This document shows positions 1 through 36,840 of a stretch of 36,840 nt of DNA, one piece after another (positions within the stretch are counted from its first letter, which is position 1; every line of letters begins with the position of its first letter). The DNA is taken from positions 1 to 36,840 of the forward strand of contig JAJFHU010000046.1 in assembly GCA_021775455.1 (NCBI GenBank), written 5' to 3'. The notes under the pieces were generated by a model. That model worked only from the letters and a program-made list of their open reading frames with translations. It was not told the DNA's origin and did not search any database. The stretch is from Hyphomicrobiales bacterium (GTDB taxonomy: Bacteria; Pseudomonadota; Alphaproteobacteria; Rhizobiales; Rhizobiaceae). Both the position numbers and the translations under genes were made by a program.

Positions 1-83
1 CGCACTATTCCTTGCCCAACCAGTACATCTACCTGTCGTAGCTTCGTGACAATCTCTTCAGGTTTATGACGCTTATTAGCCAT
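1..83 (-). CDS. IS3-family transposase OrfA, N-terminal part (runs off window)
   Basis: Minus-strand gene starting at 83, with only the first 27 codons visible. The N-terminus reads MANKRHKPEEIVTKLRQVDV, the typical opening of OrfA in IS3-family elements (IS407-like group), which leads into a helix-turn-helix that binds the IS ends. AGGAGG lies about nine bases upstream. The protein would act with OrfB, by frameshifting, to form the transposase. Family assignment rests on the N-terminal signature only. Confidence 0.75.
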   Translation of the reverse strand, partial: MANKRHKPEEIVTKLRQVDVLVGQGIV

Positions 84-139
84 TCTCAGTCCTCCTGTTA
101 CTAACTTATAGGATGGACCAATTCACAGGGGGAGGGTCA
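1..139 (-). mobile_element. Left end of an IS3-family insertion sequence
   Basis: The first 139 bases hold the start of an IS3-like transposase gene on the minus strand, its leader with a strong ribosome-binding site (AGGAGG on the minus strand near 92-97), and a probable terminal inverted repeat around 115-139. The rest of the IS lies outside the window. Immediately inside the plus-strand side a glycosyltransferase reading frame begins in mid-protein, so the IS appears to have inserted into or deleted the 5' part of that gene. The exact tip is inferred from where glycosyltransferase coding begins; no target duplication can be checked with only one end visible. Confidence 0.75.
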
Positions 140-140
140 A

Positions 141-785
141 ACTGATTATGCCAGAGATTTTGTTAAATCGGTGACAGCTGATTATGGTGCCAACATTGTC
201 CACGTAAAATCGACTGGAGGTGGGCGCTCTGTCGCAGGAAACGTAGGTCTTGCCAAAGCCACGGGTAAATATTTGATGTTTCTGGACCACGATGACTTGT
301 TGTTCTCGGATCACGTAGAACTGCTGATGGAACGCCTGTTCAAAAAACGAAATTGTGCTGCAGCCTATGCCCTTGGTTGGGAGATAATAACCGATCAGGA
401 AGAACCAGGTGGGTCATATATAGAACTATTCCATCAAATGCCTAAATGTCATCGACTGGGTTACAGCATAGAACGATTGCATGAGCAAAATTTTATACCC
501 ATACAATGTATTCTGTTCAAAAGAGAGTTGTATGAAAAATTTGGTGGATTTAACGAAGATTTGGATTACCTGGAAGACTGGAATTTGTGGGTTAGATATT
601 CCAAAGGTGGACCGTTTGAATTTATACCAAAACTGACATCTATGTACAGGACGCCGGCCAATGAAAAAGACAGACAAGCCCGACAAGAAAAATTGGATGC
701 GGCTTATGCAAATGTTCGTGCATTAAATGAAAAACAACCACTTATTAAAGTAAGTTGCGTAGGTCGACTGACAAACGTCAGTTGA
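141..785 (+). pseudogene. Family-2 glycosyltransferase, 5'-truncated by IS
   Basis: Open in frame from 141 to the stop at 783-785, about 214 residues, with no proper start because the IS end abuts it. The visible part contains the GT-A core: a conserved 'GGGRSVAGNVGLAKATGKY' segment followed by LDHDD, the DxD-type metal/nucleotide-sugar site, and a later 'GGFNEDLDYLEDWNLWVRYS' acceptor-side motif typical of GT2 enzymes. The first strand and nucleotide-binding N-terminus (about 40-60 residues) are missing, so the product is unlikely to work. A GTG at 171 could in principle start translation but would give a headless enzyme. It belonged to the polysaccharide cluster to its right. Confidence 0.8.
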
Positions 786-902
786 ACGATGTTGATTTGT
801 TACCTTGATTACTATATTTGGATAAAGTAAAATTGAAATATTTTTGACGTTACATAGCATGAATAGTAATTATGTCTTCTGTCGATGTAAAGAATTGCGT
901 GT

Positions 903-990
903 AACTTCAACGCCAGCGGACAGATCAGGGTTATTGCTTAAGAGAGTGTTTTTGGCTCATCGTTACCCTCATGGAGTAAACGACGAAACA
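903..990 (+). mobile_element. Relic of an IS left end, related to the IS at 15963
   Basis: This stretch closely matches, with scattered substitutions, the left-end region of the IS3-family element at about 15970-16060; the shared core includes 'TTTTTGGCTCAT' and 'CTCATGGAGTAAA'. No transposase follows here: the similarity fades just before the sulfotransferase gene. It is therefore a solo end or deletion relic that now forms the region upstream of that gene. The whole interval 786-1021 has no credible gene. Confidence 0.65.
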
Positions 991-1021
991 AAAATTTTTG
1001 GGAAATGGAGCGGGGGCAAAA

Positions 1022-1934
1022 ATGCGTACAATCGTTCACATCGGCATGCATAAAGCCGGAAGCACTTCGATTCAAACGGCATTGTACAAGAATCATGATT
1101 TGCTCAAAGAGCAAGGCATTTTCTATCCTCTCGAAGATACTATTTGGAGCGGCCATCATTTTCTTGCTTGGGCCCTTGGTGTGCCTCATCCCCGCCACAG
1201 AAAAGAGTTTGATTGGGAGTCATCGCTTTCGACCTATATTGAGAATGCCGGGGATCGAACGCTTGTCCTAAGCAGTGAAGATTTTGAACTGGTGCCTTGT
1301 GACCAGGTAAAAGTGTTTCTGCAGCGCATCTCATCTTTTGGAACGGTTGATGTTATCTGCTACTTTCGCCATCCTGCTGATTGGATTGTGAGTGCCTTCA
1401 AATGGCATGCTCTTAAAGAGGCTGGGCGTTTCCACAACGTCGGGCACTACATGGACAACGCCAACATCGAAAAATGGCTCGACTACGGATCAAAAGCAGA
1501 TAAGTGGTCGCAATACAAAGTTAAGTTTACTCCGCGTGTGTACAATAAGGATGTTGTTGGTGATTTCCTGTCGATTGTTGGAGCAACCGGGATTGATACT
1601 AAACACGCTGACAATATTTCCCCTCTTGGGATCACAGCAAAGATAGTGGCCGAAATTGGTCGAAACCATCACGTCAGCCAAGAATTCGTTAGAGAGTTTG
1701 ACAAGAATATCCGATGAAAGATGAAAGATGAAAGATGATATATTTCTTTTGTCAAAAGATCAATATGATAAACTATTTGAACTTGTTGGTCCGAAAATAA
1801 ATAACTTTATTGAAAAGTACAAAATGCAGAATGGTTCGGCACTTTTGAAAAACAACTGGAAGCAATCAGTAATGTCAAAAAAGGAAGAATTGGAGCTGCG
1901 GGAAGAGGCGCTGTGCTTGTTAAAGGCGAAATAA
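1022..1934 (+). pseudogene. Sulfotransferase-family protein, frame-broken near the C-terminus
   Basis: The first frame (1022-1717, 231 residues) begins MRTIVHIGMHKAGSTSIQTA, the phosphosulfate-binding P-loop of PAPS-dependent sulfotransferases, and later shows an 'RHPADWIVSAFKW' segment like the 3'-phosphate-binding region. It stops at 1715-1717. A second frame (1728-1934, 68 residues) reads like the missing C-terminal tail (an LSKDQYDKLFELV helix and a final NNWK segment), giving a combined length of about 300, usual for the family. The break lies in a GATGAAA tandem repeat that closes all three frames. The start at 1022 follows a purine-rich GGAGCGGGGG. The gene probably decorated a polysaccharide with sulfate; whether the truncated form is active is unclear. 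Confidence 0.7.
1713..1733 (+). repeat. Heptanucleotide tandem repeat (GATGAAA x3)
   Basis: Three exact GATGAAA units followed by a partial GATGA. A 7-bp unit changes reading frame each time a copy is gained or lost, and two or more copies place a TGA in every frame. It sits exactly where the sulfotransferase reading frame breaks. Confidence 0.85.
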
Positions 1935-1972
1935 TTTCAATCTTGGCATCGGTGAATTACGAAGGAGATTTT

Positions 1973-2812
1973 ATGGAAGACGAATTATTTGTACCTTCAG
2001 GTCATTTTTATAGTCCGATCCCATCACACCAGGATGCAGAATATGCCAACATTGAACGGAGAAATGGAACTAAGTATTCATCTTTTCCGGGTATATTGTT
2101 GGATCAAGAAAAAATGGAAAAACTCTGGTTGGAAATTGCTCCACTAATTGATGATATTCCATTTACCGACAATAAGTGTGAAAAATTCAGATACTATTAT
2201 AACAATGATATGTATTCCTATGGGGATGCATCAATTTATTATGGAATTTTCTCCCGCTTTGCCCCAAAAAGAATAATCGAAATTGGTTCGGGATTTTCCT
2301 CCGCGCTTGCTCTGGACATGCGGGAACTCAAGGATCAGCCAGTAGAGTTGGCGTTCATCGAACCTTATCCAAATACATTAAACAGTCTTCTAACAAAGGC
2401 AGATAAAGCCAATGTCATTTTACATGAAAAACGAGTTCAGGATGTATCCATAAAAATTTATGACGAACTGGATTCCGGCGATATATTGTTTGTCGATAGT
2501 TCACATGTAGCAAAAGCAGGAAGTGACGTATGTTTTGAAATATTTCAAATACTACCCCAATTGAAGCAGGGGGTTATTGTGCATTTCCATGACGTTTTTT
2601 GGCCGTTCGAATACCCGCAAAGATGGTTGATTGACGAAAATCGGGGATGGAATGAGTTATATTTTTTAAGGGCATTTATGATGTATAATGAACAGTTTGA
2701 AATAATGTTTTTCAATGATTATTTTGCCAAGCATCATAGACCTGAGATTTTAAAATTCGACACTCCTTTTTTGAAAAATCCTGGGGGTGGATTATGGCTA
2801 CGACGCAGATAA
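1973..2812 (+). CDS. Class I SAM-dependent methyltransferase (Methyltransf_24-like)
   Basis: A 279-residue protein starting at ATG 1973, chosen because GAAGGAG lies six bases upstream; an upstream in-frame extension has no such site. The central part shows a Rossmann methyltransferase fold: 'IIEIGSGFSSALALDM' is the SAM-binding glycine loop (motif I), 'LAFIEPYPN' fits the acidic end of strand 2, and 'GDILFVDSSHVAKAGSDV' plus 'GVIVHFHDVFWPFEYP' are typical of this family. It lies in a polysaccharide cluster between a sulfotransferase relic and the ABC exporter, so it may methylate a sugar or cap a glycan chain. That role is inference from context. Confidence 0.8.
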   Translation: MEDELFVPSGHFYSPIPSHQDAEYANIERRNGTKYSSFPGILLDQEKMEKLWLEIAPLIDDIPFTDNKCEKFRYYYNNDMYSYGDASIYYGIFSRFAPKRIIEIGSGFSSALALDMRELKDQPVELAFIEPYPNTLNSLLTKADKANVILHEKRVQDVSIKIYDELDSGDILFVDSSHVAKAGSDVCFEIFQILPQLKQGVIVHFHDVFWPFEYPQRWLIDENRGWNELYFLRAFMMYNEQFEIMFFNDYFAKHHRPEILKFDTPFLKNPGGGLWLRRR

Positions 2813-2932
2813 TTTTGCTTGCAGTGTTCAAATTCCTCATTGGTTAACCTAAAATTTTCTCACATTCCAAACCAGACTTGAAGATAAAACGATCTAGGCT
2901 ACGTCGCCAACTTAGTATAGCAATTTGAAATC

Positions 2933-3688
2933 ATGATAAGTCTATCGACCCAATTTAATATCGCAGTAATTGAGTTTCTGATTTCATATCGCAGAACCTC
3001 TCTGGGACCGCTTTGGTTACTGGTCGGTCCTTCGCTTTTTGTAATAATTCTTGGTGCACTTTATTCAGAAATTGGTGCGGTAAAGCCTGTGGAATTTGTT
3101 CCACATTTGTCAATCGGGTTGGTGCTTTGGACATTCATTAGCGGTGTAATTGTCAAGTCAGGTACAATATATCAGCGAAAGCGCCCGCAAATCATGCAAG
3201 GGGTGATGCCGCTTCCAGCCATTGTAAATGTCGATATATTCTCGCATTTGTTTATTGTTGCACACCAGGCCGTGATCGTGATTGGTGTATTATTGTATTT
3301 CCAAATCCCGCTTTCATTATACTCACTAACAAGCTTGATTGGCTTTGCCCTGATCATCGCGAATGGAATTTGGACAACACGGGTATTCGGCATTCTCGGT
3401 GTCCGCTACAGGGACATAAACGAAATATTCCAGGCAGTAATGCGCATTGCCTTTTTGGCGACACCAATAATCTGGATGCCAGGAGATTTTGGCCGGGGGG
3501 CGGTCATGGATACGGTACTGGTTTTTAACCCGTTTTATCATTTCATCGAGTTGGTCCGTGCGCCCTTGTTGGGTAACCCTGTGACATTGCTAAACTGGAC
3601 TGTAGTTCTGGCTATCACTGCGTTTGGCTACGTTCTGGCTCACTTCATGATGCGTCGATACAACAAACTGGTCCCGCTGTGGCTGTAG
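2933..3688 (+). CDS. wzm: ABC-2 polysaccharide export permease (Wzm/KpsM-like)
   Basis: A 251-residue inner-membrane protein with about six hydrophobic segments. The N-terminal 'YRRTSLGPLWLLVGPSLF' is the hallmark of Wzm/KpsM/TagG permeases, where a short amphipathic helix precedes the first membrane span; the segment 'FLATPIIWMP' followed by NPFYHFIELVRAPLLG is also characteristic. With the ATPase encoded next (98 bases downstream) it should move a lipid-linked polysaccharide across the inner membrane. No strong ribosome-binding site is seen and an in-frame stop lies 15 bases before the ATG, so the N-terminus is slightly short but acceptable. Confidence 0.9.
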   Translation: MISLSTQFNIAVIEFLISYRRTSLGPLWLLVGPSLFVIILGALYSEIGAVKPVEFVPHLSIGLVLWTFISGVIVKSGTIYQRKRPQIMQGVMPLPAIVNVDIFSHLFIVAHQAVIVIGVLLYFQIPLSLYSLTSLIGFALIIANGIWTTRVFGILGVRYRDINEIFQAVMRIAFLATPIIWMPGDFGRGAVMDTVLVFNPFYHFIELVRAPLLGNPVTLLNWTVVLAITAFGYVLAHFMMRRYNKLVPLWL

Positions 3689-3785
3689 ATTTCAACATTA
3701 CTGGTATTCAAATATTTGCAAAAATCTGTAGCTGTTCTAACGGGTGCAATGTCGGCTGTTTGAATTGGAAAGGTAGCGACCGGCA

Positions 3786-4559
3786 ATGACAAAACCTCCA
3801 GAACCAAAGCCATTACTGGAAGCGGATGAAGTTTCACTTCATGTTCCGACGGTCCTTCCGGGAGAAAAAAGAATACTAATCAGTTCTGCTGACCTCGTGC
3901 GAAATTTCTATCTACCAAAACAGGAAAGAAAGGTTGTAACATTGCTTTCGGGTATTTCCCTGAAACTGCAGCCAGGAGACAGACTTGGTCTGGTGGGGGC
4001 AAATGGTGCCGGAAAATCAACGCTTCTGCGATTGTTGGCGGGAATATATACTCCGAGTTCTGGCAAATTAGTTGTAAGGGGGGCAACTCAAGGTCTCTTT
4101 GAAGTCTCTTTGGGAATGCATCCAGAGGCGACCGGTCGGGAGAATATCTATCTTAGAGGGCTTCATATGGGTCTTCAATTGTCGCAAATTCGTCAACTTG
4201 TACCCGAAGTTCTTGAATTTTCAGAACTAAGCGATCATATCGACAAGCCCTTTATTACCTATTCAAGCGGCATGAGACTGCGTTTGGCCATTGCTGTTTC
4301 GACAATGATTGAACCTGATATCCTGTTGCTCGATGAATGGATCGGAGCGGGTGACGCCCAATTTAACAAGAAGGTCAAGGCACGAATGATGTCATTGGTC
4401 GAAAAGAGCAGGGCGCTCGTTATTGCCACGCACAATGAAGAACTTATGGAATCCCTTTGCAGTCATGCAATGGTGCTCATTGATGGCAAAAGTGCATACT
4501 ACGGAAAAGTTGATGATGCTTTGAAATTTTATTCCGCCCGGAAGCGGAAGTCTGTTTGA
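3786..4559 (+). CDS. wzt: ABC transporter ATP-binding protein for polysaccharide export (Wzt/KpsT-like)
   Basis: A 257-residue ATPase with Walker A GANGAGKST (about residues 77-85), an SSGMRLRLA signature, Walker B ILLLDEW and the H-loop ATHN. The extra N-terminal stretch before the first strand and 'YLPKQERKVVTLLSGIS' are typical of Wzt/KpsT. It lacks the C-terminal carbohydrate-binding domain of long Wzt proteins, so it should recognise its glycan without a reducing-end cap sensor, more like KpsT or TagH. It pairs with the permease upstream. GT-A enzymes, a methyltransferase and rhamnose synthesis genes nearby suggest a rhamnan-type O-antigen or capsule. Confidence 0.9.
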   Translation: MTKPPEPKPLLEADEVSLHVPTVLPGEKRILISSADLVRNFYLPKQERKVVTLLSGISLKLQPGDRLGLVGANGAGKSTLLRLLAGIYTPSSGKLVVRGATQGLFEVSLGMHPEATGRENIYLRGLHMGLQLSQIRQLVPEVLEFSELSDHIDKPFITYSSGMRLRLAIAVSTMIEPDILLLDEWIGAGDAQFNKKVKARMMSLVEKSRALVIATHNEELMESLCSHAMVLIDGKSAYYGKVDDALKFYSARKRKSV

Positions 4560-4730
4560 GGGTCTATTTGGGTTACGGAAAATCCATGGCGTAGTTGCCG
4601 GTTGCGTTAAAAAACCATCACACAAGTTATCTGACGCTTTGGAACAAAGACAACAAAACATCATTGCAATCGCAAACCTGACCTAGATCCATTTGTATGA
4701 CATACGTTCGGTTGTATGTTCAGTTACGCA

Positions 4731-4774
4731 TTGGTTTGCACCCCGAAAGTTGCAGCTCTCGAATTGCAAACCAA
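4731..4774. repeat. 10-bp inverted repeat between convergent genes
   Basis: TTGGTTTGCA at 4731-4740 is exactly repeated in inverse at 4765-4774 with a 24-base loop. It lies just past the 3' end of the minus-strand DUF2793 gene and downstream of wzt, so it may end transcription, but no T-run follows on either strand. Confidence 0.45.
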
Positions 4775-4785
4775 AGACGTGCGGA

Positions 4786-6141
4786 TCATACATACAGCCC
4801 GCCGAGTGTTACTCCGCAAATTCCAATATCACCTGCGCTACCGACTTCACGGATATATACCAGATTGGAATTTGAGATTGGGGACAAGTCAAAACACGGG
4901 ATCATGCCCTGGCTTTGGCGCGAAGCCCCGTCTTCCAGGCTATCAACCAAACCAACAACAGAACCGCTAGCTCCATTTGGTGTCACTCTGAGACCCGCCG
5001 TTGTGGATGAACCTCCGGCAAACGATTTGTATACCCAAATTCCCTTCTGTCGAAATGTTGAACCAAACTGGAATTGTATCATCGGAGAAATATCCAGAAT
5101 TGCATATTGATCGACAAAATTACCGACTGATTGACCAAGCTGAATTGTATCGCCATTTGCCCAGGTGCTGATGTCAGTCTGATCTGTAACTTGTAATTGC
5201 GTCTCGGATGGTTTTGCCTTGATCCAGGCGTTCTGCCGTGGGTTCTTTGAAATGTTTTCAATTTGAAGATATGCGACCCCGGTCATCTGGGGGGAAAAGA
5301 ATTTGGAGCCAATACCAGTTGTCAAATTCAGGATATCTGTAGAAACGCTTCCAAGGGTAGCTGTTCGGGGAAATGGATCGCGAGAAGTGTCCAGTCTCCA
5401 TATAGAAGACATCGCGTCTCCAACACTGGGTATCGGAACAAGGTTTTGAACGAAGCTTCCCGTATTTGGTTCAGTTACGCCGGCGGGAAACTGAACTTCT
5501 CCGGTTGCCCTGTTCACCACAATGGCTTCATGCCAGATAACGTTGTCGGGGCTAACCTTGACGTGCCAGTCGTCATCACCGGTAAGGCCGAATTCAGCCC
5601 GTCCAGACCAATTGTCTTGAAACAAGATACTCGCGGTCTGCGTGTCTGCTGCCTTGTTGATAATGATACGCATATCGCCTGTTCCCGGTGTTGCATCGTC
5701 ATGAGAAAAAAGGGCAACGTCTGATTTAACGGACAAACGATTGGTTGGATCCGGCGCTGCCAAAATTCCCAACCCATCAAGATTGGCAATGTTCGACGGA
5801 ATTTTGGAAGCCTGTATCCAATTTGCACCATCCCAGACGGTTATCTCCTGTGAATTCTGATCCCAGGCAAGCCATCCGGTTTTTGGTATACTGAACATCC
5901 AGGCACCGTCCTGAAAACAGGCAACTTCTTTTGGATGCAGGCTCCAGTCGCCTGTTGGTGTATCCGAGATTGTATAACAATCACCCTCAGCCGGTGCCAC
6001 AGGCGGAGTGGACATATCTCTTTCAATGAACGAAATGTGAACTATACCGTCAAGCATCCGCAATGCTTCATTATGAGTTACATGCTTTTGCGCTTGTGAA
6101 GGTAGAATGTAGGGAAGTGAGAGTTTTGGAGAATTTTGCAT
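4786..6141 (-). CDS. DUF2793 domain-containing protein
   Basis: A 451-residue protein. The start at 6141 is preferred over a TTG ten codons upstream because CAGGA stands nine bases before it. The N-terminus 'LSLPYILPSQAQKHVTHNEA' is the signature of DUF2793, a domain of unknown function widespread in Alphaproteobacteria and often near phage-tail or gene-transfer-agent-like genes. Repeated short beta-rich segments (GAWMF, GWLAWD, ITVWDGANW) fit a beta-structured binding domain. The C-terminal 200 residues look like a separate beta-rich domain. It is on the opposite strand to the glycan genes around it. No signal peptide is evident. Possible roles, glycan or particle surface binding, are guesses. 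Confidence 0.8.
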   Translation of the reverse strand: MQNSPKLSLPYILPSQAQKHVTHNEALRMLDGIVHISFIERDMSTPPVAPAEGDCYTISDTPTGDWSLHPKEVACFQDGAWMFSIPKTGWLAWDQNSQEITVWDGANWIQASKIPSNIANLDGLGILAAPDPTNRLSVKSDVALFSHDDATPGTGDMRIIINKAADTQTASILFQDNWSGRAEFGLTGDDDWHVKVSPDNVIWHEAIVVNRATGEVQFPAGVTEPNTGSFVQNLVPIPSVGDAMSSIWRLDTSRDPFPRTATLGSVSTDILNLTTGIGSKFFSPQMTGVAYLQIENISKNPRQNAWIKAKPSETQLQVTDQTDISTWANGDTIQLGQSVGNFVDQYAILDISPMIQFQFGSTFRQKGIWVYKSFAGGSSTTAGLRVTPNGASGSVVGLVDSLEDGASRQSQGMIPCFDLSPISNSNLVYIREVGSAGDIGICGVTLGGLYV

Positions 6142-6327
6142 TGAATATTTCCTGCTGTTGAGATTTATCAATCATCTCTCGAAAATTACCAGCGGGGATA
6201 AGTTTTTTTATTTATTTAACGTGATTGTCCATTTAGAAGTTTAAGAAGCAGGTTCGGGCAATGCCGGTTACATCGAACTTCGCGAAATTGTTATCGCAAC
6301 AACAAACAATAAAGAGTTTTGTAAAGC

Positions 6328-7272
6328 ATGCGGAAGTTCGCGATTTTATTGGCCACTTGGAATGGTGAACGTTTTCTGAAGGAACAACTTCAGTCTTTGA
6401 GTCGTCAAACTGTATCAAACGTAGATATCTGGTTGTCGGATGATGGATCGACAGATCAGACATTGGACATCGCAAAGGATTTCCAGAAAAACTGGACCAA
6501 GGGTCAGTTTGAGCTGTTATTGCGGTCAAGCAGCAAACCGAAAAAATTCGACGGAACATCGGGTGCGACGGAAAATTTCCGCTCACTAATCCTTAATTCG
6601 AATATTGATGCTGATTATTTTGCATTCTGCGATCAGGATGACATCTGGGATGATGACAAACTTGAGCGCGCAAGAAACTGGCTCAATGCTCAATCGACAG
6701 AAACACCGTGTCTTTACTGCTCACGAACCAGGATTGTCGACAGCGATGGAAAACAGACAGGTTTTTCACCAAATTTCAAGCGCAGGCCAGGATTTGGAAA
6801 TGCGATTGTTCAAAACATTGCATCTGGCAACACGATCGTGATGAATCGAGCCGCGATGGATCTGGTTCGAAAGCACTCAGATGTAGAAATGGTGGTCCAT
6901 GACTGGTGGTGCTATATTGTTGTTTCGGCATTTGGGGGTGCAATTCACTATAACCCAATCCCCGATGTCAGCTACCGGCAACATGGCGTAAACCTCATTG
7001 GTGAAAATTCATCGTGGCAGGCCAGGATGAACCGCTTAAGGTGGGTTCGCTCTGGCAGGTTCAAGGTTTGGAATGAAATAAACCGACGCGGACTTTCTCA
7101 CTTCGAAAGAAAAATTGGAGTTGAAGAGCAGAAGATATTGTCATCTTTTGATAATATTAGAAAAAAAACTGTCCTATCGGCAATTTTTCATCTTGCAAAT
7201 TCTGGAATATACAGGCAAACAATTGCCGGGGAGTTTGGCCTGTATTATGCTTGTTTGATAAGTAAACTGTGA
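6328..7272 (+). CDS. Family-2 glycosyltransferase, rhamnosyltransferase-like
   Basis: A 314-residue cytoplasmic or membrane-associated GT-A enzyme. 'FAILLATWNGERFLKEQLQS' and 'IWLSDDGSTDQT' form the nucleotide-sugar binding N-terminus, 'FCDQDDIWDDDKL' the metal-binding DxD region, and 'HDWWCYIVVSAFGG' plus 'SYRQHGVNLIGEN' the conserved acceptor part seen in rhamnosyltransferases of O-antigen clusters. Its position just before rfbACBD supports dTDP-rhamnose as donor, though this is inferred. The region 6142-6327 between it and the divergent DUF2793 gene probably carries both promoters, but none stands out. Confidence 0.85.
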   Translation: MRKFAILLATWNGERFLKEQLQSLSRQTVSNVDIWLSDDGSTDQTLDIAKDFQKNWTKGQFELLLRSSSKPKKFDGTSGATENFRSLILNSNIDADYFAFCDQDDIWDDDKLERARNWLNAQSTETPCLYCSRTRIVDSDGKQTGFSPNFKRRPGFGNAIVQNIASGNTIVMNRAAMDLVRKHSDVEMVVHDWWCYIVVSAFGGAIHYNPIPDVSYRQHGVNLIGENSSWQARMNRLRWVRSGRFKVWNEINRRGLSHFERKIGVEEQKILSSFDNIRKKTVLSAIFHLANSGIYRQTIAGEFGLYYACLISKL

Positions 7273-7325
7273 AAAAGCATTTTTTTATTCTTGCTACTGA
7301 AAATTTTGTGTGGAGAATTTAAGGT

Positions 7326-8207
7326 ATGACGATGAAGGGGATAATCCTTGCTGGTGGTTCGGGTACGCGTTTGTATCCATTGACTATTGCCAGTTCCAAA
7401 CAATTGTTGCCGGTTTACGACAAGCCAATGATTTATTATCCGCTTTGCGTGCTGATGCTCGCAAAGATCAAGGAAATCTTGATAATATCGACTCCCCACG
7501 ATTTACCGCAATTTCAAGAGTTGCTGGGTGATGGATCGGATTTTGGCATATCGCTTTCCTATGCAGAACAAGCTGAACCGAACGGCTTGGCCGAAGCCTT
7601 CATAATTGGGCGTGATTTCGTAGGAAACAGTCCTGCAGCCTTGATTCTGGGTGACAATATTTTTTATGGGGATGGGCTCAGCAAACTTTGCGAACAGGCG
7701 CAAACCAGAAAAAGCGGTGCCACGGTTTTTGGATATCATGTAAACAATCCATCTGATTATGGAGTTGTGGAGTTTGAAAGTGGAACCGGACGGGCAATTT
7801 CTGTTGCGGAAAAACCTGCAGAGCCGAAATCCAACTGGGCAATAACTGGATTGTATTTTTATGACAATGATGTGCTGGAAATTGCCGCAGATGTGAAACC
7901 GTCCAGGCGCGGAGAGCTTGAAATCACGGATGTAAATCGCGCTTATCTGGAACGTGGCGATCTTCACGTGCAGCAGTTGGGGCGCGGTTATGCATGGCTT
8001 GATACCGGAACCTTTGATGGTTTGCACGAAGCGTCCGCGTTTGTGCGTACACTTGAACACCGGCAGGGTATAAAAATCATGTGTCCTGAGGAAATTGGAT
8101 TTGGGTTGGGCTATTTGAGCCAATCTGATCTGGAAAAGCGGGCGGACAAGATGGGCAAAGGCGACTATGCCGATTACCTGCGGCTGTGCGCACAAAAGGC
8201 ATTCTAA
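7326..8207 (+). CDS. rfbA: Glucose-1-phosphate thymidylyltransferase
   Basis: RfbA/RmlA makes dTDP-glucose from glucose-1-phosphate and dTTP, the first step of dTDP-L-rhamnose synthesis. The N-terminus carries '[16 protein letters not shown]' (nucleotide-binding loop), then '[17 protein letters not shown]', 'LGDNIFYG' and '[19 protein letters not shown]', all diagnostic. At 293 residues it is full length. ATG 7332 is an alternative start with better spacing from the AAGG at 7320-7323. It leads an uninterrupted A-C-B-D gene run with short gaps, consistent with one operon. Confidence 0.96.
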
Positions 8208-8218
8208 TAGGCGGAAAA

Positions 8219-8821
8219 ATGGAAACTTCCATTACAAACAATATTCAACATTCTACTGCACCTGAAACCCGGTCGATGATGTTTCGTGGTCTGGGCCTTG
8301 GGCGTGTGACCGAAATCGTCCCCAATCGATTCACCGATAGCCGTGGTTTCTTTTGTGAGACCTACAATAAGAATGACTTTTTGAAGGCGGGAATTGTCGA
8401 GGAATTTGTTCAGGACAACAATTCCTGTTCGTCTAAAAAAGGCACCCTAAGGGGGCTTCACTTTCAACTTGATCCAATGGCTCAGGCCAAGCTGGTCAGG
8501 GTGGTTAAAGGTACAATATTTGATGTTGCAGTGGACATTACTCCCAATTCTCCAGGTTATGGAAAATGGGTTGGAGTTACGCTTTCATCGAACAAGGGAA
8601 ATCAGCTTTTTATTCCGGCTGGATTTGCGCATGGTTTCGTAACCCTGGAAGATGACACGGAAGTTGCCTACAAGGTTGACAATTTTTATTCTGCTGAACT
8701 GGATCGCGCGATCAGATATGATGATCCAGCCATTGCGATTGACTGGCCTGAACTGGATTGCGAAATCAGCTTGTCGTCCAAGGATGATCAGGCACCGTAT
8801 TTGTCAGAGTTGAAAACTTGA
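8219..8821 (+). CDS. rfbC: dTDP-4-dehydrorhamnose 3,5-epimerase
   Basis: RfbC/RmlC epimerises the 4-keto sugar at C3 and C5. The cupin core shows 'DSRGFFCETYNKNDF', 'QDNNSCSSKKGTLRGLHFQ' with the active-site His, 'KLVRVVKGTIFDVAVDI' and 'FIPAGFAHGFVTLEDDTEV'. The start at 8219 follows AGGCGG and lies 11 bases after rfbA. It has about 25 N-terminal residues more than the minimal family member. Length 200 is within the usual range. Confidence 0.95.
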   Translation: METSITNNIQHSTAPETRSMMFRGLGLGRVTEIVPNRFTDSRGFFCETYNKNDFLKAGIVEEFVQDNNSCSSKKGTLRGLHFQLDPMAQAKLVRVVKGTIFDVAVDITPNSPGYGKWVGVTLSSNKGNQLFIPAGFAHGFVTLEDDTEVAYKVDNFYSAELDRAIRYDDPAIAIDWPELDCEISLSSKDDQAPYLSELKT

Positions 8822-8882
8822 GTAATGACGCGGGGTTGATACTCGCGATATTCTCTGCAGACACACTGGATAGTTTTTCACC

Positions 8883-9971
8883 ATGAGAGTTCTGGTTACC
8901 GGCGGTGCCGGGTTTATAGGATCTGCGGTTTGTCGCCACCTTGTGGCAAAGGGTGAAGACGAAGTCATCAATCTTGATTGCTTGACCTATGCCGGCAACC
9001 TCGCATCGCTCAAGTCGGTTGAAGGTTCGCCCAATTACACATTTGTAAATGGTAACATATGCGATGGCGATCTGGTCGACGCGGTGCTTCGCGAGCACAG
9101 AATTGAAGCCATTATGCATTTGGCAGCTGAAAGCCATGTTGATCGCTCGATTGATGGCCCGGAAACATTTGTTCAAACGAATATCGTCGGAACGTATCGT
9201 TTGTTGAATTCGGCAAGAAACTATTGGGAAGGATTGGGCGGAGAATCGAAAGAAAAATTTCGCTTTCATCACGTTTCTACAGATGAAGTGTTTGGCGATC
9301 TGCCATTCGATTCCGGCATTTTTACAGAAACAACACCCTATGCGCCATCTTCTCCGTACTCTGCATCAAAGGCGGCTTCCGATCATCTCGTTCGCGCGTG
9401 GCATGAGACGTACGGATTACCCATTGTACTATCGAATTGTTCCAATAATTACGGCCATTACCATTTTCCGGAAAAACTCATCCCGTTGGTGATTTTGAAT
9501 GCACTGGAGGAGAAGCCCCTGCCAATATATGGCAAGGGTGAAAATATCCGGGACTGGTTATACGTGGACGATCATGCGCAGGCACTTGAAACCGTCATGA
9601 AGAATGGCAAGGTTTCACAAAGTTACAATATCGGTGGTAATGCAGAAAAGACCAATCTGGAGGTTGTAGAAACGATTTGCCAGTTTCTGGACAAGAAGCT
9701 ACCTCGATCCAACGCCAAATCTTATGGGGAGCTGATATCCTTTGTATCGGATCGTCCGGGCCATGATCGCCGCTATGCCATTGATGCCAGCAAGATTGAC
9801 ACAGAGTTGGGTTGGAAGGCGAAGGAGACCTTTGAAACTGGTCTTTCAAAGACAATAGACTGGTATCTGGCTAATGAATGGTGGTGGCGCCCACTGCGAG
9901 TGGAGCGCTATTCAGGCAAACGTCTGGGCGAAAGAACTTCCGTTGCTGGAAACCGGCAAGAGACAGCGTAG
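8883..9971 (+). CDS. rfbB: dTDP-glucose 4,6-dehydratase
   Basis: RfbB/RmlB is an extended short-chain dehydrogenase that converts dTDP-glucose to the 4-keto-6-deoxy intermediate. Seen are the Rossmann NAD site GGAGFIGS at the N-terminus, '[15 protein letters not shown]', '[11 protein letters not shown]', the catalytic YSASK and '[15 protein letters not shown]'. It is 362 residues, full length, ending in the typical WWWRPLR tail plus a short extra stretch. The tail runs to 11 bases before the rfbD start. Confidence 0.96.
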
Positions 9972-9982
9972 GGACAACATTT

Positions 9983-10864
9983 TTGCGTCTTTTGGTATTT
10001 GGAAAATCCGGACAGGTTTCAAGTTCGCTTCAAGCGTTAGCCAACCAAACAAACCTTGATCTGGTTTCAATTGGCAGTTCTTCGGTAAATATATCAGACC
10101 TTGGTGCTGTAAAGGATGCGATTCAATCCGCCAAACCCGACATCGTGGTCAATCCAGCAGCATATACGGCGGTCGACAAGGCTGAAGAGCAACCAGACCT
10201 CGCAAATCTGGTTAATTGCACCGGCGCTGGCAATGTTGCCGAGGCTGCTTCAAATCTGGATATTCCTGTCATTCACCTGTCAACTGATTATGTCTTTGAT
10301 GGTGAAAAGGACAGCCCGTACACCGAGCAGGACCCAACAAATCCGGTTTCTGTGTATGGCAAATCAAAGCTTGCCGGTGAGAAGGAAGTTGCGAAACACA
10401 ACCCGCAACACATAATTCTCCGTACTGCCTGGGTGTATAGCCCAGTCGGGAGAAACTTTTTGAAGACCATGCTCAATCTTGCAAAGGGCAGGGACCAAGT
10501 TTCAGTAGTCGCCGATCAATTTGGAAATCCAACCTCGGCTGACAGTATAGCTGGCGCGATTTTAAGCATTGGAAACGCGCTGTGGAGCGGCAAAACTGCC
10601 TACGGAACCTATCACTTTTGTGGGCCTGCACATACAAGCTGGGCTGGATTTGCCGAAGAAATATTCAGGGCCAGTTCGTCAATTGGCGGTCCTTTTGCGG
10701 AAGTTTTGCCAATAACCACCAGCGAATATCCCACCGCAGCCAAGCGACCAAAAAACTCCAGTCTGGATATGTCGAAATTTTCCAGTGCTTTTTCCTACGA
10801 GCAACCAAGCCTTAAATCTTCGATCATGAAAGCTGTGAGCTCTGCGCTTCAATCTTCGGCTTAA
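9983..10864 (+). CDS. rfbD: dTDP-4-dehydrorhamnose reductase
   Basis: RfbD/RmlD reduces the 4-keto group to give dTDP-L-rhamnose, completing the pathway. Translation most likely begins at TTG 9983, giving a normal LLVFGKSGQV NAD(P)-binding N-terminus, with AGGGA eight to twelve bases upstream; a longer in-frame start at 9878 would add 35 residues that overlap rfbB out of frame and are not protein-like. Other motifs: 'VVNPAAYTAVDKAE', STDYVFDG, the catalytic YGKSK and 'ILRTAWVYSPVGRNF'. Length 293, usual for the family. Confidence 0.94.
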   Translation: MRLLVFGKSGQVSSSLQALANQTNLDLVSIGSSSVNISDLGAVKDAIQSAKPDIVVNPAAYTAVDKAEEQPDLANLVNCTGAGNVAEAASNLDIPVIHLSTDYVFDGEKDSPYTEQDPTNPVSVYGKSKLAGEKEVAKHNPQHIILRTAWVYSPVGRNFLKTMLNLAKGRDQVSVVADQFGNPTSADSIAGAILSIGNALWSGKTAYGTYHFCGPAHTSWAGFAEEIFRASSSIGGPFAEVLPITTSEYPTAAKRPKNSSLDMSKFSSAFSYEQPSLKSSIMKAVSSALQSSA

Positions 10865-11073
10865 TGGACCTCAAACCCGTTAACCAAACTTTGAAAATTG
10901 ATGAAATCATTAACCTTCTTTCTTGTCCGGGCCCGGTGACTGCCCTAGGTTTAAATGTAGATGTGGCAGCGGCTCCACCGCCGTAATATGGCAACAATGA
11001 TTTGCCAAAGTAATCCTGCAACCCGGTGGATGGGTGGATTGTTGCCGAGGTTTTCGGCGTACCGGAGCTATCG

Positions 11074-11868
11074 ATGTCCACATTGAAATTGCCCATAATT
11101 GGTAAACTGGTGATTCACACCCTTTTGGCAATATCAGCCCTGTTCCTGTTTTCACATGGAGCAATCCAGGGAATGAATGCCCAGGCTGCCGGTATAAGTG
11201 TATCAGGTGGTTCTTCCTATGGCTCAAAGCGGCGGGGTATTTCCCGCAAGCACGGGTTCAAGCGCAGACATGGAAGCAGGCGCTCTTCAAGGGGAAGCTT
11301 TCGTCATCGGTCCTTTCATAATTCCGGAACGGTCTTGAGATCGGGTGTTTCAGCGGGCAGGGTTGGCGATTTTCAGGTTCGCAGCAAAAATCGCCATCAC
11401 TACAAACATTCCAATCGCCACAATCGTCGCCACGCTTTCAACAATAATTATTATGAAAGCGGCGTTCGTCTTGGTCGTGGTTACAATTATGGTGGCGGCG
11501 GATACTACGACGGACACAGTGGCAGCAGATACTATGACGGAAATCATCGCGGACATCGCAAGTTCCAACGACGCCATCATTCAGCATTTCGCAGGCTGCG
11601 TCCTGACGGAATTCACGTGGAAAGACGGTATCGTCATTCAGGATCAGTGATAATTACCATTCCAACTGGAAATTACTATGCCGGTGGCGGATCAGCTTCC
11701 GCAGTAGAAGAGGATTGTCCGCAAAATCACAATTGCGGTTATCGCCTCTATACCGATGGCACAGGGCCAAAAATTATCTTGATTGAAGATGATGAAATTG
11801 TCGGCGAAGCTAATGACCCAATTGACCACAATGGTCCAAAGGTCATTACCCTTGAAGAAATCAATTAA
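11074..11868 (+). CDS. Secreted Gly/His/Arg/Tyr-rich basic protein
   Basis: A 264-residue protein with a signal peptide (hydrophobic 'LLAISALFLFSHGAI' ending near AQAAG). The mature N-terminal half is rich in Arg, Lys, His, Ser and Gly (for example SRKHGFKRRHGSRRSSRG), followed by Tyr/Gly-rich stretches (YNYGGGGYYDG). The last about 60 residues are ordinary and acidic, with two Cys six residues apart (CPQNHNC). I recognise no family. ATG 11074 is chosen because GGAGC lies just upstream. The gene converges on rlmB with three bases between stops. A role in the envelope or in polymer binding is possible but unproven. Confidence 0.75.
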   Translation: MSTLKLPIIGKLVIHTLLAISALFLFSHGAIQGMNAQAAGISVSGGSSYGSKRRGISRKHGFKRRHGSRRSSRGSFRHRSFHNSGTVLRSGVSAGRVGDFQVRSKNRHHYKHSNRHNRRHAFNNNYYESGVRLGRGYNYGGGGYYDGHSGSRYYDGNHRGHRKFQRRHHSAFRRLRPDGIHVERRYRHSGSVIITIPTGNYYAGGGSASAVEEDCPQNHNCGYRLYTDGTGPKIILIEDDEIVGEANDPIDHNGPKVITLEEIN

Positions 11869-11871
11869 TTT

Positions 11872-12705
11872 CTAACGATCAAGCACCTGCCTTGCCACAT
11901 AAAGTGACAGGGCGGCTGCATTTGAAACGTTAAGCGATTTGATTGCGCCGGGCATATCGAGTCGTGCTAGGGTCGTGCATGTTTGCCGCGTCTTCTGGCG
12001 CAATCCCTTGCCTTCAGCGCCGAGTACCAGGGCAATTTTTTCTGACACCAGGCATTCTTCAAGCCGTTTTTCACCTTCGCTATCAAGGCCCGTGGTTTGA
12101 TAACCTGCCGTTGCAAGCGTTTCGAGGGTCTCTGCAAGATTGCGAACCTCAATCAGGTCTATCATCTCCAGTGCGCCGGAAGCCGATTTGGCCAGAACTC
12201 CGCTCTCTGTTGGGGAATGGCGACTGGTGGTAATTACCGCTGCTGCCCCAAGCGCAACCGCAGAACGCAGTATGGCACCCACATTGTGCGGATCCGTTAC
12301 CTGATCGAGTACCAGGACAAGATCAGCATCGCCCAAACTTTCGAGTGGTTTCGGCTGAAGCGGTTCGGTTTCCAGGACAACGCCCTGATGCACTGCATCT
12401 GATCCAACCATGCGATCGAGATCACGCGACTCACTCAACTCAAATGGAACTTTCAAATCTTCAGCATTCAATTCAAGTCGCGCAAGGGCGTTTTGCGTGG
12501 CGTAAAATCCAATGTGCTTGCGTTCTGGGTTCTGCAACGCTGCCCGAACGGTGTGCAGGCCATAAATCAACAGGCGGTTTGATTCTACTTCCCGCTCAAA
12601 CCGGCTGCGCATGGATTTTGAGGCATCGCGGCGCTGACGGCGCTTGCGTGCATGGTGCTTGTCGTGGGCGTCGCGTGGTTTTCCGTCGCTTGAATTATTG
12701 TTCAT
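11872..12705 (-). CDS. rlmB: 23S rRNA (guanosine-2'-O-)-methyltransferase RlmB
   Basis: A 277-residue SpoU/TrmH-family enzyme. A basic N-terminal tail of about 40 residues precedes the substrate-binding domain ('LLIYGLHTVRAALQNPERK'), then the SPOUT catalytic domain with 'VLVLDQVTDPHNVGAILRSA' (motif 1), 'ALVLGAEGKGLRQ' (motif 2) and 'LDMPGAIKSLNVSNAAALSL' (motif 3), which form the knotted SAM site. It methylates a guanosine of 23S rRNA (G2251 in E. coli numbering). It lies just upstream of the tRNA-Tyr/tRNA-Gly pair, divergently. Confidence 0.95.
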   Translation of the reverse strand: MNNNSSDGKPRDAHDKHHARKRRQRRDASKSMRSRFEREVESNRLLIYGLHTVRAALQNPERKHIGFYATQNALARLELNAEDLKVPFELSESRDLDRMVGSDAVHQGVVLETEPLQPKPLESLGDADLVLVLDQVTDPHNVGAILRSAVALGAAAVITTSRHSPTESGVLAKSASGALEMIDLIEVRNLAETLETLATAGYQTTGLDSEGEKRLEECLVSEKIALVLGAEGKGLRQKTRQTCTTLARLDMPGAIKSLNVSNAAALSLYVARQVLDR

Positions 12706-12784
12706 GGGCTATGCGGTAAACGGTTCTGGTTTTACCTGCAACCGGCGAGCGGACATTAAATTTACCAGCAAGGCATTTCCAATG

Positions 12785-12813
12785 TTGACAGCTTGGCTCA
12801 CTGGCTGCATAAC
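12785..12813 (+). promoter_or_regulatory. Sigma-70-type promoter for the tRNA-Tyr/tRNA-Gly pair
   Basis: A perfect TTGACA (12785-12790), a 17-base spacer and CATAAC (12808-12813) lie about 80 bases before tRNA-Tyr. No gene lies between. The spacing and strong -35 support a promoter; the start point is not known. Confidence 0.6.
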
Positions 12814-12850
12814 CCGGCTCGGATCAGCTTTCAAATGAATGCTGATTTGC

Positions 12851-12870
12851 GGTATCCCACATTGGATACC
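12851..12870 (+). promoter_or_regulatory. Hairpin in the tRNA leader
   Basis: GGTATCC and GGATACC form a 7-bp stem with a 6-base loop, 22 bases before tRNA-Tyr and within its likely leader. It could guide processing of the tRNA precursor. There is no T-run, so it is not a terminator. Confidence 0.45.
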
Positions 12871-12892
12871 GGGTCCTGGCACCGCCGGTTTT

Positions 12893-12977
12893 GGAGGGGT
12901 GGGAGAGTGGTTAAATCCATCAGACTGTAAATCTGACCGCTATGCGTACGCTGGTTCGAATCCAGCCCCCTCCACCA
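12893..12977 (+). tRNA. tRNA-Tyr (GTA), CCA encoded
   Basis: An 85-base type II tRNA with a long variable arm, acceptor stem GGAGGGG pairing with CCCCTCC, T-arm GGTTCGAATCC and encoded CCA. The anticodon GTA is at 12927-12929. It is followed after 19 bases by tRNA-Gly. Confidence 0.95.
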
Positions 12978-12996
12978 ACCACCTGCCAAGGATATT

Positions 12997-13070
12997 GCGG
13001 GTATAGCACAGTGGTAGTGCAGCAGCCTTCCAAGCTGAATACGCGGGTTCGATTCCCGCTACCCGCTCCA
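12997..13070 (+). tRNA. tRNA-Gly (TCC), CCA encoded; integration target
   Basis: A 74-base tRNA with acceptor GCGGGTA pairing with TACCCGC, anticodon TCC at 13029-13031, T-loop GTTCGATTC and encoded CCA. Its 3' part from the anticodon arm on (13024-13071) recurs exactly at 35223-35270, so the integrated element entered here and rebuilt the gene with its own 3' half. The tRNA therefore stays intact and probably functional. Confidence 0.97.
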
Positions 13071-13071
13071 A
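13024..13071 (+). repeat. attL: 48-bp tRNA-Gly 3'-end repeat
   Basis: Exact match to 35223-35270, from the anticodon arm through CCA plus one base. The bases differ immediately outside on both sides, which fixes the crossover segment. Confidence 0.97.
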
Positions 13072-13117
13072 CAAAATCAAATACTTACAAGAATAATGCG
13101 ATTGAACCTGATAAAAA

Positions 13118-13134
13118 AGGTTCACAATAGGTTC
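13118..13134 (+). repeat. Left integrase arm-type sites (AGGTTC x2)
   Basis: AGGTTC at 13118-13123 and 13129-13134, 11 bp apart, within a segment that matches 35098-35114 apart from one extra base. An inverted copy (GAACCT) lies at 13104-13109. Such paired repeats inside both ends of a tRNA-integrated element are typical binding sites of the integrase N-terminal domain. Confidence 0.6.
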
Positions 13135-13226
13135 GTTCGTGAAAATGTTCTACAGTGTTGTGCTATTTGGTGGATTACCAGGGAATTAAAAAAAGAATAT
13201 GATGACTTCAGAAAAAGGAGTTAGCC

Positions 13227-13640
13227 GTGGACGATAAATTACGTGGACGCAAAGTTAAGGAAGTTGCAGACGAAATCGTTAAAGACACTATGCGTATGTC
13301 AGAAGATGTACCTACAGTTAACAATGAGGATTTCTATGACTTTGGGTATGAACGGGTATTAGATTTTATTATGGAGCATGGTCGCTCTTCAATAGCTTAT
13401 AGACAAATCGTAGGTCACTCCAAAAAATTATTTAAAGAATTTATTCGGAAAGAGAAGGCGGGGCAGACATACTTTGTCGATGAATTAAGTAGAAGGTTTT
13501 GTGAAGACAATGATTCTGCTTTTGAACATATCAGAGAGCGGCTGTTGGAAAAGATGGACGAAACTGACTTTGATGATATCAGCAAGCGTAATTGGGAAGA
13601 GTGGGCATCAACAATAGCTAATGAGTATTATTGGTCTTGA
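13227..13640 (+). CDS. Hypothetical acidic protein at the element's left end
   Basis: A 137-residue, strongly charged, probably helical and soluble protein that I do not recognise. The GTG start at 13227 is supported by AAAGGAG a few bases upstream. It contains no Cys except one near position 93 and no membrane segment. It lies alone on the plus strand between the attachment site and the minus-strand replication module. Its stop overlaps by about 20 bases the 3' end of the convergent small gene at 13618. Function unknown; a regulatory or entry-exclusion role would be speculation. Confidence 0.65.
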   Translation: MDDKLRGRKVKEVADEIVKDTMRMSEDVPTVNNEDFYDFGYERVLDFIMEHGRSSIAYRQIVGHSKKLFKEFIRKEKAGQTYFVDELSRRFCEDNDSAFEHIRERLLEKMDETDFDDISKRNWEEWASTIANEYYWS

Positions 13641-13848
13641 CCATTCCCATTAAATAAAGAAACAAGCCTCGCGGTTTATTCCCATGTTTGGCTTTGCCCA
13701 GGTTGTCATATATTTGAGTTGGTGTTTTCACTTTAAAGCCTCTTAACATTCTTCCTAACTCTGTCTTATTAGATACACTCCATCCCATAAATGTCATTGC
13801 ATCTTCCAGCACTAAATCTCTCTTACAACGAGCTTTATATGTGGGCAT
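13618..13848 (-). CDS. Hypothetical 76-residue basic protein
   Basis: Minus-strand gene starting at ATG 13848. The sequence 'LEDAMTFMGWSVSNKTELGR' and 'KTPTQIYDNLGKAKHGNKPR' looks like a small basic helical DNA-binding-type protein, perhaps a detached C-terminal part of a replication protein. Its start overlaps by 14 bases the end of the 45-residue gene upstream, suggesting translational coupling, since no ribosome-binding site of its own is seen. A frameshift between the two, making one longer gene, cannot be excluded. Confidence 0.45.
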   Translation of the reverse strand: MPTYKARCKRDLVLEDAMTFMGWSVSNKTELGRMLRGFKVKTPTQIYDNLGKAKHGNKPRGLFLYLMGMVKTNNTH

Positions 13849-13972
13849 TATTTTGAATGCGAGTATCGAATGCGTCAAAATGAGCCTCAATCCGCGCCTC
13901 GAATTCATCAAAATGCTGCTCAGCAACTTCATAATTTTCCTTGATGAGTATGGCAAGTTTTTCGTTGTTCAT
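13835..13972 (-). CDS. Hypothetical 45-residue acidic helical protein
   Basis: A short gene on the minus strand, ATG at 13972, stop at 13837-13835. The product starts MNNEKLAILIKENYEVAEQH and continues with DEFEARIEAHFDAFDTRI, a heptad-like amphipathic helix likely to dimerise. No Shine-Dalgarno is seen, but TACAAT (a -10-like hexamer on the minus strand) stands a few bases before the ATG, so a leaderless message is possible. It is followed with overlap by the gene ending at 13618. Confidence 0.45.
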   Translation of the reverse strand: MNNEKLAILIKENYEVAEQHFDEFEARIEAHFDAFDTRIQNNAHI

Positions 13973-14162
13973 GTGCGGATAATTGTATCACAATGGAACC
14001 ATTCTGCACCTAATCTTCACGCGAGAGGGGATATCCTGGTTGAGCCGTGTTTAAACGTCGTACAATTTTTGTTTTGCGACCTTTGAAGTCAAATTGTTGA
14101 CATGATGCAGTTTTGTTGCCCAATCCGCCGTTTTATCTTCAAAAGAATTTACGTTCCCACGT

Positions 14163-14294
14163 TATTTTTATTATGTATATATTGTATATATAGAGTGCTG
14201 CCATTCTGTCAGGGTTGACTGCCAATCTGGCAGTGGTTCTTGACAAATCGGCAGGCAAGTTCATGGCATGTCATTGGTGCTGCCAAATTGGCAG
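14163..14294. other. Candidate iteron-type replication origin
   Basis: An AT-only-like stretch (about 14163-14192, TATATA-rich) is followed by repeats of a 15-bp near-palindrome CTGCCAAWYTGGCAG at 14198-14212, 14219-14233, 14240-14254 (three mismatches) and 14280-14294. The first three are exactly 21 bp apart and the last is about two periods further. A winged-helix gene (14298-14654) ends right beside it. An AT-rich unwinding region plus helically phased repeats next to a Rep-like gene is the layout of plasmid iteron origins. Alternatively the repeats are operators. The gap 13973-14297 holds no other gene. Confidence 0.5.
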
Positions 14295-14297
14295 GGG

Positions 14298-14654
14298 TTA
14301 TGCTCCAGAGCTTTTTGAGTTTTGGCCGTCATACAAAACAACCCGTTCAATCCACAGGTTTGTTGAGCGCAGATCGCCACGCTCATTCTTCTCCATCAGT
14401 CTCTTTTCCAATCCTTCGCTGATTGAACGGTAAGCGCTACGCTCAGAGATATCGAGGAACCTTGCCAGTTCGGATTTGGACTGGGTACACCACGGATGAT
14501 CGGGTCGGTGTGAGAGCTGGTGAACGCTGTCGATAATGGCGTAGGTGGTAAATGACAGGCCGAATTTCTCCCGCAATGGATGATGTACAACGGTAAATCG
14601 CGGTTTCAGCTTGAACTGGCGTGGTTTTCTGAATTGGTTCCCAATTGGTTGCAT
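14298..14654 (-). CDS. Winged-helix DNA-binding protein, possible replication initiator
   Basis: A 118-residue protein. 'FTVVHHPLREKFGLSFTTYA' and 'SKSELARFLDISERSAYRSI' followed by 'EGLEKRLMEKNERGDLRST' form a clear helix-turn-helix with a wing, the architecture found at the N-terminus of plasmid and phage replication proteins and in many mobile-element regulators. ATG 14654 lies 17 bases after the end of the gene upstream, so both probably share a transcript; a TATAAT also lies close upstream. Its 3' end abuts the repeat array at 14198-14294. It is too short to include a catalytic replication domain, so it could equally be a repressor. Confidence 0.6.
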   Translation of the reverse strand: MQPIGNQFRKPRQFKLKPRFTVVHHPLREKFGLSFTTYAIIDSVHQLSHRPDHPWCTQSKSELARFLDISERSAYRSISEGLEKRLMEKNERGDLRSTNLWIERVVLYDGQNSKSSGA

Positions 14655-14671
14655 AGGCTCTTATTATAACA

Positions 14672-15619
14672 TCATTCTTGGCGACGCTCCGTTTGCGATG
14701 GTGTGGACACCGGATATTCTTGAGGTACATGTGGGTCATGGGCGTTGTCCCCTATTTCTGAATTCTCATGTTCTTGCTGCTTGTCTCCCTGGTCGATCCG
14801 CTTGGCCTCCAGCATGAATTTACCCAGGCTTTCGCTCTGGGCCACGGCTGAAGCCTGTTGGAGCTCTACAAGGCGAATTTGGGCCATATCCATGGCATTC
14901 TCATACCTGATCTGTAAATCATCAAAGCGGGTTTCTTTTTTCTCGATTTCCTGCTCAAGACGTTTGACATAGGGGTGATCGTAGACGGCAAGATCATCAA
15001 CTGCGACATTGGCCGGTGTACTATCTGTAACTGCTACATCTGGTTCTGTCTCATCATTCTTCCCTACCGGCGCTTGTGCGCCTGCCTCGCGTACGAAATT
15101 CTCAATCGAACTACGCTCAATCATGTAACGCACGCCGTTTTCAGTTGGAGTGACATGGCATTTGAGCGCTCTCCCCTTTCTTTGGGGTGAACAATATTTT
15201 TGCACCGTTCGAATGCTGCGCTCCAGTCCAGCCGTGCGGAACAATTCAACCGCTTCGTGAACAGTTACAAGATCATCGGGCAGCGCACCACGAAGTGAAT
15301 CATCCACAAACGATTTGTCATCAGGCGATTGGTCACCAGGTGATTTATTAACAAGTGACTGTTCGCGGCAGACTGCGGCTGGTCGCGCCGGTTCGTCTGG
15401 CTGGGTTGCAGTGTTTGCGTCGGATGCTTTGATTTCGACCGATATCGGTTCGCGCTGGGGCGCGCCTGGTCGCGGCAGGTCGTTTGGCAGTGCGCCAGAT
15501 TGTGATGGGTGAGGTTGTGATGCGTCAAGTTGTGATGGGTCGTTTTCCGATGAGTTGTTATTATCATTTTGCCGACCAAAACTTATGGGTGTTGTGTTTG
15601 GAAGTGAGGGTTCGTGCAT
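14672..15619 (-). CDS. HTH and coiled-coil protein with repetitive disordered N-terminus
   Basis: About 315 residues. The first about 110 are low-complexity and polar, containing a five-residue repeat (PSQLD/ASQPH/PSQSG) from a 15-bp DNA tandem at 15499-15543, and a second series rich in D, S and P. Residues from about 110 to 180 form a MerR/excisionase-type helix-turn-helix ('DDLVTVHEAVELFRTAGLER', 'SIRTVQKYCSPQRKG'), then a predicted coiled coil ('VKRLEQEIEKKETRFDDLQI'). Such a plan fits a plasmid partition or replication accessory protein, but I cannot name it. ATG 15619 is preceded directly by an in-frame GTG; there is no ribosome-binding site, and TAAAAT lies just upstream. Confidence 0.6.
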   Translation of the reverse strand: MHEPSLPNTTPISFGRQNDNNNSSENDPSQLDASQPHPSQSGALPNDLPRPGAPQREPISVEIKASDANTATQPDEPARPAAVCREQSLVNKSPGDQSPDDKSFVDDSLRGALPDDLVTVHEAVELFRTAGLERSIRTVQKYCSPQRKGRALKCHVTPTENGVRYMIERSSIENFVREAGAQAPVGKNDETEPDVAVTDSTPANVAVDDLAVYDHPYVKRLEQEIEKKETRFDDLQIRYENAMDMAQIRLVELQQASAVAQSESLGKFMLEAKRIDQGDKQQEHENSEIGDNAHDPHVPQEYPVSTPSQTERRQE

Positions 15620-15634
15620 CACTGTATTTTATCA

Positions 15635-15644
15635 GTTCGCGAAC
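15635..15644. promoter_or_regulatory. Palindrome in a likely promoter
   Basis: GTTCGCGAAC is a perfect 10-bp palindrome 16 bases before the minus-strand gene that starts at 15619, and next to a TAAAAT -10-like hexamer. It is a plausible operator for autoregulation by the gene's own HTH. The interval 15620-15730 has no gene; two related segments, TATAGGGGTAATGC and TATAGGGGAGTAAATGC, lie near 15678 and 15700. Confidence 0.4.
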
Positions 15645-15730
15645 GGGCGCGAGTGGACGTTATCCCCAGATGCACCTTATAGGGGTAATGCAGACATTAC
15701 ATATAGGGGAGTAAATGCCCGGTTTCCGGT

Positions 15731-15775
15731 ATCATAATCCGCGTGTCGGGGGTTCAAGTCCCTCTCCCGCTACCA
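15731..15775 (+). repeat. 3' fragment of a tRNA-Met gene (attachment-site scar)
   Basis: The sequence from the CAT anticodon (15733-15735) through the 3' anticodon stem, variable region, T-arm (GGGGGTTCAAGTCCCTC), acceptor strand and CCA matches the 3' half of a bacterial elongator tRNA-Met. The D-arm and 5' acceptor are missing. Partial tRNA 3' ends of this kind are left at the far end of elements that integrate into tRNA genes, so this marks a second, older element boundary inside the tRNA-Gly element. Confidence 0.75.
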
Positions 15776-15819
15776 ACAATATCAATGACTTACTGATTTG
15801 GCAGTTTGCGAATTAACGC

Positions 15820-15850
15820 CTAAGGTAACAGCTAAGGTAACCCAAGGTCG
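15820..15850 (+). repeat. 12-bp-spaced direct repeats (CTAAGGTAAC)
   Basis: CTAAGGTAAC at 15820-15829 and 15832-15841, with a weaker third copy (CCAAGGTCG) following. Placed 45 bases past the tRNA-Met fragment, they look like arm-type integrase sites of the element that once used tRNA-Met. No integrase gene for it remains nearby. Confidence 0.5.
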
Positions 15851-16045
15851 TTTTATTGTGGTCCTAGTGCTGGAATCTAGTATCACCATGACAAATCGAT
15901 CAATTAGAATGAACTCATGGCAATAGTAATCAATTGCCGCATGCGATAGTCAAAAGCACGTATGTCTGACATCAACGCCTATGGAACAGATTAGGGTGAT
16001 TGCCTAAGGGAGTATTTTTGGCTCATCATTACGCTCATGGAGTAA

Positions 16046-16423
16046 ATGATGAGACATAAAACTGACAGGCACCAGGATGGTGCAGAACGAACAATCAAAA
16101 ACATTCGCCGCCAAACGCGCAGACGTTTTTCTTCTGAAGAGAAGATACGCATTGTGCTGGCCGGATTACGTGGTGAAGACAGTATTGCCGAGTTGTGTCG
16201 TCAGGAAGGGATAGCCCAGAGCCAATATTACAGCTGGTCGAAGGAGTTCATGGAAGCTGGCAAAAGGCGCCTGGCTGGTGACACAGCGCGAGAGGCCAAT
16301 ACCAGTGAGGTGAAAGGCCTGCGCCGTGAGGCACGTGATCTGAAGGAAGTTGTTGCTGAACAGGCACTGGAATTACGTCTTCTCAAAAAAAGCATGATCG
16401 GGGATGGGGGAGACGACGAATGA
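16046..16423 (+). CDS. IS3-family transposase OrfA (HTH)
   Basis: A 125-residue protein with a transposase_8-type helix-turn-helix ('RRFSSEEKIRIVLAGLRGED', 'SIAELCRQEGIAQSQYYSWS') and a C-terminal leucine-zipper-like region ('LRREARDLKEVVAEQALELR') used for OrfA/OrfB association. GGAG lies upstream of ATG 16046; ATG 16049 is an alternative. Its stop overlaps the orfB start (ATGA). It seems intact but lacks a working OrfB. Confidence 0.85.
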   Translation: MMRHKTDRHQDGAERTIKNIRRQTRRRFSSEEKIRIVLAGLRGEDSIAELCRQEGIAQSQYYSWSKEFMEAGKRRLAGDTAREANTSEVKGLRREARDLKEVVAEQALELRLLKKSMIGDGGDDE

Positions 16424-16953
16424 AGTATCCATCTTCTGACAAGCTTGAGATCATTCGGCTGGTTGAGCACTCACACCTGCCAGTCAAGCAGGCACTGGGG
16501 CGACTGGGTATTCCACGCACGACGTTCTATCGTTGGTATGATCGTTATCAATCTGGTGGCGTTGAGGCGCTTGAGGATAAGGCTTCCCAACCGTTTCGCG
16601 TGTGGAACCGTATTCCCGATGATGTTCGGGATCGGATTGTTGATATGGCACTGGAATACCCGGAACTCTCGCCACGCGAACTGGCAGTGCGGTTTACAGA
16701 CACGCAAAGCTATTTTGTGTCTGAGGCTTCAGTCTATCGCCTGTTAAAAGCCCATGACCTGATCACCAGCCCAGCATTTGTGGTGATCAAGGCTGACAAC
16801 GAGTTCAAGGATAAAACAATCGCGCCCAACCAGATGTGGCAAACAGACTTCACTTATCTCAAGGTCATAGGCTGGGGATGGTTCTACTTGTCGACCATTC
16901 TCGATGACTTCTCGCGCTACATCATTGCCTGGAAGCTGTGTACGACGATGCGG
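16420..16953 (+). pseudogene. IS3-family transposase OrfB, truncated
   Basis: About 178 residues of OrfB: an N-terminal HTH ('VKQALGRLGIPRTTFYRWYD'), a HTH_21-type region ('YPELSPRELAVRF'), and the start of the rve integrase fold with the first catalytic Asp (QTDFTYLK) and the second (ILDDFSRYI). The segment with the catalytic Glu is missing. The frame stays open to 17088 through unrelated DNA, giving a meaningless tail. Confidence 0.85.
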
Positions 16954-16957
16954 TCGA

Positions 16958-17137
16958 ATGCATTGCCAATACACCGCACCATTTTATCTGTTCCTGATTG
17001 CCCCGGTCGCATTGCATGTCTTTGGCATTGTGCCCTTGGGGCCATATGCCTAGTGGATTATGGGCGCGGCGATTTTATTTGGTGGTAAGGTGATCTGGTG
17101 GGCATCCGAAAAAGCATGGGGGAAATATGTCAGTTGA
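16958..17137 (+). pseudogene. C-terminal fragment of an unidentified membrane protein
   Basis: Reading through one TAG (17051-17053), this frame encodes 'FYLFLIAPVALHVFGIVPLG', 'WIMGAAILFGGKVIWWASEK' and a final AWGKYVS: two hydrophobic segments with a positive end, as in the tail of a small membrane protein. It has no start and abuts the IS breakpoint. I do not recognise the family. It is probably the remains of a gene from the metal cargo removed by the IS-linked deletion. Confidence 0.45.
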
Positions 17138-17193
17138 ATCCACCATGCAATACGGCCATTCATTGTCAAATACGGTGAATCCCACTCGTCACA

Positions 17194-17946
17194 CTAACGT
17201 GAAAAAGGGGTAATGACGGCAAGCAGTATTGGCTGATGCAAAAGATATATTGCAAGGCTGTGACGCCCACAAAACGTTAGAAATCTACCAAACCTTGTAA
17301 CTGGTGCTTCGATTGAAAAATGGGTGTCTAGGCCGTTTCTCAGCGACAGACGTGTCAGGGCAATTCCAACCAGCGTTATTCCAAGCCATGGAAAGATGGG
17401 TACTAAATCGATGCTTGAGGGAGGAGACTGCGCAAACCCGATCCAGGCAAGCCACCGACTGTCAAATGCCTCAGAGGTTACAAATAACGGCAGAAACCAT
17501 ACAACAATACCGATTGTAAAAACCAGCGGAATGGGCAATCTCAAAAACAGTATACCCAATAGGCTTGCAATCGCGATAGCCTGTAGAATGCCGTAGAAAA
17601 CAAATGCCGTTTGAAATGTAAAATAGGTCACCACCGTTATGGCGAAGGCTGCCACAACGATAATTAGAACTCGTCGAATCGCTTTTGGCCATATAATCTC
17701 AGAGCGATTGGCCAATACGAGACTTACGCCAACGAGAAACATGAAGGTGCCTGCAAGCGCGCGACCATACGCTATCCAAAGTACATGGTTTGCAAACCCC
17801 GCTGGTATAAGACCGGCAAAAGTCGCATCCCAGACAAGATGAAACACAACCACACCGATGATTGCGAGACCTCTCACCTGGTCGATCACATACAGTCTTG
17901 GCATCGACCGATTCTTTGATCGCGGGCTCGGCAGTGCCATGTTCAT
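17194..17946 (-). CDS. DUF1624 / heparan-alpha-glucosaminide N-acetyltransferase-like membrane protein
   Basis: A 250-residue inner-membrane protein with about seven hydrophobic helices. 'RLYVIDQVRGLAIIGVVVFH' near the N-terminus, with the conserved D-RGLAI and a following His, is the signature of DUF1624/YeiB-type acyltransferases, and 'GRHSLAIYLLHQPILLAVI' is the typical C-terminus. Such proteins transfer acyl groups to extracytoplasmic sugars or are of unknown substrate. The start at 17946 (GGAAG just upstream) follows the ATPase stop by four bases, so it is the last gene of that operon. What it does in metal resistance is unknown. Confidence 0.8.
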   Translation of the reverse strand: MNMALPSPRSKNRSMPRLYVIDQVRGLAIIGVVVFHLVWDATFAGLIPAGFANHVLWIAYGRALAGTFMFLVGVSLVLANRSEIIWPKAIRRVLIIVVAAFAITVVTYFTFQTAFVFYGILQAIAIASLLGILFLRLPIPLVFTIGIVVWFLPLFVTSEAFDSRWLAWIGFAQSPPSSIDLVPIFPWLGITLVGIALTRLSLRNGLDTHFSIEAPVTRFGRFLTFCGRHSLAIYLLHQPILLAVITPFSR

Positions 17947-17950
17947 CTTC

Positions 17951-20128
17951 CTAGCGTACTGGTTCAATTCCGTTCCAACGCAGAAGTCGCATTGCGTTTA
18001 GGGTAACGAGCACCGTCGCCCCCGTGTCTGCCAGGATCGCAGGCCATAACCCTGTAATGCCAAGAACTGTGGTAACGAGAAACACCGCCTTGAGACCAAG
18101 CGCTATCGTAATATTCTGGATGATATTTCGCATTGTGCCGCGTGACAGTGCAATCATTGATGGAACGTCCATCACTCGGGCGTGCAATGCAGCCGCATCT
18201 GCAGTCTCCAACGCGACGTCCGTTCCCCCGCCCATAGCAATGCCGACATCGGCCATGGCCAGTGCCGGTGCGTCATTGATGCCATCGCCAACTTTTGCAA
18301 CCCATTCTCCCGCCGACTTCAGTTCGGAGACAATTTTCTGCTTGTCATCCGGCAGGAGTTCTGATCTGCACTCGATACCCAATACTTCAGCAATCGCGGA
18401 TGCGGTCCGCGCGTTGTCACCGGTCAACATTACTGCTCGAACTTCGAGATCGCTCAGTTTTTGTAGGGCTTGTATGGCGTCTTGCCTAGGTTCGTCGCGC
18501 ATTGCAATAGCGCCAATAACCTCACCGTTCCCAACTAAAACGGCAACCGAGTTGCCGGAGCTGTTGAGAACTTCGATGCGGTCTGTGATGGCTTTGGGTA
18601 TATCGGCCATTTCTGAGGCGGCACTGGGTGATCCCAGGAACAGATTGATTCCATCAATTGTACCTTCAACGCCTTTGCCTGCAACCGCACGAGAATTTTG
18701 GGATGCCCTGACTTTAATTGCTTGTTGGGATGCTTTTTCCAGAATTGATACTGCAAGTGGGTGGCTGGAACCAGCTTCCAGAGTAGCGGCAAGACGCAGG
18801 ACATCTTCCGACTCTCGCGTTCCGGCAATAATTTCGGTCACCTTTGGCCGACCCTCGGTCAAAGTCCCGGTCTTATCGAAAGCGACAATGGTAATCTTTC
18901 CGAGCGTCTCCAAGACCGCGCCTCCCTTCATCAGCAAACCGCGCCGCGCGCCTGATGCGAGACTGGCCGCGATTGCAGCGGGCGTAGAAATAACCAAGGC
19001 GCAGGGGCATCCAATGAGGATCACCGCCAACCCCTTGTAGACCCATTCCGACCAGTTCCCACCGAAGAATACGGGTGGAACGGATGCGACCAAAATGGCG
19101 AACACTATGACGCCAGGCGTATAGTACTTTGAAAACCGGTCAATAAACCGCTGGGTTGGGGCTTTGGAATCTTGCGCCTCCTCAACAAGTTTAACGACGC
19201 GGGCAATTGTGTTGTCTTCTTGCGCCGCCGTCACTTCAATAGTGATTTGGCCATCTTCGTTTATAGTCCCGGCAAATACTGTATCGCCCGTCTCCTTGCG
19301 TTTTGGCATCGATTCACCGGTAACGGGTGCTTCGTTTATTGCGCTTATGCCTTCGACAATAACCCCATCCGCAGGAAGACGGTCTCCTGGACGAACAAGA
19401 ACCAGCGCACCAACGTTCAGGGAGGAGGCTTGCACTTCGCTGGTAATACCATTTTGAAGGAGCAGTGCGGTTTGGGGTACAAGTTCTCCTAGGGCTTGAA
19501 TACTGGACCGCGCACGTCCCGCCGCAACCCCTTCCAGAAGTTCGCCGACGAGGAAAAGAAATACGACTACCGCTGCTTCTTCGCTAGCATCGATGAATAG
19601 AGCACCAATTGCGGCTATGCTCATCAAAGTTTCGATTGTGAACGGCATGCCGTTAACTGCCGAAACTGCTGCTCGGCGAGCTATTGGAACCAGCCCGACC
19701 GTCATGGCAGCTATATATCCCCAAGGATCTGTAAACGGAAAAATGGTCGCAACTGCAAATGCTGCTGCAACTGCCAATCCGCATACAATGGTTAGCTTAG
19801 CCTTCGACGACGCCCACCAGGGACCGTGTTCAACATCGTGACTGTGGTTGTGAGAATTATCCTGCTCTCCATCTAACCCCTCACCTTTTGAAGAGCGATC
19901 CGGCGATGCCATATATCCGAGCTTACCTATTTTTTTGACGAGTCCTTCGAGATCGGCGGAAGGGCCGTGCTTCACACGGAGTTTTCCGGACATAACAGAC
20001 ACATTTACATCGTTAATTCCGTCGAGGCTCCGGGCGACATTTTCAATTTTGGACGCACAACTTGCGCAGTCCATCCCTTCAACCCGAAACAGTGTTTCAA
20101 AAATTTGCTCTGCCATGAGACCCTGCAT
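17951..20128 (-). CDS. Heavy-metal P1B-type ATPase (Zn/Cd/Pb class)
   Basis: A 725-residue efflux pump. It has one N-terminal metal-binding domain (GMDCASC, about residues 18-24), a His-rich linker ('DNSHNHSHDVEHG'), the transmembrane CPC motif GCPCALVIST, the phosphorylation site FDKTGTLTEG, the HP motif SSHPLA, the nucleotide hinge MLTGDN and GDGINDAPALA. The CPC motif plus His-rich region and the C-terminal membrane part fit ZntA/CadA-like Zn2+/Cd2+/Pb2+ export rather than CopA. Its promoter contains a MerR-type operator identical to the one before the MerR gene at 25148. M5 (20116) is an alternative start. Confidence 0.93.
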   Translation of the reverse strand: MQGLMAEQIFETLFRVEGMDCASCASKIENVARSLDGINDVNVSVMSGKLRVKHGPSADLEGLVKKIGKLGYMASPDRSSKGEGLDGEQDNSHNHSHDVEHGPWWASSKAKLTIVCGLAVAAAFAVATIFPFTDPWGYIAAMTVGLVPIARRAAVSAVNGMPFTIETLMSIAAIGALFIDASEEAAVVVFLFLVGELLEGVAAGRARSSIQALGELVPQTALLLQNGITSEVQASSLNVGALVLVRPGDRLPADGVIVEGISAINEAPVTGESMPKRKETGDTVFAGTINEDGQITIEVTAAQEDNTIARVVKLVEEAQDSKAPTQRFIDRFSKYYTPGVIVFAILVASVPPVFFGGNWSEWVYKGLAVILIGCPCALVISTPAAIAASLASGARRGLLMKGGAVLETLGKITIVAFDKTGTLTEGRPKVTEIIAGTRESEDVLRLAATLEAGSSHPLAVSILEKASQQAIKVRASQNSRAVAGKGVEGTIDGINLFLGSPSAASEMADIPKAITDRIEVLNSSGNSVAVLVGNGEVIGAIAMRDEPRQDAIQALQKLSDLEVRAVMLTGDNARTASAIAEVLGIECRSELLPDDKQKIVSELKSAGEWVAKVGDGINDAPALAMADVGIAMGGGTDVALETADAAALHARVMDVPSMIALSRGTMRNIIQNITIALGLKAVFLVTTVLGITGLWPAILADTGATVLVTLNAMRLLRWNGIEPVR

Positions 20129-20152
20129 CGACTCGTTGATTTCAACAGAAAC

Positions 20153-20180
20153 ATAATCCCTCTAGTGACTAGAGCTTCAA
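20153..20180 (-). promoter_or_regulatory. MerR-controlled promoter of the P1B ATPase gene
   Basis: On the minus strand TTGAAG, a 19-base spacer and TATGTT enclose the dyad CTCTAGTCACTAGAG (20160-20174). An over-long spacer centred on a dyad is the hallmark of MerR-family activation. The dyad is identical to that at 25167-25181. Confidence 0.8.
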
Positions 20181-20460
20181 GTCCTTTCTTTGGCGATTTG
20201 CCTTGGTGGGTCTTGACGATTCTTTCCCTCGGCATCTTGTCATTTCTAGCTTTCACTTGGTTACGTACCCAACGCACAATCGAGGCCTAGTTTACGAGAT
20301 GATCATTGTTGGCGCGCTGGGAAATGTGACGGACCGACTTCGCTTTGGAGCGGTAATGGATTTATTGGATGCCTCCTTGGGAACCAGGCTTTGACCGGGG
20401 TTCAATCTGGCCGATATTGCTGTGGCATGCAGTGTGGTGCTGTCTGGCGAAGGGTACTAG
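20180..20460 (+). pseudogene. lspA: Decayed prolipoprotein signal peptidase (lspA-like)
   Basis: The first part (20180-20290) reads FFGDLPWWVLTILSLGI and a membrane span; after a frame change near 20283 it continues as 'IIVGALGNVTDRLRFGAVMD' and, after an in-frame TGA at 20392-20394 where LspA has Trp, PGFNLADIAVA. These are the two catalytic-Asp regions of signal peptidase II. The N-terminal about 50 residues are missing, so the gene has a truncation, a frameshift and a nonsense change. lspA-like genes are known neighbours of cadA/pbrA and MerR regulators (the pbr system), so it was part of the original resistance set. Confidence 0.75.
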
Positions 20461-20575
20461 GCCATCAATGCTGACTTGTTTGGGCAAATTTTACTCAGCT
20501 ATCGCAATGATGCAAAATTGGTATTGTCACATTTTGGCCGTGGATCGTTCCCGGCATCGTGCTACCTTCAAATTC

Positions 20576-21172
20576 TCAACTGCCTGTTCGCTTCAAATCT
20601 TCCCAGGTATTGGGATTGTATTGAGACTGCCGCTTAGAATAGGTTATCTCCGCATCTCGCCACAAAAGAACTTTCTCTTCCAGATTATCCAAGATGTAGT
20701 CACCCATATCTGTGGAAACGGTGAGCACAGCATGTCCGCCCCCATCTCTATTATATCCAACCGTCATCAATAGGGAGCCCAGTGGGAACCCTTGTTCCGC
20801 GAGCATTTTACGCTTAAGCAGCGCATAATCTTCACAGTCGCCAGCTTTTTCTGGAAGCGTCCAGTACTCTTCGACTCCAAAAATTTGGAGGTCAGTCATC
20901 GGCTTTATAGAGGTATTGACTGAGGAATTGATTTCCACAATCTGGCGCCAGCGGTCGCGGCTTAATTTCACAACGTTTGGTTCAGCTGGTTCACTACAGT
21001 TTTTCGGATCGCTTCTGCAATATTCATAGTAGCCAATGGGTATGGAGGTTCGGCCAAATGTTTGCATTGTTTTTGAATTTGCCGGTTGATCTGGGTTCAA
21101 ATGAACTGCATTTGCGTTGGCGAAATTTATAGACGCTACTATTCCAATAATGACCATCGAAATCGTTTTCAT
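20576..21172 (-). CDS. Transglutaminase-like cysteine peptidase (BTLCP family)
   Basis: A 198-residue exported protein. ATG 21172 follows GGGGAAGG and gives a signal peptide (MKTISMVIIGIVASINFANA). The papain-like triad is visible: Cys in GDCEDYALLK, His in GGGHAVLTV and Asp in YILDNL. These are the marks of bacterial transglutaminase-like cysteine proteinases (formerly DUF920), periplasmic and elsewhere tied to processing of surface proteins such as LapG targets. Conserved Trp/Pro segment 'GVEEYWTLPEKAGDCEDYA' agrees. Its place among L,D-transpeptidases suggests an envelope role; the substrate is unknown. The interval 21240-21472 upstream contains no gene. Confidence 0.88.
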   Translation of the reverse strand: MKTISMVIIGIVASINFANANAVHLNPDQPANSKTMQTFGRTSIPIGYYEYCRSDPKNCSEPAEPNVVKLSRDRWRQIVEINSSVNTSIKPMTDLQIFGVEEYWTLPEKAGDCEDYALLKRKMLAEQGFPLGSLLMTVGYNRDGGGHAVLTVSTDMGDYILDNLEEKVLLWRDAEITYSKRQSQYNPNTWEDLKRTGS

Positions 21173-21472
21173 AGCAATACCTTCCCCAAGTTCTTGTGGG
21201 AAGAGGCTACAAAAAAAGTACGAATTCCGTACCAACACCAGCTACCGCTTTTGAATCAAATTGTTTGAAAAACCTTAGAATGGTGAAAACACAATGCTAA
21301 CCATTAGAAGGTTGGACATCCAATTTCAGCACACTTATTGAAGATCAATTGTTGGTTCACTTTTTACTGCTTTCTCGCTCAACTAAATTGCAAACTTGTC
21401 AACTTTAGAGTTGCTAAGCACAAACTAGCTCCGTTTCGGGTGGTTGTGGCGTGCGTCCTGATACTGTTCTCT

Positions 21473-21973
21473 CTACCCGTGATGATGATCAATTGGGGGC
21501 GAACCGAATGGTTTTAGCTCGGCCTCGACTGGAATTATCCGGCCATCCGTCAAGGCGACGTTAAGGATTACACGTTGGCCTGCAATTAAGGATCCGCTAG
21601 GCTTTGAAAGCATAAGATGGATCCCGCCCCTTTTCATCACCAATTCGGATTTCCCTGGAACTGCCAAAGGTTGAGTAATTGGACGCATTCTTGCAACATT
21701 TTCAATAATCTGGGTTCGATGCAATTGGACGTTTCCAAATGCTTCACTGTCAACTTGCTTCAAATATACTGTTTCAGACTTACCATTCCAGAGCACCAGG
21801 TATCCCGCAAGCACCGGTGCATCCGGTGGCCTCAGAATAATTTCAGCATATTCAATAAAGACTGCTGTTTCTGTTTCAGTGCCTTGATTGTTTTGTGCCA
21901 AACCGAAATTAACAAAACTCATCATTGCAAGACCAGCAATTATTGGGCCACGGAAAGCGAATTTCCACGTCAT
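21473..21973 (-). CDS. Periplasmic copper chaperone PCu(A)C
   Basis: A 166-residue protein with an N-terminal signal segment ('GPIIAGLAMMSFVNFGLA'). The copper site of the PCu(A)C family, H-x10-M ... H-x-M, is present as LHRTQIIENVARM followed by GGIHLML. The C-terminus ends DHHHG, an extra metal-binding tail. The family carries Cu(I) in the periplasm, usually to cytochrome oxidase or in copper handling. ATG 21973 is preferred (GAGG six bases upstream); 21979 and a TTG at 21985 are alternatives. It lies nine bases after the L,D-transpeptidase gene's end, apparently in one operon. Confidence 0.9.
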   Translation of the reverse strand: MTWKFAFRGPIIAGLAMMSFVNFGLAQNNQGTETETAVFIEYAEIILRPPDAPVLAGYLVLWNGKSETVYLKQVDSEAFGNVQLHRTQIIENVARMRPITQPLAVPGKSELVMKRGGIHLMLSKPSGSLIAGQRVILNVALTDGRIIPVEAELKPFGSPPIDHHHG

Positions 21974-21994
21974 GTACATCCTCAATTCATCATC

Positions 21995-22675
21995 TTAAGT
22001 GACAACTATTGCCGCATTTGTGACGGCCCTCATATAAAGATCAATTACATCCTGATTCATCATCCGAACGCAACCGGCAGAAACCGCTTTACCAATGGTC
22101 CAATATTCGGGTGTGCCATGAATCCGATAAAGCGTATCTTCTTTGCCTTGGAAAATGTAGAGCGCTCTTGAGCCAAGTGGGTTATGCAATCCCGGCGGCA
22201 TCCCGCCATTTTCCTCACTATAAACTGAAAGCTCTGGTTGACGATCAATCATTTCTTTCGGAGGTGTCCATTTTGGCCACTCTTGTTTCCATCCAATTCG
22301 GGCCCGACCGGACCACTCAAATCCAGCGCGACCGAGGCCAACTCCATACCGCATGGCCTTGCCTCCTTCTTGCACAAGATAAAGATAGAACTTCTTTGTA
22401 TCCACAATTACCGTACCCACTATCTCTGTGGTCGGATATTCCACTTGCCTTCGGTAATATTCTTTTGGAACCTTTTTCAAATCAACCGCAGGGATTGGGA
22501 ACCGCTCGTTTGGCAATGCGCTATAGATGGCTTCCTCAACACTCTGGTCTAGATCTTGTTTTTGCCGATTTATTGATAGCGAATTTATTTCGGTTATCCT
22601 TGCGCAACCGGTGACAGTTAAGCCGCTAAGCGCTAGAGAACCTGATAAAAATCGCCGTCTTGAATAAATTTTCAT
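21995..22675 (-). CDS. L,D-transpeptidase (YkuD), Tat/lipoprotein-type signal
   Basis: A 226-residue protein. The N-terminus has RRRFLSGS, a twin-arginine motif, followed by a hydrophobic run and a lipobox-like TVTGCA, so the mature protein may be an anchored lipoprotein. The YkuD domain carries 'IVDTKKFYLYLV', 'GLHNPLGSRALYIF' and the active-site region 'IHGTPEYWTIGKAVSAGCVR' with His and Cys. It forms 3-3 crosslinks in peptidoglycan or ties proteins to it. A paralogue lies at 23623-24183. The first gene of the pair that precedes it (22921-23271) encodes a small Cys protein, as in the second copy. Confidence 0.93.
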   Translation of the reverse strand: MKIYSRRRFLSGSLALSGLTVTGCARITEINSLSINRQKQDLDQSVEEAIYSALPNERFPIPAVDLKKVPKEYYRRQVEYPTTEIVGTVIVDTKKFYLYLVQEGGKAMRYGVGLGRAGFEWSGRARIGWKQEWPKWTPPKEMIDRQPELSVYSEENGGMPPGLHNPLGSRALYIFQGKEDTLYRIHGTPEYWTIGKAVSAGCVRMMNQDVIDLYMRAVTNAAIVVT

Positions 22676-22920
22676 GACGCTTACTCAACCTCCCTTTGGA
22701 GATAGTGAGGGGTAATCTCTAATTGAATTTTGAAAATGAAAAATTGCAAGTAATCCTGATCTCTTGAGTTTGAACTCATACTTGCGATTGTCTGAAGCAA
22801 ATACCAAATGTGGGTTGCACAAGACAATTTGTCTTTGTGAAATCATACATAGTCTCCGTACAAAATAATTGCTGATAAAGCGATTTTACTCGCCATTTTG
22901 ATCACTAAACTTGTTGGCAA

Positions 22921-23271
22921 TCAAACAATTGGCGGTCGGAAAAGAATATGGTTTTCACGCTTTTCAAGCGCTTTTGGATTAGATGGGACGTGCTCTTGGA
23001 AGGATTTAATTGCATAGGTTGTTTCAATTGAAATCAGAAGTTTGCACTCCAGCGGAGAATGCGTGGAAAGACCCGCCAAATCAAACATCTGTCTACTGCA
23101 ACATTCGACGGCTAGTTCGTCGGATTGTTGGTCCATGACAAAACTTGCAGTCTGCACATTAGCTACAGTTGTGGTTCGGTTGGAAAAAGCTCTGGAATCG
23201 TCAACAATTCCCACAATGCTGTGCATTGCGGTAAAGACTATCAGAAAAAAAACTGTACCCCATTTTCGCAT
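22921..23271 (-). CDS. Small exported Cys-bearing protein, copy 1
   Basis: A 116-residue protein with an N-terminal signal (MRKWGTVFFLIVFTAMHSIV). It shares with the protein at 24254-24607 the MRK start, a hydrophobic leader, a central CC pair (ECCSRQ here, RCCDKQ there), a later Cys and an identical C-terminal end, LFRPPIV. The plan resembles DUF2946/CopL-like periplasmic proteins from copper clusters, which also end near RPP, but this copy lacks the usual His-rich part, so the link is tentative. It precedes the L,D-transpeptidase gene at 22675 by 245 bases, in which I see no further gene. Confidence 0.65.
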   Translation of the reverse strand: MRKWGTVFFLIVFTAMHSIVGIVDDSRAFSNRTTTVANVQTASFVMDQQSDELAVECCSRQMFDLAGLSTHSPLECKLLISIETTYAIKSFQEHVPSNPKALEKRENHILFRPPIV

Positions 23272-23369
23272 AGAAATTTTTTACCCAAAAATTGTTAACA
23301 GGTCGATACTCAATGATTCACGCAATTATGAGCCAAACATACGCTGACTGTCCTAGTCCTTCATTGCTG

Positions 23370-23531
23370 CTATACTCTTCGATGACCGTCGATGATGTAG
23401 CGGCCCAGTGCAACAATCGTCACAAGTAGTAACAGAATGACAAGAAATGTCGTGCCGGATATGAAAACCATACTCAGCCAATCGACTACGCCACACTGAT
23501 TGTTCGATAACATGTGATTGTTTCCCTTCAT
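23370..23531 (-). CDS. 53-residue single-span membrane protein
   Basis: ATG at 23531, TAG at 23372-23370. The product begins MKGNNHMLSNNQCGVVDWLS and has one strong membrane helix ('VFISGTTFLVILLLLVTIVA') followed by a positively charged end (GRYIIDGHRRV). The composition is fully protein-like, unlike the overlapping longer frame. It lies between an L,D-transpeptidase gene and the small Cys protein, all on the same strand. No family recognised. The ribosome-binding site is weak (GTGAG). Confidence 0.55.
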   Translation of the reverse strand: MKGNNHMLSNNQCGVVDWLSMVFISGTTFLVILLLLVTIVALGRYIIDGHRRV

Positions 23532-23622
23532 ATTCACTCACACAAATAGGTACCTTTCTCGCCATCATTGATCTCAAAATTTCTCAGCTGTTTGTTCCGG
23601 CGTTGTTTCGGCCGCCAGTCCA

Positions 23623-24183
23623 TTATAGGACTACCACCTTCGCCCCAACCGCAACGCGTTCATAAAGCTCAATAACGTGATCATTGATCATACGTATGCA
23701 ACCGTTCGAAACCGACTGTCCGATTGAAGACGGCTGATTTGTACCGTGAATGCGAAAATAGGTGTCCTGATTGCCCAAATACAAATAAAGTGCTCTGGCG
23801 CCGAGCGGATTGTTCGGTCCACCAGGCACTCCGTTCGCAAATTTGGCGTATTTCTTAGGGTCACGTCGAATCATATTCTGCGTTGGTGTCCAACTCGGCC
23901 ATTCGGCTTTACGCCCAATGCGGGCTTTGCCCTTAAATGCTAGGCCAGCCTTGCCGACACCGACACCATATCGTCGTGCCCGCCCAAAAGATTGAACGAG
24001 ATAAAGATAGTGATTAGCCGTATCAATGACAATTGTCCCCGACGCATATCCGGTAAAACGCACCGATTGCGGGAGGTATTTTGGACTAAGCTTAAAATTA
24101 CTAGTGTTGTGGGCGCGGGCTGGAATTGTCGCTGCTAGAATTCCCAATCCACCACCCAATACGAAAAGTCGTCTTGTAAACAT
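23623..24183 (-). CDS. L,D-transpeptidase (YkuD), second copy
   Basis: A 186-residue protein with a twin-arginine-like leader (FTRRLFVLGGGLGILAATI, signal cleavage near ARA). The YkuD domain shows 'TIVIDTANHYLYLVQSFGRA', 'GGPNNPLGARALYLYLGN' and the catalytic 'RIHGTNQPSSIGQSVSNGCI' followed by RM, so the His and Cys are present. It is clearly paralogous to the protein at 21995-22675 over the catalytic domain but has a shorter N-terminus and no lipobox. TGGAG is about seven bases upstream of the ATG. Like the first copy it follows a gene for a small Cys-bearing protein. Confidence 0.93.
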   Translation of the reverse strand: MFTRRLFVLGGGLGILAATIPARAHNTSNFKLSPKYLPQSVRFTGYASGTIVIDTANHYLYLVQSFGRARRYGVGVGKAGLAFKGKARIGRKAEWPSWTPTQNMIRRDPKKYAKFANGVPGGPNNPLGARALYLYLGNQDTYFRIHGTNQPSSIGQSVSNGCIRMINDHVIELYERVAVGAKVVVL

Positions 24184-24253
24184 GTTTCTGCTCCAGATTG
24201 TTTGAATGTCCTTGAGGTGCGTCGACCTGGTAAGTCGGCTGGTAATTCAAAAT

Positions 24254-24607
24254 TCAAACGATCGGAGGGCGAAAAAGGAAACAAAACTTTTCTGAATTGA
24301 TTAATGGAGACGCCGCAAATTCAGGAATTTGCTTGAAGTCAAGAAAATTGGCGCCAGCTACACCAACAACTGCACCGCAGTCAGCGATACAGTGTGATCC
24401 AGTTGAATGGTGCCTCGGGGACTGTTTATCGCAACACCTAACTGCGGTCGTTTTATTAGATTTTTTATACGCAGTCGTGTAAGCGCTATCGATTGATAAC
24501 TGAATGCTTTTGTCACCGTAGTTATCCAAACTAGATGCTGCTACGCCTGAAATAAAATGCGTAGTCGCCAAAAGCACGATAATGAAGATTGTGGCTACTT
24601 TTCTCAT
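24254..24607 (-). CDS. Small exported Cys/His-bearing protein, copy 2
   Basis: A 117-residue protein from ATG 24607 with a signal peptide (MRKVATIFIIVLLATTHFIS). It has a CC pair (VRCCDKQ), a His/Cys patch (PRHHSTGSHCIADCG) that could bind metal, and the terminal FLFRPPIV shared with the protein at 22921-23271. The HC-x3-C-G patch resembles DUF2946/CopL-like proteins of copper resistance. A longer in-frame start at 24694 would add non-signal residues and is less likely. It lies next to the MerR gene and before the second L,D-transpeptidase. Confidence 0.65.
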   Translation of the reverse strand: MRKVATIFIIVLLATTHFISGVAASSLDNYGDKSIQLSIDSAYTTAYKKSNKTTAVRCCDKQSPRHHSTGSHCIADCGAVVGVAGANFLDFKQIPEFAASPLINSEKFCFLFRPPIV

Positions 24608-24734
24608 TAATGGCCTATACCCTAACCTGATTGAAGATGCCATATCTGACAGATAAACCCTTTGTGACAAATGCGTGACGGAAAATATTTCCAAGTCAAG
24701 ATCTTTGCAAAGAGTGCGCTTGTTTCAACCGATG

Positions 24735-25148
24735 TTAGTGTTCTGCCTCGCACAAATTGTGATCAGCCAATGATTGAATGACGTTGCATTCACCGACATG
24801 TCCTGCATCTGATTTTAGGGTTATTCGTCTCAATTCTCTTTCCAGTCGCTTTAGTTTGACTATTCGCGCCTGGATTGAAGACAAATGACGGGAGGCGATG
24901 ATATGGGCGTTATTACATGACCACTCGGGATGATTGCTTAGTTCCGTGAGCTCTCGAATATCCCCGATTGACAAACCAAGTTCGCGGGCATGGCGAATGA
25001 ACGAAAGGCGTTCAAGCCCCTGTTTTGTATATCGCCGCTGGTTTCCTTCAGATCGATCGGGCGCTTCAATCAAACCCATCTGTTCATAGTACCGGATAGT
25101 TGTAATTTTTACTCCAGTGCACTTTGACAATTCACCAATTGACAACAT
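24735..25148 (-). CDS. MerR-family metal-responsive regulator (CadR/ZntR-like)
   Basis: A 137-residue regulator. The N-terminal winged HTH ('SIGELSKCTGVKITTIRYYE', 'QMGLIEAPDRSEGNQRRY') is typical of MerR proteins. A long dimerisation helix follows, with Cys in WSCNNAH and a C-terminal loop GECNVIQSLADHNLCE. One Cys before the helix and two in the loop is the Cys set of the CadR/PbrR/ZntR group, which sense Cd, Pb or Zn. The dyad CTCTAGTGACTAGAG occurs before this gene and before the P1B ATPase gene, so it should control both. Confidence 0.9.
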   Translation of the reverse strand: MLSIGELSKCTGVKITTIRYYEQMGLIEAPDRSEGNQRRYTKQGLERLSFIRHARELGLSIGDIRELTELSNHPEWSCNNAHIIASRHLSSIQARIVKLKRLERELRRITLKSDAGHVGECNVIQSLADHNLCEAEH

Positions 25149-25166
25149 TCAATTACCCTCTTGTAT

Positions 25167-25181
25167 CTCTAGTGACTAGAG
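25167..25181. promoter_or_regulatory. MerR operator between merR and a CDF remnant
   Basis: CTCTAGTGACTAGAG, a dyad identical to 20160-20174, lies 19 bases upstream of the MerR gene and 51 bases upstream of the divergent CDF start. It probably controls its own gene and formerly the CDF transporter. Confidence 0.8.
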
Positions 25182-25231
25182 ACACAATACTCTACAAAAT
25201 TGACAAACCAAAGTTCAGCAAGGAACGATAA

Positions 25232-25321
25232 ATGGTGGGACATCACCACTTAGACCGCGACGCAAGCGATGCTAGAGTATTCAGGGCTGTAATTATCAAT
25301 CTGGGTGAGGCACTACGATAA
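25232..25321 (+). pseudogene. 5' remnant of a cation diffusion facilitator (CzcD-like)
   Basis: ATG 25232 with AAGGAA upstream starts MVGHHHLDRDASDARVFRAV and continues IINLG, the His-rich N-terminus and start of the first membrane helix of CzcD-type Zn/Cd/Co exporters. Five residues later the frame stops and similarity ends, at about 25306. A divergent merR-czcD pair with a shared operator is a familiar layout; the exporter has been lost by deletion. Confidence 0.6.
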
Positions 25322-25795
25322 AGAAGTGGGCGTACGTTTCCGCCGTACGTTCACAGCAGCAGCATCGATAGTATTAGCAGCAGCGTTTGCCAAGGCGACG
25401 ATACGTCTTTTTACATTCAAAAGAATCCTTTCCATTCGATGCGCCGCAGTTCACCGCGGTACATTGCAAATTCACTTAGTCTACGGGTTTAAAAGTTTTG
25501 AGCACTATCACGGCGACGTCAGGGGTGATTTCACGCATAATTCCATCACAATTTGGATCAACGCTTTGGTTTTTTACATTGTAACCGTACATAGTATCTA
25601 TTTGGAGCAACGGTAATTTTACCTAAATATGGACTATTGTCAGGGTACATTTGCAGGGAAAGTTCACAGAAATTGATTAATCAACGTCCGTTTGAAATGG
25701 CACCCGAATGCGGACGTTGCAAATACCATCCCCAGCAGACCAATTTTCCTCGCGCTTTCCAAACACAAATACATAAAACATCTCCACCAAAAACA
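25322..25795. other. Gene-poor junction between metal cargo and mobility backbone
   Basis: No convincing gene. Open frames here lack ribosome-binding sites and protein-like composition. The sequence changes character from the cargo to the AT-richer backbone. A CGTACG pair (near 25330-25355) and a few short repeats are the only structure noted. It probably contains the breakpoint that truncated the CDF gene. Confidence 0.5.
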
Positions 25796-25796
25796 C

Positions 25797-25828
25797 AAAA
25801 AGCCTCCATAGACATGGAGGCTTTTGTG
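25797..25828. terminator. Bidirectional rho-independent terminator
   Basis: AAGCCTCCAT and ATGGAGGCTT form a 10-bp stem with a 4-base loop, flanked by A-rich bases on the left and TTTTG on the right, so it can work on both strands. It separates the cargo from the ArdC operon. Confidence 0.8.
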
Positions 25829-25895
25829 CAACGTCGTCACGCTGAATTCACACTTACTGTGCGACGGATTTCCTTTGTAGCATAGAAATATGGCA

Positions 25896-25920
25896 AAAAG
25901 AATCCCCCTAATTAAAGAGG
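25896..25920 (-). terminator. Likely terminator of the ardC operon
   Basis: On the minus strand CCCTC pairs with GGGGG across the stop codon of the last gene and is followed by ATTCTTTTT. A short but plausible intrinsic terminator. Confidence 0.5.
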
Positions 25921-26168
25921 GACAGTCGTTGTGATTCCAATTGGAGTTTTTTCCATTTGGGGTCTTTTGCCCATTCGTCGAGCCACTGCCGAACAAAGTC
26001 TTCAACATCATCAAATAGAGCTATCTGTTCAACGTGAATGAAGTGAGAGCGATAACCAGTTTCGGTTACAGGGAGTGCGGTGTCACATCTTAATTCAATG
26101 TGGTCAAATTCTAGGTTCAACCACCTTTCAACATGAGTGATCTCAACCGTAATCCCGTCCCAAGTTAT
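25908..26168 (-). CDS. Conserved small protein encoded after ardC; start uncertain
   Basis: A protein of about 86 residues. A conventional start appears only at TTG 26120 (70 residues), but clearly protein-like sequence continues upstream as 'ITWDGITVEITHVERWLNLE', up to and into the end of ardC. The first codon would then be non-canonical (ATA at 26168-26166 overlapping the ardC stop, or ATT at 26180). The interior 'LPVTETGYRSHFIHVEQI' and 'DFVRQWLDEWAKDPKWKKLQ' resemble small proteins that accompany ArdC homologues on alphaproteobacterial plasmids. Function unknown. The overlap implies coupled translation with ardC. Confidence 0.6.
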   Translation of the reverse strand: MTWDGITVEITHVERWLNLEFDHIELRCDTALPVTETGYRSHFIHVEQIALFDDVEDFVRQWLDEWAKDPKWKKLQLESQRLSLFN

Positions 26169-27016
26169 TGACTTAAAAATGTCACTGCTTCCTGGGCTTT
26201 GGCGGCGGCGGTGAAGATAGCTTTGTTATCAACCTTCATTACCTCCATCCAGTGAGCTAGATATTGAGCATGGTCTTGGCGTGGCTCCAAAGAAATACCA
26301 AGTTGTGCACATTGAAAAGCGGCACCCAGTTCAGCAATAAGTTCTTCCATTGCGTACTGGTCGTCACCAAACCGTTTTCCCATCACTCGATTACAGCGGT
26401 CTTTTGTACCACTCCAATGAACCAACTCATGTAAGAGAACAGAATAGTAGTTTTCTGTTCGAGTTGCAGTTTCCGTGTCAAAGAAGGCTCGGTCACTTGG
26501 CATTGAGATTGTATCGGTTGATGGCTTATAGAATGCGCTATCACTTCCGTTAGTTATCTTGGCTCCCGTCTTGTTCACGTAAACGTCTACAGCTTTTATG
26601 CGGTCAATAGGGTCTCCCTCTAATTGGGGGAGTTCATACCCATCAACCTGAGAGGCATTGAAAGCCCAACTAGCTCTAGCGAACCTGAGAGTATTTTCTT
26701 CTCCAGCGTCATCTTTTTTGATGTACTGCTTGTAGAAGATAACAAGAGTGGACTTTTCACCCTTACGGACTTGAGCGTCCTGTTTTGCCCACTGACGATA
26801 TGTTCCCCATATATTTGAGGTGTAGCCTCGGTCAATGGCGGTAACCCACAAACTTAGTATATTGATACCGTTGTAGTGGTTGCCACTTTCGATATTGTTG
26901 GGAAGCTGATTAACACCAGAGCGGTGCCAGGGCATTACGAGTTTGTCGTCTTCCGACAAGTTCTCAATTGCAGTTACAATCTGGTCTGTAACCGTCTTAT
27001 ATATATCAAGGGACAT
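26165..27016 (-). CDS. ArdC-like antirestriction / ssDNA-binding protein with zincin domain
   Basis: A 283-residue protein. The N-terminal domain ('MPWHRSGVNQLPNNIESGNH', 'YNGINILSLWVTA', 'GTYRQWAKQDAQVRKGEKST') is the DUF1738 ssDNA-binding part of ArdC, and the C-terminal domain has the metallopeptidase motif LHELVHWSG with a downstream Glu region 'AMEELIAELGAAF'. ArdC proteins are carried by conjugative plasmids and protect incoming single-stranded DNA or block restriction on entry. GGAGGG lies just before the ATG and is inside a long leader hairpin. Full length for the family. Confidence 0.9.
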   Translation of the reverse strand: MSLDIYKTVTDQIVTAIENLSEDDKLVMPWHRSGVNQLPNNIESGNHYNGINILSLWVTAIDRGYTSNIWGTYRQWAKQDAQVRKGEKSTLVIFYKQYIKKDDAGEENTLRFARASWAFNASQVDGYELPQLEGDPIDRIKAVDVYVNKTGAKITNGSDSAFYKPSTDTISMPSDRAFFDTETATRTENYYSVLLHELVHWSGTKDRCNRVMGKRFGDDQYAMEELIAELGAAFQCAQLGISLEPRQDHAQYLAHWMEVMKVDNKAIFTAAAKAQEAVTFLSQ

Positions 27017-27021
27017 GATAC

Positions 27022-27074
27022 CCTCCTGTGCGCTACGCTAGAGCCTTGATTGGCGCTAGCCGACACACAGGAGG
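27022..27074 (-). promoter_or_regulatory. Long leader hairpin that covers the ardC ribosome-binding site
   Basis: In the minus-strand transcript CCTCCTGTG (27074-27066) pairs with CACAGGAGG (27030-27022), which contains the ardC Shine-Dalgarno sequence. Inside, CTAGCGCC and GGCTCTAG make a second 8-bp stem with one mismatch and a 6-base loop. The result is a two-part hairpin that would block ribosome binding unless opened. Confidence 0.7.
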
Positions 27075-27121
27075 TCTGGTACTAGTATATCAGTTTCTGA
27101 GTAAATTTAAGGTGATTTAAG

Positions 27122-27319
27122 ATGAGTTGCCCAAGGTGCCACGCCATTCCAACAAAACAGCATCGTGTTTTATCCATCTATCAATGTGAGAGTGGCGCTC
27201 ATGTATTTTGTGATGTATGCGGTAAGAAACAAACAAGTCCAGATCAGACGCGAGTTCCTGACATAGCTACTTGTCCTGTCTGTGGGGATAACTCCACTTT
27301 TATACGAAGTGAAAAATAA
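27122..27319 (+). CDS. Small zinc-ribbon protein
   Basis: A 65-residue protein with three CxxC knuckles: SCPRCH at the start, FCDVCGKK in the middle and TCPVCGD near the end, plus a lone Cys (QCESG). The pattern predicts one or two bound zinc ions. AAGGTG lies nine bases before the ATG. It is divergent from ardC and ends at a terminator. No family recognised; small zinc ribbons are common on mobile elements as nucleic-acid-binding regulators. Confidence 0.7.
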   Translation: MSCPRCHAIPTKQHRVLSIYQCESGAHVFCDVCGKKQTSPDQTRVPDIATCPVCGDNSTFIRSEK

Positions 27320-27343
27320 AAAAGCCTCCGAAGAGGCTTAGTT
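27318..27343. terminator. Bidirectional terminator
   Basis: AAGCCTC-CGAA-GAGGCTT, a 7-bp stem with a tetraloop, preceded by an A-run and followed by AGTTTT. It serves the zinc-ribbon gene and the convergent gene ending at 27344. Confidence 0.8.
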
Positions 27344-27658
27344 TTATGAGCGGGTCATACCCAGTTCTCTGAGTTCTTCCCCAGTAAACGGTTTCTTATC
27401 CGCTTGATTGCGGTGAGCACGTTTATCATGAGGCGGGTTTGTCTTGAAGTTACAGTAACCACAAGGCTTATCGGCACTTACCGAACGAGTACCTTTTTTA
27501 CCTTTGCTACCTTTTTCGACAAGATGGTAGTTGAAGCCAAGTTCGTTGAGTGTAGCAACTCCAGCTTCTGCAACGTCTAGTGCTTCCTGTTTAGCTTTGC
27601 CGATAATTTTTTCACGTTGTCTTTCGAGTTCTTTCAGTTGGTCTAATATAGCTGACAT
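27344..27658 (-). CDS. Coiled-coil protein with a C2H2-like zinc finger
   Basis: A 104-residue protein. The N-terminal half is a charged helix ('ILDQLKELERQREKIIGKAK') likely to dimerise; a Lys/Gly linker follows; then CGYC-x7-H-x4-H (in 'PCGYCNFKTNPPHDKRAHRN'), a classic C2H2 spacing, and a short tail KKPFTGEELRELGM. AAGGAG is seven bases upstream, and TGTATAAG is a possible -10 before it. The plan recalls an H-NS-like oligomeriser with a different DNA-binding end; that is inference. It lies between the terminators at 27318 and 27690. Confidence 0.65.
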   Translation of the reverse strand: MSAILDQLKELERQREKIIGKAKQEALDVAEAGVATLNELGFNYHLVEKGSKGKKGTRSVSADKPCGYCNFKTNPPHDKRAHRNQADKKPFTGEELRELGMTRS

Positions 27659-27689
27659 GTGTATCTCCTTGTTTGTCTAACTTATACAG

Positions 27690-27718
27690 ATAAAAAAACA
27701 GGGGAGCAATACGCCCCC
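27690..27718 (-). terminator. Terminator after the CHC2 protein gene
   Basis: On the minus strand a G-run (GGGGG) pairs with TCCCC across an 8-base loop and is followed by TGTTTTTTT. It lies just after the stop at 27725. Confidence 0.7.
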
Positions 27719-27724
27719 CCAAGT

Positions 27725-28258
27725 TTAGAATGTCGGTAACTTAAGTGTACCGTCTTTGGAACTGTAGCCACAGTAGGCAATCAGTTTGCCGTTTTCATCC
27801 CGAAGTGGAAATGCAACACGACCTCTCATAATCCCTTTGGGGGAATATCCACAACCAAGTTTGGTAGCCACCTCTGCAGGTATACCAAGCTCTTGAACAG
27901 TTTCATGTTCTGCTTGTAGGTAGGAGAGGGGCTTTAACTTCCCTTTTGGTTTGTCGGCTTTCTCTTCAGTAGTTACATTCAAACATTTCTGCTGAATGTC
28001 TCGTGCCGCTTCTTTTGGGCGTAAGTTTAGTAGCCTTTCAACAAGGGAAATGATGTCACCACCAGATGGATCATCACACTTAAAACAATGCCACAAACCC
28101 TCACTTGGCGTAACAACAAATGCCCTCTTGCTGTCTGAACCGCAAATAGGACAAGGGCCACGTAGTTGGTTCCTCTCCTTCTTGAGTTGGATACCGTAAG
28201 CATCGAGTACCTGTGTAATAGATACTGACTTTTTGAGTTCAATGAAGTTGACGTACAT
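27725..28258 (-). CDS. CHC2 zinc-finger primase-like protein lacking a catalytic domain
   Basis: A 177-residue protein. The N-terminus has the DnaG-type zinc-binding domain (CPICG about residues 36-40, then LWHCFKC), followed by a helical linker and a segment 'GRVAFPLRDENGKLIAYCGY' that matches the N-terminal part of the DnaG RNA-polymerase core. The Toprim catalytic residues that should follow are absent; the protein ends at LKLPTF. It may be a template-recognition module that acts with another enzyme, or a truncated primase. AGGAGG lies upstream of the ATG, and its promoter overlaps a 22-bp palindrome. Confidence 0.8.
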   Translation of the reverse strand: MYVNFIELKKSVSITQVLDAYGIQLKKERNQLRGPCPICGSDSKRAFVVTPSEGLWHCFKCDDPSGGDIISLVERLLNLRPKEAARDIQQKCLNVTTEEKADKPKGKLKPLSYLQAEHETVQELGIPAEVATKLGCGYSPKGIMRGRVAFPLRDENGKLIAYCGYSSKDGTLKLPTF

Positions 28259-28288
28259 CAGTACCTCCTATGTAAAGAACAGATACTT

Positions 28289-28310
28289 TAGTATAGCACG
28301 TGGTATACTA
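28289..28310. promoter_or_regulatory. 22-bp palindromic operator between divergent promoters
   Basis: TAGTATAGCACGTGGTATACTA is symmetric except for one central-flanking pair and has CACGTG at its centre. It contains TATACT on each strand, placed as the -10 for both the minus-strand primase-like gene and the plus-strand gene at 28347. One bound repressor could close both. A related half-site TAGTATA occurs at 27083-27089, between the other divergent pair. Confidence 0.65.
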
Positions 28311-28346
28311 TTAGTTACTGCTAACTTTAAGGAAAGGACTTGTGAG

Positions 28347-28544
28347 ATGGCAGATAAACGCAAACCCGTATATATCGCACGGGCAAAAGAAAACCCAGAC
28401 AGTGACCGTTGGATGACCATCGGTGCATGTTGGGATTTCAAAGATGGCGAAGGTTATGCTGTTCGTTTGAACGCACTACCTACTAATTGGGATGGTTCTT
28501 TTATCCTCGTCGAACCGTTGAAAGACGAAGACAATAAAAAGTAA
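28347..28544 (+). CDS. Small conserved-type hypothetical protein
   Basis: A 65-residue soluble protein (MADKRKPVYIARAKENPDSD...). It is a compact beta-type sequence with 'WMTIGACWDFKDGEGYAVRL' in the middle. Similar short proteins are found on conjugative plasmids and integrative elements, with no known function. GGAAAGGA lies upstream of the ATG. It is the only plus-strand gene between 27319 and the integrase and ends at a hairpin terminator. Confidence 0.65.
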   Translation: MADKRKPVYIARAKENPDSDRWMTIGACWDFKDGEGYAVRLNALPTNWDGSFILVEPLKDEDNKK

Positions 28545-28558
28545 TCATGCCTCAACTG

Positions 28559-28583
28559 GCTCACGCTTCGGCGTGGGCTTTCT
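28559..28583 (+). terminator. Rho-independent terminator
   Basis: GCTCACGC-TTCG-GCGTGGGC, an 8-bp stem (one G-T pair) with a stable TTCG loop, followed by TTTCT. It ends the small plus-strand gene and sits where the relaxase gene ends from the other side. Confidence 0.75.
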
Positions 28584-29574
28584 ATATGGCAGACATTATA
28601 AAAGGTTCGTGTCCTACACGTTCTAAAGGTTTATCAACAGTTTCGCCAGTAGGGAAGGCTGGCGGTAACTTACCAAACTTAGGCATGGTGTCGTAGAGTG
28701 CCCAGGAAAAGCCTTTGCCCAACGAAAGTGCCTCGTTCACAGATTGGAGGTTTTTCTTATGGCGGTTGCTGATAGCAAGCGTAATCATAAGCATTGTCGG
28801 TAAATTCCAGTGAGACTTATATAATCCTTTTGCGATTGACTGATACACAAGGAGTTCCCTCTTATATCCTTTCCTTTTCACTCTCTGAGAAGGTGGGAGT
28901 TTTTTCTTAGTATATAGATTGGTGTCCTCAGTGGCTTGGTTGGCTTCTAAGAGAAAGCCCCGCCACTCTTTTTTGCTACCCTTTTTGTATTCAATGACAA
29001 ACATCTTATCAGGGACAGCATTTATTGTGGTTGAGTAACCATCAAAGATAATGGGAGCTGGAATAGAGAATGGATTACGGGACTTTCTTGCCTTTTCAGA
29101 AAAACGTAATGCTACTTCCCATGATGGAATAAATTTAAGATTGGGGTTCAAAAAACAACCTATCTCGACATCAGCTAGGTATTCGTTCTCAGCTATCTTG
29201 TGACTTAGAGAGCGATTACGGGAGTGGCCTTCAACTCTAGGAGTGTCTTTTGCGTTGAGTTGGTAGACATTAAAGTTATAGATACTATCCCCATATTCAC
29301 GTTGGGTAGGGGCTAATCTAATGAGTTTGTTGAAAACCATAAGTCCCAAACGTTCACGAACATATCGTGATTTAGTGCGGATATAGTCCTCTTTAGGAAT
29401 GGAACCGTCATAATCTACAAACGGGTCATTGCCTTTACGTATCTCAACTAATGCCCATATAAAGTGAGAGCGCAATGCGGAATAGTCGCCTAGAACCTCT
29501 TTAACAAGTTCAACAAGTTCGCTATCATCTCGAATCTTCTGCTTCCGCTTTGCCATATAAACATTATACGTCAT
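28582..29574 (-). CDS. Probable Replic_Relax-family relaxase / PD-(D/E)XK-like nuclease
   Basis: A 330-residue protein. After an N-terminal winged-helix-like part, 'LSHKIAENEYLADVEIGC' and later 'INAVPDKMFVIEYKKGSK' plus 'RGFLLEANQATEDTNLYTKK' and 'GYKRELLVYQ' follow the pattern of the replication-relaxation family: H-x-L in the core, then PD-x-hydrophobic strand-(E)-x-N/D-x-x-T-E and K...Y. This also resembles a PD-(D/E)XK nuclease core. It overlaps the end of the ATPase gene upstream by 11 bases. Its position behind two transfer-type ATPases supports DNA processing for mobilisation. The family call is from pattern only; M7 (29556) is an alternative start. Confidence 0.6.
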   Translation of the reverse strand: MTYNVYMAKRKQKIRDDSELVELVKEVLGDYSALRSHFIWALVEIRKGNDPFVDYDGSIPKEDYIRTKSRYVRERLGLMVFNKLIRLAPTQREYGDSIYNFNVYQLNAKDTPRVEGHSRNRSLSHKIAENEYLADVEIGCFLNPNLKFIPSWEVALRFSEKARKSRNPFSIPAPIIFDGYSTTINAVPDKMFVIEYKKGSKKEWRGFLLEANQATEDTNLYTKKKLPPSQRVKRKGYKRELLVYQSIAKGLYKSHWNLPTMLMITLAISNRHKKNLQSVNEALSLGKGFSWALYDTMPKFGKLPPAFPTGETVDKPLERVGHEPFIMSAI

Positions 29575-31612
29575 CTCCCCAATTTGGCGAGGGGTCAGTA
29601 GGGTCTAAGGTAGGTTCATCTATGTCATCAAGTGTGTCGTCTTGTTCATTTATGTTACTCATTTTAGAATAATGTATCGCATATTTTTTTCGCATATTAG
29701 ATCGAACTACCTTCCATTGTGCATCACTCATCAGCTCTAGTCTGTCCATTGTTCCATAAATTGTCTCATATTTAGTGATTGGTTTTCCACGAATCGACAT
29801 TGCCATAGTTAACTCACGGCAGTTTTTGATAAATTCTGGAGTAGTGTCCATCTCTGATGCCATAATCCTCGCGTCAGCTGACGAAATGCTACCCGCCATC
29901 TTAACAGCGGTGTTGCTATGGAGCGAATTAAGGACAGTTGAGGGTATCTGCCCAAGATACTGGTGAGCTAAAATTACACCAATTCGAAACTTCCTCGTCT
30001 GTTCAAGTATTTCCGTTATTTTATAATCAACGTAATCCTGACACTCGTCGATATATACGTAACAGGGTTTCCTTTCGTTTTTGGGGATTGCAATACGCTC
30101 TAAGGCGGCTTGATAAATTAGTGATATAAAAAACCTTCCAAAAATCTCCGTCCCCTTTTGTTTAAGTAAATCTTTAGAGGTAGAGATAAGGATAACTTTG
30201 CTCTGGTTCATCTCTTCAAACAAGTCTAACTTACTGTGTGTATGAGACATCATCCTCTCAAATGTTTGGTTCTTAAGGACACCAAACAATCTGCGACGCA
30301 CCTGTTTCTTAGTATCTAGAAATTGACTGGAAACGAACTCAGTATCAAAAAAACGCTTTGCGGTGGGTGGAAGTTTCTGAATGTGCTTCTCGAAGCGTTC
30401 GTATGCTCCATCCTCCATCAGGTCTAATAAGGTATGAATTGTGGAGTTGGGAATTATAAGCATTAGATGTGTAATGTATGAAAATAAGTCACTCTGCTTG
30501 GCTGTCATTTCAGCGCCCAACAAACCGCTGAAAACATACTCGAATATTTCAATAATGCCATTGAATGTTTGTTCTCGTACAAGAGGGGAGTAGGTTTTAA
30601 GGCGCTCCTCAGGGATATGAAAGAGATTGAGACAAACTGGGTATTCCATATCCTTTGGCTCGATTAGGACTAATCTGCCTTCTAACTCTTCACCTTTAGC
30701 AAAAACAGAAGAATGAGATAAATCGTTAATTAAGTCGCCCTGACTATCTATAACAATAATTGAGGCTTCATTGTCTTTGACAGATAAAAAATCGCTAACA
30801 ATCATCTGCATTATTGTTTGTGTTTTGCCATGCCCACTACCTGCAACAATATGATGGTGGGATTCTCTAATCTTGTTCGGATAACCACAAGTGACAACAC
30901 TAGAGAATATTTTTTGTAGAGGGGTATCCTTAAGGAATTTATCAAAGACAACGGCTGGGGTTAATCCTAACTCAGATAGGTGTTTGGTTTTCCGATTGGG
31001 ATTTTCCGATGTAGGGTCTATTCCATTTATCTCTAAGAAATTAGCCCATAGAGTTGTAGCGGTATAAGAGAACATCTCAAAGTTATTGTTGAGTTCAAAT
31101 AAATCGGCTGATACGTTGCCTATAACCGCAAAAAAATTATCAAAAGTATCATATACAAATGAATGAGAATACAGAGTTGTGTTCTTAGCAAGACGGCCAG
31201 ATACTACATCATGAGATATGCGACTCATTATATAGAATAATATATTTTCTAGTTTTTCCTTAGCTATCGTTAACCTGTCATGGAAACTTTCCATCTTATC
31301 GAAGTAGTCCTGAACATGCCCTTGGGCTAGTATGATTTCTGAGCGGGAAGCATCTTTCATTTCAACTACCCACTCAGGAAACTCTGGATAAAACTCTTCG
31401 ACAATCAATTCATGAGTTGCAGGAAAGAACATATCCCACATTCGTTCACATTTCTCATGGCCTGTGGCATCGGCGGCACTATTTACTATTTCCATTGCTA
31501 TGTCGTGGGAAGAATCAAACTCGTATATGGAATCAGATATGTATTTATTCTTCGTAATTTCATAAAGACGAAGTAACTCTTTCATCTCTAATTGAGTTTG
31601 TGTCTCAAACAT
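29564..31612 (-). CDS. VirD4/TraG-like coupling ATPase (HerA/FtsK superfamily), soluble
   Basis: A 682-residue protein. Walker A is GSGHGKTQT (about residue 260), followed by 'ASIIVIDSQGDLINDLS', an HP-type segment, Walker B in 'PCYVYIDECQDYVD' and the sensor region 'IGVILAHQYLGQIPSTVLNS', all typical of the C-terminal motor of VirD4/TraG proteins. The 250-residue N-terminal part has no membrane helix, unlike most coupling proteins, so it may reach the membrane through a partner. The C-terminal tail is acidic (DDTLDDIDEPTLDPTDPSP), as in proteins that dock partners. It starts one base after the gene upstream stops. Confidence 0.82.
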   Translation of the reverse strand: MFETQTQLEMKELLRLYEITKNKYISDSIYEFDSSHDIAMEIVNSAADATGHEKCERMWDMFFPATHELIVEEFYPEFPEWVVEMKDASRSEIILAQGHVQDYFDKMESFHDRLTIAKEKLENILFYIMSRISHDVVSGRLAKNTTLYSHSFVYDTFDNFFAVIGNVSADLFELNNNFEMFSYTATTLWANFLEINGIDPTSENPNRKTKHLSELGLTPAVVFDKFLKDTPLQKIFSSVVTCGYPNKIRESHHHIVAGSGHGKTQTIMQMIVSDFLSVKDNEASIIVIDSQGDLINDLSHSSVFAKGEELEGRLVLIEPKDMEYPVCLNLFHIPEERLKTYSPLVREQTFNGIIEIFEYVFSGLLGAEMTAKQSDLFSYITHLMLIIPNSTIHTLLDLMEDGAYERFEKHIQKLPPTAKRFFDTEFVSSQFLDTKKQVRRRLFGVLKNQTFERMMSHTHSKLDLFEEMNQSKVILISTSKDLLKQKGTEIFGRFFISLIYQAALERIAIPKNERKPCYVYIDECQDYVDYKITEILEQTRKFRIGVILAHQYLGQIPSTVLNSLHSNTAVKMAGSISSADARIMASEMDTTPEFIKNCRELTMAMSIRGKPITKYETIYGTMDRLELMSDAQWKVVRSNMRKKYAIHYSKMSNINEQDDTLDDIDEPTLDPTDPSPNWGDDV

Positions 31613-31613
31613 T

Positions 31614-32081
31614 CTATCGCCTCACATGGCGAGTAGTTCCAGTTTTACGGTCATATTCAAGGACAACATCACGGCGAGTGTCAGTGAGACTGGCTAATCT
31701 TTCAGATAGATATATAAAATTATTGTGAATAGCATTTTCAGCATTATCTGCTGCGAGGTTAGAGGAAACAGAGACAGTGCAACCTTTAAAAAGTATCTCA
31801 GTGGATAGAACAAGGTCGTACTTAGTTCTTGCGCTCCAAAACAAAAACCTCTCAAATAATCCAGCATTAGGTAAGGGTGATAGTGAAAAGAAACAAGTGT
31901 ATATGTCATCTATTGCGTGTTCACCCATACGTTCGCTTTGTAGTGCGGGACGACTAAAATAGTTATGTCTAATACGCCTCTTTTCTATGTCAGTAGCGTC
32001 GTAGTGAGCAATGACGTGATAGGTGTCACCAAGTACCCCTTCCGTCATTCGTCTCTGTAGTATGAGATTCATCACAATCAC
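31614..32081 (-). CDS. Hypothetical protein between the two motor ATPases
   Basis: A 152- to 155-residue soluble protein of unknown family. Possible starts are GTG 32081 (overlapping the previous stop as GTGA), GTG 32075 and ATG 32072. Visible segments such as 'SLSPLPNAGLFERFLFWSAR' and 'CTVSVSSNLAADNAENAIHN' suggest a mixed alpha/beta fold; there is no catalytic motif I recognise. Coupled by overlap to the ATPase before it and by a one-base gap to the ATPase after it, so it is likely made in step with both and may be an adaptor in the transfer complex. Confidence 0.6.
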   Translation of the reverse strand: MIVMNLILQRRMTEGVLGDTYHVIAHYDATDIEKRRIRHNYFSRPALQSERMGEHAIDDIYTCFFSLSPLPNAGLFERFLFWSARTKYDLVLSTEILFKGCTVSVSSNLAADNAENAIHNNFIYLSERLASLTDTRRDVVLEYDRKTGTTRHVRR

Positions 32082-33322
32082 CCTTTTGAGAGGGTGAGAA
32101 TAAACTTTTTTATCTTGAGAGTCACGCTAGCCAAATCGCGGGTGTAATAGTTGCGTGAATTTTTAATAATCGACTTGGTTTTGTTGTAGAACTGGGGTGG
32201 TTTTATGGACTGTACGCTGTGGTGAGTGCACTCTAATGTTTTCACATGAAATGTGTACGGATCAGTGTTTGTAATCTGTTGTGTGGTTAGTTCTAATTCA
32301 GGAGCAAGTAGCTCAGCATCATAATGTCCAAGCCTAAATGTGATTATTGTGCCCACGTTACCAAACACCGCTTTCTTCAAGTCTGTAGAGAGCTGGTCAA
32401 TGTACTGGTGGGCTAATGTGAGTGAGACATTGAATTTTCGTATTGTACTGAGTAGGTGTGGAAAAGCTGAAGAAGCAAACTGTTGAAATTCATCTATGTA
32501 AATATGGAATGGTTCGGGGTGTGGCTTCATTGCTGAAAGTGAGAGTTTAGCCATCAATACTCCACCTAGTAACCGTGCCTTGTCTTCGCCAATTTCAGCC
32601 TGGGAGAGATTAGCGATAAAGATTTTCTGTGTGTTTATAATATCGTCAAAGTGAATTCTATTACGTGGTTGAGCCACGATATTACGTATGGTTGGATCAG
32701 AGAGAAAACGACCTACTTTGTTTAGTGTGGATTGGGTGAGTTGTCTCTGTTCTTTGGGGTGAAGTTTACCAAACTCATGTTCCCAGAATGATTTTATTTC
32801 AGGGTCGCTTATTTGTGATAGAACACGATTTCTGAAGTGTGTATTTGTGAGTAAATATTTTACTGAGAGTAGGGTTCCGTCTGGTGTGTCAATTACGGCT
32901 GAAATGGCATTAAATAGAACCTGCTCTAATTGTGGTGTAGATACGTCTGAGAGACGCCAAAGGTGCTTAAAGGTGTCTAGTATCATATCGGCCACTAAAG
33001 GCTGTTCTGATGGCTCTACCCACTCACATGGGTTAAATGAAACAGGATACTGTCGGTCAGCGGGATTAAAGTACACTACGTCCTTTATCCTGTGCGACGG
33101 TACTAGCTCCAGAAGTGCTTTAGCATCTTCACCGTGTGGGTCAAAAAAGGCTACTCCACGTCCAGCCTCAATATCCTGTGAAAGCATTGAGAGCAATAAT
33201 GTGGATTTTCCCATTCCAGATTTACCAATGAGATATGTGTGTTTGAGTCGGTTGTCCTCTGGAATATTTACAATCTCAAATTCTTGATTTGGATTGTAGG
33301 ATTTCGTTTTTCCGAGTTCCAT
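32078..33322 (-). CDS. HerA/VirD4-like conjugative-transfer ATPase (DUF87-type)
   Basis: A 414-residue motor ATPase. Walker A GKSGMGKSTL (about residues 33-42), 'GRGVAFFDPHGEDAKALLEL', 'DVVYFNPADRQYPVSFNP', Walker B 'FHIYIDEFQQFAS' and the sensor 'VSLTLAHQYIDQLSTDLKKA' are the standard motifs of the type IV secretory conjugative-transfer family. It begins close to the ATPase core, with no membrane helices, shorter than relatives that have a long N-terminal domain. No ribosome-binding site is seen before the ATG. A TATAAT lies about 90 bases upstream. Two such motors in one small operon is unusual. Confidence 0.85.
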   Translation of the reverse strand: MELGKTKSYNPNQEFEIVNIPEDNRLKHTYLIGKSGMGKSTLLLSMLSQDIEAGRGVAFFDPHGEDAKALLELVPSHRIKDVVYFNPADRQYPVSFNPCEWVEPSEQPLVADMILDTFKHLWRLSDVSTPQLEQVLFNAISAVIDTPDGTLLSVKYLLTNTHFRNRVLSQISDPEIKSFWEHEFGKLHPKEQRQLTQSTLNKVGRFLSDPTIRNIVAQPRNRIHFDDIINTQKIFIANLSQAEIGEDKARLLGGVLMAKLSLSAMKPHPEPFHIYIDEFQQFASSAFPHLLSTIRKFNVSLTLAHQYIDQLSTDLKKAVFGNVGTIITFRLGHYDAELLAPELELTTQQITNTDPYTFHVKTLECTHHSVQSIKPPQFYNKTKSIIKNSRNYYTRDLASVTLKIKKFILTLSKG

Positions 33323-33411
33323 AATCAGAGCAGCGCAACACTGAGCAGCACCGATTTGTGTGGTCGGACTGGGTCGTGGGACGCTGCTGTCATTAAAGAA
33401 CGTCTACCTAC

Positions 33412-33417
33412 ATTATA
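33412..33417 (-). promoter_or_regulatory. -10 element for the transfer operon
   Basis: A perfect TATAAT on the minus strand about 90 bases before the ATPase start at 33322. No good -35 stands at 17 bases; the nearest likely partner (GTGACG) is slightly too far, suggesting help from a regulator. The leader after it can form an AGCAGCG/CGCTGCT stem. Confidence 0.5.
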
Positions 33418-33436
33418 CCTTTTTAAGGAACAGTAC

Positions 33437-33596
33437 CCGTCACCAGTTTGTCGTTACGAAGTACGACTTTCCTAGGTGAAGTGTTGAGTTTTGTCCGTCA
33501 CGGACATTATGCGAAACACCTTCAGTCCTCATGTCTTTTAAGACTAGGATTTAACTAGGAAAGTCGTGGTTTGAAACCCGACAAACTGTGTGACGG
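33437..33596. other. Nested multi-branched inverted-repeat structure
   Basis: In 160 bases: an outer stem, CCGTCACCAGTTTGTCG (33437-33453) with its complement at 33579-33596 (one extra base); a second stem nested inside, ACGACTTTCCTAG (33463-33475) with CTAGGAAAGTCGT (33555-33567), exact over 13 bp; within it a stem 33477-33485 with 33515-33524 (9 bp, one bulge) that encloses the near-perfect palindrome TGTCCGTCACGGACA (33492-33506); and a hairpin around GTCTTTTAAGAC (33533-33544). No coding frame is supported. It could be an origin of transfer, a replication origin or a structured RNA. It lies just upstream of the transfer operon promoter. Confidence 0.75.
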
Positions 33597-33617
33597 AATG
33601 GTGCTAAGTGTAGCCCT

Positions 33618-33643
33618 ATGAGTAGCTTTCCAAGCTATCTCAT
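33618..33643. repeat. Hairpin resembling the tRNA-Gly(TCC) anticodon arm
   Basis: ATGAGTAGCTT-TCC-AAGCTATCTCAT forms an 11-bp stem with one bulge. Its core AGTAGCTTTCCAAGCT differs at two of 16 positions from AGCAGCCTTCCAAGCT of the tRNA-Gly attachment site (13021-13036). It may be a secondary core-type integrase site. Confidence 0.55.
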
Positions 33644-33691
33644 ACATAATGAAACAGTACATGTATCAGTTTGCTTAATGCAAAACACATA

Positions 33692-33715
33692 GAAAAGGGG
33701 ACTAGAGTCTCCCCT
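33692..33715 (-). terminator. Terminator after alpA
   Basis: On the minus strand AGGGGA pairs with TCCCCT across an 11-base loop and is followed by TTTTCT. It should end the alpA transcript before the structured region. Confidence 0.65.
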
Positions 33716-33733
33716 AATCCCCTCTCGTCTCCC

Positions 33734-33928
33734 TCATTTCAGAGAGCGACTATGTCGGTTGTCGATACGCTGTTGTAGCCAGTCTAAAACCTCAGCCTCA
33801 ATCCAGCCTACTCGACACGTGCCAAGTTGTACCCGTTGAGGGAACTCCCCTTTACGCTCAAGTCGGTCAATGTGTTGGTTGGAGTATAGGACCAAACTGC
33901 GTATCTCCTTTTTCGACAATATTTTCAT
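33734..33928 (-). CDS. AlpA-like excisionase / regulator
   Basis: A 64-residue DNA-binding protein with the AlpA winged HTH: 'ILSKKEIRSLVLYSNQHIDR', 'LERKGEFPQRVQLGTCRVGW' and 'EAEVLDWLQQRI'. AlpA-family proteins activate or direct excision of integrated elements and regulate the adjacent integrase. Here it lies 74 bases after the integrase gene on the same strand. AAGGAG is nine bases upstream of the ATG but inside a leader that can fold in several ways. Confidence 0.9.
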   Translation of the reverse strand: MKILSKKEIRSLVLYSNQHIDRLERKGEFPQRVQLGTCRVGWIEAEVLDWLQQRIDNRHSRSLK

Positions 33929-33937
33929 CGCAACATT

Positions 33938-33985
33938 CTCCTTGTGAAAGGAGGCTGTCGCGACTAGCCTCGGTTAAACCTAGGC
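33938..33985 (-). promoter_or_regulatory. alpA leader with competing hairpins
   Basis: In the minus-strand transcript the Shine-Dalgarno AAGGAG (33943-33938) can pair with CTCCTT (33953-33948) across a 4-base loop. The same CTC can instead pair in AGCCTC/GAGGCT (33951-33956 with 33966-33971), and that GAGGC can pair in GCCTAGGTTTAACCGAGGC (33985-33967). The three stems overlap pairwise, so forming one frees or hides the ribosome-binding site. Confidence 0.6.
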
Positions 33986-34002
33986 TTTCATAATATGGGA
34001 GT

Positions 34003-35094
34003 TCATTTGGTAATAGTCAAAATCTTATCATGCCAGAGTGTGAGTGCTGATTTCATCTCATTAAAATACGTGTGGCGATTGTAGATTTTACCCAAGCTGG
34101 AGATAGTCCCTGTAGAGTGATTTAACACTCTTTCTATGATGTGTGGTTGAACACCTAACTCGGCCATGTGTGTAGCTGTGGTTCTTCTAAGGTCATGGAT
34201 TGTCCAGTGTGGTATATCCATTTTATTGTCGAGAGTATTCTTTAATCTTGCAAAGCCAGATATCGGTTTTCCAGAGCCGCTAGCAGGGAATAGGTATGTG
34301 GAATTAGTAGACACTTTATCCAAGTGAATTTGGATTAGATTTGTTATCGGTAAATGGTGGTCAAGTTTGTTTTTTGTGTCCAAGAAAACTAGTTCTTTAT
34401 CAGTGATATTTTCGAGCTTAAGTGTGGCTATTTCTGAACGTCTTGCACCAGTTAAAAGTAGTATACGGATGAATGTTCCAAACGGATTGTAGTCTGTGTT
34501 TTCCCATAAGGATTGTATCTCTGTATCTGTAAGGACACGGTCTCTCGTTTTTTCTTTGAACGGCTGTGAGAGTACGTCTGTAGGTGCACTAGTTATCATG
34601 CCTCGTTTTTTACACCAGTTAAGAAATGTGCGTATGGCTCTAAAGGTGTGGTTAGCTTCGCTAGGTTTAAGTTTGTCTATTATTAAGTTGATGTCTCTAA
34701 TTTCTAAAGTGTGAAGTGGTCTGTGGAACAGGTGTTTGCAATGAAGTTCGTAATATCTCGCGTAGGTTCTGAGGGTAGATTCAGAATATGTGGACATGTG
34801 TTGTTGTTTGAATTGATTGTATGCGTCTAGGAACGTTGGTGAGGTGTTTTCTAAATATCCAAGTTGATGTTCGGCGAGTATGCGTTTTGCTTCTGTACGA
34901 GCTTGTGAGAGGGTCAATATTGGGTAACGACCAATAGTTACACGCTTACGAGGTTTGCCATATAGGAGGGTAAAAGTCTTCGCTCCTTTGGAGGAAACAC
35001 GGATAGTAAAGCCTTTAATAGTGTCATCATAATAGGCTTTCTGTCCCTGGGCGGGAATCGGTAGGTTCTTGATGGTGATATCTGTAAGGTTCAT
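34003..35094 (-). CDS. Tyrosine site-specific integrase
   Basis: A 363-residue recombinase. The N-terminal arm-binding domain ('KAYYDDTIKGFTIRVSSKGA', 'RKRVTIGRYPILTLSQARTE') is the DUF4102/P4-type domain, followed by a SAM-like core-binding domain and the catalytic domain with Arg in TGARRSEI, HDLRRTTATHM, the second His in VLNHSTG and the nucleophile Tyr in 'IYNRHTYFNE'. It drives insertion into tRNA-Gly. The gene points inward from attR. No Shine-Dalgarno is seen; instead the AGGTTC arm repeats run through the start codon, suggesting that integrase binding limits its own synthesis. Confidence 0.95.
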   Translation of the reverse strand: MNLTDITIKNLPIPAQGQKAYYDDTIKGFTIRVSSKGAKTFTLLYGKPRKRVTIGRYPILTLSQARTEAKRILAEHQLGYLENTSPTFLDAYNQFKQQHMSTYSESTLRTYARYYELHCKHLFHRPLHTLEIRDINLIIDKLKPSEANHTFRAIRTFLNWCKKRGMITSAPTDVLSQPFKEKTRDRVLTDTEIQSLWENTDYNPFGTFIRILLLTGARRSEIATLKLENITDKELVFLDTKNKLDHHLPITNLIQIHLDKVSTNSTYLFPASGSGKPISGFARLKNTLDNKMDIPHWTIHDLRRTTATHMAELGVQPHIIERVLNHSTGTISSLGKIYNRHTYFNEMKSALTLWHDKILTITK

Positions 35095-35113
35095 ATGAGG
35101 TTCACAAAGGTTC
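35087..35113. repeat. Right integrase arm-type sites (AGGTTC x3)
   Basis: AGGTTC at 35087-35092, 35098-35103 and 35108-35113, spaced 11 and 10 bp, so they lie on one helix face. They cover the integrase start codon. The segment matches that at 13119-13135 inside the left end. A further copy lies at 35063-35068. Confidence 0.6.
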
Positions 35114-35137
35114 GGCGTTGCAGGGTTTGTCTATGTG

Positions 35138-35218
35138 TAGCTATATGAATGAAATATGTTGAAAATGCAACGAAAATTGTAATTTGGTGGCTCCATGTTG
35201 CACGGTGTTATATAGCTA
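35138..35218. repeat. 9-bp inverted repeat upstream of attR
   Basis: TAGCTATAT (35138-35146) and ATATAGCTA (35210-35218), the latter five bases before the attachment core. It may bind AlpA or host factors during excision. The interval 35095-35222 has no gene. Confidence 0.4.
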
Positions 35219-35222
35219 AATA

Positions 35223-35270
35223 AGCCTTCCAAGCTGAATACGCGGGTTCGATTCCCGCTACCCGCTCCAA
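35223..35270 (+). repeat. attR: 48-bp partial tRNA-Gly copy
   Basis: Exact copy of 13024-13071. It contains no 5' half and so does not encode a tRNA. Sequence to the right is chromosomal. Confidence 0.97.
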
Positions 35271-35399
35271 TAATTTTTCACAAAAAGTTGCAATACATTC
35301 ACGTTAAATCTAGATCGCCAGTATTAAAAATAATTATCTTTGATAAGTTTTGCCTATTTGCTACAAAAATCAAGGATTGTTAGAAGTATAAGTTTTGTA

Positions 35400-36524
35400 A
35401 TGGTGGATGTGTTGACCTGTAATGATTTCAAGTTGCAGATTATTTATCTTTTGAAAAGTTCAATTGCGATTTGCCTGACTGCTATTTTTGCAATTGCTTG
35501 TGCCCCGACAACAAATGCCCCCAGAGTGGGTGTTGGCCTTGCCGCACAAGAAGCGGCGCTGCAACGCGAATTGGCAGTAAAGGAGAAGATTCGGCTAAAC
35601 CAGCGGCTTAACGATGTGGCCCAGCCAATTATGGTTTCAAATACCCAAATGTGCGGAAAACTTGTTTCCCGATATATCGGAGTAAGTTTTTTAACCCGCG
35701 ACCTTCTCAGCAATGAGCTTAAATCGGCCTACGAGAAAGTTTACGGGATCAGGGATAATCCTACTGTTGTTCTGGTTGCAAAAGGGGCCCCTGCGGAAGG
35801 TGTTCTGCAGTGGGGAGATGTAATCACCCATATGGATGGGAAGACAGTGCCGAAAGGTGCGAGAGGGATCAAGTTCATTTCCAAGTCTTTGAAGGACAAA
35901 AAGACCGCCGTTCCGGTGGTGGTCACCATCAAGAGAAACGCGGAAACTCTGAACGTGCAAGTAGTCCCACTCATTGCCTGCGATTCTCCTGTATATGTTG
36001 CCGAACTGGATGAGGTAAATGCGATGGCGGATGGCAAATCGATCCTTGTTACCCGAGGAATGATGCGCTTGATATCCACTGATGAAGAACTGGCCGCAAT
36101 CATAGGTCATGAGCTGGCGCACAACAGCCGCCGTCACCTGCAGGCAAAACAGGGAAACGCGGTCTTGGGAACCATCATTGGAGCAGCGATTTCGGTTGCG
36201 ATTGGGGTTGATGTAACCCGAATTGGAACCAGTGCAGGAGCTGTGGCGCATTCGCACGGCTTTGAAACCGAGGCGGATTATGTGGGTCTTTACCATGCGG
36301 CCCGGGCTGGTTTTGAAATCGAAAACATGCCGAATTTCTGGCGTCGATTTGCTGCTGAAAACCCAAAGGCGTTTGGTTTCAAGGGCGGTTCCCATCCGTC
36401 GAGTGCCAAGCGGTTTTTGGTACTTGAAGCAACGGTCAAGGAAATCAAGAACAAGCAGGAATTGGGAGTTGAATTGATTCCTGAGGAAAAACGGGCATCC
36501 GCTTTGGCCAAGGGAACAAGTTAA
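35400..36524 (+). CDS. M48-family metalloprotease with PDZ domain, lipoprotein-type signal
   Basis: About 374 residues. The N-terminal hydrophobic segment 'SSIAICLTAIFAIAC' ends in a lipobox-like Cys, so it is probably a periplasmic lipoprotein. A PDZ-like region ('GAPAEGVLQWGDVITHMDGK') precedes the M48 catalytic site GHELAHNSRRH (HExxH) and the third ligand region HGFETEADYVG. Such proteases handle misassembled outer-membrane or inner-membrane proteins. ATG 35400 is taken as start; TTG 35448 (giving a short MKSS-type signal) is possible, and neither has a clear ribosome-binding site. Core chromosome, not part of the element. Confidence 0.87.
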   Translation: MVDVLTCNDFKLQIIYLLKSSIAICLTAIFAIACAPTTNAPRVGVGLAAQEAALQRELAVKEKIRLNQRLNDVAQPIMVSNTQMCGKLVSRYIGVSFLTRDLLSNELKSAYEKVYGIRDNPTVVLVAKGAPAEGVLQWGDVITHMDGKTVPKGARGIKFISKSLKDKKTAVPVVVTIKRNAETLNVQVVPLIACDSPVYVAELDEVNAMADGKSILVTRGMMRLISTDEELAAIIGHELAHNSRRHLQAKQGNAVLGTIIGAAISVAIGVDVTRIGTSAGAVAHSHGFETEADYVGLYHAARAGFEIENMPNFWRRFAAENPKAFGFKGGSHPSSAKRFLVLEATVKEIKNKQELGVELIPEEKRASALAKGTS

Positions 36525-36659
36525 TAGTATTCCCAATTGTAACTTTTCCTCTGAATGCGATTTGAATTCCAATCTTGAATTCTCAATAATACAAACTGTC
36601 CCGAAGTCATTAACCCCTTGCGAAACCGGATGAAATCCCTTATCTCGCATCGCATGAAT

Positions 36660-36680
36660 GCGGATTTGGTCCGCTTTTTT
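36660..36680 (+). terminator. Intrinsic terminator just before tuf
   Basis: GCGGA-TTTGG-TCCGC then six T. It ends 22 bases before the tuf start codon, too close for a separate promoter in between, so it may act as an attenuator. A TTGAAT/AATAAT pair at about 36565-36593 could be the upstream promoter. Confidence 0.65.
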
Positions 36681-36702
36681 GTTTCACAACAGGAATAGCA
36701 AA

Positions 36703-36840
36703 ATGTCGAAGGAAAAATTTGAGCGCAACAAGCCGCATTGCAACATTGGCACGATTGGCCATGTTGACCACGGCAAGACGACGTTGACGGCAGCGATCAC
36801 GAAGTATTTTGGTGATTTTCAGGCCTATGACCAGATTGAT
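36703..36840 (+). CDS. tuf: Elongation factor Tu, N-terminal part (runs off window)
   Basis: The first 46 codons, [20 protein letters not shown] then [19 protein letters not shown], include the P-loop GHVDHGKT of the GTPase. AGGAA lies nine bases before the ATG. In many proteobacteria tuf follows tRNA-Tyr and tRNA-Gly; here the integrated element and the M48 gene stand between them. Confidence 0.97.

Follow-up and report, generated by a model that had tools for sequence, protein, structure and literature searches.

Between an integrase/alpA module and an operon for a coupling-protein candidate and a relaxase candidate, a contig of a Hyphomicrobiales bacterium (JAJFHU010000046.1, assembly GCA_021775455.1) carries a branched inverted repeat of 160 bases at positions 33437-33596, and the question arises which function such a structure serves. 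The whole stretch of 36,840 nucleotides was analysed and is called the window here; loci are given as L numbers and genomes as G numbers. A first-pass annotation, made from the letters alone, had described the repeat as ordered beyond chance and had named an origin of transfer as the first of its possible roles. The order is borne out: folded as RNA, the + strand of 33437-33596 reaches −77.9 kcal/mol compared with a mean of −38.5 (sd 4.0) for 200 dinucleotide shuffles, none of which was as good (z −9.8), and the − strand reaches −66.3 kcal/mol (z −7.6). The 160-base fold is thus a real structure, and the evidence presented below favours the transfer origin. A search of the window's own genome with the fold gave the fold itself as the single match. 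None of the Rfam covariance models matched at the fold at gathering thresholds; the only matches in the window were two tRNAs.

Read 5′ to 3′ on the strand opposite the ATPase 1 gene, which is the + strand of the window, the trunk is composed of P1-GTC, segment a, GAC-P2, two arms, P2′-GTC, segment b and GAC-P1′. The outer stem P1 (33437-33452 with 33580-33596) is present as had been described, with 16 pairs and one bulged T in place of the reported 17 bp; its 5′ arm ends with a conserved GTC (33450-33452) and its 3′ arm, which contains the bulged T, begins with an invariant GAC. The inner stem P2 (33465-33475 with 33555-33565) starts with an invariant GAC and ends with an invariant GTC (33563-33565), and is part of the exact 13-bp stem noted previously (33463-33475 with 33555-33567). 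Both arms of P1 and the 5′ arm of P2 are supported by folding, a strict descriptor and covariation. From this trunk the fold opens into the two-armed junction proposed earlier, consisting of arm 1 (33477-33524), whose sequence varies among relatives, and arm 2 (33525-33550), a variable hairpin; inner arms exist also in L040, L059 and the plasmid CloDF13, with different sequence. Segment a (33453-33464), on the 5′ side between P1 and P2, may form a small hairpin with GTC/GAC according to a hand reading of the sequence. Segment b (33566-33579), between P2 and P1 on the 3′ side, is the separate small hairpin GTGGTTTGAAACCC already recognized in the first pass; it is supported by folding and the strict descriptor, and by hand reading its stem co-varies among the window, L040, L059, L099 and L067. 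Adjacent to the trunk a partly conserved flank, GGAATG..GTG..AGT..AGC..TATG (33595-33620, + strand), was found by eye in L040 and L058, and its GGAATG also in L059. Toward the ATPase gene a TATAAT hexamer (33412-33417, − strand) is a possible promoter that has no good −35 and is absent from the promoter scan output.

The fold is embedded in an integrated element. A 48-bp repeat of a tRNA-Gly 3′ end occurs in two identical copies on the + strand, att repeat 1 at 13024-13071 and att repeat 2, which adjoins the integrase, at 35223-35270, delimiting an element of about 22.2 kb. An integrase and att repeats, as required for an integrative mobilizable element, are therefore both present; the integrase sits at the end of the element far from the tRNA gene. 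Domain scans of the − strand assigned a tyrosine integrase (Arm-DNA-bind_3, Phage_integrase; 34003-35094), an AlpA-type excisionase/regulator (33734-33928), the VirD4/TraG-like ATPase 1 as coupling-protein candidate (32078-33322; PF02534 and PF12696 above cut-offs), a 155-aa protein, orf155, that matches no family (31614-32081), the VirD4/HerA-like ATPase 2 (29564-31612), a DnaG-type zinc-ribbon protein of 177 aa (27725-28258) and an ArdC-type anti-restriction protein (26165-27016). The relaxase candidate of 330 aa (28582-29574, − strand) was recognized by PF13814 matches of its relatives, an alignment and an AlphaFold model.

Ten relatives of the 330-aa protein were compared with PF13814, which an excerpt of PMC5357655 equates with MobC, and nine scored above the cut-off, namely the relaxase relative in L058 (E 1.6e-8) and eight of eight in a second set (E 1.5e-7 to 1.4e-14); the relative in L059 gave no match to PF13814. 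The CloDF13-type MobC of L103 matched with E 1.7e-22. In the domain scan the window protein itself did not match PF13814, so the Replic_Relax-type link made in the first pass holds for the relatives and not for the protein directly, and hhalign of the family profile against MobC was not significant (E 0.44). The link to MobC therefore runs via the relatives. Furthermore, H125, D189 and E210 are invariant in a 20-row alignment that includes the window. With regard to the PD-(D/E)XK nuclease fold of the MOB_C system, the AlphaFold model has a pLDDT of 86, and Foldseek gave no PDB match at E 1e-3 with it and only weak matches, several of them to restriction enzymes; a relationship of MOB_C relaxases to restriction endonucleases is described in a section of PMC12857230. 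Among plasmid records the only relative of the L058 relaxase belongs to Sulfitobacter.

Relatives of ATPase 1 are present in 31 of 297 genomes of the order and 10 of 385 of the class at E 1e-20, both counts including the window's own genome and G035 being in both sets. Protein scans elsewhere gave one relative in a genome contig collection and none in viral contigs. By folding, the upstream regions of several of these relatives contain strong structures near the corresponding place. Used as a DNA query, the window fold pointed to one suggestive site adjoining an ATPase relative in G006 (39 bases, 80%, E 0.067). Along the 3′ side of the trunk, two loci of this genome, L040 and L059, have letters in common with the window. 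A covariance model built from L040 and L059 only, R1, matched the window with E 1.4e-7, L067 with E 7.6e-5 and L058 with E 0.0029 among 46 sources. At E 0.1 it matched five of 397 genomes: the window's own, G006, G774 (E 5.7e-10, integrase adjacent), G059 and G280. The matches in G059 and G280 were dropped as chance because their folds, inspected by eye, lack a nested trunk and no match to any of nine window genes lies nearby.

The trunk is common to five relatives and lies upstream of the ATPase 1 gene in four of them (L040, L058, L059 and L067); in L059 the distance is about 1.2 kb and another ORF is located in between. The site in L099 has an adjacent integrase and no ATPase 1 match. Across the 45 fetched stretches, the folds of 16 of which were viewed by eye and the others judged by scripts alone, the full trunk was recognized in the same four and a partial core in six (L042, L043, L045, L047, L057 and L069). 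DNA searches of a plasmid collection with the folds of the window, L040 and L059 gave no match, and a pattern scan for the fold in viral contigs found none. Loss of the pairing in elements that keep the genes had been named at the outset as a refutation of the reading; some gene-keeping relatives have indeed no recognizable trunk, and in others it is kept. The former are read as cases of divergence, though they are a caveat.

Other structures occur at this place as well. A second element in the window's own genome (G000:C28) has the ATPase pair of the window element and also a PF13814 protein, and upstream of its ATPase 1 (L060:7500-7700) there is a nearly perfect long hairpin, not the branched trunk. 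In another group the sequence immediately 5′ of ATPase 1 forms a different conserved structure (L042:16720-16859, L045:1247-1386, L046:9028-9171 and L043:3082-3225); it is not the same trunk and was set aside. The trunk-like core of L042, L043 and L045, with GTC..GAC or GTC..GGC, is located further upstream than this ATPase-proximal structure.

According to the first-pass annotation the fold matches no known oriT. This is contradicted by the oriT region of CloDF13 (NC_002119), which has the same nested trunk and arms. The strongest 160-base fold of CloDF13 in a GC-corrected scan is at 9641-9800, and the fold of 9615-9800 has a z of −7.2; it comprises the outer stem CCCCCGTC/GACGGGGG, the inner stem GACCACCC/GGGTGGTC, two arms and GGGCGTGAGCCT as segment b. 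It is regarded as the oriT region because of its location upstream of mobB in the near relative L103 and of statements in an excerpt of PMC2262945. Like the window fold it possesses nested P1/P2, the GTC/GAC core, a small 3′ segment and two inner arms, and it is read on the strand opposite the mob genes, upstream of them (gene placement via L103). The two folds differ in the letters at variable stem positions, and CloDF13 is a plasmid with one large coupling protein, whereas the window fold belongs to an integrated element with two ATPases. R1 matches CloDF13 at 9645-9791 on the + strand with E 0.0033, a value which is weak taken alone since short-hairpin matches in L107 (2.6e-5) and L103 (0.003) outscore it.

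The trunk layout of the window is shared by the MOB_C oriT of the ICEKp1/pMET1 type, studied via L105 and L107; these are, in contrast to the window, enterobacterial, have a longer segment b and fold equally well or better on the other strand. L106 has a trunk with one non-standard pair in P1, and in L104 no trunk was recognizable by descriptors or hand reading. In the oriT region of a Citrobacter plasmid (L103:8081-8500) the outer stem and one hairpin remain, as if the inner stem and arms had been lost between repeats; being reduced to P1 and a hairpin, this repeat is not counted as a full trunk. The gene order oriT-mobB-mobC is given for pMET1 and likewise CloDF13 in the excerpt of PMC2262945, and the annotations of L103, L105 and L107 list a coupling-protein gene followed by mobC. 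The window has the same MOB_C layout, an oriT upstream of the coupling-protein gene and a relaxase gene downstream, its order being fold, ATPase 1, orf155, ATPase 2 and relaxase candidate. Among the matches listed in open-access literature, none had a title or opening of the abstract that dealt with a conserved oriT fold of MOB_C systems.

Conservation of the trunk was examined in an alignment of its 8 + 8 innermost pairs from ten chosen sites, with L058 excluded because its P1 lacks the GTC/GAC ends. In this alignment 96.3% of the cells pair, a percentage that is biased upwards since the rows are recognized sites and several were found via folding or pairing rules. Changes on both sides of a pair are the stronger point: they affect 10 of the 16 pairs, in 40 cells. 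The covariation score is 0.661 compared with 0.207 for shuffled alignments, is reached by none of 500 shuffles and falls to at most 0.194 when the alignment is slid by 1-3 columns, bearing in mind that kinship alone can lift related sequences above shuffles without any structure. Softer measures were reached more often, the number of pairs changed on both sides by 47 of 500 shuffles and that of further pair types by 24 of 500. Five pairs never vary, all of them in the GTC/GAC core. The covariation check suggested in the first pass is thus positive for the trunk: compensating changes preserve P1/P2 and its GTC/GAC core, and the arms diverge. A covariation-supported structure is common to the window element group and CloDF13.

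A strict descriptor of the trunk found eight places in 57 loci (843,360 bases), a set from which L001-L039 and fifteen overlapping loci (L074-L081, L092-L098) are excluded. Six of the eight lie upstream of a coupling-protein gene (window, L040, CloDF13, L105, L107 and L108); the remaining two are L056:4167-4353 and L069:836-994. Counted per strand there are 12 sites, where 12 dinucleotide-shuffled versions contain 2.4 on average (range 0-6); the descriptor was composed after most of its sites were known, L108 being the one found unseen. A loose form that tolerated one mismatch in each stem did not discriminate at all (206 sites in the real and 194 in the shuffled sequences), so that the strict form alone was used. 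An earlier descriptor demanding the small hairpin matched one of nine plasmid upstream regions, that of CloDF13.

The fold is very probably the oriT of an integrative mobilizable element of 22.2 kb whose relaxase would be of the MOB_C type (CloDF13-like, PF13814). Its RNA fold is also very stable (z −9.8), and with RNA parameters the + strand is the better one in 11 of 13 related structures, both of which would suit a structured noncoding RNA required for transfer, either transcribed from the + strand or cut out of a longer RNA. A precedent is the sgm-sRNA of SGI1, encoded beside the oriT of this island (excerpt of PMC9299015). SGI1 resembles the window element as an integrated mobilizable island with a structured sequence adjoining its mobilization genes, but it has a tyrosine-recombinase-type MpsA instead of a PF13814 protein, and its sRNA core is distinct from oriT, which according to the same excerpt is not part of that core (PMC9299015). 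Such an RNA is very unlikely in the window, where a scan of 33200-34050 reported no promoter-like site on the + strand, a terminator-like hairpin 3′ of alpA (33693-33726, − strand, hairpin scan) lies between fold and alpA, and the left flanks of six sites have no common motif by eye; moreover, the CloDF13 counterpart is within the oriT region of its plasmid.

Replication of the excised circle would be another function, the fold being a double-strand origin or single-strand conversion signal serving either the PF13814-related protein or the primase-like protein with a zinc ribbon. Both kinds of site typically contain long imperfect palindromes, and the element does encode a zinc-ribbon primase-like protein. 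However, CloDF13 is typed as a ColRNAI replicon and still has the same fold by its mob genes, away from which we take its ColRNAI origin to be located, and the feature that recurs is the position upstream of a coupling-protein gene; an origin of replication is accordingly as improbable as the RNA. Least probable of all is a recombination or regulatory site, that is an attP-like folded site or an operator for AlpA or the integrase. The fold adjoins alpA and int, the L099 site lies beside an integrase without ATPase 1, and the GTC..GAC segments, being dyads, could be bound by a dimer, yet the att repeats map elsewhere (13024-13071 and 35223-35270) and the gene tables of the CloDF13, L105, L107 and L108 stretches, which are incomplete, annotate no integrase by the fold.

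With the fold as probable oriT, a likely transfer origin is named for a group of integrated elements and its nick can be predicted to the base. For ICEKp1, of class MOB C1, the nic GGTTG|GTCGCG is given in an excerpt of PMC7755788, and on both strands of L105 P2 finishes with these letters. All ten chosen sites have the GTC at an unchanged place in P2; just before it the window has an A and the published ICEKp1 nic a G. By this match in position the nic is predicted inside the 3′ arm of P2 at 33562|33563 on the + strand. A mirror nic is possible at 33467|33468 of the − strand; for pMET1 two nic sites inside an inverted repeat are reported in part of PMC2262945. All 13 related structures favour the strand opposite the ATPase gene when folded with DNA parameters, and 11 of the 13 do so under RNA parameters. 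In a set of 11 that takes in plasmids, this strand is the better one with DNA parameters in 7, L105, L106, L107 and L108 being reversed. This mixed bias supports, without proving, the strand opposite the ATPase gene as the transferred one.

After excision the relaxase, together with one or both VirD4-like ATPases, would nick just 5′ of the GTC that ends P2. The freed strand would then exit 5′ end first through the secretion channel of a helper, which is proposed because no mating-pore family was detected among 19 proteins scanned from part of the open reading frames of the element. On arrival, P1 near the 3′ end could pair with P1′ near the 5′ end, the continuous 5′ arm of P2 would span the nick, and the ends would meet as a resealable nicked duplex. 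Since P1 and P2 pair DNA on both sides of the predicted nick, the fold could splint the ends for resealing. For TraX of pAD1, a MOB_C relaxase, no covalent DNA intermediate was seen according to an excerpt of PMC12857230, which leaves the resealing of the strand unexplained for this studied enzyme. Tentatively, and with considerable doubt, we suggest that the oriT itself and not a covalently held relaxase aligns the ends, P1 joining them across the nick and P2 forming a nicked duplex whose 5′ side contributes three pairs (GTC/GAC). The four GTC/GAC triplets could also pair in the side hairpins a and b, and a four-way junction might in this way switch between nicking and sealing forms. The already stated question of how conjugation ends if the relaxase leaves the DNA end is thereby made testable.

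Apart from its presumed transfer functions the element carries cargo, including a heavy-metal P-type ATPase and a MerR-type regulator (17951-20128 and 24735-25148) and two L,D-transpeptidase genes (21995-22675 and 23623-24183). Transposase pieces at 16046-17088, with HTH_Tnp_1 and a partial rve domain, are probably the remnant of an insertion sequence. In the relative L067, genes for Multiubiquitin/E2-like and ThiF proteins are located near the fold (L067:12399-15010) and are possibly defence cargo.
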